Positions 1 through 64,000 of a stretch of DNA of 64,000 nucleotides are shown one piece after another; the stretch's first letter is position 1; each line of letters starts with the position of its first letter. The notes under the pieces are model-generated. The model had not been told where the DNA came from. It ran no database searches and saw only the letters and a list, made by a program, of their open reading frames with translations. Origin of the DNA: Chromatiales bacterium (GTDB lineage: Bacteria; Pseudomonadota; Gammaproteobacteria; SpSt-1174); assembly GCA_014762505.1 (NCBI GenBank), contig JABURS010000042.1:206877-270876 (forward strand). Direction: 5' to 3'. The position numbers and the translations under genes were made by a program.

Positions 1-733
<733 letters not shown>

Positions 734-847
734 GGTCTGTCCTGCGTGTTGGAGGTTATTCGTCTTGCGCGCGGTTTTTCGGCGCGAAAGCGCGTAATTA
801 TCGGCGATTTGGCCCCGAAACGGTAGGGGCGGGGGTGACGCGCCGGG

Positions 848-1468
848 CTAATGCGGCCCCAGCCGGCGTGCCGCGGCGACCAGCTTGGTGCGGCCGAAGA
901 TGAGACTCCAGCGTGAACCGCCGGCCTGGCGCCAGAGCACCGCGGCACGGATGCCCGCCAGCAGCAGGGCACGGATGCGGGAGGCGTTGTCCGGGTTGCT
1001 CAGGTGGCCCTGGTCGCCCTGCACGATGATGCGCGGCCCCATCTGGCTGATGGTGTTCTGGTAGAGCTCGGCCAGCCGCGCCACGGTGTTGGCATGCGTG
1101 GCGGAGAAGAACTCGAACTGCTTCTCGGCCGTCTGCAGGCCTTCCTGGATGGTGGACACCAGGTCCGGGCGTCTGCGCAGGCGGCGCTCCAGGTGCAGCA
1201 GCGTGACGACGTAGCGGGTGATCTCCATCTCGCGCGTGGTGTTCTGCTGGCCCAGCTGCTGTTCCAGCACGTTGAAGCCCAGGCGCAGGTTCGACAGTTC
1301 GCCGTAAATCGACTCGATGCCCTCGGCCTCGAGCGTGAACAGGCTCTTGATGCAGGTCTCGAAGGCGGCGGGGTCGGCCGAGCCTTCCCAGGCGACCTGG
1401 CGCACGAGTTCGGCACACTGGAACAGGGCGGCCATGGCGATGGCGCGATTTTCGATGCTCGGTGTCAC
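848..1468 (-). CDS. hflD: High frequency lysogenization protein HflD
   Basis: HflD (YcfC) is a peripheral membrane protein that in E. coli modulates lambda CII stability; its wider role is unclear. The 206-aa all-helical protein matches the family length of about 210 aa. It has the family features IAMAALFQCAELVRQVA near the N-terminus and the central block LGFNVLEQQLG. The start is a GTG at 1468 (reads MTPSIENRA), 14 bp after the mnmA stop; the same frame runs further upstream without a stop, but only this start gives the family length. The order nudJ-mnmA-hflD is the usual gammaproteobacterial operon. Confidence 0.9.
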   Translation of the reverse strand: MTPSIENRAIAMAALFQCAELVRQVAWEGSADPAAFETCIKSLFTLEAEGIESIYGELSNLRLGFNVLEQQLGQQNTTREMEITRYVVTLLHLERRLRRRPDLVSTIQEGLQTAEKQFEFFSATHANTVARLAELYQNTISQMGPRIIVQGDQGHLSNPDNASRIRALLLAGIRAAVLWRQAGGSRWSLIFGRTKLVAAARRLGPH

Positions 1469-1482
1469 GGGGCTACCTGTTG

Positions 1483-3045
<1,563 letters not shown>

Positions 3046-3280
3046 TCATATCATGCGGCCCAGCGCCGGGACGCGCCGCCGTCTCGCCGCCCGGGAAAAC
3101 AGCAGCCGGTGGAACTTTCGTTTTGCAGGACCAGTCTCAGTTCTTTGAAAAACCCGACCAATCAATGGGTTAAGCCGCGGTTTTGCAACGCTGCCCGTTG
3201 GGTGAAACGCGGCGCTGCGGTATACTCTGGGTCCCGCCGCACCGGGTCGGCAATACGGCAACTGAACTAGACTCAGATCA

Positions 3281-3604
3281 ATGGCAGAGCAACACAGACA
3301 GGATCACGACGACGGCCTGCTCGTCGAGGAATCGAAGCCCCGGGTCAAGCGCCCGCCCATGTACAAGGTGGTGTTGTTGAACGATGACTACACGCCGATG
3401 GAGTTCGTGGTCCTGGTGCTGGAGACCTTCTTCAACATGGACCGCGAGCGCGCCACGCGCGTGATGCTCGCGGTACACACCAAGGGCAAGGGCGTGTGCG
3501 GCATCTACACCCGCGACATCGCCGAGACCAAGGTGGCCCAGGTGAACGACTACGCCCGCGAGAACCAGCACCCGTTGCTGTGCTCCATGGAAGAAGCGGA
3601 CTGA
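3281..3604 (+). CDS. clpS: ATP-dependent Clp protease adaptor ClpS
   Basis: ClpS (107 aa) binds the ClpA N-domain and delivers N-degron substrates to ClpAP. The core begins at [18 protein letters not shown], where the NDD(Y/F)TP segment forms the N-degron pocket, and continues through helix [13 protein letters not shown] and the [11 protein letters not shown] loop. The N-terminal about 27 residues are acidic and flexible, as usual. It lies 81 bp before clpA on the same strand, the standard clpSA pair. The start is the ATG at 3281 after AGATCA; no stronger ribosome site is seen. Confidence 0.97.
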
Positions 3605-3685
3605 ATCCGGCCCGGACGCCCCACAGGCAGCAGCCAGACCCGGCCCAGCCGGTACATCAGCCAGCCGGAACGATAGAGAGAGCCC

Positions 3686-5950
3686 ATGCTCAGCAAAGAA
3701 CTCGAGTTTTCCCTCAACGCGGCCTTCAAGAATGCCCGCGAGAGCCGTCATGAATTCATGACCGTGGAGCACCTGCTGCTCGCGCTGGTCGACAACGCGA
3801 CGGCGGCCAGCGTGATGCGTGCCTGCGGCGTGGACCTGGACGAGCTGCGCCACGACCTCGCCGTGTTCATCGACGACAACACCCCGCTGCTGCCGCCGGA
3901 AGATCCGCGCGACACCCAGCCCACGCTCGGTTTCCAGCGGGTGCTGCAGCGCGCCGTGTTCCACGTGCAGTCCTCCGGCAAGAAGGAGGTCAACGGCGCC
4001 AACGTGCTGGTGGCCATCTTCGGCGAGCAGGATTCGCAGGCCGTGTACCTGCTGGCCAAGTACGACCTGACGCGGCTGGACGTGGTGAACTACCTCTCCC
4101 ACGGTATCTCGCGCATCGGCGACGAGGAGGAGCTGGGCGAGGAGCACATCGTGCCGGAAGAGGGCGAGGGGGAGGACGAGGAATCGCGCCGCAGCCCGCT
4201 GGACGAGTTCGCCACCAACCTCAATGCCCAGGCCATCCAGGGCAAGATCGACCCGCTCATCGGCCGCGCCAGCGAGGTGGAGCGCACCATCCAGATCCTG
4301 TGTCGCCGGCGCAAGAACAACCCCCTGCTGGTCGGCGAGGCCGGCGTGGGCAAGACCGCGATTGCCGAGGGCCTGGCGAAGAAGATCGTCGACGAGGAGG
4401 TGCCGGAGGTGCTGGCCGACAGCACCATCTACGCGCTGGACCTCGGCGCCCTGGTGGCCGGCACCAAGTACCGCGGCGACTTCGAGAAGCGCCTCAAGGG
4501 CGTGCTGCGCCAGCTGAAGAAGGAGCCGGGTGCGATCCTGTTCATCGACGAGATCCACACCATCATCGGTGCGGGTTCGGCCTCGGGTGGCGTGATGGAC
4601 GCCTCCAACCTGATCAAGCCCATGCTGGCCTCGGGCGAACTCAAGTGCATCGGTTCCACCACCTACCAGGAATACCGCGGCATCTTCGAAAAGGACCGCG
4701 CCCTGGCCCGTCGTTTCCAGAAGATCGACGTGAACGAGCCGAGCGTGGACGAGACCTTCGAGATCCTCAAGGGGCTGAAGTCGCGCTTCGAGGAACATCA
4801 TTCGGTGAAGTACACCAGCAAGGCCCTGCGTGCGGCGGCCGAGCTGTCGGAGAAGTACATCTCCGACCGCCATCTGCCGGACAAGGCCATCGACGTGATC
4901 GACGAGGCCGGCGCCAGCCGCCGCCTGCAGCCGGAGAGCAGCCGCAAGAAGACCATCGGCATCCGCGACATCGAGGACATCGTCGCCAAGATCGCCCGCA
5001 TCCCGGCCAAGAACGTCTCCGCCTCCGACATGGAGACGCTGAAGAACCTGGAGCGCGACCTGAAGATGGTGGTCTACGGGCAGGACGAGGCCATCGACCT
5101 GCTGGCCTCGGCGATCAAGATGTCACGCTCCGGCCTGGGCGACCCCGACAAGCCGATCGGCTCCTTCCTGTTCGCCGGCCCCACCGGCGTGGGCAAGACC
5201 GAGGTGACACGCCAGCTCGCCCGTATCATGGGCATCGAGCTGCTGCGCTTCGACATGTCCGAGTACATGGAGCGCCACACCGTCTCGCGCCTGATCGGTG
5301 CGCCCCCCGGCTACGTCGGCTACGACGAGGGCGGGCTGCTCACGGACGCCGTGCTCAAGCATCCGCATGCCGTGCTGCTGCTCGACGAGATCGAGAAGGC
5401 CCACCCGGACGTCTTCAACCTGCTGCTGCAGGTGATGGACCACGGCACGCTCACCGACACCAACGGCCGCAAGGTGGACTTCCGCAACGTGGTGATCGTG
5501 ATGACCAGCAACGCCGGCGCCGAATCGCTGACGCGCAAGACCGTGGGCTTCACCCCGCAGGATCACACCACCGACGCGATGGAGACCATCAAGAAGACCT
5601 TCTCGCCGGAATTCCGCAACCGCCTGGATGCCATCATCCAGTTCAAGTCGCTGGACCCGCGCACCATTGTCAACGTGGTCGACAAGTTCATCATCCAGCT
5701 CGAGTCCCAGCTGGAAGAGAAGAAGGTCACGCTGGTGGTGGAGGATTCGGCGCGGCACTGGCTGGCCGAGCGCGGCTACGATCCGCAGATGGGTGCACGG
5801 CCCATGGCCCGTGTCATCCAGGAGCACATCAAGAAGCCGCTGGCCAACGAGATCCTGTTCGGGAAGCTGGCGGGTGGTGGCGAGGTGCGCATCACGGCCG
5901 GCGAGGGTGGGCTGAAACTCGAATACGAAACAAAAGAGGCGGTGCACTAG
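3686..5950 (+). CDS. clpA: ATP-dependent Clp protease ATP-binding subunit ClpA
   Basis: AAA+ unfoldase of ClpAP, 754 aa as in E. coli (758). The order is an N-domain (1 to about 145), an acidic linker ([19 protein letters not shown]), AAA1 with Walker A GEAGVGKT near residue 216 and Walker [10 protein letters not shown], and AAA2 with Walker A GPTGVGKT near residue 498 and Walker [10 protein letters not shown]. The C-terminal domain contains [18 protein letters not shown]. The start follows a clear AGAGAG ribosome site. The downstream neighbour infA is convergent. Confidence 0.98.
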
Positions 5951-5992
5951 GCACCGCCTCCGGCATCTCGGTTTCACGCAGTCGCCAGGGGC

Positions 5993-6211
5993 CTAGCGGT
6001 TGCGGTAGGTGATGCGCCCCTTGGTGAGGTCGTAGGGCGTCAGCTGCACGGTGACGCGGTCGCCGGTGAGGATGCGGATGTAGTTCTTGCGCATGCGGCC
6101 GGAGATATGGGCCGTCACCACGTGACCGTTGTCCAGTTCCACTCGGAACATCGTGTTGGGCAGGGTGTCGACCACCGTGCCTTCCATCTCGATGTGATCT
6201 TCTTTTGCCAT
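5993..6211 (-). CDS. infA: Translation initiation factor IF-1
   Basis: IF-1, 72 aa, a single S1/OB-fold that binds the 30S A site. The sequence [19 protein letters not shown] through [18 protein letters not shown] and the C-terminal [12 protein letters not shown] is near the bacterial consensus along its whole length. It converges on clpA with 42 bp between stops, a common gammaproteobacterial arrangement. Its upstream region is shared with the divergent fab operon. Confidence 0.98.
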
Positions 6212-6431
6212 ATGCCTTGAAGGTTAGAGGCTGCGCCGTTTTGACCAGCCGGTATTATCGACAACCTGCCGGATAAAACAAGCATTTGCCGCCCATTCCG
6301 GATTGATTTTCGGGCATTTTTATCCCCACCGGCGCATTTGCGCTGCTTCGATGCTTTGCCTACACTACGCGCCTTCGCCGACGTCGCCATCAGATAAACA
6401 ATAGACAACCAGGCAAGAGGCCACCACCTAC
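6212..6431. promoter_or_regulatory. Divergent intergenic region between infA and the fab operon
   Basis: 220 bp separate the starts of infA (minus) and fabD (plus), so promoters for both must lie here. It is AT-richer than its flanks (for example TTTTTATCCCC near 6318). I could not pick convincing -35/-10 pairs by eye. No plsX, fabH or rpmF gene is present, although these often precede fabD. Confidence 0.5.
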
Positions 6432-7373
6432 ATGACCTTTGCAGCCGTTTTCCCCGGCCAGGGCTCCCAGTCCATGGGCATGCTCGCCGAGCTGGGCGAC
6501 AAGTACTACCAGGTACGCGAGACCTTCCAGGAGGCCTCCGACGCACTGGGCTTCGACCTCTGGTCGCTGACCCAGAACGGTCCCGAGAGCGATCTCAACA
6601 GCACCGAGAACACGCAGCCGGCCATGCTGGCGGCGGGCGTTGCCGTCTGGCGCGTGTGGAAGGCCCAGGGCGGCTGCCTGCCGCAGGCCATGGCCGGACA
6701 CAGCCTGGGCGAGTACACCGCCCTGGTCTGCGCCGGCGCCATGGAGTTCGACGCGGCCGTCACCCTGGTGCGCGAGCGCGGCCGCCTGATGCAGGCGGCG
6801 GTACCGGAAGGCGAGGGCGCCATGGCGGCCATCCTGGGGCTGGACGACGACGCCGTGCGGGCCGTCTGCGAAGGCGCCGCGCAGGGCGAGGTGGTCGAGC
6901 CGGTCAACTTCAATTCGCCGGGCCAGGTGGTGATCGCGGGCTCGGCTGCCGCCGTCGAGCGCGCCGTGGCCGCCGCCACCGAGGCCGGTGCCAAGCGGGC
7001 CCTGAAACTGCCGGTGAGCGTGCCCTCGCACTGCAGCCTGATGCGTGGCGCGGGCGATCAGCTCGCCGAGCGCCTGGCAGGCGTGGCCATCCAGGCCCCG
7101 TCCATCCCGGTGATCCACAACGCCGACGTCGCCAGCCACAGCGAGCCCGATCGCATCCGCGACGCCCTGGCCCGCCAGCTCTACAGCCCGGTGCGCTGGG
7201 TCGAAACTGTTAACCGGTTGGCGGCCGACGGTGTCACCGACATCGTAGAATTCGGCCCCGGCAAGGTCCTGGCCGGCCTCACCAAACGAATCGACAAGTC
7301 CATTTCGGCCCAGTGCGCGCTCGATGCGGCCTCGCTCGCGTCCGCCCTCGGCCTGTGCGGAGAGAAAGCCTGA
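6432..7373 (+). CDS. fabD: Malonyl-CoA:ACP transacylase FabD
   Basis: FabD (313 aa) transfers malonyl from CoA to ACP for fatty-acid elongation. The N-terminus FAAVFPGQGSQSMGML has the family GQGSQ motif, and the nucleophile serine sits in MAGHSLGEYTALVCAG (GHSLG). The catalytic histidine is in the region SVPSHCSLM. The start is the ATG after GAGGCCACCACCTAC. It overlaps fabG by one base in a TGATG arrangement, so the two are coupled. Confidence 0.97.
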   Translation: MTFAAVFPGQGSQSMGMLAELGDKYYQVRETFQEASDALGFDLWSLTQNGPESDLNSTENTQPAMLAAGVAVWRVWKAQGGCLPQAMAGHSLGEYTALVCAGAMEFDAAVTLVRERGRLMQAAVPEGEGAMAAILGLDDDAVRAVCEGAAQGEVVEPVNFNSPGQVVIAGSAAAVERAVAAATEAGAKRALKLPVSVPSHCSLMRGAGDQLAERLAGVAIQAPSIPVIHNADVASHSEPDRIRDALARQLYSPVRWVETVNRLAADGVTDIVEFGPGKVLAGLTKRIDKSISAQCALDAASLASALGLCGEKA

Positions 7374-8116
7374 TGAAGCTTGAAGGAGAAATCGCGCTGG
7401 TCACCGGCGCCAGCCGCGGCATCGGCCGTGCCATCGCCGTGGCCCTGGGACAGCAGGGTGCGACCGTCATCGGCACCGCCACCAGCGACAAGGGCGCCGA
7501 GGCGATCACCGCCTACATGAAGGAGGCCGGCATCAAGGGGCAGGGCATGACCCTGAACGTCACCGATGCCGAGGCCGTGACCGAGACCGTCAAGGCCATC
7601 GGCGAGGCGCATGGTCCGGTGACCATTCTGGTGAACAATGCCGGCATCACCCGCGACAACCTGTTGATGCGCATGAAGGACGAGGAATGGGATGACATCA
7701 TGCAGACCAACCTCAGCTCCGTGTTCCGCGTCTCCAAGGCCGTGCTGCGCGGCATGATGAAGGCGAAGAAGGGCCGCATCATCAGCATCGCCTCCGTGGT
7801 CGGTGCCACCGGCAACCCGGGTCAGGCCAACTACGCCGCCGCCAAGGCCGGCATCGTCGGCTTCTCCAAGTCGCTGGCCCGCGAGGTGGGCTCGCGCGGG
7901 ATCACCGTGAACGTGGTGGCGCCGGGCTTCATCGACACCGACATGACGCGCGCCCTGCCGGAAGAGCAGCGCGAGGCGCTCGTCGGCCAGATCGCGCTCG
8001 GACGCCTGGGCGCGGCCGAGGACATCGCCAACGCGGTGGCCTTCCTGGCCTCGCCGGAGGCCGCTTACATCACGGGCGAGACCCTGCACGTGAACGGCGG
8101 CATGTACATGGCCTGA
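7373..8116 (+). CDS. fabG: 3-oxoacyl-ACP reductase FabG
   Basis: NADPH-dependent beta-ketoacyl-ACP reductase of the SDR family, 247 aa. The Rossmann motif VTGASRGIGRAIA is near residues 10-22. The NNAG motif is followed by the catalytic serine (IASVVGATGNPGQ) and the YAAAKAG tyrosine-lysine pair. The C-terminus GETLHVNGGMYMA is typical of FabG. I chose the ATG at 7373, overlapping the fabD stop, because MKLEGEIALVTGAS gives the canonical length; an in-frame extension into fabD is not real. Confidence 0.97.
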   Translation: MKLEGEIALVTGASRGIGRAIAVALGQQGATVIGTATSDKGAEAITAYMKEAGIKGQGMTLNVTDAEAVTETVKAIGEAHGPVTILVNNAGITRDNLLMRMKDEEWDDIMQTNLSSVFRVSKAVLRGMMKAKKGRIISIASVVGATGNPGQANYAAAKAGIVGFSKSLAREVGSRGITVNVVAPGFIDTDMTRALPEEQREALVGQIALGRLGAAEDIANAVAFLASPEAAYITGETLHVNGGMYMA

Positions 8117-8310
8117 GCCGCCACTACCTAGAAGAAAGACGAGAAACAGGCTCCAACATTCTGTTTGAAAAGGTTTTTTGGTCTGCGTAACGAGAACGTT
8201 GCGCGGTCCTCGAGAGCGGGTCTTCCGACAAAGTAGATTGCCGGATGGCTTTACACTAAAATACCGCCGCAGTTACGCTGCGTTGAGCATATTTAGGGGA
8301 TAACTAGCCA
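8117..8310 (+). promoter_or_regulatory. acpP leader and probable promoter region
   Basis: 194 bp between fabG and acpP with no gene. acpP is normally transcribed from its own strong promoter as well as with fabG, and this spacing fits that. A lac-like TTTACACTAAAAT stretch lies near 8250-8262. AGGGGATAACTAGCCA directly before the acpP start supplies a good ribosome site. The promoter boxes are not assigned with confidence. Confidence 0.45.
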
Positions 8311-8544
8311 ATGAGTACTATCGAAGAACGCGTCAAGAAGATCGTCGTCGAACAGCTGGGCGCCAAGGAAGAAGATGTCACCAATGAAGCGTCCTTTGTC
8401 GACGATCTGGGCGCTGACTCCCTCGACACCGTCGAACTGGTCATGGCTCTGGAAGAAGAGTTCGAGACCGAGATTCCCGACGAGGAAGCCGAAAAGATCA
8501 CCACCGTCCAGCAGGCCATTGATTACATCAACGCGCACAAGTAA
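8311..8544 (+). CDS. acpP: Acyl carrier protein AcpP
   Basis: Acyl carrier protein, 77 aa, acidic, carrying growing acyl chains on a 4'-phosphopantetheine. The attachment serine is S37 in [19 protein letters not shown], an exact ACP signature. The N-terminus [17 protein letters not shown] and the C-terminus AIDYINAHK match the gammaproteobacterial protein almost residue for residue. It sits between fabG and fabF as usual. Confidence 0.98.
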
Positions 8545-8570
8545 CGCGCGACCTGCGGAATAAAGACAGA

Positions 8571-8606
8571 GCAACAGACCGCGACCCTACGGTCGCGGTC
8601 TGTTGC
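8571..8606 (+). terminator. Perfect 16-bp hairpin between acpP and fabF
   Basis: GCAACAGACCGCGACC (8571-8586) pairs perfectly with 8591-8606 around the loop CTAC and is followed by only three T residues. It probably acts as a partial terminator or an RNA stabiliser that lets acpP outrun fabF. It also lies over the upstream in-frame fabF start codon at 8608, which argues for the later start at 8644. Confidence 0.75.
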
Positions 8607-8643
8607 TTTGGATCATGAAGCGAAACGAAGAAGGGTCATCACC

Positions 8644-9891
8644 TTGTCCAAGCGTCGTGTAGTTGTCACCGGTCTGGGTATCATTTCGCCCGTCGGTTCC
8701 ACCATCGATACTGCCTGGGAGAACATCAAGGCGGGTAAAAGCGGGATCGACCGCATCAATCCCGATCTTTTCGATTCCAGTGCCTTTTCCGTGCAGATCG
8801 CGGGTAACGTCAGCGGCTTCACCGCCGATGACTACATCACGCCCAAGGACCAGAAGAAGATGGACCTCTTTGTCCAGTACGGCATGGCGGCAGGGATTCA
8901 GGCCGTTGCCGACGCCGGGCTGGAGGTGACCGAGCAGAATGCCGAGCGCATCGGCGTGTCCATCGGCTCGGGTATCGGTGGTCTCGGTACCATCGAACGC
9001 AATTACGAGGCCTACATGAAGGGCGGTCCGCGCAAGATCTCGCCGTTCTTCGTGCCCAGCGCCATCATCAACATGATCTCGGGCAATCTCTCGATCATGT
9101 ACGGTTTCAAGGGTCCGAACATCGCGCTGGTCAGTGCCTGCGCGACCGCGACCCACAGCATCGGCGATGCCGCCCGTCACATCATCTATGGTGACGCGGA
9201 CGTGATGATCGCCGGTGGTGCGGAGATGGGCTGCACCGTGCTCGGCATCGGCGGTTTCGCCGCCGCCCGCGCCCTGTCCACCCGCAACGACGATCCCCAG
9301 GCGGCCAGCCGTCCCTGGGACAAGGACCGCGACGGCTTCGTGCTCGGCGACGGTGCCGGCGTGCTGGTGCTCGAGGAGTACGAACATGCCAAGGCCCGCG
9401 GGGCGAAGATCTACTGCGAACTGGCCGGTCTCGGCTGGTCGGCCGACGCCTATCACATGACCTCGCCCTCCGAGGGTGGGGAAGGTGCGGCGCGCTGCAT
9501 GACCATGGCCATGAAGGACGCCGGCATCAATCCCGAGGACGTGGACTACATCAACGCCCACGGCACCTCCACCCCGGCCGGCGACGTCGCCGAGACCTCG
9601 GCGGTCAAGCGTGCCTTCGGCGATCACGCCCGCAAGCTGGCCGTGAGCTCCACCAAGTCCATGACCGGTCACCTGCTCGGGGCCGCCGGCGGTGTCGAGG
9701 CGGTGTTCTCGGTGCTGTCGCTGCGCGACCAGATCATGCCCCCGACCATCAACCTCGACAACCAGGACCCGGCCTGCGATCTCGACTTCGTGCCCAACAC
9801 CGCACGCGAGGGCAAGCTCGACGTGGTGCTGTCGAACTCCTTCGGTTTCGGCGGCACCAACGGCACCCTGGTGTTCAAGAAACTCGCCTGA
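8644..9891 (+). CDS. fabF: 3-oxoacyl-ACP synthase II FabF
   Basis: Beta-ketoacyl-ACP synthase II, 415 aa (E. coli 413). The Cys-His-His triad is C166 (in VSACATATH), H306 (in [12 protein letters not shown]) and H343 (in [13 protein letters not shown]), and the C-terminal [14 protein letters not shown] loop is present. The start is a TTG at 8644, giving [18 protein letters not shown] like other FabF proteins, preceded by GAAGAAGGG. Another in-frame TTG at 8608 abuts the hairpin and would add 12 atypical residues. Confidence 0.96.
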
Positions 9892-9918
9892 TCACTGCCC
9901 GGGCAGGGCGGGCGGCGC

Positions 9919-11283
9919 GTGCTCCTACGCTGGTTCGACAGCAGCACCGACCTCTTCGCCCTGCACCGGCACGCGCCCGCGCGCTATCCCTTCCTGCTGG
10001 ATAGCGCGGTCACCGGGACCCCCCACTCGCGTTATTCCATCCTCCTGGCACTGCCTGGCGAGCGGCTCCGGCTGACCGCCGACGGCGTCCTGACCGGCCC
10101 CCATGCCGCGGGGCAGACCCGCTTCGTCGATGCCCTGGACAACTGGTTTCTCGCCGAGGTCGGCTCCGCCACGCCGGCCGACGACGAGCTGCCGTTTCAC
10201 GGCGGCTGGTTCCTCTACCTGGGCTATGAGCTCGCCGCCGAACTCGAACCCACGCTCGAACTGCCACCGGCCGCCGGCATCGCACCGGTGGCCGAGGCCG
10301 TACGCTGCCAGGGGGCGGTGATCGTCGACCACGAACGCCGGGCCTGCGCGGTGGTGGCCGAGCCGGGAGCGCAGGCCGGTTTCGCCGCCCTGTGCGCGGA
10401 CGTGGCATCCGACCTGGCCGCCCGCGAGGCCGGCACCAGCCCCATGCCGATTGTCGGCACGATCCGCGAGGACGAGCCCACGGCCTACCTCGACGGCGTA
10501 CGACGCTGCCTCGACTACATCCGCGATGGCGACGTCTTCCAGGTCAATCTCTCGCGCGGCTGGGAGGTGACGCTGTCGCAGGCGGTCTCGCATGCCGATC
10601 TCTATGCCCGGCTGCGCGAGGCCAACCCGGCCCCCTTTGCCGGGCTCGCCGACTTCGGTGACTGGGCGGTGCTGAGCTCCTCGCCGGAGCGACTGGTGAA
10701 GGTCAGGGGTGGGCGTGTCGACACGCGGCCGATCGCCGGCACGCGGCCGCGCGGTGCGGACAGCGGAGACGACGACCGCCTCTCGCGGGAGCTCATCGGC
10801 CATCCCAAGGAGCGGGCCGAGCACGTCATGCTGCTGGACCTGGAACGCAACGACCTGGGACGCATCTGCCGCCCGGGCAGCATCCGGGTCGACGAGCTCA
10901 TGTCGGTGGAGAGCTATCGCCATGTCCATCACATCGTCTCCAACGTCACCGGGGAACTGCGCCAGGGAGTACGCCCGGGCGAGGTGATCCGTGCGGTCTT
11001 TCCCGGCGGCACCATCACCGGCTGCCCCAAGGTGCGCTGCATGGAGATCATCGCCGAACTGGAGGGTGTCGGGCGCGGCGCCTACACGGGGGGGATCGGT
11101 TATCTCGATCGCAGCGGCGACATGGATCTCAACATCCTCATCCGCAGCATCCTGCGCCAGGGCGACACCCTGCACTTTCGTACCGGGGCCGGCATCGTCG
11201 CCGACTCCGACCCGCAGGCGGAGCTGGAGGAGACCCGACACAAGGCCCGCGGTCTGCTGCACGCGCTGGGGCAGGGGGGCTGA
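9919..11283 (+). CDS. pabB: Aminodeoxychorismate synthase component I PabB
   Basis: Chorismate-utilising enzyme of 454 aa that makes 4-amino-4-deoxychorismate for folate. The C-terminal half holds the chorismate-binding fold with GDVFQVNLSRGWEV, ERNDLGRICRPGSI, VHHIVSNVTGEL and the strong PabB-like PGGTITGCPKVRCMEII. The loop is PIAGTRPRG, where E. coli PabB has PIKGT with its catalytic lysine; alanine there is usual in anthranilate synthase but also occurs in PabB proteins. The adjacent pabC, 2 bp downstream, supports PabB over TrpE. The start is a GTG. Confidence 0.88.
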   Translation: MLLRWFDSSTDLFALHRHAPARYPFLLDSAVTGTPHSRYSILLALPGERLRLTADGVLTGPHAAGQTRFVDALDNWFLAEVGSATPADDELPFHGGWFLYLGYELAAELEPTLELPPAAGIAPVAEAVRCQGAVIVDHERRACAVVAEPGAQAGFAALCADVASDLAAREAGTSPMPIVGTIREDEPTAYLDGVRRCLDYIRDGDVFQVNLSRGWEVTLSQAVSHADLYARLREANPAPFAGLADFGDWAVLSSSPERLVKVRGGRVDTRPIAGTRPRGADSGDDDRLSRELIGHPKERAEHVMLLDLERNDLGRICRPGSIRVDELMSVESYRHVHHIVSNVTGELRQGVRPGEVIRAVFPGGTITGCPKVRCMEIIAELEGVGRGAYTGGIGYLDRSGDMDLNILIRSILRQGDTLHFRTGAGIVADSDPQAELEETRHKARGLLHALGQGG

Positions 11284-11285
11284 GC

Positions 11286-12098
11286 ATGACGGATTCCATG
11301 CTCGTCAACGGTCAGCCCGGCCACCTGGTCGAGGCCGCCGACCGTGGGCTGCAGTACGGCGACGGCCTGTTCGAGACCCTCGCCCTGCGCGGCGGCGAGG
11401 TGTGCCACTGGCCGGCGCATTACGCCCGCCTGCAGCGCGGCGGCGAGCGCCTGGGCCTGGCCGTGCCGGCGGCCTCCCTGCTGCTTGGCGAGATTGCCCG
11501 CGTGGCCAGCGGTGCGCCCCGCGAGGTGGTGAAGCTGGTACTGACCCGCGGGGCGGGCGGACGGGGCTATCGGCCGCCCGAGGGCGCCACTCCCACCCGC
11601 ATCGTCAGCCGTCACCCCTGGCCGGAACACCCGGTGCAATACCGGGAGGAGGGGATACTGGCCACCTGCTGCCGCATGCCGCTCGGACACAACCCGCGAC
11701 TCGCCGGCATCAAGCATCTCAACCGCCTGGAGCAGGTGCTGGCCCGCGCCGAATGGGGCGATGCCTATCAGGAAGGCGTGATGTGCGACACGCAGGGAAA
11801 CGTGGTTTCCGGTACCATGAGCAATCTGTTCCTGGTGACGGAACAGGGCCTGCTGACGCCGGACCTCACGGCCTGCGGCATCGAGGGAACCACCCGGGCG
11901 CGCGTGCTCGCCGCCGCCGAGGCGCGGGGACTGCCGGTCACCGTCGGCCGGGTCTCGATGACCGATCTCGCGCGCGCCCGGGGACTGTTTTTCTGCAACA
12001 CGGTCATCGGCATCTGGCCGGTACGGCAGCTCGATGACAGGCCGTATCGCATCGACGAAACCATCCGCGTGCTGATGCAGGACATCGGCCAGGACTGA
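11286..12098 (+). CDS. pabC: Aminodeoxychorismate lyase PabC
   Basis: PLP enzyme of fold type IV (270 aa) that releases pyruvate from aminodeoxychorismate to give p-aminobenzoate. The N-terminus has DRGLQYGDGLFETLAL. The PLP lysine is K143 in GIKHLNRLEQVLA. The region following ECDT-like MCDTQGNVVSGTMSNLFLV is typical of the branched-chain aminotransferase/lyase family. Its place between pabB and mltG is the standard gammaproteobacterial order, which favours the lyase over DAAT or IlvE. Confidence 0.95.
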   Translation: MTDSMLVNGQPGHLVEAADRGLQYGDGLFETLALRGGEVCHWPAHYARLQRGGERLGLAVPAASLLLGEIARVASGAPREVVKLVLTRGAGGRGYRPPEGATPTRIVSRHPWPEHPVQYREEGILATCCRMPLGHNPRLAGIKHLNRLEQVLARAEWGDAYQEGVMCDTQGNVVSGTMSNLFLVTEQGLLTPDLTACGIEGTTRARVLAAAEARGLPVTVGRVSMTDLARARGLFFCNTVIGIWPVRQLDDRPYRIDETIRVLMQDIGQD

Positions 12099-14764
<2,666 letters not shown>

Positions 14765-14779
14765 TCGAGGAGTACGCGC

Positions 14780-15121
14780 ATGCCGGCAGGACAGGGCATT
14801 CTATCGCTGGCGATCAAGGACAAGGGGTCGCTGTACGCGGCCTACATGCCGTTCGTGAAGAACGGTGGTCTGTTCATCCCCACCACCAAGCCCTACAAGA
14901 TCGGCGACGAGGTCTTCATGCTGCTCACGCTCATGGAGGACAAGGATCGCCTGCCGGTGGCGGGCAAGGTGGTCTGGGTGACGCCCCAAGGCGCCCAGGG
15001 GAACCGCACCCCCGGTATCGGTGTTCAGTTCTCCGATCAGGACAACGGGCAGACCCGCAACAAGATCGAGGGCCTGCTGGCCGGCGCCCTCAAGGCCGAC
15101 CGGCCGACGCACACGATGTGA
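14780..15121 (+). CDS. pilZ: Type IV pilus PilZ-domain protein
   Basis: 113-aa PilZ protein of the type found in Pseudomonas downstream of holB and required for type IV pilus assembly. It has the beta-barrel segments KNGGLFIPTTKPYKIGDEVF, GKVVWVTPQG and TPGIGVQFSDQD. It lacks the N-terminal RxxxR and the DxSxxG motifs that bind cyclic di-GMP (NGGLFIPT stands in that place). It is therefore expected to work by protein contacts, as the Pseudomonas protein does with FimX and PilB. Confidence 0.92.
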   Translation: MPAGQGILSLAIKDKGSLYAAYMPFVKNGGLFIPTTKPYKIGDEVFMLLTLMEDKDRLPVAGKVVWVTPQGAQGNRTPGIGVQFSDQDNGQTRNKIEGLLAGALKADRPTHTM

Positions 15122-15149
15122 CGCGGCCCGGAATAAGCAGTGAATACGC

Positions 15150-15178
15150 GAAGGCGCCATCGGCGCCTTCCGTTTTTT
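15150..15178 (+). terminator. Intrinsic terminator after pilZ
   Basis: GAAGGCGCC (15150-15158), loop ATC, GGCGCCTTC (15162-15170), then CG and six T residues. A strong rho-independent terminator closing the fab-to-pilZ transcript; tatD, 55 bp further on, may be reached by readthrough or its own promoter. Confidence 0.85.
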
Positions 15179-15232
15179 CGCCACCGCCCGCTGTGGCAGA
15201 ATCTCAACCCCGTACAGACGAACGCTTCCATC

Positions 15233-16006
15233 ATGCTCATCGACTCCCATTGCCATCTCGACCGCGTCGACCTCGAACCCTTCGACGGTTCCCTGGGCAA
15301 GGCGCTGGATACCGCCCGCGCCAACGGCATCGGCGGCTTCCTCTGCGTGTGCATCGACACGGAACACTTTGCGGATGTGCGCGACATTGCGGCTGCACAC
15401 GAGGACGTCTGGTGCTCGGTGGGCGTGCATCCGGATTCGCAGGACGTGCACGAACCGGACGTGGACGAACTCTGCCGGCTCGCGGCGGACCCCAACGTCA
15501 TCGCCATCGGTGAGACCGGGCTGGACTACTTCCGCCTGAAGGGCGACCTCGAGTGGCAGCGCGAGCGTTTTCGCACCCATATCCGTGCGGCGAAGCAGAC
15601 CGGCAAGCCGCTCATCATCCATACCCGCGCGGCGCGCGAGGACACCATCCGTCTGTTGCGGGAAGAGGGTGCCGAGAGCGTCGGCGGGGTGATGCACTGC
15701 TTTGCCGAGGACTGGGAGACCGCGCGCCAAGCCATGGAGCTCGGTTTCTACATCTCGTTCTCCGGCATCGTCACCTTCAAGAACGCCGAGGAACTGCGCG
15801 AGGTGGCCCGGCAGGTGCCGCTGGATCGCCTGCTGGTGGAGACCGATTCCCCCTACCTGGCGCCTGTGCCACATCGCGGCAAGGGCAACCACCCGGCCTG
15901 GGTGCGGCACGTCGCCGAGCGTGTGGCCGAGGTGAAGGCGCTGTCCCTGGCGCAGATCGAGGACGCCACCACCCGCAACTTCCGCACCCTGTTCCGCGCG
16001 GCCTGA
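15233..16006 (+). CDS. tatD: TatD family metal-dependent hydrolase
   Basis: TatD-type TIM-barrel hydrolase, 257 aa. It has the metal ligands of the first strand (MLIDSHCHLD), the glutamate in AIGETGLDYFR, the histidines in KPLIIHTRAA and GVMHCFAED, and the C-terminal ETDSPYLAPVPHRGKGNHP. Family members are 3'-5' exonucleases or DNases. I chose the ATG at 15233, which starts directly with MLIDSHCHLD as in homologues; an upstream in-frame extension crosses the terminator. The paralogue YcfH fits this locus best. Confidence 0.94.
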   Translation: MLIDSHCHLDRVDLEPFDGSLGKALDTARANGIGGFLCVCIDTEHFADVRDIAAAHEDVWCSVGVHPDSQDVHEPDVDELCRLAADPNVIAIGETGLDYFRLKGDLEWQRERFRTHIRAAKQTGKPLIIHTRAAREDTIRLLREEGAESVGGVMHCFAEDWETARQAMELGFYISFSGIVTFKNAEELREVARQVPLDRLLVETDSPYLAPVPHRGKGNHPAWVRHVAERVAEVKALSLAQIEDATTRNFRTLFRAA

Positions 16007-16024
16007 ACCAGTCCCGGAAGACGA

Positions 16025-16055
16025 CGGCCCGGCAGGACGGTGTCCTGCCGGGCCG
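16025..16055. terminator. Bidirectional hairpin between tatD and the fad operon
   Basis: CGGCCCGGCAGGAC (16025-16038) pairs perfectly with 16042-16055 around GGT, a 14-bp stem between the convergent stops of tatD and the fad operon. There is no clear T tract on either side, so it may act with Rho or as a transcript-end stabiliser. Confidence 0.7.
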
Positions 16056-16075
16056 TGTCGTGTCCGACCGGCGCC

Positions 16076-18115
16076 TCAGCCCTGCCAGCCGGCATCCGGG
16101 GCAAACCGGGGCCCCTGTGTCTCGGCCAGCTCCCGAAGGCGTTTCTCCAGTGCCGCCGCATACTGCGCGCGGTAATGCATGGGACCGCCGCGGAAGGGGG
16201 CAAAACCCGTGCCGAAGATCATGCCGGCATCGATGAGGTCGGCATCCTCCACCACGCCCTCGCGCAGACAGGCGACGGCCTCGTTGAGATAGCGCAGGAT
16301 CAGCCGGTCCTGGATCTCCTCCAGGGAACCGGTGAATTCCGGCGGCTTCGTCTTCACCCGCCGTCCCTGCTTGTAGTCGTAGAAGCCCTGGCCGGACTTG
16401 CTGCCCAGATGCCCGCGCTCGACCATGCGTGACAGCGCCTTGGGCACCTCGTAACCCAGTTCGCCGGCGAGGATCTCGCCCACGTGCTGGCAGATGTCCA
16501 GGCCCACGGTATCGGCGAGTTCGATGGGGCCCATGGGCATCCCGAAGTCGCGCGCCGCCCTGTCGATGATCTCTCGGGGCACGCCTTCCTCGTAGAGGAT
16601 GACCGCCTCGAGCAGGTAGGGCATAAGCACGCGGTTGACCAGGAAGCCCGGGGAGCTCTTTACCGGCAGCGGCAGCTTGTCGATGTGCCGGGCGAAGGCC
16701 TGGGCGCGCGCCATGGTCGCCTCGCTGGTCGTCTCGCCGCGCACGATCTCCAGCAGGCTCATCTTCGCCACCGGGTTGAAGAAGTGCAGGCCGACGAGCC
16801 GGCTCGCGTCTGCCAGCCCCTCGGCCAGCCGCTCCAGCGGGATGCTCGAGGTGTTGGTGGCGAGCAGGGCCTCGGCTCGCATGCGTGGCTCGATGTCACG
16901 GTAGAGCGCGCGCTTGGCCTGAAGGTCCTCGAAGATGGCCTCGATCACCACGTCGGCGCGTCCCAGGCCATGCCCCTGCGGGTCGGGTATCAGCCGGTCG
17001 CCGGCGGCCATGCCGAGCAGCGGGTAGCTGCGAAAACGCCGGGCGAACTGCTTCTGGGCCCGCTTGATGGTCTGCGCCAGGGCCTCGGGGCGCGGGTCCT
17101 GCACCGTCACGCGCAGGCCCTGCAGGGCGCACCAGATGGCGATGTCGCCGCCCATCACGCCGGCGCCGATCACGTGGACGTGACGCGGCGTGAAGGCCTT
17201 GCGGTCACCCAGCCCCTTGAGCTGCGTCTGCAGCTGGAAGACGCGGATGAGGTTGCGCGCGGTGTCGCCGGTGATGAGGCGGGCGACCGAGAGCGCCTCT
17301 TCGCGAAACAGGCGCGCCGAGGAATCCCCGTGCTGTTCCCAGATGTCGATGAGGGCATAGGGCGCCGGATAATGGGCGTGCGGGGCCTTGGCCGCGACCT
17401 GGCGGCGCAGCAGCCGGGCGACGAGCGGGCGCAGCGGGCGGCGGTCCAGTACGCCCTGCAGCCACGGCCGCCGGGCCGGGGCCGGGCGCGCCAGTACCGT
17501 GTCGTGGGCGGCGCGCTGCAGCTGCCGTTCGGGTACCACGTAGTCCACCAGGCCCATGCGCCGGGCGCTCTTGGCGTCGATGCTGCGACCAGAGAGCATC
17601 AGGTCCATGGCGCGCAGCACGCCGAGCAGGCGGATGGCACGCGCGCTGCCGCCAAACCCCGGGTGGATGCCGAGCTTCACCTCGGGCAGGGCGAGGCGGG
17701 TGCGCGGGTCGTCCAGCGCGATGCGGTAGTCGCAGGCCAGCGCGAGTTCCAGGCCGCCGCCCAGGCAGTAGCCGTTGATCAGCGCCACGGTCGGGCAGGG
17801 CAGGGCCGCCACGGCATCCATCACGGCCTGGCCACGCTGGATCAGGGCCAGGGCCTCCTCTTCGGTGGCGATGCGGGTAAAGGCCTTGACGTCGGCCCCG
17901 GCAATGAAGCCGTTGTCGCGGGCGGAGCCGATCACGAGCCCGCGCGGTGGTGCCGCGGCCAGCTGCCCCAGGATGACCTCGAATTCGGTCAGCGTCTCCG
18001 CCGTGAGCACGTTGGTGGGCTGGTCGGCCGTCTCGATCCGCAGCCAGACGATGCCGTCGGCGTCTTCCTCGAGATGCCAGTTCCGGTAGGTGGTGTCGCT
18101 AGCGTTGAGACTCAT
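16076..18115 (-). CDS. fadJ: Fatty-acid oxidation multifunctional enzyme (enoyl-CoA hydratase / 3-hydroxyacyl-CoA dehydrogenase)
   Basis: Bifunctional beta-oxidation protein, 679 aa. Residues 1 to about 190 form a crotonase domain with GFIAGADVKAF and YCLGGGLELALACDYRIA (oxyanion-hole glycines). Residues from about 300 form the NAD-binding domain (HVIGAGVMGGDIAIWCA), followed by the HCDH C-terminal domain with GLHFFNPVAKMSLLEIVRG and SPGFLVNRVLMPYL. It lies 2 bp after the thiolase gene. FadB and FadJ cannot be separated by eye; the length and the FadI-like partner favour FadJ. Confidence 0.92.
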   Translation of the reverse strand: MSLNASDTTYRNWHLEEDADGIVWLRIETADQPTNVLTAETLTEFEVILGQLAAAPPRGLVIGSARDNGFIAGADVKAFTRIATEEEALALIQRGQAVMDAVAALPCPTVALINGYCLGGGLELALACDYRIALDDPRTRLALPEVKLGIHPGFGGSARAIRLLGVLRAMDLMLSGRSIDAKSARRMGLVDYVVPERQLQRAAHDTVLARPAPARRPWLQGVLDRRPLRPLVARLLRRQVAAKAPHAHYPAPYALIDIWEQHGDSSARLFREEALSVARLITGDTARNLIRVFQLQTQLKGLGDRKAFTPRHVHVIGAGVMGGDIAIWCALQGLRVTVQDPRPEALAQTIKRAQKQFARRFRSYPLLGMAAGDRLIPDPQGHGLGRADVVIEAIFEDLQAKRALYRDIEPRMRAEALLATNTSSIPLERLAEGLADASRLVGLHFFNPVAKMSLLEIVRGETTSEATMARAQAFARHIDKLPLPVKSSPGFLVNRVLMPYLLEAVILYEEGVPREIIDRAARDFGMPMGPIELADTVGLDICQHVGEILAGELGYEVPKALSRMVERGHLGSKSGQGFYDYKQGRRVKTKPPEFTGSLEEIQDRLILRYLNEAVACLREGVVEDADLIDAGMIFGTGFAPFRGGPMHYRAQYAAALEKRLRELAETQGPRFAPDAGWQG

Positions 18116-18117
18116 GT

Positions 18118-19434
18118 TCACTCCGTTGCCGTGTTCTCGACGAGCATGGCGCCGCCCTGGCCGCCACCGATGCACAGGGTCGCCACCCCGCGCCGCGCGT
18201 GTTCGCGCCGCAATACATGCAGCAGGTGCAGCACGATACGCGCGCCGGAGGCGCCTACCGGGTGCCCGAGGCTGATGCCGCCACCATCGACGTTGAGGCG
18301 CTCGGGCGGGATCTCGCCCATGGCCTTGCGCAGCCCGAGTTCCTGCCGGCAGTAGCCATCGTCCTGCAGGGCCGCCGTGCAGGCGAGCACCTGGGCGGCG
18401 AAGGCCTCGTTGATCTCCCAGTAGTCGATCGCATCCAGTGCCAGGCGCTTGCGCTTGAGCAACGGCACGCTGGCATGTACGGGGCCCAGCCCCATCTGCG
18501 CCGGATCGAGGCCGGCCCATTCGCTGTCGACGATCCTGCCCAGCACCGGCAGGTCGTGGGCCTTGACCGCCCTCTCGCTGGCCAGCAGCAGCCAGGCGGC
18601 GCCATCGGTGACCTGCGCGCTGTTGCCGGCCGTGACGCTGCCGAAGGGCCTGTCGAAGACGGGGGAGAGCCGGGCGAGCTGCTGCATGTCGGTATCGGCC
18701 CGCAGGCCGTCGTCCCGGTCGAAGTGGCGACCGTCCTTGGTGTAGGCGATCGCGAGTTCGTCGGCCAGGTGGCCGGCCTCTATGGCCTGGGCCAGGCGCT
18801 GATGGCTGTGCATGGCGAAGCGGTCCATCTGCTCGCGCGTGATGCCGAAGCGATGGGCCAGGTTCTCCGCCGTCTGGCCCATGGAGATGCCCACCACCGG
18901 GTCGCGCAGGCCGCGCAACAGGCCGACCACGGGGGCGAGGTCGCGTGGGCGCAGGCGGGCGAGCTGGCGTGCCTTCGCCAGCGGGCCGCGCGCACGCCGC
19001 CAGTCGGCCAGCCAGGCGACCATGCCTTCGCTCAGCAGCACCGGCGAGTGACTCATGGCCTCGACGCCACCGGCCAGCACCAGGTCGGAGCGGCCGTCGG
19101 CGATGTTGTGAAAGGCCGCGTCCAGGGCCTGCATGCCCGAGGCGCAGTTGCGCTGCACCGTCCAGGCCGGCACGCGCTCGCCGCAGCCCAGGCGCAGGGC
19201 GCTGATGCGCGCGATGTTGGCCTCGTCAGGCCCCGGGGCCACGCAGCCGAGGATCACCTCGTCGAGCTGCTCGGCCTCGAAGGGCTGGCGCAGCAGCAGC
19301 GGCTGGCCCGCCGCCACGGCGAGCTCCACCGCCTTGAACGGGCCGGGACCGCCACGCGCCTTGAGAAACGGCGTGCGGCTTCCGTCCACGACATAGACGG
19401 GACGCCCGGGATTGCGTCTGGTGGTCTGTGCCAT
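18118..19434 (-). CDS. fadI: Acetyl-CoA acyltransferase (3-ketoacyl-CoA thiolase), FadI-like
   Basis: Thiolase of 438 aa that cleaves 3-ketoacyl-CoA to acetyl-CoA plus a shortened acyl-CoA. The acylated cysteine is C97 in VQRNCASGMQALDAA. The other active-site motifs are EINEAFAAQ, GGISLGHPVGASGAR and the C-terminal CIGGGQGGAMLVE. The length matches FadI (436) rather than the shorter FadA (about 390). Its stop is 2 bp before the fadJ-like start, so the two are one transcript and probably one complex. Confidence 0.93.
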   Translation of the reverse strand: MAQTTRRNPGRPVYVVDGSRTPFLKARGGPGPFKAVELAVAAGQPLLLRQPFEAEQLDEVILGCVAPGPDEANIARISALRLGCGERVPAWTVQRNCASGMQALDAAFHNIADGRSDLVLAGGVEAMSHSPVLLSEGMVAWLADWRRARGPLAKARQLARLRPRDLAPVVGLLRGLRDPVVGISMGQTAENLAHRFGITREQMDRFAMHSHQRLAQAIEAGHLADELAIAYTKDGRHFDRDDGLRADTDMQQLARLSPVFDRPFGSVTAGNSAQVTDGAAWLLLASERAVKAHDLPVLGRIVDSEWAGLDPAQMGLGPVHASVPLLKRKRLALDAIDYWEINEAFAAQVLACTAALQDDGYCRQELGLRKAMGEIPPERLNVDGGGISLGHPVGASGARIVLHLLHVLRREHARRGVATLCIGGGQGGAMLVENTATE

Positions 19435-19506
19435 TCCATGCTCCGTTGTTATGCGTTGTTCTGTGTGCTGGCTGCGCGCGGGGCGCGGACCGCCGGGTCC
19501 TGGCCC

Positions 19507-21933
19507 TCAGTGTACATGCCGCAGGGCCTCGGGCGTAAAGTCGTCCACCATGATGGCCTCGCGGCTGGCCCGGCGCGCCTCGCGCAGCTGTTCCAGCTCC
19601 TCCGCGTTCAGCAGCGCCATGGCCCGGGCGGCCTCGAGATCGGGGAACTGGCCGCTGAAGCCGAGCCGCCCCTCGCGCACCGCCTCCACCAGGCGCTGTT
19701 CCAGTTCGGCGCTGCTCACAGTGGTGTTGAGCGCGTGTTCGATGCGCCCGGTCGGATCGTCCGGGTCAGCCGTGGTGTAGATGCCGGCCGTGAGGCGATC
19801 GCGTACCGGCGACGGTGCGAGCAGCAGGGCCGCGGTGGCGTGGATGAGCGCGTCGTTGGCCGGGCGATAGGGCTTGCGGCCGGGGAAGACCAGGGCGCGC
19901 AGCAGGTAGGCCAGCGGCCGGTTGGGGAGATTCCAGAACACGGCCAGCAAGGACTGCTGGGCGCGGTAGATGGTCTGGTGGCAGGCATAGTGCAGCAACG
20001 GCAGGTCGTCCTCCTGCCGCCCCTCATCCTCCCAGTGCCTGAGCACGGCCGAGCACAGGTAGAGGTTGGAGAGCACGTCGGCGAAGTGGCCGGACAGGCG
20101 CTCCCGACGCTTGAGCCCGCCGCCCAGCGAGAGCAGGGCGACGTCGGCGACCAGGGCGAATGCCGCACTCAGCCGCGTGAGCTGGCGATAATAGCGCCGC
20201 GTGTGGCGATCGCCCGGCGTGACGGCCACGCGCGCGTTGGTCAGTCCCAGCCAAAAGGCGCGCACCAGGTTGCTTGCCGTGTAGCCGAGGTGGCCGAAGA
20301 AGGCCTGGTCGAAGGCCGCCAGTGCACGCGTCCCGTCTTCATCCTGCGCGGCATTGATCTCGTCCAGCAGGTGCGGGTGACAGCGTATCGCCCCCTGGCC
20401 GAAGATGATCATGCTGCGGGTGAGGATGTTGGCCCCCTCGACCGTGATGCTGATGGGGATGGCCTCGTAGGCGCGGGCGATGAAGTTGCGCGGTCCCAGG
20501 CAGATACCGGAGCCGCCCTGGATGTCCATGGCATCGTTGATCACCCGGCGCATGCGTTCGGTGAGCTGGTACTTGATGATGGCCGAGATCACCGCCGGTT
20601 CCTCGCCCGCGTCGAGGGCGGAGAGCGTCAGCCGCCGGGCGGCATCCATGATGTAGGTCTCGCCGGCGATGCGCGCCAGCGGCTCCTCGACGCCCTCGAA
20701 GCGGCCGATGGGCAGCTTGAACTGGCGGCGCACCCGCGCATAGGCGCCGGTGATGCGGCTCATCACCTTGCCCGCGCCGGTGGCCAGGGCCGGCAGCGAC
20801 ACCCCGCGACCCTCGGCCAGGCATTCCATGAGCATGCGCCAGCCCTGACCGACGCGCTCCGGACCGCCGATGATCTGGCTGAGCGGGATGAAGACGTCCG
20901 TGCCGCTGTTGGGGCCGTTCTGGAAGGGGATGTTGAGGGGGTAGTGGCGGTTGCCGATGCGTATGCCCGGCAGGTCGGTGGGGATCAGCGCCAGGGTGAT
21001 GCCGAGGTCCTCCTCGCTGCCGATCAGGTGATCCGGGTCTTTCAGCCGGAAGGCGAGCCCCAGCAGCGTGGCCACCGGGCCCAGGGTGATATAGCGCTTC
21101 TCCCAGTTGAGCCGTATGCCGAGGACGTCCTGCTCGCCGCGCCAGTCGCCGCGGCAGACGATGCCGGTGTCCGGGATGGAGCCGGCGTCGCTGCCGGCCT
21201 CGGGGCCGGTGAGGGCGAAGCAGGGGATCTCCTCGCCGCGCGCCAGACGGGGCAGGTAGTAGTCCTTTTGCTCCTCGGTGCCGTATTCCAGCAGCAGCTT
21301 TGCCGGGCCCAGCGAGTTGGGCACCATCACCGTGACCCCGGCGGTGAGGCTGCGACTGGCGAGCTTCATCACCACCTCCGAGTGCGCGCGGGCGGAGAAC
21401 TCCAGACCGCCATAACGCTTCGGGATGATCATGCCGAACAGGCGCTCCTGCTTGAGGAAGTCCCAGACCGCTGGCGGCAGGTCCTTGAGTTCGTGGGTGA
21501 TCTGCCAGTCGTCGAGCATCGTGCACAGCTGTTCGATCGGGCCGTCGAGAAAGGCCTGTTCCTCCTCGTTGAGCCGCGAGGCCGGCATCTCCTGCAGGCG
21601 ACGCCAGTCGGGCTTGCCGGAAAAGAGCTCGGCGTCCCACCACACGGAACCGGCCTCCAGCGCCTCGCGTTCGGTCTGCGAGATGGCGGGCAGGGCGGCC
21701 CGCAGCAGCCGCAGCACATGCCGGCTGACGAGCCGGCGCCGCAGGGTGGGCGTGTTCACCACGACGGCCAGTCCGGCGAACAGCAGCCAGGCGACAACCA
21801 GCCCCCAGCTCAGGCCCTGCAGGGCAGTCGCGCCGGCCAGGGTGATGGCCACGACGAACGTGGCGGGCAGTCGGTTGACGCGCAGATAGGCCAGCGCGCC
21901 GAGGACCAGGAGCAGGACTGCGAACCAGAGCAT
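19507..21933 (-). CDS. fadE: Acyl-CoA dehydrogenase FadE
   Basis: FadE catalyses the first beta-oxidation step. The 808-aa length matches the E. coli type (814), which is longer than ordinary acyl-CoA dehydrogenases. Two hydrophobic N-terminal stretches (LWFAVLLLVLGALAYL and LVVAWLLFAGLAVVV) suggest membrane attachment. The dehydrogenase core contains CFALTGPEAGSDAGSIPDTG and ITVEGANILTRSMIIFGQGA, with a C-terminal DUF1974-like extension. I chose the ATG at 21933 because it begins at the membrane helix. It lies 16 bp after the upstream amidase gene. Confidence 0.95.
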   Translation of the reverse strand: MLWFAVLLLVLGALAYLRVNRLPATFVVAITLAGATALQGLSWGLVVAWLLFAGLAVVVNTPTLRRRLVSRHVLRLLRAALPAISQTEREALEAGSVWWDAELFSGKPDWRRLQEMPASRLNEEEQAFLDGPIEQLCTMLDDWQITHELKDLPPAVWDFLKQERLFGMIIPKRYGGLEFSARAHSEVVMKLASRSLTAGVTVMVPNSLGPAKLLLEYGTEEQKDYYLPRLARGEEIPCFALTGPEAGSDAGSIPDTGIVCRGDWRGEQDVLGIRLNWEKRYITLGPVATLLGLAFRLKDPDHLIGSEEDLGITLALIPTDLPGIRIGNRHYPLNIPFQNGPNSGTDVFIPLSQIIGGPERVGQGWRMLMECLAEGRGVSLPALATGAGKVMSRITGAYARVRRQFKLPIGRFEGVEEPLARIAGETYIMDAARRLTLSALDAGEEPAVISAIIKYQLTERMRRVINDAMDIQGGSGICLGPRNFIARAYEAIPISITVEGANILTRSMIIFGQGAIRCHPHLLDEINAAQDEDGTRALAAFDQAFFGHLGYTASNLVRAFWLGLTNARVAVTPGDRHTRRYYRQLTRLSAAFALVADVALLSLGGGLKRRERLSGHFADVLSNLYLCSAVLRHWEDEGRQEDDLPLLHYACHQTIYRAQQSLLAVFWNLPNRPLAYLLRALVFPGRKPYRPANDALIHATAALLLAPSPVRDRLTAGIYTTADPDDPTGRIEHALNTTVSSAELEQRLVEAVREGRLGFSGQFPDLEAARAMALLNAEELEQLREARRASREAIMVDDFTPEALRHVH

Positions 21934-21949
21934 GCCGATTCCCTTATCG

Positions 21950-22882
21950 TCAGGAAGAGGAGGTCTTGGGTGCCATGTCGTCGAGCAGGTTAATCGACTG
22001 GAATGTGTCGTCGGCTTCAGCCTGCCCCGCTGCACGCGCCTCGACGAGGCGCCCATCGACAGCAGGATCAGCATGCCGTCCCGCGTCTTCACTGAGCACC
22101 CCCTCGGTATCCCAGGGCAGGCTGCGGTAAATGGCCAGCTCATCGAAGGCGAACAGGGGGTACTTGATGATCTCGAAGTAGGGCGAGCTGTCGAAGTCCT
22201 TGGGGGTGAACAGGCGGAAGTTGCGCTGATACAGCCGCAGCTTGCCCTCCGCATCGTGCACGTACATCGGCATCACCGGGTACTGCACGGAGTGGAAGGC
22301 GCGGGCGATCATGCTGGAACAGACGTTGTGCGTGGGCGCGCCGGCGTTGTGCACGAACAGACTGGAACGCCCGCGCCGCGGGATGATCCCCCAGGGGAAG
22401 AGGAAACGGGCGAGATCGAAGACCTGGCGCAGGTCATAGTCCAGACCGAGTCGACCGGCAGCATGACGTATGACATCGAAGGCATCGCGGCGCGAGATCC
22501 CGGCAGGCCGGCAGATGCGCAGGTGATAGCGGCGATACTTGCTCAGTGGCGCGACAATGGTGCCCTCGCCGAGCAGGGCCTCGATCACCAGCGGCTCGCC
22601 GGGGTCGCCTTCCCAGTGACGCTCGATCAGTGCGCGGATGTCGGCATCCTCGATGTCGTGCAGACGACCGACATAGAGGGCCGCATGGGTCCAGCCGGAG
22701 AGGGTGAGTGTCTTGATCATGCGGCTGATGCGACTGCGCCCTTCGACCAGCACCACATCACAGGGCTTCACCTCGAAGCGCAGGCGCTCGAAGTCGGAAG
22801 GTTGCATGGCCGCCGGACCGACCTCGGTCTCGAGCCAGTGGGTCAGCCGCCTCCATATCCATGTCTGCAGCCGCTTGAACAT
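21950..22882 (-). CDS. YiiX/YebB-like permuted papain-fold protein
   Basis: 310-aa protein with the layout of permuted NlpC/P60-type (YiiX/LRAT-like) enzymes: a histidine early (H66 in SGWTHAALYVGRL) and the candidate nucleophile cysteine late (C188 in THNVCSSMIARAF). Such proteins hydrolyse amide or ester bonds, often on lipids or peptides; the substrate here is unknown. An N-terminal amphipathic stretch (WIWRRLTHWLET) may touch the membrane. It precedes fadE by 16 bp in the same operon, suggesting a lipid-related role by association only. Confidence 0.8.
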   Translation of the reverse strand: MFKRLQTWIWRRLTHWLETEVGPAAMQPSDFERLRFEVKPCDVVLVEGRSRISRMIKTLTLSGWTHAALYVGRLHDIEDADIRALIERHWEGDPGEPLVIEALLGEGTIVAPLSKYRRYHLRICRPAGISRRDAFDVIRHAAGRLGLDYDLRQVFDLARFLFPWGIIPRRGRSSLFVHNAGAPTHNVCSSMIARAFHSVQYPVMPMYVHDAEGKLRLYQRNFRLFTPKDFDSSPYFEIIKYPLFAFDELAIYRSLPWDTEGVLSEDAGRHADPAVDGRLVEARAAGQAEADDTFQSINLLDDMAPKTSSS

Positions 22883-22974
22883 ACACCTCTCCCGTGACGG
22901 GTGGCGCGTACCGTGCGTGGGCGCGTTACTTCAAGTCTAGACAATCTTTCGCAAGCCGGGTTCGTACAGCCCGT

Positions 22975-24150
22975 TCAACCCGCATCGGACCGATGAACGG
23001 CGCGCATGGCCGCCTCGACGGCACGATCCAGTGTCTCGCGAGGCGTGTGAAAATGCGGTGAGAATCGCACACCACCACCACGCAGCGCACACACCACGCC
23101 GCTGGCCTGCAGCTCGCGGTACAGCGTCTCGCTGTCGCAGCCGGGATGGCGGAAGACCACGATGCCGGAACGGCGGGTCGGCGAGCGATCGGACAGGACC
23201 TCGAATCCGCCTGCCTGCAGGGCATCGACCAGGTGGTCGGTCTTCTCCAGCACGGCCATTCCGACGCGCGCCATACCAACCTCCAGCAGCAGCCCCAGGC
23301 TGGCCGACAGGGCGTGAATGCCCAGATTGTTGGCGCTGCCGCATTCGAAACGGCGCGCGGAGTCGGCCGGCTGCCAGCCGCTGCGCTCGAAGTCGCCCAG
23401 GTGCTCCACCATGTGCCAGCCGTACTGGCGCAGCACCAGGCGATCACGCAGCTCGGCGCGGCAGTAGAACAAGGCCAGCCCCTCGGGCGCCAGCATCCAC
23501 TTGTGACCATCGGCCGCCACGAAGTCCGCGCCGATGGCGCGCACGTCGAAGGGCAGGGCACCGATCTGCTGGATGCCATCCACGCAGAACAGCGCACCCC
23601 GCGCCCGGCAGGCACGACCGATGCGTTCCAGGTCCAGGCGCAGCCCGCTGGCGTACTGCACGGCACTCAGGGCCACGAGCCGGGTGCCCTCAGTCATGGC
23701 CGCCTCGATGAGCGCCTCCGGGTCGTCACCTGTCGAGATATCCACCTCCACGACTTCGACGCCATAGCGGGTGCGCAGTGATTCCCAGACGATGCGGTTG
23801 GAGGGGAACTCCTGGCGCGCGGTGACGATGCGATCTCCCAGCTGCCACTCGAGGCCATAGGCGACCGCCGAGAGCGCCTCCGACGTGCTCTTGAGCAGCG
23901 CGATCTCCTGCGAGGACTCGGCATTGATCAGGGCACGCAACTGACCGCGCAGCTTGGTCTCGGTCTGCACCCAGCGCTGAAAGTGTTCGGAACCCCGGTG
24001 GCGGTTTTCTTCGGCGAATTCCCTGATGGCCTGCACAGTGCGATTTGGCCAGGGCCCCACCCCCGCATGATTGAGATGCAGGACATCCCCATCCAGCCCG
24101 AACTCCCGGGCCAGGGCCTGTTCCCATGCGCTTTCCGCGTCTGACACCAT
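22975..24150 (-). CDS. Class V aminotransferase family protein
   Basis: 391-aa PLP enzyme of the class V/cysteine desulfurase-like fold. The PLP lysine is K217 in VAADGHKWMLAPEGLA, and the cofactor aspartate is in FCVDGIQQIGALP. The C-terminal half contains the arginine in VRFSPHFHTPRE that usually binds the substrate carboxylate. No cysteine loop of a desulfurase is seen, so it is more likely a lyase, epimerase or aminotransferase; I cannot name the substrate. It lies 92 bp upstream of the amidase-fad operon on the same strand. Confidence 0.8.
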   Translation of the reverse strand: MVSDAESAWEQALAREFGLDGDVLHLNHAGVGPWPNRTVQAIREFAEENRHRGSEHFQRWVQTETKLRGQLRALINAESSQEIALLKSTSEALSAVAYGLEWQLGDRIVTARQEFPSNRIVWESLRTRYGVEVVEVDISTGDDPEALIEAAMTEGTRLVALSAVQYASGLRLDLERIGRACRARGALFCVDGIQQIGALPFDVRAIGADFVAADGHKWMLAPEGLALFYCRAELRDRLVLRQYGWHMVEHLGDFERSGWQPADSARRFECGSANNLGIHALSASLGLLLEVGMARVGMAVLEKTDHLVDALQAGGFEVLSDRSPTRRSGIVVFRHPGCDSETLYRELQASGVVCALRGGGVRFSPHFHTPRETLDRAVEAAMRAVHRSDAG

Positions 24151-24179
24151 CTCTTAACCTTATGATTTTCCGCGCAAAT

Positions 24180-24208
24180 TTGCCCCAAAAAGGGAATTCT
24201 GATAAATT
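24180..24208 (+). promoter_or_regulatory. Candidate sigma-70 promoter for the KamA-like gene
   Basis: TTGCCC (24180-24185), 17 bp, then TAAATT (24203-24208), reading towards the radical SAM gene at 24366. It leaves a leader of about 150 nt containing a GC-rich segment. Assigned by eye only. Confidence 0.4.
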
Positions 24209-24365
24209 AGGTCGGAATTTGGCAACACCAACACCGGGCCGGCCGCTCATCACGACGCCGGCCTTCGTTTGTGCCATCGGATGATGGCATGCGCTGGCCG
24301 ACGAGGCCACACCGGGACGCACTGGCGGCGTTCTGTCGATAACTACAACCTGAGGTGGTAACGAA

Positions 24366-25730
24366 ATGAGAACCGCAGCTCTCAAGTTCGAAGCCGTTTC
24401 CAGCGATGCATTCGAGCCGCGTGCGTTCGAGGTCTATACGGAACGACATCTGGACCGCATCAAGCCGCTGGAAAGATTGCCGGAAGCACAACGTTTCGAG
24501 ATGCAGGTCGTGGCGAGCGTCCTGCCGTTTCGTGTCAACCAGTACGTGATCGACGAACTGATCGACTGGGACAATATCCCGGATGATCCGATCTTCCAGC
24601 TCACCTTTCCCCAGAAGGGCATGCTGAACGAAACCGACTTCGAGCGCATGGCCGCCCTGCATCGGGCCGGCGCCGAGAAGAAGGAGATCCAGGCACTGGC
24701 CAGCGAGATCCGTGCCGGCCTCAATCCCCATCCGGCCGGGCAGATGGAGCTCAACCTGCCCAGGATCAACGGCGAGGTGATCAACGGCCTGCAGCACAAG
24801 TACCGCGAGACGGTGCTGTTCTTCCCCGCTCAGGGGCAGACCTGCCATTCCTACTGCACCTTCTGTTTCCGCTGGGCACAGTTCGTGGGCGACAAGGAGC
24901 TGCGCATCGCCAGCCGCGAGGCCGACACCATGATGGCCTATCTGCGCGAGCACCCGCAGGTCACCGACCTGCTGCTCACCGGCGGCGATCCGATGGTGAT
25001 GAAGACCAAAAACCTCAAGCAGTATCTCGAACCCCTGCTGGAAGAGGATCTCGGTCACGTACAGACCGTGCGCATCGGCACCAAGGCACTGACCTTCTGG
25101 CCCTATCGCTTCGTGACCGATCCCGACGCCGAGGAACTGCTGGACCTGCTTGCCCGCCTGGTCCAGTCGGGCAAGCATGTGGCGCTGATGGCGCATTTCA
25201 ACCACTGGCGCGAGATGGATACCGATATCTGTCGCGAGGCGATTCGCCGCATCCGCGCCACCGGCGCGCAGATCCGCAGCCAGGGCCCGCTCATTGCACA
25301 CATCAACGACAATGCCGACGACTGGGCGCGCATGTGGCGCGAGCAGGTACGTCTGGGCATCATCCCGTATTACATGTTCGTGGAGCGCGATACCGGTGCG
25401 AAGTGCTACTTCGAGGTGCCACTCGCCAGGGCCTGGCACATCTACCGCGACGCCATGCAGCAGGTCTCGGGACTGGCGCGCACCGCCCGTGGGCCATCCA
25501 TGAGCGCCGGTCCGGGCAAGATCGAGATCCAGGGGGTCACCGAGATCAACGGCGAGAAGGTCTTCGCCCTGCGCTTCATCCAGGGCCGTAACCCGGACTG
25601 GGTGCAACGACCGTTTTTCGCCCGCTACGACGAAGAAGCCACCTGGCTCGACGATCTCAAGCCCGCCTTCGGTGAAGAGAAGTTCTTCTTCGAGGACGAG
25701 TATCGGGAGATCACCAGCCGGATCGGCTGA
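24366..25730 (+). CDS. KamA family radical SAM protein (lysine 2,3-aminomutase-like)
   Basis: 454-aa radical SAM protein related to lysine 2,3-aminomutase. The cluster cysteines are C160, C164 and C167 (CHSYCTFC). The SAM-binding GGDPM motif follows near 207, and the candidate PLP lysine is K385 in MSAGPGKIEIQG. The residue seven before that lysine is serine, where the clostridial lysine enzyme has Asp330 that binds the substrate epsilon-amino group, so lysine is unlikely to be the substrate. It is much longer than EpmB (about 340 aa). A GAGGTGG ribosome site precedes the ATG. A terminator follows. Confidence 0.88.
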   Translation: MRTAALKFEAVSSDAFEPRAFEVYTERHLDRIKPLERLPEAQRFEMQVVASVLPFRVNQYVIDELIDWDNIPDDPIFQLTFPQKGMLNETDFERMAALHRAGAEKKEIQALASEIRAGLNPHPAGQMELNLPRINGEVINGLQHKYRETVLFFPAQGQTCHSYCTFCFRWAQFVGDKELRIASREADTMMAYLREHPQVTDLLLTGGDPMVMKTKNLKQYLEPLLEEDLGHVQTVRIGTKALTFWPYRFVTDPDAEELLDLLARLVQSGKHVALMAHFNHWREMDTDICREAIRRIRATGAQIRSQGPLIAHINDNADDWARMWREQVRLGIIPYYMFVERDTGAKCYFEVPLARAWHIYRDAMQQVSGLARTARGPSMSAGPGKIEIQGVTEINGEKVFALRFIQGRNPDWVQRPFFARYDEEATWLDDLKPAFGEEKFFFEDEYREITSRIG

Positions 25731-25751
25731 GTCGGTGCCCGCTTCCTTCTC

Positions 25752-25779
25752 AAGGCCGCGTCTTCACGCGGCCTTTCTT
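25752..25779 (+). terminator. Intrinsic terminator after the KamA-like gene
   Basis: AAGGCCGCGT (25752-25761) pairs perfectly with 25766-25775 around CTTC, followed by a pyrimidine-rich TCTTCT. It separates the radical SAM gene from bioA. Confidence 0.75.
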
Positions 25780-25832
25780 CTGGGCGACACTTTCACTAGC
25801 ATCCCCGCGATGGACCATCACGAAAAGAGAGC

Positions 25833-27191
25833 ATGAACGTGACCTCCAACCAGAGCATCACCCAACGCGACCTGCGGCACGTCTGGCACCCCTGCACGCA
25901 AATGAAGGATCACGAACAGCTGCCGCTGATACCAATCCGGCGAGGGGAGGGGGTATGGCTGGAGGACTATGACGGCAACCGCTACATCGACGCCGTGAGT
26001 TCCTGGTGGGTCAACCTGTTCGGCCACGCCAACCCGTATATCAACCGGGCCATCCGCGAGCAGCTCGAGCAGCTCGAGCATGTCATCCTGGCCGGCTTCA
26101 CGCACGAGCCGGTGGTGCGTCTGTCCGAACGCCTGGTGGAGATCACCCCGCCGGGCCTGGCGCACTGCTTTTATGCCGACAATGGCTCGTCGGCCGTGGA
26201 AGTGGCGCTGAAGATGAGCTTCCACTACTGGCGCAACGTGGGCAAACCGCAGAAGACCCGTTTCGTCTGCCTGAGCAACAGCTATCATGGCGAGACGCTG
26301 GGCGCACTGGCGGTGGGCGACGTGGCACTTTACAAAAGCACCTACGAACCACTGTTGCTCAAGGCCATCACCGTGCCCGGGCCGGATTGCTATCACCGCG
26401 AACCCGGCCAGTCCTGCGCCGAGCATGCACGACACATGTTCGAACACATGGAGCGCACCCTCGAGGAGCGGCACGAGGAGATCTGTGCCGTGATCGTCGA
26501 GCCGCTGGTGCAGTGTGCCGGCACCATGCGCATGTACGACCCGGAATACCTGCGCCTGCTGCGCGAGGCCTGCGACCGCTACGGCGTGCACCTCATCGCC
26601 GACGAGATCGCCGTGGGTTTCGGTCGCACGGGGACGCTGTTCGCCTGCGAGCAGGCTGACGTCACCCCGGACTTCATGTGTCTCTCCAAGGGGCTGACCG
26701 CCGGCTACCTGCCGCTGTCGGTCACGCTCACCACGCAGCAGGTGTATGCGGCCTTCTACGACGACTACGAACGGCTCACCGCGTTCCTGCACTCGCATTC
26801 CTATACCGGCAACCCGCTCGCCTGTGCGGCGGCGAACGCCACGCTGGATCTCTTCGAGAAAGAGGATGTCATCGGCAACAATCGTCGACTGGCGCAGGTC
26901 ATGCACGATGCCACGGCACACCTCGAGGACCATCCGCACGTGGCCGAGGTACGTCAGACGGGAATGATACTCGCGGTGGAACTGGTCAGGGACAAGGCGA
27001 CACGCGAACCCTATCCCTGGCAGGAACGACGCGGCCTGCGCATCTATCGCCACGCGCTCGCCAACCAGGCGCTGTTGCGCCCCTTGGGCCATGTCAGCTA
27101 CCTGATGCCGCCCTACGTTATCGACGAGGACCAGATTCATCACCTGGCGAAGGTGATGCATGAAGGAATCGACCTGGCCTGCCGGGACTGA
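25833..27191 (+). CDS. bioA: Adenosylmethionine--8-amino-7-oxononanoate aminotransferase BioA
   Basis: Class III PLP aminotransferase (452 aa) that makes 7,8-diaminopelargonic acid in biotin synthesis using SAM as amino donor. Diagnostic BioA features are HVWHPCTQMKDHE at the N-terminus, the tryptophan pair in VSSWWVNLFGHANP and the PLP lysine in MCLSKGLTAGYLPLSVTL. The aspartate in IADEIAVGFGRTG contacts the cofactor. A GAGAGC ribosome site precedes the ATG. No other bio gene is in the window. Confidence 0.93.
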   Translation: MNVTSNQSITQRDLRHVWHPCTQMKDHEQLPLIPIRRGEGVWLEDYDGNRYIDAVSSWWVNLFGHANPYINRAIREQLEQLEHVILAGFTHEPVVRLSERLVEITPPGLAHCFYADNGSSAVEVALKMSFHYWRNVGKPQKTRFVCLSNSYHGETLGALAVGDVALYKSTYEPLLLKAITVPGPDCYHREPGQSCAEHARHMFEHMERTLEERHEEICAVIVEPLVQCAGTMRMYDPEYLRLLREACDRYGVHLIADEIAVGFGRTGTLFACEQADVTPDFMCLSKGLTAGYLPLSVTLTTQQVYAAFYDDYERLTAFLHSHSYTGNPLACAAANATLDLFEKEDVIGNNRRLAQVMHDATAHLEDHPHVAEVRQTGMILAVELVRDKATREPYPWQERRGLRIYRHALANQALLRPLGHVSYLMPPYVIDEDQIHHLAKVMHEGIDLACRD

Positions 27192-27284
27192 ATTGGGCGA
27201 TGGGCGTGAAAGCCCTCTGTGGCTAAACTGGTGTAGGCGCCCCGCGCCATCCACGGTTTACGCCCTCATCCCTCGATCATCCCG

Positions 27285-27359
27285 ATAGGGCGGCCCGTGG
27301 CCGCCGCTGGACGAACGGTGGCGAAGCGGCATGCGCACGGCGGCCATGGGCCACCCTAT
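27285..27359. repeat. REP-like inverted repeat after bioA
   Basis: ATAGGGCGGCCCGTGGCCGC (start of the left arm at 27285-27306) and its near-complement at 27338-27359 form 22-bp arms with two mismatches around a 31-bp centre. A related palindrome occurs at 49668-49688 next to folD. In both places a copy of CTGTGACCTCTGTGGC is nearby (27404-27419 and 49642-49657). It looks like a dispersed intergenic repeat; the 241 bp between bioA and the next gene hold nothing else. Confidence 0.65.
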
Positions 27360-27432
27360 GATGGGCTGTGACAAAAGGTGGGATGAGAAAAAAGCGGTTT
27401 CCCCTGTGACCTCTGTGGCTCGAAAATGAAGC

Positions 27433-27831
27433 CTATAGCGTGGGATGGCGGTTGCCCGCGTGGGTCTGTTCGTGGCGCTGCTGGCAGTCCAGGCAGCGCT
27501 TGGCCGTGGGGTAGGCCTCAAGGCGGGGCTTGTCGATGGATACACCGCAATCGACGCATTCGCCATAGGTCTGCCGTTCGATGCGGCGCAGCGCATTCTC
27601 GATGTCGTGGAGCTCCTCGATGTGCCGCTCCATGGCGGCGATGTTGAGGTCGACCAGCAGGTCGGCGACGGATTCCTCTTCAAGGTCGTGCACCCGGCCG
27701 GCCAGGTCGACGAAGTGCTGCTCCTGTTGTTCCAGCAGGATCGTGCGGATGTCCTCCAGCAGATCCTTGCGGCGGGCTTCCAGCAGGCGGCGGAAATGAC
27801 TGCGATCTTGTTCGCTGATGTCTGTCGGCAT
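27433..27831 (-). CDS. DksA/TraR family zinc-finger protein
   Basis: 132-aa DksA-like protein. A helical hairpin (residues about 5-90, rich in charged heptads) precedes a C4 zinc finger with CVDCG and CLDCQ (C-x2-C, 17 residues, C-x2-C). DksA-type proteins insert into the RNA polymerase secondary channel. The coiled-coil tip here reads DLLVDLNIAAMERH and does not show the classic DxxDxA of DksA, so it is more likely a relative with a different partner or activity. It is read in the same direction as the next two small genes. Confidence 0.82.
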   Translation of the reverse strand: MPTDISEQDRSHFRRLLEARRKDLLEDIRTILLEQQEQHFVDLAGRVHDLEEESVADLLVDLNIAAMERHIEELHDIENALRRIERQTYGECVDCGVSIDKPRLEAYPTAKRCLDCQQRHEQTHAGNRHPTL

Positions 27832-27894
27832 ACGGTCTCTGTGGGTCAGGTGATGGGGGTGGCGGGCGGGGCAGAGCCCTTCAGGCCCTGGCGA

Positions 27895-28119
27895 TCACTC
27901 GCTGCGGCGTATCCAGAGCCCATGGTGACAGCGCAGGATGTCCTGGCCGCTGCGTATCTCCTCGCCATGGCCAAATCCCTGGTCGTTGAAATAGCAAACG
28001 ATGTCCCCCGGCATTTGCTGGCTCAGGGCCTCGGTCTCCTCATCGAGTTCGTCCGCGATCGGCGAGGTACGGCGTTCCGGGTCCGGCGCGCCGACGTCCG
28101 GCAGCTGGGTCGTTGCCAT
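27895..28119 (-). CDS. Small conserved-looking protein, function unknown
   Basis: 74-aa acidic protein starting MATTQLPDVGAPDPERR. The C-terminal half, with PGDIVCYFNDQGFGHGEEI and ILRCHHGLWIRR, looks folded and contains two cysteines and two histidines that could bind a metal. I do not recognise the family. It sits between the DksA-like gene and the DUF6763-like gene in the same direction, and codon use matches the neighbours. Confidence 0.5.
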   Translation of the reverse strand: MATTQLPDVGAPDPERRTSPIADELDEETEALSQQMPGDIVCYFNDQGFGHGEEIRSGQDILRCHHGLWIRRSE

Positions 28120-28210
28120 GAGTTGTCCTCGGATAATTGACTATCGCTATCCTGAACCTGCACAGAGTCACTGGCAATGACGCATGTCATCTGCAGTCGG
28201 GATTTTCCAT

Positions 28211-28522
28211 TCAGGATTCCGACTGCAACATGCGCAGGGCGCGCTGCGAGGCGTCCCAGTCGCTGGTGCCCAGCTCGGTTTCCGTGTAACCGAGGTCGTC
28301 GGGTTCGATGTCGTCCATCGGACCCGTCCAGTCCTCGGGCTCGGCAATCGCCTCGATGGGCAGCAGGAACCAGTCGGTAAGCTCGAATTCCTCGATATCG
28401 CCATCGAAGTACTGGGCCTCCACGATCCCCGCGTCCTCGTCGACGGCGACCACCTCGAAGCGTTCACGCTTGTCCAGGCGGCGATACCACTGACCGATTT
28501 CCGGATTGGTCTCATGAATCAT
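28211..28522 (-). CDS. DUF6763-like small acidic protein
   Basis: 103-aa acidic protein starting MIHETNPEIGQWYRRLDKR. The core FEVVAVDEDAGIVEAQYFDG, then EDWTGPMDDIEPDDLGYTE, resembles a conserved gammaproteobacterial family of unknown function that I recall as DUF6763. It has no membrane segment and no catalytic motif. The second upstream small gene in this run reads away from the divergent ribonucleotide reductase gene. Confidence 0.7.
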   Translation of the reverse strand: MIHETNPEIGQWYRRLDKRERFEVVAVDEDAGIVEAQYFDGDIEEFELTDWFLLPIEAIAEPEDWTGPMDDIEPDDLGYTETELGTSDWDASQRALRMLQSES

Positions 28523-28670
28523 TCAGCACCTCCCTGACCGCATTGGTTCTGGAATCCAATACGTGTCTGTACTTAATTAGCACGTCGGGCGACACCCTGC
28601 ACACGGGCCATGTCTCGCGCGTGTAAACTCATGACAAATCAAAGTACTGGCCACACGGAGGGAATGGCAC

Positions 28671-30506
28671 ATGGGAACCGGCGCGGCAAGAGGGGAGGAA
28701 ACGGCACGACTGGCGGAGACCCTGTGGCGGGAAAAATACCGCGTGCCGGGAGAGCAGGGTATCGAAGACAGCTGGCGCCGGGTCGCGCAGGCCCTGGCTG
28801 CGTGCGAGCGCGGCGAGGCACAGGAACACTGGGCGATGCGTTTCTTCGCCCTGCTCGCCGATTACCGGTTCCTGCCGGGCGGCCGGATACTCGCCAATGC
28901 AGGTCGCGAGGGCAGCCAGACGCTCTTCAACTGCTTCGTCATGGACCGTATCGACGACTCCATGGCCGGCATCTTCCGCGTGCTCGGCGAAAGTGCCCTG
29001 ACCATGCAGCAGGGCGGGGGCATCGGCGTCGATTTTTCCACCCTGCGACCTGCGGGGGCACCGGCCTCCAGCACCGGGGGACGGGCCTCGGGGCCGGTCT
29101 CCTTCATGCAGGTCTGGGAGAGCATGTGCGCCACCCTGCTGGAAACCAGCGCCCGGCGCGGGGCCATGATGGCCACGCTGCGCTGCGATCACCCGGATAT
29201 CGAGGCCTTCATCGAGGCCAAGCGGCGCCCCGGCATCCTGAGCCACTTCAATCTCTCCGTCCTGGTCACGGATGCCTTCATGCAGGCCGTCGAGGCAGGG
29301 GAGGGCTGGCCGCTGGTCTTTCCCGATCCGCAACACGGACGCTGGCCGGACCGGCCGCACGTCGAACGCAACTGGCCCGGATACGCACAGCCGGTGGCCT
29401 GCGCCGTCCTCGGCGAGATCCCTGCGAGCCGGCTCTGGCAACACCTGCTGCAGGCCAGCCATGAGAGCTCCGAGCCCGGCGTGCTCTTCATCGACCGGAT
29501 CAATGCCGAGAACAACCTCGCGGCGATCGAGCAGATCAGCGCCACCAATCCCTGCGGCGAGGTGCCGTTGCCGCCCCATGGCGCCTGCTGCCTGGGCTCG
29601 TTCAACCTCACACGCTTCGTGGAGGCGCCCTTTACCGACTCGGCCCGGCTGGACCTGGAGGCCATGGCCGCCCAGGTGCCGGTCGCCGTGCGTCTGCTCG
29701 ACAACGTCATCGATCTCTCGCCGTACCCGCTGCCGGCCCAGCAGGCCCATGCCCAGGCCACGCGCCGTCTGGGGCTTGGCATCACGGGGCTGGCCGATGC
29801 CTTGATTATGTTAAATATCCCTTACGACGCCCCGGCCGCACGCCACCTGGCCAGCCGGGTGATGCAGGTCCTGCGGGATGCGGCCTACCAGGCCTCTGTC
29901 GCACTGGCACGCGAGAAAGGTCCCTTTGCACGCTGTGCCGAGGCCGGGCTTCCCGAACGGCCCTTCGTGCAGCGCCTGCCCGGGGAATTGCGCACAGCCA
30001 TCGCGCGCTACGGGTTGCGCAACAGCCACTTGCTGGCCATCGCGCCTGCCGGGAGCATCAGCCTCCTGGCCGGCAACATCTCCAGCGGCATCGAGCCGGT
30101 CTATGCGGTCGATGCCGAGCGGCGCGTGCGTGACCACCGCGGCGATCCCGTACGCTGGCGTGTCACGGATGCAGCCGTCATGGCCTGGCGGGAACAGACG
30201 GGCAACGACAGAGGCCAGCCGCCGGCCTGCGTGACCGCCGCCGAGATTGTGCCCGAGGCTCACATCGCCATGCAGGCCTGCCTGCAGGAATTCGTCGACA
30301 ACGCGATCTCGAAGACGGTGAATGTCCCGACGGACATCGACTTCGAAACCTACGGTGCGATCTATGTCTCTGCCTACCGGGCAGGCGCGAAGGGTTGCAC
30401 GACATACCGTCCGGGCGGCAGCCGGGATGCCATCCTGCAACCGGGCGACGGGGTGAGTGCCTGCTGCGGGATACCGGGGATACCGCCTGCCGTCCCGGCC
30501 GTATAA
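28671..30506 (+). CDS. nrdJ: Adenosylcobalamin-dependent (class II) ribonucleotide reductase
   Basis: Class II ribonucleotide reductase, 611 aa, which makes deoxyribonucleotides using adenosylcobalamin and works with or without oxygen. The N-terminal active-site cysteine is C88 (TLFNCFVMDRID). The catalytic loop NPCGEVPLPPHGACCLGSF gives the thiyl cysteine near 295 and its glutamate. ISKTVNVP and KGCTTYRPGG close the barrel. A CysCys pair near residue 596 (SACCGIPG) could be the redox shuttle pair. The ATG at 28671 follows an excellent GGAGGG site; no ATP-cone is present. Confidence 0.92.
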   Translation: MGTGAARGEETARLAETLWREKYRVPGEQGIEDSWRRVAQALAACERGEAQEHWAMRFFALLADYRFLPGGRILANAGREGSQTLFNCFVMDRIDDSMAGIFRVLGESALTMQQGGGIGVDFSTLRPAGAPASSTGGRASGPVSFMQVWESMCATLLETSARRGAMMATLRCDHPDIEAFIEAKRRPGILSHFNLSVLVTDAFMQAVEAGEGWPLVFPDPQHGRWPDRPHVERNWPGYAQPVACAVLGEIPASRLWQHLLQASHESSEPGVLFIDRINAENNLAAIEQISATNPCGEVPLPPHGACCLGSFNLTRFVEAPFTDSARLDLEAMAAQVPVAVRLLDNVIDLSPYPLPAQQAHAQATRRLGLGITGLADALIMLNIPYDAPAARHLASRVMQVLRDAAYQASVALAREKGPFARCAEAGLPERPFVQRLPGELRTAIARYGLRNSHLLAIAPAGSISLLAGNISSGIEPVYAVDAERRVRDHRGDPVRWRVTDAAVMAWREQTGNDRGQPPACVTAAEIVPEAHIAMQACLQEFVDNAISKTVNVPTDIDFETYGAIYVSAYRAGAKGCTTYRPGGSRDAILQPGDGVSACCGIPGIPPAVPAV

Positions 30507-30569
30507 GTACGCATAATCTATATTATGTTAAATGTTATGGACGCGGATCATCAGCGCTCGAGGTTGTCG

Positions 30570-31070
30570 TCAGGTGCCGGTGTGAATACTGCCCCCCTGC
30601 CTCGTGTCAGCGCTGCCGGTCTGCGCGACAAGCGACTCCAGTGCCTCGCGCAGTCGCTGCGTCTCACGCTCCAGGTCATGCAGGGCCCAGGGTAGCCGAT
30701 CGTCGTCCTGTTTCCGCCAGGCGATACGCAGGCCGGCCACCAGGTCCGCCAGGCGCGCCTCTTCGAGTTCTGTCGCGAGGCGCTCCAGGCCATCCAGCGC
30801 CGGCCCGGCGGACTCGGCGTCTGGCGACTCGTGAAGCCGGCTCATGTGCAATTCGATCTCATCCATGACGCTGCGAGCCACCAGATCGACTGCCTGAGGG
30901 GTAAGGCTCGTCACCTGGCGGGCGACGAGGGAAAGGAAACGTTCCCTGAAGACACGGTGCGGCTGCCCTGCCCGCTCTCCAGGCTGCGTCTCCGGAAGCG
31001 GCATGGGCAAACGCCCCAGCCAGCGGGTGAGCACCCGCTGCAGGTCGGCCTTGCTCAGGGGCTTTTCCAT
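30570..31070 (-). pseudogene. 3' fragment of a response-regulator gene split by the transposon
   Basis: 166 codons starting at MEKPLSKADLQRVLTRWLG, which is the end of a receiver domain (lysine of the KP motif and the last helix), followed by a helical region of about 140 residues of unknown fold, possibly an Hpt-like module. The 5' part lies 14.8 kb away at 45857-46405. Removing the transposon plus one GAAAT copy joins the halves in frame as GMNDF-MEKPLS, giving 349 aa. The fragment has a native ATG at its new 5' end but no evident promoter, so expression is doubtful. Confidence 0.88.
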
Positions 31071-31075
31071 GAAAT
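31071..31075. repeat. Target-site duplication, left copy (GAAAT)
   Basis: GAAAT directly before the left terminal repeat; the same five bases directly follow the right terminal repeat at 45857-45861. Five base pairs is the normal duplication for Tn3-family elements. Confidence 0.93.
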
Positions 31076-31113
31076 GAGGGTCGGCAACGATTACTTCATT
31101 AAACAGCCAGATG
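31076..31113 (+). repeat. Left terminal inverted repeat of the transposon
   Basis: 38 bp beginning GAGGGTCGGCAACGATT and running to CAGCCAGATG. It matches the right end at 33 positions; mismatches are at 18, 22, 24, 35 and 37. The outer five bases are GAGGG rather than the GGGGT/GGGGG common in this family. Confidence 0.93.
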
Positions 31114-31248
31114 GTCGTTTATTGGTCAGAATCAGATCCTGCGGTTTCAGTCCTCTTGAGTCCTTGCAAGTGTAGGTTTTCGTACAAAAGCGCTAACCTG
31201 CCATTTTCCTTGTGGAAGAACCTCCAAATTTGACAAGTTTGACCATAA

Positions 31249-32298
31249 TTATAGCGAACCCTGGAGCTGTTTAAATTGCCCCTGGATCACCGCCTTTTCC
31301 TGAAGAATTGCTTTGTTCTCGTCGGTCAGATACGTCACTTTATCCTGTGTGGTTTTCAATTCGGTTTTGGTGGCCTCCAAAGCCTGTGATAACACGGCCA
31401 CTTCCTTATCGACTTCTGCTTTCTGAACAGTGAGAGCAGATATTTTTTCTGCCAATTGCTCATTTTTATGCTGGTTTTTCCGGTTCTTCGTCATGGCGTC
31501 TTCAAGGTCGCGTTTCAGCTTCTGGATATCATCTACCTTTCCGTTTAGGTCCCTGTTTAGCGTTGCATTGGCCTGTTCAAGTTTATCGGCATTGTTTTCT
31601 AACTGCGCATTGGCATCCAACAGCTCGGACGATCTTGACTCGGCCTGGGTGAGCCGGTGTTGCAGATCCAGGATCTGGTCTTTCAATCCCTGGTTAACCG
31701 AACGAAATTGTTCGCGCTCCTGTTGACGATCTTCGGCTGTTCGCTGCTGGTAATGCTCGAAATGGTCACGGATATCCCGGTTTTCCTGCTTGAGTTCCGT
31801 GACGGTTTCTTTCAAATCGGCGGTCCGGGCAATAGCCTCGTCCCGTTGCATCTCTGCCTTGGTCAGGTTGATGCGTGTATCTTCCAGAGCCTGAGTTTTC
31901 TGGTCTACTTCGTTGGTAAGTTGCCCGATCTGGATTTCTAAATCTTTCTGGCGGGCAGTGAGCTGCGTAATCGCGTTGCTGGCGTCGTCGAGCTTTTTCC
32001 GGAGATCTTCATTCAGCCCTTTGAACTCCTGTCGGGCCTGCTCGATGCGGTGGTCGGCCATCTGCTGCACTCGTTCGTGGAGAGATTTCACGACCTCCAC
32101 CAAGTCGCTCGGGAGTCCATTGGTATCGGCCGCGTCCCCGTTATCGGAACGCCAGCGCTTGAGTAGTGGCGCGATCGTGCTTTTGCTGCCGGTGCCCAAA
32201 TGTTCGCGCACCCGATCCACCGTAGGTTCTTGGCCTTTCGTTTTGATGGCTTCAGCGGCTTTGGCAACATCGTGGTAAGTGACTCCGGCGCGTGCCAT
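31249..32298 (-). CDS. tnpT: Cointegrate resolution protein T (KfrA-like coiled-coil protein)
   Basis: 349-aa protein. Residues about 1-60 resemble the KfrA N-terminal DNA-binding domain (VTYHDVAKAAEAIKTKG, REHLGTGSKSTIAPLLKRW). From about 85 to the end it is a continuous coiled coil rich in Q, E, K and L. In Tn4651-type transposons, TnpT binds the resolution site and stimulates the recombinase TnpS, and is divergent from it, exactly as here. It lies nearest the left end, with 135 bp of non-coding DNA between it and the repeat. Confidence 0.85.
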   Translation of the reverse strand: MARAGVTYHDVAKAAEAIKTKGQEPTVDRVREHLGTGSKSTIAPLLKRWRSDNGDAADTNGLPSDLVEVVKSLHERVQQMADHRIEQARQEFKGLNEDLRKKLDDASNAITQLTARQKDLEIQIGQLTNEVDQKTQALEDTRINLTKAEMQRDEAIARTADLKETVTELKQENRDIRDHFEHYQQRTAEDRQQEREQFRSVNQGLKDQILDLQHRLTQAESRSSELLDANAQLENNADKLEQANATLNRDLNGKVDDIQKLKRDLEDAMTKNRKNQHKNEQLAEKISALTVQKAEVDKEVAVLSQALEATKTELKTTQDKVTYLTDENKAILQEKAVIQGQFKQLQGSL

Positions 32299-32503
32299 AG
32301 GGATTTCCTCTCAGATTATTTGGTACCGTATTATGTATAACGTATTATTACATTATATTTATGATTTTCAAGACTAATTGAATTTCAAATATTAACTAAC
32401 GATAATGACCATTATCGTTGGTTATGATAATCAGGCATAATTTTTTCACTTGTAACGCCGGTACATAGCCGCCTTTTGAGCGACCGCGATAGGAATTCGA
32501 TTC
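32299..32503. promoter_or_regulatory. tnpT-tnpS intergenic region with candidate resolution site (rst)
   Basis: 205 bp, strongly AT-rich, between the divergent tnpT and tnpS starts. It contains an inverted repeat: TAACTAACGATAATG (32393-32407), 2-bp spacer, CATTATCGTTGGTTA (32410-32424), one mismatch in 15. In Tn4651 and Tn5041 the resolution site lies in this same interval and its core is an inverted repeat recognised by TnpS. The region must also hold both promoters; a near-repeat ACGTATTATTACATTATA lies upstream of tnpT. Confidence 0.7.
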
Positions 32504-33532
32504 ATGCACAGCAAACCACCCAAATTGACCACTGACTTATCATTACGTAATGAGCGATCATATCAGATTGCCCATCGGGAATCCGAAGCGCTGCGTCACT
32601 ATCTCCAGGCAGCCACCTCTGACAACACGCGCAAAGCGTATCGCTCGGCCATTCGCCAATTCGAAAAATGGGGTGGCCGACTGCCTACCGACAGGGATAC
32701 TGTCGTGCGCTATCTACTGATCAAAGCTGAATCTCTCAACCCTCGGACACTGGATCTCCACCTGACGGCCATCGGCCAATGGCACTACTACCAGGGAGTC
32801 GCTGATCCAGTAAAAGATCCTCTCGTGCGCAAAACGATGGAAGGCATCCGCCGCACTCACGGCCAACCCAAACGCAAAGCCAAGGCGCTGCGCCTGGAGC
32901 ACATCGCACAGATGGTAAAGCATCTCCAGCAACTACCAGATAGCAAGAAGAAGTATCGGGATATCGCACTGGTGCTAACGGGCTTCTTCGGGGCGTTTCG
33001 TCGCAGCGAGTTGCTCGCAATACAAGTCACGGACCTGGTGTGGGAGCCTGAGGGCTTGATCATTCGGCTGCCCCGTTCCAAGACCGATCAGCAAGCTACT
33101 GGCTTAGTGCGAGCCCTGCCTTTTGCAGGGAATCCAACCTGTTGTCCAGCCAGAGCAATAAAGCAATGGATGGATACCGCTGATATAGCGATTGGTCCGC
33201 TGTTTCGGCCGGTCAATCGCTGGGATCAGGTTCAAGCCAGGCAATTGAATCCTGGGGCAATCAATGATGTGCTCAAAACCCTTGGTAAAGCCTGTCAGTT
33301 CGATTTTGTCCCCGAACTGAGCAGTCACAGTTTTCGTCGCGGCCTCTCTACCTCGGCGGCTCGGGAACGCGTGGACTATGAACTGATTAAAAAGCAAGGA
33401 GGTTGGAAAAGTGATGCTACCGTTTGGGAGTACATTGAGGAAGGACAGCAGTTCAACAATAACGCGTCAGTCATTCTGATGGAAAAAATGAGTTTGCTGC
33501 TGAACGCTGAATCTCCAAAAAAGGGAAAGTAA
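32504..33532 (+). CDS. tnpS: Cointegrate resolution protein S (tyrosine recombinase)
   Basis: 342-aa tyrosine recombinase. Catalytic residues by motif: R166 or R167 (FFGAFRRSELLA), K193 (PRSKTDQQ), H275 and R278 (SHSFRRGLST), W301 (QGGWKSDA) and the nucleophile Y310 (VWEYIEEG). The N-terminal SAM-like domain (DNTRKAYRSAIRQFEKW) binds the core site. Together with TnpT it resolves the cointegrate formed by TnpA. An AGGA site lies 8 bp before the ATG. Confidence 0.9.
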   Translation: MHSKPPKLTTDLSLRNERSYQIAHRESEALRHYLQAATSDNTRKAYRSAIRQFEKWGGRLPTDRDTVVRYLLIKAESLNPRTLDLHLTAIGQWHYYQGVADPVKDPLVRKTMEGIRRTHGQPKRKAKALRLEHIAQMVKHLQQLPDSKKKYRDIALVLTGFFGAFRRSELLAIQVTDLVWEPEGLIIRLPRSKTDQQATGLVRALPFAGNPTCCPARAIKQWMDTADIAIGPLFRPVNRWDQVQARQLNPGAINDVLKTLGKACQFDFVPELSSHSFRRGLSTSAARERVDYELIKKQGGWKSDATVWEYIEEGQQFNNNASVILMEKMSLLLNAESPKKGK

Positions 33533-33544
33533 ACAGGATCGAAA

Positions 33545-34069
33545 TCATCTCGGTGCGAACATGATAATGCCCATCCCTACCAGAGTGACGGCCACGCCAA
33601 CAAAATCCCATAGGTGCGGGCGAATCCCATCCACACCCCATAGCCACAGCATGGCTGTCGAAACATAGACGCCGCCATAGGCGGCATAAACCCGGCCCGC
33701 GGTGGTTGGATGAAGAGACAGTTGTAGTTGAACAAATATGTTTGTAACCGTAACAAATAAGTCTGTAACTAAAACGGTGGAATGCAGGCTGTAGCGTGAT
33801 TTAAGGCGAAAATCGTTCATTCAGTTACAAATATAATTTTCGGTAAGGCATATCTGACGACGGTAGAATCGGGGCTCCAGCACTGTCCAGTTACAGACTT
33901 ATTTGTTTGCCCACAACAGTAACCAGGCAAACAACGCCAGGCTGAACGCAGCCGGCAGCAGAACCCATGCGGATGCCGATTTCTTCAGCCAGAGGTATGG
34001 CAGGTAGCAGCCGACTATTTCCGCAATAGCTGTGATGATAAACAAACCGAGCGTGTAGAGGATGGACAT
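33545..34069 (-). pseudogene. ynfA: ynfA (UPF0060 membrane protein) interrupted by a mini-element
   Basis: The N-terminal part (34069 down to 33916) begins [17 protein letters not shown] and reaches FAWLL; the C-terminal part (33722 down to 33545) continues [16 protein letters not shown] to the end IIMFAPR. Removing 193 bp plus one ACAGT copy restores a 108-aa protein, exactly the length of E. coli YnfA, with three to four membrane helices. Read as it stands, the N-terminal part ends in ANK and a stop inside the insert. It is the last gene of the metal-efflux operon, 14 bp after the cation diffusion facilitator. The intact function is unknown, related to small transporters. Confidence 0.88.
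33723..33915. mobile_element. 193-bp miniature element with Tn7-like ends
   Basis: It begins TGT and ends ACA and is flanked by ACAGT at 33718-33722 and 33916-33920. The right end read inward, TGTGGGCAAACAAATAAGTC then TGTAACT, closely resembles the Tn7 end TGTGGGCGGACAATAAAGTC. Motifs like TnsB sites, AACAAATATGTTTGTAAC (33731-33748) and AACAAATAAGTCTGTAACT (33752-33770), stand 21 bp apart in direct repeat at the left; the second recurs exactly inverted at 33889-33907. There is no coding capacity, so it must have been moved by a Tn7-like transposase supplied elsewhere. Confidence 0.8.
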
Positions 34070-34083
34070 ACGAAGTTCTCTTG

Positions 34084-35001
34084 TTAGTGCTGATCCGTTT
34101 GGCTGGGCACGGGTTGATCCCGGCAAGCTTCTTCGGGCAGTTCGATTTCAATTGTGGTGTGAGCCAGCGGGTATTGTTCGAGCGCCATAGCAATGGATTG
34201 TTTGATGGCACAGTATTCGTCAGGGCCAAAAACTCCCTCGTGATCCGCTACGATATGGGCCGTCAATACATGCTGTTCACCATCCAGGGACCAGAGGTGC
34301 TGGTGATGAATTCCGCTGATGCCATTAATGCCAATTAGTGTTCGCCGGATCTCTTCGTGAAGCGCCTTATCTGGAACAGCCTGAAAGAAAAGCTTGCAGG
34401 TTACCCAAAGATTCCGACACACATTAAACAGAATAAAGAGAGTAAACCCCACCGATAACAATGGGTCGAGAATAGGCCAGTCGGCAAACTGCAAAACGAT
34501 TGAAATAATCAGCACTGCCACCCACCCCAGCACATCTTCCAATAAATGCCAGTTCAATACCTTTTCGTTCAGCGTATTTCCCTTGCTAAGGCGATAAGCA
34601 GCAATACCGTTGACGGTGACGCCCAGAATCGCCAGCGCTAACATGCCCTCGGTGACGGGCATCACTGGATTGGCCAGTCGGGGAATTGCTTCGCCTAATA
34701 CCCACAGCGATCCGGCAATCAATACCAGGCCGTTGATCAGGGCGCCGAACAGGGACAACCGCCGGTAGCCATAGGTGAATTCGGTGTCGGCGGATTTACG
34801 TCCCAGCCGGTTCAGGAACCAGGCGCTGCCAATGGACAGACTGTCGCCCAGATCGTGCACCGCATCGGCCATGATAGCCGTGCTGTTGGTGAGCCAGCCG
34901 CCGATGAATTCGATGATGGTAAAGCCCACGTTAAGAAAGAACGCCATTGCTATGCGGCTTGCACTTTCATCTTTGTGGTGTGAATGATCGTGTTGATGCA
35001 T
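34084..35001 (-). CDS. Cation diffusion facilitator family transporter (CzcD-like)
   Basis: 305-aa CDF transporter exporting divalent cations such as Zn, Co or Cd from the cytoplasm in exchange for protons. The histidine-rich N-terminus ([12 protein letters not shown]) is followed by six membrane helices. The metal-site aspartates are in [14 protein letters not shown] and [12 protein letters not shown] cytoplasmic C-terminal domain holds [16 protein letters not shown], with histidines for metal sensing. I chose the ATG at 35001 over a TTG two codons earlier. It lies downstream of czcA in the same operon. Confidence 0.92.
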
Positions 35002-35063
35002 GAGCAACCCTTACACAATAAATGTACCTGCCCTGACCGTAACGATAAGGGCAGGCACAACGT

Positions 35064-38000
35064 TTATGCCATGTCGCTTAACTTGCCTTTTGAAAACCAG
35101 GCAAACAGCACCGGCAATACAAACAGCGTCAAGAACGTAGCGGTTACCAACCCGCCCACGATCACACTCGCCAGAGGCTTTTGGATTTCTGCGCCGACAC
35201 CATTCGACAGCAGCATGGGGATCAGGCCCAGTGCCGAGGTAATAGCAGTCATCAACACGGGCCTTAGCCTTGAAACCGCTCCATCAAACACCGCATCCGA
35301 TACTTTAAGGCCGTCCGCAATCCGTTGATTGATGCTTTCCACCATGACAACGCCATTCAGTACAGCGACCCCGAACAGGGTGATGAAGCCCACTGAGCTG
35401 GGTACCGACAGATACTGGCCGGAAATCCAGAGTGAAAACACGCCACCAATCACCGCCAGCGGGACATTCACCAGAATCAGCATGGCCTGGCCAACCGAGG
35501 CAAAGGCAAAATAAAGCAACAAGGCAATTAATCCCAGCGAAACCGGCACCACCAGTGCTAAACGCTTTTGCGCTCTCTGCTGGTTTTCAAACTGGCCACC
35601 GATATCGACGGAATAGCCGGTGGGCAGGTCCACTTGCTCCACAATCGCCTGACGAATATCGGCAACCACGCTGCCCATGTCCCGTCCCTGAACATTGGCC
35701 TGAATTACAACCCGACGCTGCACGTCATCACGACGTACCTGCGGTGGTCCAGATGCGATACTGACTTCCGCCACATCCCCTAGGCGTACCCAGGCACCTG
35801 ACGGGGCCTGTAAGCGCAGATCGGCAATGGTTTCACGGTCTTCGCGAAACCGCTCGGCGAGCCGCACGTAGATGTCGTAACGCTCGTTGCCATTGATGAT
35901 CTGGCCGGCACTGGCACCTCCCAGCCCTTCGCGTACCAGCTCCATCACGTCGCCCACGGCCAGACCGTAACGGGACAAAGCTCTGCGGTTCGGCTTCACC
36001 ACCAGTTGAGATTCACCGGCGATCTGCTCCATGGCCACATCGCGCGCCCCTTCGATTTCTTTCACTGCGGCCTCAATGGCCTGGCCCTTTTCGGCCAGCA
36101 CGGCAAGATCGGGACCAAACAACTTGATGGCCAGCTGCGCTTTGACGCCCGAGAGCAACTCGTCCACACGGGTTGCGATGGGTTGCGAGAAGTTGAGCAG
36201 TAAGCCTGGGTGTTGCTCCAGTTTCTGTTCCATCAATGACTGGAGTTCATATCGGTTGTCTGCACTGGTCCATTCCGGCACCGGTTTAAGGCCAATATAG
36301 ATCTCGATGTTATTCACCGGCTCAGGATCGCCGCCGATTTCAGCCCGGCCAATGCGCGACAGCGCATAGGTTACCTCCGGGAATTCCATCAACTTGGCCT
36401 CCAGTTTGGGGGCCACTTCCAGGGCCGTGTCCAGACTGGAAGAAGGTGCCAGGGTGACACGCAGATTGATGGTACCTTCCTCCAGTTCGGGCACGAACTC
36501 CGTACCCAGGCGGGGCAGCACCAGCGCAGCCGCTATCACCATAACGGCTGCAACACCCACCACCATTTTGCTGTGCCCCATCGCCCAGGCTAATCCTTTA
36601 CGATAGAGCCTGTCGAGCGGCTTCAACACAAAGCTATCGCGTTGACGCACACCCTTGCGAAAGAGGTAGGTGGCCAGTGCAGGTACGATGATCAAGGCCA
36701 CTAACACTGCCGAGAGCATAGCCAGCATGATACTGATGGCCATGGGCTGAAACAGTTTGGCTTCGACACCTTCAAAGCTAAACAGCGGCATGAAGACAAC
36801 CAGAATAATGGCCGTGGCAAAAAAGATGGGGCGAGCGACTTCCTTACCGGCTTCCTGCAGGCGCAAGGCAATACCATGACGGTCGTGGGCCACATCAAAA
36901 GGGTCCACGTCATCGGAATCCACCCGCGATTGTCTCTTGGTATCATGTTCAGCATCCGGGTGCGTCAGATGTTTAAACATGTTCTCCACCATCACTACGG
37001 AGCCATCCACCAACATGCCAATGGCGACCGCAATCCCCCCCAGCGACATTAGATTGGCCGACAATCCGAACCACGCCATCACCATTAAAGCGATTCCAAT
37101 GGAGATCGGGATGGACATCAACACCAGAAAGGTGGCGCGCAGGTTCATCAGGAATAGCGCAAGGATCACGACGATGAAAATAAACGCCAGCAGCAGGGCA
37201 TTGACCACAGTCTGCACCGCCTGCGTGATCAAATCCGCCTGATCGTAAAATGCCTCGAAGCGAACACCTTCCGGTAATGCCTGGTTAATACGCTCAATGC
37301 GCGCACTGACTCCATCAATGGTGGCCTTGGTGTTGGCCCCCATTCGCTTGAGCACGATGCCGGACACCACCTCGCCGAGATTCTCCACCTTGTCGTCGGC
37401 GTTCTTGCGCGTCATGGTCACCGCGCCCTGACGGATCTCACTGCCCAGCGCCACTTGCGCCACATCGGACACGGTGATCGTAGTACCGTCCACGGTTTTC
37501 AGTGGCACCTGACGGATCTGTTCCAAACCCTTCTCACCATGATCCAGCCAACCCGTACCCCGGATCACCAGTTGCTCCTGGCCCCGGTTCATATACCAGC
37601 CGCCGACGTTGGTGTTGTTGCGCTCCAGTGCCATCATGACTTCGTCCTGGGTCAGCTCGTAGGCCAACAGTCGGGACGGGTTCAGGTTTACCTGGTACTG
37701 ACGCACCTCACCGCCGAACGATAGCACATCGGTCACACCCTCGGCCGGAATCAATAGCAGCTTCACCACCCAGTCGTTCAAACTGCGCAATGCCATGGCA
37801 TCGAAACCGGCATCGGGTTCGGCCACGAGAAGATACTGATAGACCTGACCCAGACCGGAAGTATTCGGGCCCATTTCCGGCGTGCCGACGCCATCGGGGA
37901 TCAGCTCCTTGGCAGCCTGAAGCCGCTCAAATACCAGTTGCCGGGCAAAATAGATATCGGTGCCTTCTTTAAAGACTACGGTGACGCCGGACAGGCCGGT

Positions 38001-38261
38001 TTTGGAAATGGAGCGCACCTCTTCCACATCCGGTAAGGCGTACATCACGGCTTCGATGGGATAGGTAATAAGCTGTTCCACCTCTTCGGCAGCCAGCCCC
38101 GGTGCTTCGGTATTGACAGATACCTGCACGTTGGTCACATCCGGAAAAGCATCCAGATTCAGTTTTGGAATAATAAAAACGGCACTGACCGTTAGTGTGA
38201 TCAGGGCTATCACCACCAGCAATCGGTTGATGACCGCCCAATCGATAATTCGGTTAAACAT
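35064..38261 (-). CDS. czcA: Heavy-metal efflux RND pump, inner-membrane subunit (CzcA/CusA family)
   Basis: 1065-aa proton-driven RND transporter of the heavy-metal class (HME). It shows the internal duplication and helix 4 motif AVAIGMLVDGSVVMVEN at 411-427 with D419 and E426. The first aspartate found in classical CzcA (DFG...) is replaced by alanine-isoleucine-glycine, as in CusA-like pumps. A charged insert of about 40 residues (from 435, DAEHDTKRQSRVDSDD) follows helix 4. Metal specificity is therefore uncertain; the CzcI- and CzcD-like partners favour Zn, Co or Cd. It lies 15 bp after czcB. Confidence 0.93.
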   Translation of the reverse strand: MFNRIIDWAVINRLLVVIALITLTVSAVFIIPKLNLDAFPDVTNVQVSVNTEAPGLAAEEVEQLITYPIEAVMYALPDVEEVRSISKTGLSGVTVVFKEGTDIYFARQLVFERLQAAKELIPDGVGTPEMGPNTSGLGQVYQYLLVAEPDAGFDAMALRSLNDWVVKLLLIPAEGVTDVLSFGGEVRQYQVNLNPSRLLAYELTQDEVMMALERNNTNVGGWYMNRGQEQLVIRGTGWLDHGEKGLEQIRQVPLKTVDGTTITVSDVAQVALGSEIRQGAVTMTRKNADDKVENLGEVVSGIVLKRMGANTKATIDGVSARIERINQALPEGVRFEAFYDQADLITQAVQTVVNALLLAFIFIVVILALFLMNLRATFLVLMSIPISIGIALMVMAWFGLSANLMSLGGIAVAIGMLVDGSVVMVENMFKHLTHPDAEHDTKRQSRVDSDDVDPFDVAHDRHGIALRLQEAGKEVARPIFFATAIILVVFMPLFSFEGVEAKLFQPMAISIMLAMLSAVLVALIIVPALATYLFRKGVRQRDSFVLKPLDRLYRKGLAWAMGHSKMVVGVAAVMVIAAALVLPRLGTEFVPELEEGTINLRVTLAPSSSLDTALEVAPKLEAKLMEFPEVTYALSRIGRAEIGGDPEPVNNIEIYIGLKPVPEWTSADNRYELQSLMEQKLEQHPGLLLNFSQPIATRVDELLSGVKAQLAIKLFGPDLAVLAEKGQAIEAAVKEIEGARDVAMEQIAGESQLVVKPNRRALSRYGLAVGDVMELVREGLGGASAGQIINGNERYDIYVRLAERFREDRETIADLRLQAPSGAWVRLGDVAEVSIASGPPQVRRDDVQRRVVIQANVQGRDMGSVVADIRQAIVEQVDLPTGYSVDIGGQFENQQRAQKRLALVVPVSLGLIALLLYFAFASVGQAMLILVNVPLAVIGGVFSLWISGQYLSVPSSVGFITLFGVAVLNGVVMVESINQRIADGLKVSDAVFDGAVSRLRPVLMTAITSALGLIPMLLSNGVGAEIQKPLASVIVGGLVTATFLTLFVLPVLFAWFSKGKLSDMA

Positions 38262-38276
38262 GGGGTCTCCTACTGC

Positions 38277-39683
38277 TTAGTGGTTATGGGGGTCAAAGCC
38301 GCCCTTGGCGATCTGAGAGGCAACAAAGAAAGCGCCCTGAGTGACGATGCGAGCCCCCGGACCGACACCGCTAATTTCACGTAGCGGCCCGAGCGCTCGA
38401 CCCAGCTTCACCTCCACTGGCTGGAATTCGCCAGGATGGTCTTCCACGAATACCGTCCAATCTCCGTCTGCGCCGCGCATCAGTGCGGTTTCGGGTACCG
38501 CCAGCACGGGTCTTTTAGTCTGGAATCGGAAATACACCTCGGCGAACTGGCCGGGGTGCAGGCGGTGTTCCGGGTTATTGACCAACAGGCGCACGGTACG
38601 GGTACGGGTGATGGGGTCAATGGTGTGCGCCTCCTGAGTGACCTTGGCGTTTACACGGACATCCCCAGCCACCACTTCCGCTCTTGTTCCCGCGCCCAGC
38701 GTCAGGGAGAGATCGGCGGGCAGGTGGGCCTCCACCCAGAGTTGCTTTTCATCGGCCAACGCAATCAAGGGCGCGCCCGCCTCGATGCGCTGCCCCTGCT
38801 CGAAATCATCGCTGAGCACCGCGCCGTCAATCTCGGCATGCAGGGTATACTCCCCTAATGCAACAGATTGCTGAGGAGCGACCAACGCTTGCAAGTCCGA
38901 GGCCGAAAGGCCGTAGGCCAGCAGCGTCGCCCGGGCTGCCTCCAGGCTGGTTTTGGCCGTGATGTAACGCTGTTCACCCACGGTTTTGCGCCCAAGTTCC
39001 TCTACTCTTTGCCATTCAGGCCAGGCCGTGCGGTAATTGGCTTGTGCCTGCGCCACGGCTTCACTGAACAGAGTAACCAGCGGCTGACCCTGTTCGACGT
39101 GATCGCCGAGGGCGACATGGCGGCGCAGCACCACGGAAGGCACCCGGGGCGATACTCGGTAACTGGTGTAACCGTTGGAAAGGATCTCCCCCGGTGCGTA
39201 AAGCTGATAATCGACCTTTCTGGGAGTCAGTGGGTTGATCTGAATATCGGCCAGGGTCATTTGCGCCGGGTTCAGTGACGCAGAAGCAGCTTCTTGGTGA
39301 CCTCCATGCCCACCATGATCACCGTGGTCACCGCCCTCGCTATGCTCTTCATGTCCGTGTTCTGAGCCGGAGTTGTGCTCGTCGTGGGCGCTGTGTTCAT
39401 CATGATTTTCGTCGCCATGATCATCGTGCGCATCCTTGTGATCACTATTGACGTCCTCGCCGTGTTCCGCGTGGCCGTGCTCGGTGTCAGGCTTATGGTC
39501 ATCATGCTCTTCATGGTTTTCCTCACGATGATCGTCATGATTATCCTGTTCGCTATGGGGTGCCGCCGTTATCGCTTTTTCCTGCCCATGCTCACGTGCA
39601 TGCTCAGACTCAGATTCTTTGGCGTGGCTGGCGGTTGCGGTCGCAAGACCCGCCACCAAGATGGCTACCAGTGTTTTATTCAT
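38277..39683 (-). CDS. czcB: Heavy-metal efflux RND periplasmic adaptor with histidine-rich N-terminus (CzcB-like)
   Basis: 468-aa membrane-fusion (adaptor) protein linking the RND pump to the outer-membrane channel. A signal peptide (MNKTLVAILVAGLATATASHA) is followed by about 105 residues containing roughly 25 histidines among Asp and Glu (repeats such as EHGHAEHGED and DHGDHGGHGGH), a probable periplasmic metal sponge. Then come the barrel-sandwich hybrid, a short helical hairpin and the beta-barrel domains. I chose the second ATG (39683), which has AGGA at proper spacing; the first ATG abuts that site. Confidence 0.9.
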   Translation of the reverse strand: MNKTLVAILVAGLATATASHAKESESEHAREHGQEKAITAAPHSEQDNHDDHREENHEEHDDHKPDTEHGHAEHGEDVNSDHKDAHDDHGDENHDEHSAHDEHNSGSEHGHEEHSEGGDHGDHGGHGGHQEAASASLNPAQMTLADIQINPLTPRKVDYQLYAPGEILSNGYTSYRVSPRVPSVVLRRHVALGDHVEQGQPLVTLFSEAVAQAQANYRTAWPEWQRVEELGRKTVGEQRYITAKTSLEAARATLLAYGLSASDLQALVAPQQSVALGEYTLHAEIDGAVLSDDFEQGQRIEAGAPLIALADEKQLWVEAHLPADLSLTLGAGTRAEVVAGDVRVNAKVTQEAHTIDPITRTRTVRLLVNNPEHRLHPGQFAEVYFRFQTKRPVLAVPETALMRGADGDWTVFVEDHPGEFQPVEVKLGRALGPLREISGVGPGARIVTQGAFFVASQIAKGGFDPHNH

Positions 39684-39698
39684 GTTTATCATTCCTGT

Positions 39699-40937
39699 TT
39701 AATTCGTTGACGCGGTCGATGACTTTATTGCGTTGATCAGGTGGCCCGATTGCTGAAGTGCTTCGGTGAGCGCAAGCCGTGTCTGCTTTTCCAGCTCAAT
39801 GCCTGCCAGCAGGCTTTCGGTGCGTTGATTCAAGGCCAGCAGATAATTAGTGGTGGACAGATCACCCGTGCGCCATTGCCGTTTCAGCAGTTCGGCGCTG
39901 TTCTCGACCCGACCCTGAACAACCTCTTGCCAGCGGCGATATTGCTGTTCAAAGCGCTGCCAGGTGGCCTGTGCAGCCTGCCAGTCAAAGCGCTGCTTGC
40001 GGTAGATAGCCTGAAAACGAGCCTCGGCCTCCAGCGCTATGCGTTCGGTGGCGCGAGTTTCTGCACTGAAGTTGTTGCGGACATTCAACGGGATGGAGAA
40101 GGTCAGCCCGACAACGCTCTCTCCACCATCACGACCGGAATTGACGCCAAAGGTGGGCTCCGCCTTGGCGGTACGCCGTGTCACTTCAGCTTCCTCCTTC
40201 AGCGACTGCCAGCGGGCGTGGGCGCTGGCTACGGCCGGGTGTTGCAGTAACTCCTGATCCGAGGTCAAGTCTGGCTGGGAGGGCCAGAAATCATCAGGAA
40301 TGCCGCCTCGCGTGGGCGCCCATGCGGGCAGCAGCTCGCGAACCCGGATTTCGGCTTTCTGTATCGCGGCTTCGGCCTCGGCAACCTGAGCCAGCTGCTG
40401 TGACAGGGACAGAAAGGTGAGTTCGGCATCGATGCTGCCCAGATCACCTGCCTGCTGGCGCTTATCCACCTGTTCGAGCAAGGCGTTAAGTTGCTGCTGT
40501 TGCGCTTGGGCAATGGCGGCGGCGCGGTTGGCGGCATGCCACTCCACCAGTGCGGCAAGCGCCTCGGCGGTTTTGTCCAACACTTGTTGCTGGTACAGCG
40601 CTTCGGCGGCGCTTCGCATAAAGCCCGCCTGCTGCCGTCTTGCACCCCGTCTGTCCCACCAGTCGATGGTCTGCTGAACGCCGACCCGGTAGTTGTCTTC
40701 CTCTCCATTACGCTCCAAATCGGTGGACAGCTCCGGGTTGTAAAGCGGCTGCTCCAGCGCATCGGCGCTGGCGTTGGAGCCCAGCAATTGCTCGCGGGCG
40801 GCAAGCACCTCGGGGTGTTGTTGTATCTGGGAGGCGAGCCAGGCGCTCCAACTCGATGTCTCTGCGTAAGCAAACATGGGCAGAAAAAGCACGCACGCGC
40901 CCAGCAAGGCCCGTCTGGGCCAGTCAAATCGTCTCAT
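39699..40937 (-). CDS. czcC: Outer-membrane efflux protein (CzcC-like, TolC family)
   Basis: 412-aa outer-membrane channel protein of the CzcC type. A signal peptide (RRALLGACVLFLPMFAYAE) is followed by two OEP repeats with long amphipathic, glutamine- and alanine-rich helices (ALAALVEWHAANRAAAIAQA, LLKRQWRTGDLSTTNYLLAL). No lipobox cysteine is seen at the cleavage site. It lies 15 bp upstream of czcB and forms the trans-envelope CzcCBA pump. Confidence 0.9.
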   Translation of the reverse strand: MRRFDWPRRALLGACVLFLPMFAYAETSSWSAWLASQIQQHPEVLAAREQLLGSNASADALEQPLYNPELSTDLERNGEEDNYRVGVQQTIDWWDRRGARRQQAGFMRSAAEALYQQQVLDKTAEALAALVEWHAANRAAAIAQAQQQQLNALLEQVDKRQQAGDLGSIDAELTFLSLSQQLAQVAEAEAAIQKAEIRVRELLPAWAPTRGGIPDDFWPSQPDLTSDQELLQHPAVASAHARWQSLKEEAEVTRRTAKAEPTFGVNSGRDGGESVVGLTFSIPLNVRNNFSAETRATERIALEAEARFQAIYRKQRFDWQAAQATWQRFEQQYRRWQEVVQGRVENSAELLKRQWRTGDLSTTNYLLALNQRTESLLAGIELEKQTRLALTEALQQSGHLINAIKSSTASTN

Positions 40938-40954
40938 ATTGATGCTCCTGAAAT

Positions 40955-41371
40955 TCAGCGTGCGACGGTTTGGTCGTGCACCGGATTTTGCCGTTGTTGG
41001 GGTTCATCCCGGTGAAAGGCGACCTTTATTACGGTATCACCAGGCAAGGCGGGGAGCTTTGCAGAAAAACGCACGCCGCCCTTGCGTGATGCGCGTCTGG
41101 TGAGAAGGCGCGGTGAGTAATCAGTGGTTGTTTCCGCAATCAATTCGTTATCAGCAGACCAGGCTGCGATGTCTACATGGCCTCGGGGAAGGCCGTAGCG
41201 CAGGTGAGCATCCATCCGTCCGAAGACGGTCAGCTCCGCGGCGGTATGGTTCACGGTCACCTGGCGGAAATGCCAGCGTTGGTTGTCGGTATTGACGACT
41301 TCAATTTCAGGCAAGCTGTTTTCGGCCTGAGCGGAATTGACAAGCGCGAGCCCAATAGCGATCTGTTTCAT
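40955..41371 (-). CDS. Periplasmic protein of the metal-efflux operon, function unknown
   Basis: 138-aa protein with a signal peptide (MKQIAIGLALVNSAQA). The mature part is predicted mostly beta-sheet (EIEVVNTDNQRWHFRQVTVN, LPRGHVDIAAWSADNELIAE), like a small immunoglobulin-type fold. It has several histidines but no cysteine. It lies 17 bp before czcC and 81 bp after czcI on the same strand, so it belongs to the efflux operon. I do not recognise the family; a periplasmic metal chaperone is possible. Confidence 0.7.
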   Translation of the reverse strand: MKQIAIGLALVNSAQAENSLPEIEVVNTDNQRWHFRQVTVNHTAAELTVFGRMDAHLRYGLPRGHVDIAAWSADNELIAETTTDYSPRLLTRRASRKGGVRFSAKLPALPGDTVIKVAFHRDEPQQRQNPVHDQTVAR

Positions 41372-41452
41372 GATGTTTCACCCTAAAATAAATACCAATT
41401 GTTCGCTGTAACCCAAGGCTACAGAGGCTGATGACGTGCTGTTGAGGCGCGA

Positions 41453-41821
41453 TCAGGCGATTGGAGGGCGAAACAGAGAGGGGGGAATACCAGAGGTGAG
41501 GTTGGCCTGATAGTCGGCTTGTCCGTTTTCTGAGAATAAATCGGCTAAGTGTGAAGTGGCTCCGATCAGAACGACAGAGCCGTGGCCATGACAATGGCAG
41601 CAATGGTGGCAGTCATATACAGACTGTCCGGGCTGATCGGGTGTCTGCTTGGCGAGCAGATTGTCGTTGTGGGTATCAGTGGCAGTGGATTGATGCGAAT
41701 GGTCGAATTCCAGGTGCTCCGTCCCGGATTGATGAAGCTGGTGAACGTCCGCCATGGCAGCCACAGATTGCAGGGCAATCAGTAAGGCCAGTAGACAAGT
41801 TAAGTAATGGCGGATGTTCAT
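41453..41821 (-). CDS. czcI: CzcI-like periplasmic metal-binding protein
   Basis: 122-aa protein with a signal peptide (YLTCLLALLIALQSVAAMA), a histidine-rich stretch (HQLHQSGTEHLEFDHSHQS) and a compact CDCHHCCHCHG-like cluster, here YDCHHCCHCHGHGS near residues 69-82. CzcI in Cupriavidus is a small secreted protein at the head of the czc operon that affects its induction by zinc, cobalt and cadmium. It is the first gene of this operon, so the promoter should lie just upstream. Confidence 0.78.
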   Translation of the reverse strand: MNIRHYLTCLLALLIALQSVAAMADVHQLHQSGTEHLEFDHSHQSTATDTHNDNLLAKQTPDQPGQSVYDCHHCCHCHGHGSVVLIGATSHLADLFSENGQADYQANLTSGIPPSLFRPPIA

Positions 41822-42042
41822 GTGGAATGTGGAGCCCTTATGCTGTCAGGTTCAAAACACTAGCTGCTAAAGACTATCATATTATAGAAAAGTTTCTTCA
41901 GTCTTTTCCGAGTAGACCGTTCTACAGCGTGCATTAATCACCACAGCAGCTTCTCCTGCATTTAGGTGGGAGCTGAAGCAGAGGGTCTCGACATTAACGG
42001 TTGCCGCATTAGACAGTATCCAATTGTATACAACGCAAACCA
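41822..42042. promoter_or_regulatory. Presumed promoter region of the metal-efflux operon
   Basis: 221 bp between the czcI start and the TumA-like stop, both on the minus strand, AT-rich. A 10-bp perfect palindrome TTGTATACAA lies at 42024-42033. No metal-regulator gene (CzcR/S, MerR or ArsR type) is present in the transposon, so control must come from elsewhere or be absent. A short open frame of 66 codons here has no recognisable product and I do not call it. Confidence 0.45.
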
Positions 42043-42405
42043 TCATGCCACCAGGTTCAAGTGGGCATCGATGACATCCCAAGGGGCCTGCAAGGCGCCG
42101 GTTTCCGTCCGCTTCAACAAACCCGCTTCCTCCAGGGCGCGGGTATCGGCATGAACATTCTTGTAGTCACGCGCCAATGTGGTTGCCAGCGCCCGTACAC
42201 TCATCGGGCCCTGTTGGCGGAGCGTCCTCAGCACCTCCAGACGTCGAGGGGTGATCACCGCCAGAAGCATGGAGAGGTCTTCGAAATTCAAGTGAACCTC
42301 TGTATCGATTTTCTCGCCGCGTTCTGCCCGTTGCCAGGCATCCACAAAGCGATCAAACCCTTTGTCAGGATTTTCAGTGCCAATATGGATATGCTGTTTA
42401 GTCAT
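42043..42405 (-). CDS. HTH antitoxin-like DNA-binding protein (TumA / HVO_A0114 type)
   Basis: 120-aa protein with a winged-helix segment in its second half (LEVLRTLRQQGPMSVRALA, DYKNVHADTRALEEAGLLK). The N-terminal part KGFDRFVDAWQRAERGE is typical of the HVO_A0114-like family that pairs with TumE (DUF6516) toxins. Its ATG at 42405 lies 8 bp inside the end of the upstream toxin-like gene, so the two are translationally coupled. A GAGGTG ribosome site precedes it; longer in-frame starts fall within the partner gene and are unlikely. Confidence 0.8.
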   Translation of the reverse strand: MTKQHIHIGTENPDKGFDRFVDAWQRAERGEKIDTEVHLNFEDLSMLLAVITPRRLEVLRTLRQQGPMSVRALATTLARDYKNVHADTRALEEAGLLKRTETGALQAPWDVIDAHLNLVA

Positions 42406-42706
42406 GTTGTTCACCTCGCAGTCGTTCGATGTCGGCTTTAAAGTCGGCGATAAGTTGTTGTACGGAGATCCAGGTGTAATTCTCTTCGTGCTCTTGTCCT
42501 CCAGCGTCTCCGTAATGCCGGTGATCCCCTTTGCCGCGCTCATTGTCATAGCGGACCAGGCAGTGGCCGGACTGGCCGTAATAGAGCCGGTATTTCAACC
42601 CATGTGGTCGCTCCGCGTCGGGAGCCGGTAGTCGCCAGATCACCATTTCGCGGATGGCGCCGTCCCGGTAGACGTACTTGTCCCTGAAGAGTAATTCTGC
42701 TTTCAT
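42398..42706 (-). CDS. TumE-like toxin (DUF6516)
   Basis: 102-aa protein that matches the TumE pattern as I recall it: MKAELLFRDKYVYRDGAIREM, VIWRLPAPDAERPHGLKYR, then LVRYDNERGKGDHRH and a C-terminal LIADFKADIERLRG. The conserved YDNERGKGDHRH block with its histidines is the likely active region. Toxin-antitoxin pairs next to tnpA are recurrent passengers of Tn3-family transposons. I chose the ATG at 42706, which gives the family length; an in-frame upstream extension crosses the operator-like palindrome. Confidence 0.8.
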   Translation of the reverse strand: MKAELLFRDKYVYRDGAIREMVIWRLPAPDAERPHGLKYRLYYGQSGHCLVRYDNERGKGDHRHYGDAGGQEHEENYTWISVQQLIADFKADIERLRGEQHD

Positions 42707-42726
42707 ATGGCTAATGATACCATATG
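42704..42726. promoter_or_regulatory. Operator-like palindrome at the toxin start
   Basis: CATATGG (42704-42710), 9 bp, CCATATG (42720-42726): a perfect 7-bp inverted repeat overlapping the TumE-like start codon, with tnpA starting 77 bp away on the other strand. It is a good candidate for autorepression by the HTH partner and could also couple toxin and transposase expression. Confidence 0.5.
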
Positions 42727-42802
42727 GCGTATATGCGTGATAGTGGTGTATAGTATCGAATTCTGTGGAATGCAACCGACGTTATAAAAATCTAGAATAA
42801 TC

Positions 42803-45800
42803 ATGACCGCCTTACATGAAACCGCTTATCCGCGGTTAAAGTCTCAGCCGACACCTGAGGATCTGGTTACCGTCTATACGCCGAACCAGGAAGAGCTTGA
42901 GCTGGTTCGATCCCAGACTCGCCAGCCTACCGCTCGCTTGGGATTCATGGTGTTACTAAAGACCTTTCAGCGTCTGGGCTATTTTGTTCCCATTGCTGAA
43001 GTGCCGGAGGCAATACTGAACCATCTGATGACGTGCCTGGAACTCAAAAGTCAGGCCGCTCCTCTGGAAAATTACGATACTTCCGGCACTCGTCAGCGGC
43101 ATCTCAAGTCGATCCGAGACTTCCTGGGTATTACCCCGGTTAGCGACACCACTCTTGAGTTTCTCAAGTCTGCTTTGCGTGAGGCGGCCACCACCAAAGA
43201 CGAGATCCCGGATATCATCAACGTGGGCCTGGAGTCGATGGCAAAGGCCCGGTACGAACTGCCAGCATTTGGTACCTTCGTGCGTGAGGCAAAAGCAGCG
43301 AGAGCACAGGTCAATCGTGAGTTGTTCGAGGCTGTATACCATGACCTGTCTGAAAGCGCCAAAACCCGTATTCAAGAGGTTCTGACGCCCACTACGAAAA
43401 CGAGCCAATCCAAGAGCCTTTGGGACCTCATCAAGCAGGAGCCACGAAAGCCGACGGTCAGCAACGTGAAAGAGTTTGTAGACCACCTCCGCTGGTTGAG
43501 AACCTTTGACGATTGTCTGCCGAAAGACCTGATGCTACCCGCGCCCAAGCTCAAGCGCTTTGTCATTGAAGCTAGAGCCCTCAACGTCGCCAACATGAAT
43601 GAGTTGGCCGAGCATAAGCGCTATGCCTTGGCGGCACTTTTCATTCGCGCCCAGACAGGAAAAGCCTCTGATGACATTGCCGACATTTTTATCCGTATCG
43701 TCCAGAATCTGATCAATCACGCCAATGAAGCCCTTAAACAGCATCAGCTCTCACAAACTCAGCAGGTTGACGCTCTAATCGCGGCATTACGGGATGTTAT
43801 CCAGGCGTATCAGATTCCCGGTACCGAGATAGAGCGCCTCGACGCGATTGCCCAGGCATTTCAGGGAGAACCCGACGAACTTAAAAAGCGCTGTGACGAG
43901 CAGTTGGCCTATGCCAACAATAATTATCTGCCCTTTATGCTGTCACTCTACCGGAGCAAGCGGGCTCTGTTGTTCGATTGCGTTGCCCACATGGATTTAC
44001 AATCGACGACTCAGGATCAATCGACGCTCGATGCTCTGGCCTTAATCATGGGGCATCGTCGTAGTCGTAAGCCGACTCTGGATGCCGTGAATGCCAAGGG
44101 CGAGCCGCTTGATCTGTCGTGGATACCCGATAAATGGTTAAAACTGGTCACTGGAAAAACGACCCGCAACAGAAACAACACGGAAGTGCATCGAAAATAT
44201 TTCGAACTCTGCTTGTTAACAACGCTGGCCCAGGAGTTGAAGTCTGGCGACGTGGTGATCATGGGCAGTGATAAATATGGCGATTTTAGAGACCAGTTGG
44301 TGAGCTGGGAGGAGTATCACGAACAGATCGCCGAGTACGGTGAACTGGCCGGCATCATTACCGACCCCAAAGCGCTTATTGCCGAACTTAAACGTTGGTT
44401 GAGAAAGTCATCGAATGAAACCGATAAAAAATTTCCGGGCAATGATCAGGTCAGAATTGAAAAAGGTGAGTTGGTCATTCAGCGCGTTAAACGCAAACCC
44501 ATTCCCGCCGCACTGGAAAGAATCAATCGTGCATTGGATGACCGGCTGTCGGAAACCAGCATCCTCGACGTATTAATTGATATGGAAAAATGGCTGGGAT
44601 TAAGCAAGGGTTTCAAGCCATTATCGGGGCATGAAACCAAACTCACCGATCATCAGCGTCGCTTTATCGTTACCTTATTTTGTTTCGGCTGCAACCTGGG
44701 GCCCACACAAACCTCCCGTTCCATTGAGGGCATTAACCGTCGCCAGATTGCGTGGTTGAACCTGCGTCATTCGACAGAGGAGAAGATCGATGAGGCCATT
44801 ACCAAGGTCATCAATGCCTACAATCGATTCTCCCTACCGAAGATTTGGGGTACCGGCAAGACGGCGTCAGCCGACGGCACCAAATGGGATCTTTACGAGC
44901 AAAATCTTTTGAGTGAACACCATTTGCGGTATTTGGGTACCGGTGGCCTCGGCTACTATCATTTGTCTGATACCTATATTGCGTTATTCAGCCACTTCAT
45001 TCCCTGTGGTGTTTATGAGGCCGTGTATATCCTCGATGGATTATTGAAAAATCAGTCAGACATTCAGCCCGATACCATACATGGAGATACCCAATCCCAG
45101 AGTGAAGCGGTGTTCGGGCTCGCTTACCTGCTGGGCATCAAGCTGATGCCCAGGATTAGAGGCATTAAACATCTGAAGCTCTACCGGATCAGCAAAGAGG
45201 ATCACTTTAAGCATATCGATACCTTGTTCAAGGACACCATAAAGTGGGAGCTGATCGAATCGTGTCTGCCCGATATGCTACGCATTGCGTTATCAGTGAA
45301 AGCCGGAAGAATCAACGCATCGACCATTCTGCGACGATTGGGAACCTATTCCAGAAAAAACAAGCTTTACCTGGCTTTGCGAGAGCTCGGTCGAGTCGTT
45401 CGGACCGTTTTCCTGCTGCAATACATTGCGGAGGCTGAAATCAGGGAAATGATCCAGGCCGCGACGTGCAAAAGTGAGGAATTTAACGATTTCTTGCAGT
45501 GGGTGATGTTTGGCAATGATGGCTTGATCGCGGAGAACGTTCGGCACGAACAGCAAAAAATCATCAAATATAATCATCTTGTCGCCAACATGATTATTCT
45601 TTACAACGTGGTGACAATGACAAAGGCGCTTGGGGAGTTGGCAGAAGAGGGCTATCCGATTGACCCCGAAGTGCTTGCCGGGACATCACCTTTTCGCAGG
45701 GGCAATATCAATCGTTTTGGAACGTACTCAATGAATATGGACCGGGAAGTCCCCAACATCGAGTTTAACATACCAATCCCAATACCAGACAAAGACACCG

Positions 45801-45817
45801 GGTTGATCATTAATTAA
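42803..45817 (+). CDS. tnpA: Tn3 family transposase TnpA
   Basis: 1004-aa DDE transposase, full length for the family. The catalytic residues by motif are D691 (TASADGTKWDLYEQN), D762 (TIHGDTQSQSEAVFG) and E911 (NDGLIAENVRHEQQK), spaced as in Tn3 (689, 765, 895). The N-terminal DNA-binding region contains TARLGFMVLLKTFQRLGYF. It ends 1 bp before the 38-bp right terminal repeat. No frameshift or internal stop is seen, so the transposase is predicted active. Confidence 0.96.
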   Translation: MTALHETAYPRLKSQPTPEDLVTVYTPNQEELELVRSQTRQPTARLGFMVLLKTFQRLGYFVPIAEVPEAILNHLMTCLELKSQAAPLENYDTSGTRQRHLKSIRDFLGITPVSDTTLEFLKSALREAATTKDEIPDIINVGLESMAKARYELPAFGTFVREAKAARAQVNRELFEAVYHDLSESAKTRIQEVLTPTTKTSQSKSLWDLIKQEPRKPTVSNVKEFVDHLRWLRTFDDCLPKDLMLPAPKLKRFVIEARALNVANMNELAEHKRYALAALFIRAQTGKASDDIADIFIRIVQNLINHANEALKQHQLSQTQQVDALIAALRDVIQAYQIPGTEIERLDAIAQAFQGEPDELKKRCDEQLAYANNNYLPFMLSLYRSKRALLFDCVAHMDLQSTTQDQSTLDALALIMGHRRSRKPTLDAVNAKGEPLDLSWIPDKWLKLVTGKTTRNRNNTEVHRKYFELCLLTTLAQELKSGDVVIMGSDKYGDFRDQLVSWEEYHEQIAEYGELAGIITDPKALIAELKRWLRKSSNETDKKFPGNDQVRIEKGELVIQRVKRKPIPAALERINRALDDRLSETSILDVLIDMEKWLGLSKGFKPLSGHETKLTDHQRRFIVTLFCFGCNLGPTQTSRSIEGINRRQIAWLNLRHSTEEKIDEAITKVINAYNRFSLPKIWGTGKTASADGTKWDLYEQNLLSEHHLRYLGTGGLGYYHLSDTYIALFSHFIPCGVYEAVYILDGLLKNQSDIQPDTIHGDTQSQSEAVFGLAYLLGIKLMPRIRGIKHLKLYRISKEDHFKHIDTLFKDTIKWELIESCLPDMLRIALSVKAGRINASTILRRLGTYSRKNKLYLALRELGRVVRTVFLLQYIAEAEIREMIQAATCKSEEFNDFLQWVMFGNDGLIAENVRHEQQKIIKYNHLVANMIILYNVVTMTKALGELAEEGYPIDPEVLAGTSPFRRGNINRFGTYSMNMDREVPNIEFNIPIPIPDKDTGLIIN

Positions 45818-45818
45818 T

Positions 45819-45856
45819 CTTGTGGCTGTTTATTTAAGGAATCGTTGCCGACCCTC
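45819..45856 (-). repeat. Right terminal inverted repeat of the transposon
   Basis: Read from the outside (minus strand) it begins GAGGGTCGGCAACGATT, identical to the left end for 17 bases and matching 33 of 38 overall. It starts two bases after the tnpA stop codon. Confidence 0.93.
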
Positions 45857-45861
45857 GAAAT
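45857..45861. repeat. Target-site duplication, right copy (GAAAT)
   Basis: Identical to 31071-31075 and immediately outside the right terminal repeat. Confidence 0.93.
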
Positions 45862-46405
45862 CGTTCATGCCGGCCTCGAGACAGCGACGGCGTGAATCGC
45901 GGTCCCCGGCCGTCACACCGATCACCGGCAGGCTCTCGCCGGCCGGTAACGCCCGGATCAGCCGCGTCGCACTGCATCCATCGAGGACCGGCATGCGGAT
46001 GTCCATGAAGACGGCGACGTAATCGGTCGTGCGGCAACGGTTAACCGCTTCACGGCCGTCCCCTGCGACGTCCACCACATAGCCCACCTGCTCCAGCAGA
46101 CGGCGCAGCACCAGCTGTCCCGTGAGGTTGTCGTCCACCACGAGCACACGGCAGTTGCCGGCACACAACTCAAGGTCAGCCAATCCGGTGTCCATGCCGA
46201 CTGGCCCCCGCATGGGGCCGTTTTCGGGAATGAGCAGGACAGCCGCGAGCACCGTCAGGAATATGGCGAGCACCAGCAGCGCCAGCCAAACCCACCACTG
46301 CAGACCCGCGCTGAGCAACAGCTCCGGCATGGCCTGCGCAGGCAGGCTGAATCCTGCCAGCAGCGCGGCTGCAGGCAGGAAGAGAAGCGATCCGGGGCGG
46401 CGCAT
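45857..46405 (-). pseudogene. 5' fragment of a membrane-anchored response-regulator gene
   Basis: 183 native codons: a hydrophobic, signal-like N-terminus (SLLFLPAAALLAGFSLPAQA), a membrane helix (WWVWLALLVLAIFLTVLAAV, about 37-56), and a receiver domain with VLVVDDN, the phospho-acceptor aspartate in AVFMDIRMPVLDG and VIGVTAG. It breaks at GMNDF, where the transposon enters; translation would run 8 more codons into the right repeat and stop at 45830. The rest of the gene is at 30570-31070. It lies 2 bp after the HTH-receiver gene, so both formed one operon. Confidence 0.9.
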
Positions 46406-46407
46406 GA

Positions 46408-46995
46408 TCAGGCCTCGGCCTGGGGCAGCGGAAGCAGGCCCCGGACACGGGACACCAGCTCGGCGTTCTCGAAGGGCTTCATGAGATAGTCGTCGGCACC
46501 GCGGGAGACGGCGCGTTGCAGCTCGTTCTCGTCCAGGGCCGAGACGACCAGGATGCGCAGGTCGTCCTGGCAGGACTCCGTGCGGATGAAGTCCAGCACC
46601 TGGAAGCCACTGAGCCCCGGCATGCGCAGGTCCAGGGTCATCAGGCCGGGCCGGTAGGATTCGAGCAGCACACCCGCCTGCAGACCGTCGCCGGCGATGC
46701 GTGTTTCATAGCCGGCACGGTTGAGCGTACGCGCCATGGCGCGTGCCATGTTGTCGTCGTCATCCGTCACCAGCACACGCCGATTCGGCTCGACCGGCGC
46801 GAGCTCCGCCGGTATCGGCATGCGGTTGCGGCGCAGGAAGGCCACGAAGTCCTCCACCTGCACCCGATGATCCCCGCGTCCGGGCAGCTTGTGCCCCTTG
46901 AGTTCGCCGCGCTCGATCCAGCGGATGACGGTGCGAAAGTGTACACCGCAGTACTTTCCGATTTCACCGGTGGTCAGGAAACGTGTTGGACTCAT
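46408..46995 (-). CDS. Response regulator with N-terminal excisionase-type HTH
   Basis: 195-aa protein. Residues 1 to about 60 form a MerR/excisionase-like HTH (FLTTGEIGKYCGVHFRTVIR, WIERGELKGHKLPGRGDHRV); residues about 70-190 form a receiver domain with the acidic pocket VLVTDDDDN, the phospho-acceptor aspartate in LMTLDLRMPGLSG and the KPFENAE lysine. The receiver following rather than preceding the DNA-binding domain is unusual. Its operon partner is the gene broken by the transposon. It diverges from the lexA-type gene. Confidence 0.85.
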   Translation of the reverse strand: MSPTRFLTTGEIGKYCGVHFRTVIRWIERGELKGHKLPGRGDHRVQVEDFVAFLRRNRMPIPAELAPVEPNRRVLVTDDDDNMARAMARTLNRAGYETRIAGDGLQAGVLLESYRPGLMTLDLRMPGLSGFQVLDFIRTESCQDDLRILVVSALDENELQRAVSRGADDYLMKPFENAELVSRVRGLLPLPQAEA

Positions 46996-47259
46996 GGCAT
47001 CACCTCTCGATGTCTGAGTGTGATTATATGACTAACATGACAGTTGTGACAATGATCACAGTTTGGGGCGCCGAAAGATAAAAAAACACCTATTCAATGG
47101 GATAGGAGCACTATCTCATGTCATTTATTGGATATGGACCGGCCAACGGCACGAAAAATCCGACAGGCGCACCCGCATGCACCACCGGGACGGGATTGTC
47201 CTGCGTCCCGACGACGATCATACTGTTTTCCATTCGTTCTGACACATCGAGGCCCGGAC
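46996..47259. promoter_or_regulatory. Divergent region between the HTH-receiver gene and the lexA-type gene
   Basis: 264 bp with no gene. A cluster of dyads lies near 47030-47060 (GACAGTTGTGACAATGATCAC), close to the HTH-receiver start. I found no E. coli-type CTGT-N8-ACAG box and no clear substitute. An in-frame extension of the lexA-type gene to 47128 is translatable, but its residues look non-native. Confidence 0.4.
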
Positions 47260-47886
47260 GTGACCGACAGCTCCCTGGATGCACTGACCCGACGGCAGCG
47301 GGAGATCCATCAGTTCCTGGTGAAACATGCCGGGGACTTTCCCCATCCGCCCACGCTGGACGAGCTCTGCCAGGCGCTCGGGCTGCGCTCACGCGGCTCG
47401 CTGCACAAGCAGATCCTCGCCCTGGTCAGGGCCGGCCTGGTCGAGCCCATGAACCAGCGCCAGCGCGGTATCCGGCTTCGCACCGTCGATGCCCCACCCG
47501 GCCCGGAGACCACCCTCCCCCTCATCGGCTATATCGCCGCCGGCCGCCCCATCGAGGCATTGCCGCAACCCGAGCAGGTCAGTGTCCCCGCCTTCCTGCG
47601 CACACGCGGTCATTGCTATGTACTCCAGGTGCGCGGGGACTCCATGATCGAGGCGGGGATACTGGAAGGCGACTGGGTGGTCATCGAGCAACGGGACACG
47701 GCGCGCAACGGCGAGATCGTCGTGGCACTGATCGACGAGTGCGAGGCCACGCTCAAGCGCATCGAGCAGCACCCGGACCGGGTGGTCCTGCATCCGGCCA
47801 ATGCCCGCCTGGAACCGCTGATCTACAGCCCGGAACGGGTGCGCATCCAGGGCGTGCTGGTAGGCCAGATGCGCCGCTACACCTGA
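47260..47886 (+). CDS. lexA: LexA-type repressor
   Basis: 208-aa LexA-like self-cleaving repressor. The N-terminal winged helix reads LTRRQREIHQFLVKHAGDF, PPTLDELCQALGLRSRGSL. The cleavage site is A94-G95 (GYIAAGRPIEA), and the serine-lysine dyad is S128 (VRGDSMIEAGI) and K166 (CEATLKRIEQ), all intact. The recognition helix (SRGSLHKQILAL) differs from the E. coli SPNAAEEHL type, so a different operator is likely. I chose the GTG at 47260, which has GAGG at proper spacing and gives normal length. It could be a second, LexA2-type copy. Confidence 0.85.
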   Translation: MTDSSLDALTRRQREIHQFLVKHAGDFPHPPTLDELCQALGLRSRGSLHKQILALVRAGLVEPMNQRQRGIRLRTVDAPPGPETTLPLIGYIAAGRPIEALPQPEQVSVPAFLRTRGHCYVLQVRGDSMIEAGILEGDWVVIEQRDTARNGEIVVALIDECEATLKRIEQHPDRVVLHPANARLEPLIYSPERVRIQGVLVGQMRRYT

Positions 47887-47941
47887 ACCCGGCCAGCCGG
47901 CTGGGGTATGCTGGGGGCCTACCCAGACCGGAGCCCCGTCG

Positions 47942-49480
47942 ATGACACAGCCCAGGATCGCCGCCCGCAGCCCCATCGCCGTCGAACTCGAGGCCGGGAA
48001 GGAGTACTACTGGTGTGCCTGCGGACGATCCAGGAACCAGCCCTTCTGCGACGGCTCGCACGCCGGTACCGATTTCACGCCACTGGCCTTCACGGCGCAG
48101 GAAGACGGCGAGGCCTGGCTCTGCCGCTGCAAGCACAGCGACAATCCCCCGTACTGCGACGGCAGTCATGCCAGCCTGCCGGATGAACAGGACACGGCCG
48201 ACACACAGACCGATGCACAGGATGCGGAGGAACAGGCCGGCGCCGACGACGCGCAGGACCAGTTGCCCGGGGCTAGCCGCGAGGAGCCCACGCTCGAACG
48301 CGTGCACGCCCTCGCCCGCCACGGCCTGGAACAGACCGGGCCGCACGGCGAGATGGTGGCCATGGGCGTACCCCGCGTCGACCTTCCCCGCTGGGACGAC
48401 ATACAGATCCTGACCGCCCAGTTCGCCACCCGACCGCTGGCCGAGGAGGCACCGGTAGGCACCCGTCTGGTCATCGGACCCAGGGCCCGGCGACCGCTGG
48501 AAATCGATATCCCGCTGTTCGTCTCCGACATGAGCTTCGGCTCGCTCTCACGCGAGGCCAAGATCGCCCTGGCCAGGGGATCGGCCCGGGCCGGCACCGG
48601 CATCTGCTCCGGCGAGGGCGGCATGCTGCCGGAGGAACAGGAGGCCAACCCCCGCTATCTCTACGAGCTCGCCTCAGCGAAATTCGGCTACGACGACGCG
48701 ATCCTGGGCAGGATCCGTGCCCTGCACTTCAAGGGCGGACAGGCGGCCAAGACCGGTACCGGCGGGCACCTGCCCGGGCGCAAGGTCACCGAGGAGATCG
48801 CCCGGGTCCGCGGCCTGAGGCCGGGACAGGACGCCATCTCTCCGTCGGCCTTCGTCGATCTCGTCACCCCCGGGGACTTCCGCGGATTCGCCGACCGGGT
48901 GCGCGAGCGCACCGGCGGCATCCCCATCGGCTTCAAGCTCTCGGCCAACCACATCGAAGCCGACATCGACTTCGCCCTGGAGGCGAGCGCCGACTACATC
49001 ATCCTGGACGGCCGCGGCGGCGCCACCGGTGCTGCCCCGAGGCTGTTTCGCGACCACATCTCCGTGCCCACCATCCCGGCACTGGTACGTGCCCGCCGCC
49101 ACCTCGACGCCTGCGACGCCGGGGATGTCACGCTCATCATCACCGGTGGCCTGCGCCTGCCCGAGGACTTCATCAAGGCCCTGGCGCTGGGCGCCGACGG
49201 CATCGCCCTGGCCAACAGCGCGATCCAGGCGGTGGGCTGCGTGGCGGCACGGATGTGTCACACCAACCAGTGTCCCTCCGGCGTCGCCACGCAGGACCCG
49301 GAACTGCGCAAGCGCCTGGACGTGGATACAGGCGCCGCCCGCCTGGCGCGGTTCCTGGAAAGCTCGGTGGCCCTCATGCAGGTCATGGCCCGCGCCTGCG
49401 GGCACGAGCACCTGAACCAGTTCAACCGTGACGACCTGACGACCTGGAAGCGGGAGATGCGGGAACTGACGGGGTTGTGA
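47942..49480 (+). CDS. Fusion of two CDGSH iron-sulfur domains with an FMN-binding glutamate synthase domain
   Basis: 512-aa protein. Residues about 15-78 hold two CDGSH zinc-finger-type [2Fe-2S] motifs ([18 protein letters not shown] and [18 protein letters not shown]), each with three Cys and one His. After an acidic linker, residues about 130-510 match the central FMN/[3Fe-4S] domain of glutamate synthase ([62 protein letters not shown]). There is no amidotransferase domain, so it probably is not a true glutamate synthase; a redox role is likely. The substrate is unknown. Confidence 0.85.
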
Positions 49481-49486
49481 GATGGC

Positions 49487-49570
49487 GTGAGGAGTGAGGA
49501 GTGAGGAGTGAGGAGTGAGGAGTGAGGAGTGAGGAGTGAGGAGTGAGGAGTGAGGAGTGAGGAGTGAGGA
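49487..49570 (+). repeat. Tandem repeat, 12 copies of GTGAGGA
   Basis: 84 bp of uninterrupted, identical 7-bp units, starting 7 bp after the stop of the CDGSH/glutamate synthase gene. It is a probable variable-number locus formed by slippage and is outside any gene. Confidence 0.97.
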
Positions 49571-49589
49571 GGGAAGTCTGTGCGCCAGA

Positions 49590-49688
49590 GAGGTCACAGA
49601 GGACACAAAGGTCAGGGAGCACCGATTTAACACTCTGCCCTCTGTGACCTCTGTGGCATGAACACATAGGGCGGCCCATGGCCGCCCT
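49590..49688. repeat. Dispersed intergenic repeat beside folD
   Basis: GAGGTCACAGAGG (49590-49602) and its complement CCTCTGTGACCTC (49640-49652) are inverted around about 37 bp. Then a palindrome AGGGCGGC-CCATG-GCCGCCCT lies at 49668-49688, 6 bp past the folD stop, where it could end folD transcription. Both elements recur together after bioA (27285-27419). Confidence 0.65.
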
Positions 49689-49694
49689 GTCGCC

Positions 49695-50546
49695 TCACCC
49701 CTCCCGTTTCACCCCGTAATACGCCTCGGCAGCCTCCACGGTCTGGGTGATGAGGGTGGAGATGGTCATGGGGCCGACGCCGCCCGGCACCGGTGTCCAG
49801 GCGCTGGCGCGTTCGGCGACGGCCGAGAGCTCGATATCGCCGACGCCGCCCGGGTGATAGCCGGCATCCACCACCACGGCGCCGTCCTTGATCCATTCGC
49901 CCTTGATGAACTCGGGACGCCCCACGGCGCCGACGACGACATCGGCCTGGCGGACGAGCTCGGACAGGTTCTGCGTGCGGGAGTGACAGATGGTGACGGT
50001 GCAATCGGCGTTGAGCAGCATCTGCGCCATGGGCTTGCCGAGGATGGGGCTGCGGCCCACCACCACGGCATGCCGGCCGCTAAGCGGGATCGCGTAGTGA
50101 CGCAACAGAGTCATGATGCCGGCGGGCGTGGCCGAACCGAAGGCGCGCTCGCCCATGGCCATGCGGCCGAAGCCCAGGCAGGTGACACCGTCGACGTCCT
50201 TGGCCAGCGCGATGTGGTCGAAACATTCGCGCTCGTCGATCTGCGACGGCACCGGGTGCTGCAGCAGGATGCCATGCACTTCCTCGTTCCGGTTGAGCTC
50301 GTCGATCACCGCCAGCAACTGCTCGGTGGTGGTGTCGCTGCCGAGCTCCACCGCCTCCGACCCCATCCCGACCCGCTTGCAGGCATTCTGCTTCATGCGC
50401 ACGTAGGTGGCCGAGGCCGGATCGTCACCGACAAGAATCGTGGCCAGGATCGGCGTCTTTCCACCCGACGTCTCCTTGATGGCCGCCACGCGTCGCGCGA
50501 GTTCGGCCTCGATGTCGCCTGCCAGTTTCTTGCCGTCGAGAATCAT
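49695..50546 (-). CDS. folD: Bifunctional methylenetetrahydrofolate dehydrogenase / cyclohydrolase FolD
   Basis: FolD, 283 aa, interconverts 5,10-methylene- and 10-formyl-tetrahydrofolate. The catalytic [13 protein letters not shown] holds the tyrosine and lysine; [14 protein letters not shown] and KDVDG follow. The NADP-binding part includes [17 protein letters not shown] and the C-terminal [15 protein letters not shown]. The N-terminus [17 protein letters not shown] is standard. It lies upstream of REP-like DNA and converges on the CDGSH fusion gene. Confidence 0.97.
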
Positions 50547-50674
50547 GATCTGCCCTTTGCGCCGCGCGCGGTTGCTGCCGTCGAGAATGGCCCGCCATTA
50601 TAGACGGCCGGACAGGTGGCCAAAAGCGGCCGTTGGCTCAAGGAGAAGACAAGGAAGAGTGAAGCTTGAAGATA

Positions 50675-50991
50675 TGGTGCCCGGGGCCGGGCTCGAACCG
50701 GCACGGTGTCGCCACCGAGGGATTTTCTTACCAGCTACGGCTTTCGCCGCCGATCACTCGTTTGTGGTCTGGACTTTCTCTTCGCCCTATCGCCGCGACT
50801 GCAGGCGACGTAGGCGGGGGCCGTCAAGTCTCTACACGTTCCCTGCCTCGCAGGGCTTCGCTCGGGATTGCCACCACCTGTGGACGGTGCTGAGGGTTCC
50901 CCGAATTTGACCCCATTCACGCGGGGCGTTTCCAACCCCGGTGCTCAAACGACTTCAAGTCCCTTGCGTCTACCAATTTCGCCACCCGGGC
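50675..50991 (-). tRNA. tRNA-Leu(UAA) interrupted by a group I intron
   Basis: The 5' exon is 50991-50957 (35 nt, ending at U34 of the anticodon) and the 3' exon 50726-50675 (52 nt, starting at A35 and including encoded CCA). Joined, they give an 87-nt tRNA: acceptor GCCCGGG/CCCGGGC, anticodon stem AGGGA/TCCCT, loop CTTAAAA, a long variable arm and T-loop GGTTCGAGCC. The intron (50956-50727) must be removed for the tRNA to work. The gene is the last of a Gly-Cys-Leu set, the same order as E. coli glyW-cysT-leuZ. Confidence 0.93.
50727..50956 (-). other. Group I intron (230 nt) in tRNA-Leu anticodon, cyanobacterial tRNA-Leu type
   Basis: It lies exactly between U34 and A35, the site of the cyanobacterial/plastid tRNA-Leu(UAA) intron. 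Blocks recalled from the Anabaena intron are present in order: TTTGAGC (guide), CAAATTCGGGGAA, GGCAATCCCGAGC-AAGCC, GTGTAGAGACTTGACGG and AAGAGAAAGTCCA, and the last intron base is G. The exon CUU can pair with GAG of the guide to give the U-G wobble at the splice site. No open frame for a homing endonuclease fits. This is a subgroup IC3-like, probably self-splicing intron. Confidence 0.9.
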
Positions 50992-51003
50992 GGGAGGAAA
51001 ATA

Positions 51004-51077
51004 TGGAGGCTGAGCCCGGAATCGAACCGAGGTACACGGCTTTGCAGGCCGCTGCATCACCACTCTGCCACTCAGCC
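51004..51077 (-). tRNA. tRNA-Cys(GCA)
   Basis: 74 nt including encoded CCA: acceptor GGCTGAG/CTCAGCC, anticodon loop CTGCAAA with GCA, T-loop GGTTCGATTCC. It lies between tRNA-Gly and tRNA-Leu on the same strand. Confidence 0.95.
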
Positions 51078-51083
51078 GGAGAT

Positions 51084-51149
51084 GACGAGGTGGGGATGAT
51101 AGCACCTCGTCCTGGAAAAGAAAAAACCCCGGCGATGCCGAGGTTTTTT
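51084..51149 (-). terminator. Terminator hairpin(s) between tRNA-Gly and tRNA-Cys
   Basis: On the minus strand AAAAAACCTCGGC-ATC-GCCGGGGTTTTTT (51149-51121, one mismatch, T tract) is a strong terminator after tRNA-Gly. A second 9-bp inverted repeat (GACGAGGTG/CACCTCGTC, 51084-51111) lies before tRNA-Cys and encloses a TATCAT that could be the -10 box of a separate tRNA-Cys-Leu promoter. Confidence 0.7.
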
Positions 51150-51154
51150 GAAGC

Positions 51155-51230
<76 letters not shown>

Positions 51231-51273
51231 ACGACGGAGCGTATTTTAATGTTCTAAGATCGCATGTCAAGCA

Positions 51274-51843
51274 CTATTTTCCGGACAGTTGAGGCCACGC
51301 CGAGCGCAGATAAACCAGCATGGACCACAGTGTTAACAGTGCCGCAAAATAGAGAAGAACAAATCCGATTTCCGCTATCGGCAGACCCAAGAGCGGCTTA
51401 TGAAAGAGAAGAAAACCAATGGCCAACATCTGCGCTGTTGTCTTGACCTTGCCAATATAGGAGACCGCAACCATGCCACGGGCACCCACTGCAGACATCC
51501 ACTCTCTTAAAGCTGAAATCACGATCTCACGCCCAATGATTATGGTGATGGGTATCGCCATGAACATACCGTCATACGGCGTTGGATTTGTATCCGCCAA
51601 TAACACCAGGGCAACAACGACTATCAGTTTATCCGCAACCGGATCGATAAAGGCACCGAAGGGCGATGTCTGTTCCCACTTACGCGCGAGATAGCCATCA
51701 AGCCAATCCGTAAACCCGGCGACGCCAAAGATAATAGTCGTTGCGATGTGCGACCATTCAACCGGTAGATAATAAAAAATCACAAACACCGGTATCAGGA
51801 TGATCCTGAGCATGCTTAATATATTGGGTAAGTTGTATACCAT
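51274..51843 (-). CDS. pgsA: CDP-diacylglycerol--glycerol-3-phosphate 3-phosphatidyltransferase PgsA
   Basis: Inner-membrane enzyme (189 aa) making phosphatidylglycerophosphate, the precursor of phosphatidylglycerol and cardiolipin. The CDP-alcohol phosphatidyltransferase motif is complete: DWLDGYLARKWEQTS, then GAFIDPVADKL (residues about 45-72), with the catalytic aspartates. Several hydrophobic helices span the rest. It lies 13 bp downstream of uvrC, the conserved uvrY-uvrC-pgsA-tRNA arrangement. Confidence 0.96.
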   Translation of the reverse strand: MVYNLPNILSMLRIILIPVFVIFYYLPVEWSHIATTIIFGVAGFTDWLDGYLARKWEQTSPFGAFIDPVADKLIVVVALVLLADTNPTPYDGMFMAIPITIIIGREIVISALREWMSAVGARGMVAVSYIGKVKTTAQMLAIGFLLFHKPLLGLPIAEIGFVLLYFAALLTLWSMLVYLRSAWPQLSGK

Positions 51844-51856
51844 GTTTGCTTAATCT

Positions 51857-53698
51857 TTATCGTTCATCCGTATGAAAAGTATCATAGATACGCTGTGCAA
51901 GCTGGCGGCTAATGCCTGGTACACGGGAGATATCCTCAACACCCGCCCTTTGTACTGCCTGTAATCCACCGAAATGCTTGAGTATCTGTTGTCGGCGTTT
52001 GGGCCCCAGTCCTTCAATACCTTCCAGGCTTGACGTTTTCCGGGCCTGGGAGCGTTTTTGCCGGTGTCCTGTTATCGCGAAGCGATGGGCCTCCCCATCG
52101 ATCTGCTGGATCAGATGAAGGGCCGGTGAGTCAGCTGGAAGTATAAAAGGCCCATCGCGCCCGGACAAGAACAGGGTTTCCTGGCCCGGTTTGCGACTCG
52201 GTCCCTTGGCGATACCGAGCACCGTGACACCCTCGACCTGGAGCTCCTCGAGCACAGCAAGTGCCTGACCGATTTGACCTTTACCGCCATCGATGATGAG
52301 CATATCAGGGATCTTGCCTTCACCCTTCTTGAGCCGAGTAAAGCGACGACTCAGGGCCTGATTCAAGGCGGCGTAATCATCTCCCGCGGTCACCCCTTCG
52401 ATATTGAAACGTCGGTAGTCAGATTTACGAGCGCCTTCGACATCAAAGACCACGCACGAAGCCACTGTCGCCTCACCCATAGTATGGCTGATATCGAAAC
52501 ACTCAATCCTTTGCGGCACCGCTTCCAGTTCCAGGGCTTCCTGCAAGGCCTCGAATCTTGCTCCCATGCTGGCACGGCTATTCAACCGGCTGCGCACCGC
52601 AATACGGGCATTGGACTGACACATCTTCAACCAACGAGCCCGTTCCGCACGAGGCCGGGTGCTAAGACGAATGGATTTGCCTGCCTGCTCCGAGATGACT
52701 GCCATCAACCATTCATCATCCTCCGGTTCGAATGCAGACAATATCTCATTGGGAATCTCACGACCGTGTTGGTGAGAAGCAAGATAATACTGTTCCATAA
52801 AGGCGCCGAGGATTTCAGCTTCACTGCTATTCTCCGTGTGCTTGGGAAAAAATTGTTTACTACCCAGATTGCGCCCTTCGCGAATAAAGAATATTTGTAC
52901 ACAGGCAATACCGTTTTCCTGATACACAGCGACCACATCGATATTGCCTCGTTGACCGCTGACATATTGTTTTTCCTGCACACGCTGCAAAGTCGCAATT
53001 TGATCCCGATATTGCGCAGCCCTTTCAAACTCCAGCTTGGCAGAGGCCTGTTCCATTTGTTCGCCCAGGGCCTCAATAATCTGACTGTCCTTACCCTCAA
53101 GAAACAGCACAGCATGGTGTACATCACGCGCGTATTCCTGCTTGCTGACTAAATCCACACAAGGTGCCGTACAGCGCTTGATTTGGTATTGCAGGCAGGG
53201 ACGAGAGCGGTTGCGAAAAAAGCTGTCTTCACACTGGCGAACGGGGAACAATTTCTGGATCAGGCTCAGGGTATCGCGCACGGCGCCGGCACTGGGATAC
53301 GGTCCAAAGTAACGTCCCCTTGCCTTTTTTGCCCCCCGGTGGAAGGCAAGCCTTGGAAACTCATCCTCCGACGATAGATAGATATAAGGGTAACTCTTAT
53401 CGTCTCGCAGCAGGATGTTATACCTGGGTAACAAAGCCTTGATGAGATTGTTTTCAAGCAGGAGGGCTTCACCCTCGGTGTGCGTCACCGTGATCTCGAC
53501 GTCTTTGATATGTGAAACCAGGCTGCGTGTCTTCGCACTGTCCAGGTTGGATCGAAAATAGCTGGACAAGCGATTTTTCAGCGACTTGGCCTTGCCAACA
53601 TAGAGAGTCTGTCCCTCTTCATCCAGCATGCGATAGACACCGGGCTGATTCGGCACATTTTTTAGAAAGGATTTGTGATCAAAATGTTGTGAACTCAC
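51857..53698 (-). CDS. uvrC: Excinuclease ABC subunit UvrC
   Basis: UvrC (613 aa) makes both incisions in nucleotide excision repair. Order: GIY-YIG nuclease (PGVYRMLDEEGQTLYVGKAK, about 18-38), UVR motif binding UvrB (EALGEQMEQASAKLEFERAA, near 210), RNase H-like nuclease (FDISHTMGEATVASCVVF, near 400) and C-terminal tandem helix-hairpin-helix (IEGLGPKRRQQILKHFGG). All domains are intact. It is 63 bp downstream of the UvrY-type regulator. Confidence 0.98.
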   Translation of the reverse strand: MSSQHFDHKSFLKNVPNQPGVYRMLDEEGQTLYVGKAKSLKNRLSSYFRSNLDSAKTRSLVSHIKDVEITVTHTEGEALLLENNLIKALLPRYNILLRDDKSYPYIYLSSEDEFPRLAFHRGAKKARGRYFGPYPSAGAVRDTLSLIQKLFPVRQCEDSFFRNRSRPCLQYQIKRCTAPCVDLVSKQEYARDVHHAVLFLEGKDSQIIEALGEQMEQASAKLEFERAAQYRDQIATLQRVQEKQYVSGQRGNIDVVAVYQENGIACVQIFFIREGRNLGSKQFFPKHTENSSEAEILGAFMEQYYLASHQHGREIPNEILSAFEPEDDEWLMAVISEQAGKSIRLSTRPRAERARWLKMCQSNARIAVRSRLNSRASMGARFEALQEALELEAVPQRIECFDISHTMGEATVASCVVFDVEGARKSDYRRFNIEGVTAGDDYAALNQALSRRFTRLKKGEGKIPDMLIIDGGKGQIGQALAVLEELQVEGVTVLGIAKGPSRKPGQETLFLSGRDGPFILPADSPALHLIQQIDGEAHRFAITGHRQKRSQARKTSSLEGIEGLGPKRRQQILKHFGGLQAVQRAGVEDISRVPGISRQLAQRIYDTFHTDER

Positions 53699-53761
53699 GG
53701 AGCGATTATAGGGAAAATTAAATCGAATGTATGCCTGCAGGGATCGCGAACGCCATGGTCT

Positions 53762-54397
53762 TCACTGATCGAGCAAGCCGTATTTCATTGCCAACCTGGC
53801 CATTTCGGAATCGTTTTTCACCTTCAGTTTTTCAAACAAGCGATGGCGATACGTACTGACGGTCTTGGCACTCAAATTGAGTTTATCTGCAATCTCCCTG
53901 ACCTTATGACCCTGAAGAATCATTATCATGATTTGCAGTTCGCGCTGTGACAGGGTATCCAGGGGATTATCCTTACCCGATGTCAACATCTCTACCGCCA
54001 GATGTTGTGCAACATCGCTACTGATATAGGTCTCGCCCTTCATCACTGTTTCAATGGCGGCCATTGTTTCCTCGACCCCGCAGTCCTTGGTGATGTAACC
54101 CTTGGCGCCCGCCTTGATGAGATTGGACGGAAAGGGACCCTCTTTATGCATGGTCAGGACAATGACATGAATATTGGGATCAAGGTGACGGAGTTTACGT
54201 GTAGCCTCCAGACCGCCAATGCCCGGCATGTTGATATCCATGAGCACCAATTGAGGCTTGAGCTGTTTCGCCAGATTCAGGGCCTCTTCACCCGTATCGG
54301 CCTCACCGACAACGCGATACGTATCGGAGGCAGACAAGATCCCCTTCAATCCGGTCCTTACCAGCTGGTGGTCATCCACGATCAGGATATCTACCAT
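53762..54397 (-). CDS. uvrY: LuxR-type response regulator UvrY/GacA
   Basis: 211-aa FixJ/NarL-type regulator. The receiver has ILIVDDHQLVRTG at the N-terminus, the phospho-acceptor aspartate in LVLMDINMPGIGG, and the lysine in GYITKDCG. The LuxR HTH is at about 145-205 (LSQRELQIMIMILQGHKVRE, TVSTYRHRLFEKL). Its position before uvrC identifies the BarA/UvrY (GacS/GacA) output regulator, which activates CsrB-type small RNAs. I chose the ATG at 54397; a GTG three codons earlier is in frame. Confidence 0.92.
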   Translation of the reverse strand: MVDILIVDDHQLVRTGLKGILSASDTYRVVGEADTGEEALNLAKQLKPQLVLMDINMPGIGGLEATRKLRHLDPNIHVIVLTMHKEGPFPSNLIKAGAKGYITKDCGVEETMAAIETVMKGETYISSDVAQHLAVEMLTSGKDNPLDTLSQRELQIMIMILQGHKVREIADKLNLSAKTVSTYRHRLFEKLKVKNDSEMARLAMKYGLLDQ

Positions 54398-54720
54398 AGC
54401 ATCCACATAATTCTGTTTAGAATTAAATACTTATCTAAGTATTCTTATTTATGTTCGATAATAAGTTTTCGCGCTCGATTTTTCTACTCTTAATTGTCAG
54501 GAAATTGATCGTTTCCCCCCAGATCGGCTAGTTGAGCATAGCTTCATGTACGAAGCGACAGGTCCCACTCAAATGTCGTGGGCTGACCCGCATACGGCTG
54601 ATTGATTAGAGAACCGGTGGCGAAATATAAGAGAAATGGAGGGCCACTGCTGTCAGGGGCTCGGCTCGTGCGATATATCACGTGACAGGCAGTATTTTGC
54701 TGGATTGAAGGGGGTATAGA
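54398..54720. promoter_or_regulatory. Region upstream of uvrY, no gene
   Basis: 323 bp between the uvrY start and the 3' end of tRNA-Ser (both minus strand). It is AT-rich next to uvrY, with a perfect palindrome AATACTTA-TC-TAAGTATT at 54426-54443, about 30 bp before the start codon, a candidate regulator site or part of the promoter. No RNA gene or coding signal was recognised in the rest. Confidence 0.45.
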
Positions 54721-54808
54721 TGGCGGAGAGCGAGGGATTCGAACCCCCGGACGGTTTCCCGTCAACGGTTTTCAAGACCGCCGCTTTCGACCACTCAGCC
54801 AGCTCTCC
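54721..54808 (-). tRNA. tRNA-Ser(UGA)
   Basis: 88 nt including encoded CCA: acceptor GGAGAGC/GCTCTCC, anticodon loop CTTGAAA with TGA, long variable arm (GACGGGAAACCGTC) and T-loop GGTTCGAATCC. It stands alone upstream of the uvrY region. Confidence 0.95.
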
Positions 54809-54978
54809 GAAATTTGATTTGTCATACTCGACAGGCGCCAAAGCTTACCCAAAATGCAGGTGAATTGCCAGCTTGATATTGACTGGCCAAGTTTATATTC
54901 TTGGTGAACCATTTATATAAAACATAGTCTACAACTAGGTCACTTATTTTGGTTAATAGGTAACCAGGAGATAACAAC

Positions 54979-55647
54979 ATGAGCGAACACGGTCACGTGG
55001 CGAGCCGGGCAACCGAATCGGTATTAGCCACGAATAAAGTACTGAAAAACACCTACATGCTGCTCTCGATGACACTGATTTTCAGTGGTGTCGTGGCCTA
55101 CATAGCCATGCAGATGAATGCCCCGTATCCCGGCATGATACTTACGCTGGTGGGCTATTTCGGCCTGCTGTTCCTCACAGCCAAGCTGCGAAACTCTGCC
55201 TGGGGCCTGCTTTCCGTTTTTGCCCTTACAGGTTTCATGGGTTATACCCTTGGGCCGATTCTCAATGCCTACACGGCCCTTCCCAACGGCAATGAGGTCA
55301 TCATGACTGCCCTTGGCGGTACTGGGGTAATCTTCCTGGGTCTGTCCGGCTATGCGCTCACCACGCGTAAGGACTTCAGCTTCATGGGCGGCTTCCTGAT
55401 GGCTGGTATCATGGTGGTCTTTCTTGCGGGGCTGGCTGCGGCCATCTTCAGCATGCCGGGGCTGTCACTGGCGGTATCCGCTGGATTCATCCTGCTGATG
55501 TCGGCACTTATCCTGTACGAGACCAGCAATATCATCCACGGCGGTGAGACCAACTACATCATGGCCACCGTGAGCCTCTATGTCAGCATCTACAACCTGT
55601 TTGTCAGCCTGCTCCATCTGCTCGGCGCCTTTTCGGGCGACGACTAA
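54979..55647 (+). CDS. yccA: Bax inhibitor-1/YccA family membrane protein
   Basis: 222-aa membrane protein with seven hydrophobic helices, starting after ATNKVLKNTYMLLSMTL. The family motifs include LRNSAWGLLSVFALTGFMGY and the C-terminal helix pair ILYETSNIIHGGETNYI followed by VSLYVSIYNLFVSLLHLLG. YccA in E. coli interacts with the FtsH protease; the family includes BI-1 calcium-leak proteins. A CAGGAG ribosome site precedes the ATG. It is divergent from tRNA-Ser. Confidence 0.95.
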   Translation: MSEHGHVASRATESVLATNKVLKNTYMLLSMTLIFSGVVAYIAMQMNAPYPGMILTLVGYFGLLFLTAKLRNSAWGLLSVFALTGFMGYTLGPILNAYTALPNGNEVIMTALGGTGVIFLGLSGYALTTRKDFSFMGGFLMAGIMVVFLAGLAAAIFSMPGLSLAVSAGFILLMSALILYETSNIIHGGETNYIMATVSLYVSIYNLFVSLLHLLGAFSGDD

Positions 55648-55671
55648 GCAAACACCGGTTGTTTATCGAAC

Positions 55672-55699
55672 AAAGGCCCTCGCTTGAGGGCCTTTTTTT
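55672..55699 (+). terminator. Intrinsic terminator after yccA
   Basis: AAGGCCCTC (55673-55681), loop GCTT, GAGGGCCTT (55686-55694) followed by a run of T. Classic rho-independent terminator. Confidence 0.88.
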
Positions 55700-56034
55700 A
55701 TAATCGAATAAACAGCTCCCTCCTGCCATCCGGATGCGGTAATGCAATGGATTTGTATGACATTGCGATCCGTTCAAAAATTGCTCGGCGATGTCCCGAT
55801 AACAAACTATGAAACAGAAATGGGGGATAGCAGTGGGCAACCAATCCTACGTCCGCACCTGAAGGGATAAAACCGAGCCAGTTACAGTCTCTTGTCCGCA
55901 GTTTGACTCACGGCATCTAAAGCTTTGTGCCGGATAGATGGTGAGCCATTCGTATCGTGCTATGACCCTTGCTGACCGGTAGTGCTTGTAGTTCAGCTTG
56001 AAGTATACACAGGGCGAGTACGAAGGATGTTTTA
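55700..56034. other. Intergenic stretch with no recognised feature
   Basis: 335 bp between the yccA terminator and the DUF3050 stop (opposite strands, convergent). It has short open frames only (for example MKQKWGIAVGNQSYVRT), with no homology I recognise, and no clear repeat or RNA. Confidence 0.5.
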
Positions 56035-56799
56035 CTAGGCCTTCGCCTCTGCGGACTGGATCTCGAGTAATAGCGCATCCCATAACCGAATTCGTGCTTC
56101 CAGGGCCTCGCGCGCCGAGGTCTCGGCCTCATGCCATTTTTGCGCATCACTGCCGCAGACCCGAGCCAACAGGGCATGGGAGATTGGGCCATGGCGTTCG
56201 CCGTCCACCTCGATGTGCCGATTCAGATAATGCAGAAACATCCCCCACTGCTCCGGGGCATCCTGGCTTAGGCTCTCGACCAGTTTGATGAATATATCCG
56301 GCAACAGATCCTCGCGCCCATGGGTGAATACCGACACGGCCCGGTGGTCACCCTCCGCGGCTATGGTCCTGAACGTCGTTGCAACAAAGTTTTGCACCGC
56401 AGGCGACACCTCGGCCGATTGCATGGCTGTAGAGAGACTCTGTCCAGCACCAAGGGCCTGGTGAAATCCTTCTATTGCATGGGTCTTCGCGCCGCAATTG
56501 CGCATGGCATCAAGATAGAGTTGATAGTGGGAGGCATAGCCGCGGGTGGGGTGCTCGTCGCTCTCCTCTTCCAGCACGATTTCATTTACCAGCCGAGCCG
56601 CCTCGCCATCTTCTGTAGGCAGCCACGGCACACCGACGTAGGTGAATCGTCTTTGCAGGTCCTTGAGCAGGGATTGAAAATCCCACACACAAAAGACATG
56701 GGCCTGCATGAATATTCGCAGGCTGGTCTCATCGTTCAAATGCCGATAAAGAGGGTGGTCTACCAGTTGCTCACGCAGATCGGTGACTTCAAAGGACAT
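56035..56799 (-). CDS. DUF3050 family protein (haem-oxygenase-like fold)
   Basis: 254-aa protein of the DUF3050 family, helical and related in fold to haem oxygenase/TenA proteins. Recognisable parts are LVDHPLYRHLNDETSLRIFM, QAHVFCVWDFQSLLKDLQRR and EGDHRAVSVFTHGREDLLPD, with the histidines and glutamates that could form a metal site in such folds. The function is unknown. I chose the ATG at 56799, which begins MSFEVTDLREQ, over a TTG six codons earlier. It follows cysG by 14 bp as the last gene of the operon. Confidence 0.82.
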   Translation of the reverse strand: MSFEVTDLREQLVDHPLYRHLNDETSLRIFMQAHVFCVWDFQSLLKDLQRRFTYVGVPWLPTEDGEAARLVNEIVLEEESDEHPTRGYASHYQLYLDAMRNCGAKTHAIEGFHQALGAGQSLSTAMQSAEVSPAVQNFVATTFRTIAAEGDHRAVSVFTHGREDLLPDIFIKLVESLSQDAPEQWGMFLHYLNRHIEVDGERHGPISHALLARVCGSDAQKWHEAETSAREALEARIRLWDALLLEIQSAEAKA

Positions 56800-56813
56800 G
56801 TTCGACTTTAAAA

Positions 56814-58214
56814 TCAATTACTGGAAACAGACGGCTCGAACCAGGACAGCTTCTCGTGCATATCGACCACCTCGCCGACAATGATAAGAGTCGGGGGCTT
56901 GATGTCGTGTTGCTCTACCAGTCCAGGCAGGGTCTCCAGATTGCCTATGTGAACCTTGTGCTCCGGGGTCGTGCCCTTCTCCACCAAGGCGGCAGGAGTC
57001 GCGACATCGCGGCCGTGGGCGATTAAGGAATCGCATATCGCCTTGACACCGTGCAATCCCATGTAGAACACAACGGTCTGCTGAGGTTGTGCCAGCATGG
57101 GCCAGTTGAGATCGATGCTGCCGTCCTTGAGGTGGCCGGTGACGAAACAGACCGATTGGGCATAGTCGCGATGCGTCAGGGGGATGCCCGAGTACGAGGC
57201 GCAGCCCGCGGCCGCGGTGATCCCCGGCACCACCTGGAAGGCGACGCCCTCGGCCATCAGGGTTTCGATTTCCTCGCCGCCGCGTCCGAAGATGAAGGGA
57301 TCGCCGCCTTTGAGTCGCAACACGCGCTTGCCCTTTTTGGCGAGACGGGCCAGCAGCATGTTGAGCTCTTCCTGGGGAATGGCGTGATCGGCGCGAGCCT
57401 TGCCGGCGTAGATGAGCTCGGCATCGCGCCGAACCATATCGAGTATCGGTTGCGAGACGAGGCGATCGTAGACCACCACGTCGGCACGTTGCATCAGGCG
57501 CAGGGCACGGAATGTCAGCAGATCGGGATCACCGGGTCCCGCCCCCACCAGGTAGACCTCGCCACTGGGTTCGGTGACATGGCTGGCTTCGTCCAGGGCA
57601 CGCTCCAGCTCTTCGCGTGCGGCCTTGAGCTTACCGCCCAGCACCAGTTCATAAAAGCGCCCTTCGAGCACGGATTCCCAGAAATTTCGCCGTAGTTCGA
57701 CGCTGTCGAATCGGGCCTTAACCTGGTCACGATATTCTTCAACCAGCGAGGCCAGGTGACCGTAACCGGCCGGGATGCTGCTCTCCAGCTTGGCACGTAA
57801 TTGACGCGCCAGCACCGGCGAGGCGCCACCGGTAGACACGGCGATCTGCACCGGGTCACGCTCGATGGTAGACGGTGTGATGAAGCTGCCGATGTCGGGG
57901 TTGTCCACCACGTTTACCGGTATATAGCGCTCTTGCGCCAGGCGTGAGACCTCTTCATTGACGGACTCATTGTCGGTGGCGGCGATGGCCAGGGCACGAT
58001 TCTCGAGATCGCCGGGTTCGAAGCCCCTCTGAGCAATCGTTATCTCGCCCTTGTCGGCCAGCGCCTGTAATTCAGACGTCAGGGTGGGAGCAACGACCAG
58101 TACCTGCGCCTTGGCACGAAGCAGCTGTGTCACCTTGCGTGCCGCCACCGAGCCACCGCCTACCACCAGGCAGGGCTTGGACTTGATGTCCAAAAATATA
58201 GGAAAGAAATCCAT
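56814..58214 (-). CDS. cysG: Siroheme synthase CysG
   Basis: Trifunctional CysG, 466 aa: residues 1 to about 205 are the NAD-dependent precorrin-2 dehydrogenase/ferrochelatase (CLVVGGGSVAARKVTQLL, VNVVDNPDIGSFITPS); residues about 215-460 are the SAM-dependent uroporphyrinogen III methyltransferase (VYLVGAGPGDPDLLTFRAL, RLKGGDPFIFGRGGEE, VVPGITAAAGCASYSGIPLT). It makes siroheme for sulfite and nitrite reductases. In the context of a DsrS-like gene it may supply siroheme to a reverse dissimilatory sulfite reductase. The start is the ATG after an in-frame TTG. Confidence 0.96.
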   Translation of the reverse strand: MDFFPIFLDIKSKPCLVVGGGSVAARKVTQLLRAKAQVLVVAPTLTSELQALADKGEITIAQRGFEPGDLENRALAIAATDNESVNEEVSRLAQERYIPVNVVDNPDIGSFITPSTIERDPVQIAVSTGGASPVLARQLRAKLESSIPAGYGHLASLVEEYRDQVKARFDSVELRRNFWESVLEGRFYELVLGGKLKAAREELERALDEASHVTEPSGEVYLVGAGPGDPDLLTFRALRLMQRADVVVYDRLVSQPILDMVRRDAELIYAGKARADHAIPQEELNMLLARLAKKGKRVLRLKGGDPFIFGRGGEEIETLMAEGVAFQVVPGITAAAGCASYSGIPLTHRDYAQSVCFVTGHLKDGSIDLNWPMLAQPQQTVVFYMGLHGVKAICDSLIAHGRDVATPAALVEKGTTPEHKVHIGNLETLPGLVEQHDIKPPTLIIVGEVVDMHEKLSWFEPSVSSN

Positions 58215-58315
58215 CAAGTTACCTCATAACCCTGTAAGAGATGCGATCCCTGTTGAAGAGAACCGCGCATGCTATATCCGAGTCATCCCGAGGGGAATAG
58301 TCCTAAGGGGATAAG

Positions 58316-58852
58316 TCACTCGGACAGATAGGCACTGACCTCAAGCTCCCGGAACGAGTGCTTGAGCCAGCGCGAGATCACATGCCGGCAATAGCGTTCG
58401 ATGGAGGCATCGGCCGGCTGTTTCTGTATCAGGCTGACGTCCATGTCCAGTTTAACCGAGTTGGGCGTATAGTGGTCGGACAGCCGTGTGTAGGCATTAT
58501 TCTGCCCCGGTCGAACCGTTGGCATGGTAAAGGCCAGGGACTGCACCGCCTCAAACTGAACATTCGAGAAGACCTCCCGGGTCTTGCGTTTGACCTCTTC
58601 GCGCGCAAGATTGCAGGCCAGCCAGGCAAGACTCTCCGCCGCCTCCAGCAACTCCTCATCGATTCCGCCCTGCTGACGGAAATAATCCAGTGCGGGGTAA
58701 TAGCCCATATCGTGGTCACGTACATAATCCATCACCTGTTGCGCGATCTCAGTACCGACGATCTCCGGTGAGGCGGCACTGTGTTGTGCCAGCACATCGT
58801 CCTCGATGGTCACGCGCAGGATCAGATTGACGTGATTGAAATGCAGTGACAC
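58316..58852 (-). CDS. Conserved-looking protein in the cysG operon, function unknown
   Basis: 178-aa soluble protein starting MSLHFNHVNLILRVTIEDD. The middle is helical (LEAAESLAWLACNLAREEVK), the C-terminal third beta-rich then helical (NSVKLDMDVSLIQKQPADAS, RHVISRWLKHSFRELEV). There is no signal peptide, membrane segment or recognised motif. It lies 12 bp after the DsrS-like gene and 101 bp before cysG on the same strand, so it is probably co-transcribed. I do not recognise the family. Confidence 0.7.
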   Translation of the reverse strand: MSLHFNHVNLILRVTIEDDVLAQHSAASPEIVGTEIAQQVMDYVRDHDMGYYPALDYFRQQGGIDEELLEAAESLAWLACNLAREEVKRKTREVFSNVQFEAVQSLAFTMPTVRPGQNNAYTRLSDHYTPNSVKLDMDVSLIQKQPADASIERYCRHVISRWLKHSFRELEVSAYLSE

Positions 58853-58864
58853 ACAGACTCCCGT

Positions 58865-59980
58865 TTAACGAACCAGCTTGCCGATATGCTCGAGTATAGG
58901 CGTCGCCACCGGCTCGATCTTCTTGCGCATGACACTGCCCACCGCATCCGTAAGGGCAAAGATAGGCGCCACCAGTCGCTCGCCAATCAGAGACAGGAAC
59001 AACATGGATTCGATGCGTGTTTTCTGATCGGGGACTGTTGTCAAAACCTGCTGTAGTGCCTCGGGTGGTTTGGCCAGGGTCTCACCGACGATGCGTTCGA
59101 TCTCGGCCAGTTCGCGGATCGGCTCATCCTGTTGTCGGACCGACTCAAAATAATCGCGCACGGTGTCAAACAGGCGTACCACCACGTCCTGGTTGGAGGG
59201 TTTTTTCAGGACCTTTTCCACCGTCGACAGATAGGTCTGGCCAGGCGTCGAGAGTAGACGTAGGAACTGTTTGGCAAACGGGTTATCCGCCTCGACAAGG
59301 GGCGCGAGCGCCTCATGCACGGTCTCATACTCCGCATGGGCGGAAACGGGATCGGGCAGGTCGTCGGGTTGACTGGCGAGAAAACCGACATAGAAGGCGT
59401 TTTTGCGATTGGCCTTTTTCCAGATCGATTCTCGGGTGGCTTCATCGATGAGTCCGGGCGTTTGCAACACCAGTCGGACCGACTCCATCTGTGCCAGGGG
59501 CTCTTCCTCGAAGGGCATAAACTCCACCAGGAATTCCGATAAGACCGGCCCCATTTCGCCATCGACAACCTCCTGCCTGTCCAGCATACGGCGGGCATTT
59601 TCCGAACTGGGCATGGCCCACCAGGCCCGTCGTGCCACCTCGTCGGTGATGCCAGCGGCATAGACCACTGCCACCACCGCCTCAGGCTCGCCCAGCAACA
59701 ACAGCTTTTCCAGGTTATCGGCGCGTTGCTGGCCCATGCGGGTCCAGCGACGCAGGTAGATGGGGTAGCCGCCGGGCGAGCCCAGGACGTGTGTGGAGAA
59801 CAGCTCCTTCACCATCTTGATGTATTTTTCGTCCTTGCAGTTGGGATTCAACTGGACCTTGGCTTCGCCCTTATCGGACAGGGCGTAGACGATCAAATTG
59901 GACTCATCGATGCGCACGGCATGTAGGTTTTGCGCCAGCAAAACGTTCAGGCGCAGGCTGTCTTCAGCAGATAATTCCAT
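58865..59980 (-). CDS. Probable DsrS-like sulfur-oxidation accessory protein
   Basis: 371-aa soluble protein beginning MELSAEDSLRLNVLLAQNLH. Blocks such as ALSDKGEAKVQLNPNCKDEK, HVLGSPGGYPIYLRRWTRMG and ARRAWWAMPSSENARRMLD resemble, from memory, the DsrS protein of sulfur-oxidising bacteria (about 370 aa), a soluble protein needed for normal dsr expression in Allochromatium. Identification is not certain. The ATG at 59980 lies 17 bp after the VWA gene; an in-frame GTG upstream lies inside that gene and is rejected. It shares an operon with cysG. Confidence 0.65.
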   Translation of the reverse strand: MELSAEDSLRLNVLLAQNLHAVRIDESNLIVYALSDKGEAKVQLNPNCKDEKYIKMVKELFSTHVLGSPGGYPIYLRRWTRMGQQRADNLEKLLLLGEPEAVVAVVYAAGITDEVARRAWWAMPSSENARRMLDRQEVVDGEMGPVLSEFLVEFMPFEEEPLAQMESVRLVLQTPGLIDEATRESIWKKANRKNAFYVGFLASQPDDLPDPVSAHAEYETVHEALAPLVEADNPFAKQFLRLLSTPGQTYLSTVEKVLKKPSNQDVVVRLFDTVRDYFESVRQQDEPIRELAEIERIVGETLAKPPEALQQVLTTVPDQKTRIESMLFLSLIGERLVAPIFALTDAVGSVMRKKIEPVATPILEHIGKLVR

Positions 59981-59997
59981 TGAGTTTTTTCTTGTGT

Positions 59998-61284
59998 TTA
60001 GTTGAGCTGGATGCGGGTACCCCATGGTACCTTGGCCTTGCCCTTGATCAACCAGATCACCGGGTATGGCGGCTCGTGCTCGGGGAACTGACCCTCGGCA
60101 TCGGTGAAGTAGACCAGAATGTCGGGCTGGCGGTCCAGTCTTTCGGCCCACTCAAAGACCGGGGAGAATGAGGTGCCCCCTCCCCCTTTAAATTGCTTCG
60201 GCAGGCTGAACTCCTCCCAGGGCTCATAGCGCCAGGGGCAACCCTCGGCAAGTTCGGCGTCACAGGCCACGAGGGTAATACGGGCCCGCATCTGACTCTT
60301 GATGGCATCGATCTCGGAGACGAATTCGCCCATCTCGCGCTCGCCGATGGAGCCAGAGATATCCAGCGCCACCACCACATCGATCTGTTCGCTACGCATA
60401 CTGGGGAAGATGGCCGGCCCCTCACGGCGTCCCGATGGACGTGAATAGCTGTAGTCGTCGCGTGCAATGGAGGTGAGATAACGGGCCAGCAGCATACGCC
60501 AGGGCAGTTGCGGCTGTAGCAGGTGATCCACCATGCGTGCCATGGCTCCGCCTAGTTTACCGGCCTGCATGGCCTGCTGGGCGGCGCCGGCCAGGCGCTG
60601 CTGCCACTGCACATCCAGGGTCTCGCGCTCGGCATCGTTTAGCGGCTTGGGTTGTGGCGCACCACCGGCTTCCGGATCGACCTCGGGATTATTGTCGCCT
60701 GCGTTCTCGCCTTCGCCCTCGTCCTGCTCGCCACCCTGGTCGTCCGGCTCACTCTCGCCCTTGTCCTCGTCGCCGTCGCCCCGCTCCCAGTCGCTGGATT
60801 TGCCCCGGTTCTGCTCCGACTGGTTCTCGTCGTCGTAGATGTGCTGGTCCATGGGCTGGTCATTGTTATTGTCGTCGATGGAGGGATAGATCTCCTCGGC
60901 GGTCATACCCTCAAAGCGACTGTCGTGGAGCATGCCGATGGGCGGCTTCAGACCATCCTTAATGAGCAGCGGGTTGATGGCGTAATCGCAGGCCAGGTCC
61001 CAACGATGTCGGACCCGGTGCTGACGTCGGGCAAAATGAGACAGGGCACAATGCAGGGCCTCGTGGGCGAGGATGAACTGGGTCTCGTCGAGCGTCAGGT
61101 GATCGATAAACTCGGCGTTGTAATAGAACTTTCGTGCGTCGGTGGCCGTGGTCTTGCACCACTCAGGATTGCCCTCGATCATGGGCAGGCGCAACACAAG
61201 AGCCCCGAGAAAGGGCTTCTCAAGGATCAGGCGCGTCCGTGCCGCCGCCAGCTTCTTCTCGATGGCCTCGGTGTCCATGCCCAT
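59998..61284 (-). CDS. VWA-like domain protein with N-terminal metallopeptidase-type domain (DUF2201)
   Basis: 428-aa protein with two domains. The N-terminal half (to about 200) has a zincin-like HExxH motif, H74-E-A-L-H78 in ILAHEALHCALSHFARR. A strongly acidic linker (EDKGESEPDDQGGEQDEGEG) separates it from a C-terminal von Willebrand A domain with the metal-ion-dependent adhesion motif DISGS near residue 306. Proteins of this type work with MoxR ATPases to fit cofactors or remodel partner enzymes. It lies 7 bp after the MoxR gene. Confidence 0.88.
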   Translation of the reverse strand: MGMDTEAIEKKLAAARTRLILEKPFLGALVLRLPMIEGNPEWCKTTATDARKFYYNAEFIDHLTLDETQFILAHEALHCALSHFARRQHRVRHRWDLACDYAINPLLIKDGLKPPIGMLHDSRFEGMTAEEIYPSIDDNNNDQPMDQHIYDDENQSEQNRGKSSDWERGDGDEDKGESEPDDQGGEQDEGEGENAGDNNPEVDPEAGGAPQPKPLNDAERETLDVQWQQRLAGAAQQAMQAGKLGGAMARMVDHLLQPQLPWRMLLARYLTSIARDDYSYSRPSGRREGPAIFPSMRSEQIDVVVALDISGSIGEREMGEFVSEIDAIKSQMRARITLVACDAELAEGCPWRYEPWEEFSLPKQFKGGGGTSFSPVFEWAERLDRQPDILVYFTDAEGQFPEHEPPYPVIWLIKGKAKVPWGTRIQLN

Positions 61285-61291
61285 GGCCCCG

Positions 61292-62335
61292 TTATTCGTA
61301 GATCACCAGGTCGGCGATGGCCTCGGCCCAGTCGGCGAACTGCGGCACGGCGAACAGGTCCTGCCCGATGGCGCGGTGCATATCGGAGACCATCATCACG
61401 CCCATCTCCTTTTGCGGGAACCGACCGGCGTAGTTGAGGATATTACCGTGTACGTCGTTGGCCGCCTCGGTGCCGCGGGCACGAATGGCGCGTCCCACCA
61501 GGGCGGAGGCGACGGCATATTGCAGGTCGATCTCCCTGGGGGCGTCGACTTCCTCACCCAGGATAATGGACTCAAGGTCCGGCATGTTGTCGAGATTGTC
61601 GATGAAGGCATTGAGCTCAATCCCGGCGGCGGGCCCGACACAGGCCTGCAGGGTGCCCAGCAGCAATTGCGGGTTGTCACCGAACTTCTTCAAGGCGTTG
61701 TGGGCGAATTCCCAGGAACGTGGAGAGGGAAAGGCCACCGGATTGTGGGCCGGGTCAAAATCGAATAACAGGTCGGGACGAAAACGCAGGAAGGCGATGA
61801 TTCGCTCGTCGATATTATGCTCATAGGCCCAGGCGACCCAGTCGTCCAGATTCACATCCACTTCGAAGTGGGAGAAGCGATTGGCCAGCGGCGCCGGCAT
61901 GGTGTAGGTCACACCACGGTCGCCCTGGCGGTTACCGGCGGCGAAGATGGCCCAGCCTTCGGGGACCTGGTAGTTACCCAGGCGACGATCCAGGATTAGC
62001 TGGTAGGCCGCGGCGGAGACGCTGGGCGGCGCCGAGGTGATTTCATCCAGGAACAGAATCCCTTTGGGTCCGTGGCGCTCGGCATCGGGCAACATGGCGG
62101 GGATGGCCCACTCCACCTTGTCCTCGACCCGAAACGGAATGCCACGCAGGTCCGAGGGCTCCATCTGCGACAGGCGCACATCAACCACCGGGGCATTAAA
62201 TTTATCCGCCACCTGGGCGATCATTTGCGACTTGCCGACACCCGGAGGCCCCCACAGCATGACCGGGGTATGGTGGCCGCTGGCGGCACTTTGAAATTCC
62301 TTCTCGAGAATGGGTAACAACTGAGCGGGACGCAT
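61292..62335 (-). CDS. MoxR-family AAA+ ATPase
   Basis: 347-aa AAA+ ATPase of the MoxR group. Walker A is GPPGVGKS (29-36), Walker B ILFLDEI (about 93-99), and sensor 1 is the asparagine in IFAAGNRQGDRG. The C-terminal half contains the helical lid (FPSPRSWEFAHNALKKFG). MoxR proteins pair with VWA proteins as chaperones (for example NorQ-NorD, CbbQ-CbbO, MoxR-MoxCL). The partner gene is 7 bp downstream; the target enzyme is unknown. Confidence 0.9.
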   Translation of the reverse strand: MRPAQLLPILEKEFQSAASGHHTPVMLWGPPGVGKSQMIAQVADKFNAPVVDVRLSQMEPSDLRGIPFRVEDKVEWAIPAMLPDAERHGPKGILFLDEITSAPPSVSAAAYQLILDRRLGNYQVPEGWAIFAAGNRQGDRGVTYTMPAPLANRFSHFEVDVNLDDWVAWAYEHNIDERIIAFLRFRPDLLFDFDPAHNPVAFPSPRSWEFAHNALKKFGDNPQLLLGTLQACVGPAAGIELNAFIDNLDNMPDLESIILGEEVDAPREIDLQYAVASALVGRAIRARGTEAANDVHGNILNYAGRFPQKEMGVMMVSDMHRAIGQDLFAVPQFADWAEAIADLVIYE

Positions 62336-62369
62336 TCTGAACTACCTTTCTGTTTGACTGCAATGCGGC

Positions 62370-62810
62370 CTAGAATCCGGCCAGCTTGTACCATTTCTGG
62401 GCCTGTTCCGGGTCTTTTTCAACCCCGTTGCCCTCTTCATACATCATGCCCAGGGTGGTCATGGAGCCCTGCAGGCCCTGTTCGGCGGCCTTGGTAAACC
62501 ACTCCACCGCAATGGCCGGGTCCTTATCGGTACACTCCCCTTCCAGGTACATGAATCCCAGGCCATGCTGGGCCATGGCGTGCCCCTGCTCGGCCGCGGC
62601 CCGCATCCATTTCAGGGCGCTCTCGGGATTGGGGGCCATGCCCAGTCCATTTTGCAGCATAATGGCAACGCGGTACTGGGCCTCGGCATTGCCCTGCTCG
62701 GCAAAGGGGGAGAGATACTGGATGGCGCGGGAGAAATGCTTGGATTCGAAGGCGGACATGCCGCTGTTGAATTCCATCATTTCCTTGTCGTTCATATCGG
62801 TTTCGATCAT
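62370..62810 (-). CDS. Sel1-like repeat protein
   Basis: 146-aa protein made almost entirely of Sel1/TPR-like repeats of about 36 residues (GNAEAQYRVAIMLQNGLGMA, GHAMAQHGLGFMYLEGE, GLQGSMTTLGMMYEEGNGVE). These form helical scaffolds for protein-protein contacts. There is no signal peptide, so it is cytoplasmic. It lies 34 bp before the MoxR gene and is the first gene of the operon. The start at MIETD or at MNDKE (5 codons later) is undecided. Confidence 0.85.
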   Translation of the reverse strand: MIETDMNDKEMMEFNSGMSAFESKHFSRAIQYLSPFAEQGNAEAQYRVAIMLQNGLGMAPNPESALKWMRAAAEQGHAMAQHGLGFMYLEGECTDKDPAIAVEWFTKAAEQGLQGSMTTLGMMYEEGNGVEKDPEQAQKWYKLAGF

Positions 62811-63022
62811 GGTTTGATGCTCGGCCTATTTCTTACCAAAATACTCATGTATATTATCGCCAGAAATACGGACGGCGTATACCCCCTTCGAGAGATCGGG
62901 TATTGAAATCTCACCGACGGGCCCATAGAACCTGCTCCATGGGGATATTCAAGCACCTGATCCGCAAGGCTATACTTCCCCACCGTCGTTCGAACCCTTA
63001 ACCCAAAGGCACAGCAATACGC

Positions 63023-64000
63023 ATGAACGAACAAGACGCCGCAACTGTGTTGCGAAAGAGCATACAAAAGGTCGCCACCGGTCCCGAATACAGTAAGGAC
63101 CTGAATGTGGAAGAGACCCGAGTCTCCATGGAACATATTCTGTCGGGCCAGGCCGATCCCGTCCAGGCCGGTATCTTTTTCATCGCCCTGCGTATGAAGC
63201 GCGAAAGCGATGAGGAAAACGAGGGTGTCCTGCGAGCCATACTGGATCACGTCAAACCGGCCACTGCCGAGGTCGATGAACTGGTGGACATTGCCGATCC
63301 CTATGACGGCTATGCCCGTGGCGTTCCCGCCTCGCCCTTCCTGGCACCGGTACTGGCGGCCTGTGGCGTCGCTGCCGTCTCTCATGGTGCCGAGAGCATC
63401 GGTCCCAAGTACGGTGCCACTCATCACAAGATCCTCAGAGCCGCCGGTAAAAAGGTGGACATGAGCGTGGATGAAGCCAAGGCACAGATCGCAAACCCCG
63501 ATATCGGTTGGGCCTATATCGACCAGAAGGTCTACAACCCCGGTTTGCATGAGCTACTTCCCTTGCGTGCCCGCATGATCAAACGCCAGGTGATGACCAC
63601 CGTCGAGGTATTGGTCGGTCCCATCCGCGGCCGCAAGCAGACACACTTGATGACCGGATACGTGCACAAGGCCTATCCGCCCATCTACGCCCGGCTGGCT
63701 CGCCAGTCAGGCTTCGACTCCGCCATGATCGTCCGTGGTGTAGAAGGTGGTATCATTCCTTCCCTGCAACAGGCAGGCAAGTACTGGTACTACTACGACA
63801 AGGGTGAAGAGCAGATGCAGGAACTGGATCCGAAAAGCGTTGGCATCGATCAGGCCAGCCGTGCGGTTCCGATTCCGGAAAGTGTCCCCGCTGCTGCTTC
63901 ACAAAAGGATGAAATCGACAGCGCTGTCGATATCGATGCCCTGGCTCGCATCTCTGCCGAGATGGGAGTTGAGGCATTATCAGGAAAAGCGGGACCTATG
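63023..64000 (+). CDS. Anthranilate phosphoribosyltransferase-like protein (TrpD2/YbiB type), 3' end missing
   Basis: 326 codons to the window edge. It has the fold of nucleoside phosphorylase/TrpD-type transferases: the helical N-domain (VSMEHILSGQADPVQAGIFF), then PYDGYARGVPASPFLAPVLA where TrpD has its GTGGD loop, and SHGAESIGPKYGATHHKIL where TrpD has the KHGN-type loop. The altered phosphoribosyl-binding loops suggest it is not a tryptophan enzyme; relatives such as YbiB bind nucleic acid. It is divergent from the MoxR operon, with about 210 bp between. No stop is reached. Confidence 0.75.
   Translation, partial: MNEQDAATVLRKSIQKVATGPEYSKDLNVEETRVSMEHILSGQADPVQAGIFFIALRMKRESDEENEGVLRAILDHVKPATAEVDELVDIADPYDGYARGVPASPFLAPVLAACGVAAVSHGAESIGPKYGATHHKILRAAGKKVDMSVDEAKAQIANPDIGWAYIDQKVYNPGLHELLPLRARMIKRQVMTTVEVLVGPIRGRKQTHLMTGYVHKAYPPIYARLARQSGFDSAMIVRGVEGGIIPSLQQAGKYWYYYDKGEEQMQELDPKSVGIDQASRAVPIPESVPAAASQKDEIDSAVDIDALARISAEMGVEALSGKAGPM

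Follow-up and report, generated by a model that had tools for sequence, protein, structure and literature searches.

A group I intron in the anticodon of the sole tRNA-Leu(UAA) gene of a Chromatiales bacterium

The tRNA-Leu(UAA) gene on the minus strand at 50675-50991 of our window, by which we mean the whole 64,000-nt stretch of Chromatiales DNA analyzed here, is split between U34 and A35 by a 230-nt intron. We consider it very probable, at roughly 93%, that this is a functional, free-standing group I intron without an open reading frame (ORF), residing in the only tRNA-Leu(UAA) gene of the genome. It is a further example of a known element with precedents within its own class, and the surprise is modest. 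The more interesting lead is that tRNA-Leu(UAA) introns are common to many phyla and to phages, some of them with homing endonucleases.

An interrupted gene and its place in the genome

When introns are allowed, ARAGORN reports a tRNA-Leu at c[50675,50991] with (taa)i(36,230), that is, with an intron after base 35. The intron-aware search proposed in a sequence-only reading of this DNA thus recovered, here by ARAGORN, the interrupted tRNA-Leu(UAA) at the same positions and with the same 230-nt intron which that reading had given. Run on the window in its default mode without introns, ARAGORN missed tRNA-Leu(UAA) and called only tRNA-Cys, tRNA-Gly, and tRNA-Ser, which illustrates how a group I intron in the anticodon can cause an essential tRNA gene to be lost to standard annotation. 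In 20 shuffled windows (1.28 Mb), the intron mode called three intron-containing tRNAs of any type; their introns measured 149, 164, and 33 nt, and tRNA-Leu(UAA) was not among them. The interrupted gene and its upstream cluster neighbors are laid out as follows.

50957-50991, minus strand: 5' exon of tRNA-Leu(UAA), 35 nt, ending ...GGGACUU, the final U being U34 (ARAGORN intron mode, sequence, intronless homologue L062)
50727-50956, minus strand: group I intron, 230 nt, with its omega-G end at 50727 (RF00028 at 50.1 bits, covariation, ARAGORN)
50675-50726, minus strand: 3' exon of tRNA-Leu(UAA), 52 nt, starting with A35, CCA encoded (ARAGORN, sequence)
51004-51077, minus strand: tRNA-Cys(GCA), upstream cluster neighbor (ARAGORN)
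51155-51230, minus strand: tRNA-Gly(GCC), upstream cluster neighbor (ARAGORN)

Joining the exons yields an 87-nt tRNA with a 7-bp acceptor stem, a 5-bp anticodon stem, a UAA anticodon, a long variable arm, and an encoded CCA. The 3' splice junction reads ...GGUAAG/AAAAUCC and includes the terminal omega-G, confirming the earlier observation that the intron ends in G; the three conserved blocks named in that reading are all present in the same order. The Rfam group I model, which had been suggested as a check, matches from 50966 to 50749 over its full length (RF00028 Intron_gpI, model positions 1-253, E 8.3e-11), although the score of 50.1 bits barely exceeds the gathering score of 50. The intron contains no ORF and hence no endonuclease gene, and its G+C content of ~62% matches that of the locus. 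Other Rfam matches in the window (mir-3622, MIR173, PsrR1, and rnk_pseudo) scored under their own cut-offs and were dismissed.

The locus lies in a uvrY-uvrC-pgsA-tRNA-Gly-Cys-Leu context; the sequence-only reading had likened the order of its tRNA cluster to that of E. coli, where leuZ has no intron. A genome of the same family (G002) carries an uninterrupted tRNA-Leu(UAA) in the equivalent Gly-Cys-Leu cluster (...GGGACTT/AAAATCCC...) and so offers a natural empty site. Together with the ARAGORN call, this empty site bears out the claim that the insertion between U34 and A35 occupies the cyanobacterial and plastid position. No tRNA-Leu(UAA) gene was found in G001, the sole genome of the same genus, which is 75% complete. 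A hairpin resembling a terminator and flanked by T runs on either side lies between tRNA-Gly and tRNA-Cys (51110-51150) and is retained in G002; a separate promoter may therefore serve tRNA-Cys and the interrupted tRNA-Leu. Elsewhere in the window, between a glutamate-synthase-like gene and folD (49577-49666), there is a long imperfect inverted repeat (CAGAGGTCACAGAGG...) whose Rfam microRNA matches are sub-threshold and surely due to chance.

This intron is the only Intron_gpI match in the 2.77-Mb genome. Among 43 matches in a genome-wide tRNA search, the leucine anticodons CAA, UAG, CAG, and GAG were found, and UAA only at the window locus. Although its completeness is rated at 100%, the genome is spread over 43 contigs, so that a second tRNA-Leu(UAA), which this search did not find, is unlikely rather than impossible. 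In eight window genes around the locus, UUA serves as 15 of the 294 leucine codons; since UUA is in use and no other UAA tRNA-Leu was found, the interrupted gene must yield a working tRNA. The sequence-only reading had raised a second intact copy elsewhere as a sign that this one might be a relic. That the locus is dead and UUA is served by a different tRNA seems to us barely credible, given that no further UAA tRNA-Leu turned up in a genome with this completeness rating and that both the tRNA exons and the intron core are intact.

The group I fold and its predicted splicing

Our structural evidence comes from an alignment of the window intron with 41 tRNA-Leu(UAA) introns (42 sequences) from Gamma-, Alpha-, and Betaproteobacteria, Acidobacteriota, Bacteroidota, and Cyanobacteria. 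Group I helices were drawn from the window sequence, and their pairs were then counted in the alignment. Standard pairs occupy 95.4% of pair cells; taken alone, this share is a biased measure, as the window sequence itself supplied the helices. Compensatory changes are stronger evidence for the fold: 31 of 48 pairs vary on both sides, and the covariation score is 0.506, whereas shuffling the partners gives 0.162 +/- 0.008 and sliding them gives 0.05-0.12. The elements of the fold are these.

50944-50959, minus strand: CUU/GAG guide pairing and its extension (CUU/GAG invariant in 42 sequences; extension read off the sequence)
50918-50943, minus strand: P2 hairpin (both partners change in 7 of 7 counted pairs)
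50909-50914, minus strand: P3 5' strand, GGGGUC (both partners change in 4 of 6 pairs; pairing in 100% of cells)
50862-50904, minus strand: P4 enclosing P5 (P4 is 50900-50904 with 50862-50866, 100% of cells paired)
50837-50860, minus strand: P6 and P6a (pairing in 100% and 98% of cells, with compensatory changes)
50826-50830, minus strand: P7 5' strand, GACUU, of the guanosine-binding helix (alignment pair counts)
50817-50822, minus strand: P3 3' strand, GGCCCC (alignment pair counts)
50783-50816, minus strand: P8 hairpin (compensatory changes)
50772-50776, minus strand: P7 3' strand, AAGUC (alignment pair counts)
50730-50768, minus strand: P9.0 enclosing P9 and a GAAA-loop hairpin (P9.0 is 50766-50768 with 50730-50732; hairpin at 50738-50749)

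The guide pairing noted in the sequence-only reading proved invariant across the alignment, with U-G at the splice site in 42 of 42 introns, and an intron UUU beside the guide might form P10 with AAA, the opening bases of the exon. In the varying P3 pairs, G-C, C-G, U-A, and A-U interchange with pairing retained; in P7, relatives have A-U, U-A, or C-G at one end pair, and the remaining four pairs are invariant. Of the helices as drawn, P5 is the weakest, with 63% paired cells. At aligned core columns where at least 85% of relatives agree, the window intron never deviates, and the sole column flagged in this check is a loop base absent from most of them. P1, P3-P9, the U-G pair, and omega-G are therefore all present, and covariation supports the P3/P7 pseudoknot, which speaks against the lack of a foldable P3-P7 core that the sequence-only reading had named as refuting. 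The minimum free energy structure of the intron alone (RNAfold) did not contain the native core, as is expected because P3 and P7 form a pseudoknot, and it was only modestly more stable than shuffles (z -1.9). The window intron belongs to group I; assignment to subgroup IC3 would follow from its alignment with cyanobacterial tRNA-Leu introns.

Cyanobacterial tRNA-Leu(UAA) introns share with it the U34/A35 insertion, the CUU/GAG guide with the invariant U-G, the core helices, and the conserved strings, and differ in forming a clade of their own, as described below. Phage tRNA-Leu(UAA) introns such as that of Atu_ph07 likewise have the same tRNA, site, and core, but are mostly shorter (~200 nt) and are spread over several tree positions. 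Another close counterpart is the tRNA-Leu(UAA) introns of Beggiatoa (BOGUAY) and Thiomargarita nelsonii, which were reported as putative and of undetermined type (PMC4853749). The Azoarcus tRNA-Ile and Agrobacterium tRNA-Arg(CCU) introns are also small, ORF-less group I introns of proteobacterial anticodon loops, and differ in the tRNA and the exact position. The core strings of the window intron presumably resemble those of the Azoarcus intron. Our 120-intron tree places an Arg(CCU) intron (L094) outside the tRNA-Leu group, in a set that lacks the authentic Azoarcus sequence.

From this fold, the window intron most likely self-splices to give the cell its sole UUA-reading tRNA, in a reaction predicted to be guanosine-dependent. 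P7 would bind a guanosine for the attack after U34, the freed 3'-OH of the exon would then attack after omega-G, and the joining of U34 to A35 would complete the UAA anticodon. Alternatively, splicing might depend on a host protein, as could be expected from chloroplast counterparts, which have largely lost autonomous splicing (PMC9275481). We regard such dependence as improbable, because the compact, G+C-rich core retains every well-conserved position and because the Anabaena tRNA-Leu and Azoarcus tRNA-Ile introns are known to self-splice (cited in PMC3984707 and PMC2729099).

Distribution among bacteria and phages

A search pattern built from the 3' half of the window intron and the exon junction was present in 18 of 370 gammaproteobacterial genomes in an even draw (~5%) and in 8 of 397 genomes across the phylum, while a reversed control pattern gave 0 matches in the same two samples. 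The grouping in the sample appears to follow GTDB, in which Gammaproteobacteria take in Betaproteobacteria. A scan of ~85,000 species genomes returned at least 119 matches, and by ARAGORN in intron mode most of those listed sit in tRNA-Leu(UAA). Their hosts, among the matches listed, include Caulobacter, Brevundimonas, Sphingomonadales, Bradyrhizobium, Burkholderia, Thiohalophilus, Methylobacter, and Tahibacter among the proteobacteria, as well as Acidobacteriota, Phaeodactylibacter, Planctomycetota, and Cyanobacteria; Bacteroidota are also among the phyla with an intron at this site. ARAGORN intron calls such as Phe-AAA, Ser-AGA, and Tyr-ATA at the equivalent junction look like shifted tRNA-Leu(UAA) readings or are unverified, and were left uncounted.

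Intron-split tRNA-Leu(UAA) genes are thus not restricted to cyanobacteria. The sequence-only reading, which held that proteobacterial tRNA introns reside mainly in tRNA-Arg and tRNA-Ile, does not stand on this point, since introns of tRNA-Leu(UAA) are widely dispersed among Alpha-, Beta-, and Gammaproteobacteria. Nor does the rarity that it implied, given the gammaproteobacterial frequency above and the occurrence of the intron at this site in several phyla and many phage contigs. Putative tRNA-Leu(UAA) introns had been reported earlier from the gammaproteobacteria Beggiatoa and Thiomargarita (PMC4853749), and a 2014 review of tRNA genes listed only Cyanobacteria, alpha-, and betaproteobacteria for such introns (PMC4033280).

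Among viral contigs, at least 120 stretches match the intron pattern, and most of those listed read as tRNA-Leu(UAA) with an intron of ~200 nt at the U34/A35 site (contigs L117-L196 and others). Genes adjoining some of these copies are phage genes, encoding a baseplate hub, RIIA, and DNA ligase. One copy lies in the cultured jumbo Agrobacterium phage Atu_ph07 (L356, 2994-3355), where the tRNA-Leu(UAA) gene with its group I intron is unannotated and the intron is not mentioned in the paper describing the phage (PMC6102473). A 2014 review stated that the phage group I introns then known were all in protein genes (PMC3984707); this background is from the open-access literature, and we do not claim that the phage copies are previously unreported. 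The exact cyanobacterial pattern found no match in the viral contigs, and blastn of the window gene found none in named phages.

Several relatives of the window intron are larger, with ~690-nt introns containing a ~155-residue ORF (L109, L243, L244, L249, L273, L280, L338, L340, and L345). Where tested, the ORF matches HNH endonucleases (PHROG 10822, E 8e-48; Pfam HNH_3, 1e-6 to 5e-4), and in the gammaproteobacterial and acidobacterial cases it is antisense to the tRNA. These ORFs appear to be the usual equipment of intron homing and a likely means of spread.

Kinship and history of the intron

We built maximum-likelihood trees of 120 introns and of 95 rows without the introns of other tRNAs, each over ~210 columns. 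The free searches converged incompletely, and support values are rough. The larger tree places the window intron in a 25-row, nearly all gammaproteobacterial clade that also holds two Acidobacteriota and one phage (100 bootstrap, 99 SH-aLRT), and the same clade recurs in the smaller tree (99/99), with the cyanobacterial introns as one separate clade (100/99-100). The sequences best matching the window intron are ~80% identical over 192 nt, and the top twelve are all gammaproteobacterial. We do not read the trees as separating the window intron from the cyanobacterial introns, because AU tests leave their union unrejected: the tree was no worse when gammaproteobacterial and cyanobacterial introns were constrained together (p-AU 0.685), and placing the window intron alone with cyanobacteria was not rejected (p-AU 0.447-0.557). 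What the trees support is that the window intron belongs to a mainly gammaproteobacterial clade, with no claim on the origin of that clade.

Such a clade speaks for long residence in gammaproteobacteria, in which some members lost the intron and homing endonucleases or phages occasionally exchanged it, and we favor this history for the window intron. A recent horizontal acquisition, whether the donor was a cyanobacterium, a phage, or a different proteobacterium, would account for the absence of the intron from G002, the closest sampled relative having the locus, for its low frequency in the gammaproteobacterial sample, for the nesting of Acidobacteriota and one phage intron within the clade, and for the HNH homing endonucleases encoded in relatives. 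We nevertheless judge it rather unlikely, since there is no near-identical source and the nearest sequences are from other gammaproteobacteria, the G+C content of the intron matches its locus, and the intron is without an endonuclease.

The tRNA-Leu(UAA) intron is usually told as an ancient cyanobacterial and plastid inheritance. Quite tentatively, it may instead be one circulating lineage, present in many phyla and in phage tRNA genes and moved by phages and HNH endonucleases, of which the gammaproteobacterial copies would be one long-settled branch. The phage copies themselves do not form one clade (p-AU 0.035 for a single clade). Phage copies and endonuclease-bearing relatives make the question of vertical descent versus transfer directly testable for the trnL intron.

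The searches also brought up group I introns in other settings. In a separate and larger set of gammaproteobacterial genomes they sit at the anticodon of tRNA-Gln(CUG), and single cases are assigned to tRNA-Lys, His, Asp, Ser(GCU), Met/Ile(CAU), and Arg(CCU) (L032, L033, L035, L038, L039, L069, L070, L075, L076, and others for the whole set); the tree places all of them away from the tRNA-Leu introns. Two introns of the tRNA-Leu(UAA) lineage (L042 in G048, and L342) are assigned by ARAGORN to tRNA-Leu(CAG) and tRNA-Leu(CAA) and are possible moves to a different leucine tRNA, taking the boundaries as ARAGORN sets them. Five further gammaproteobacterial matches (L102, L104, L105, L110, and L111) adjoin or overlap the 3' end of tmRNA, a gene in which introns of the T-loop are already known (PMC11915505).
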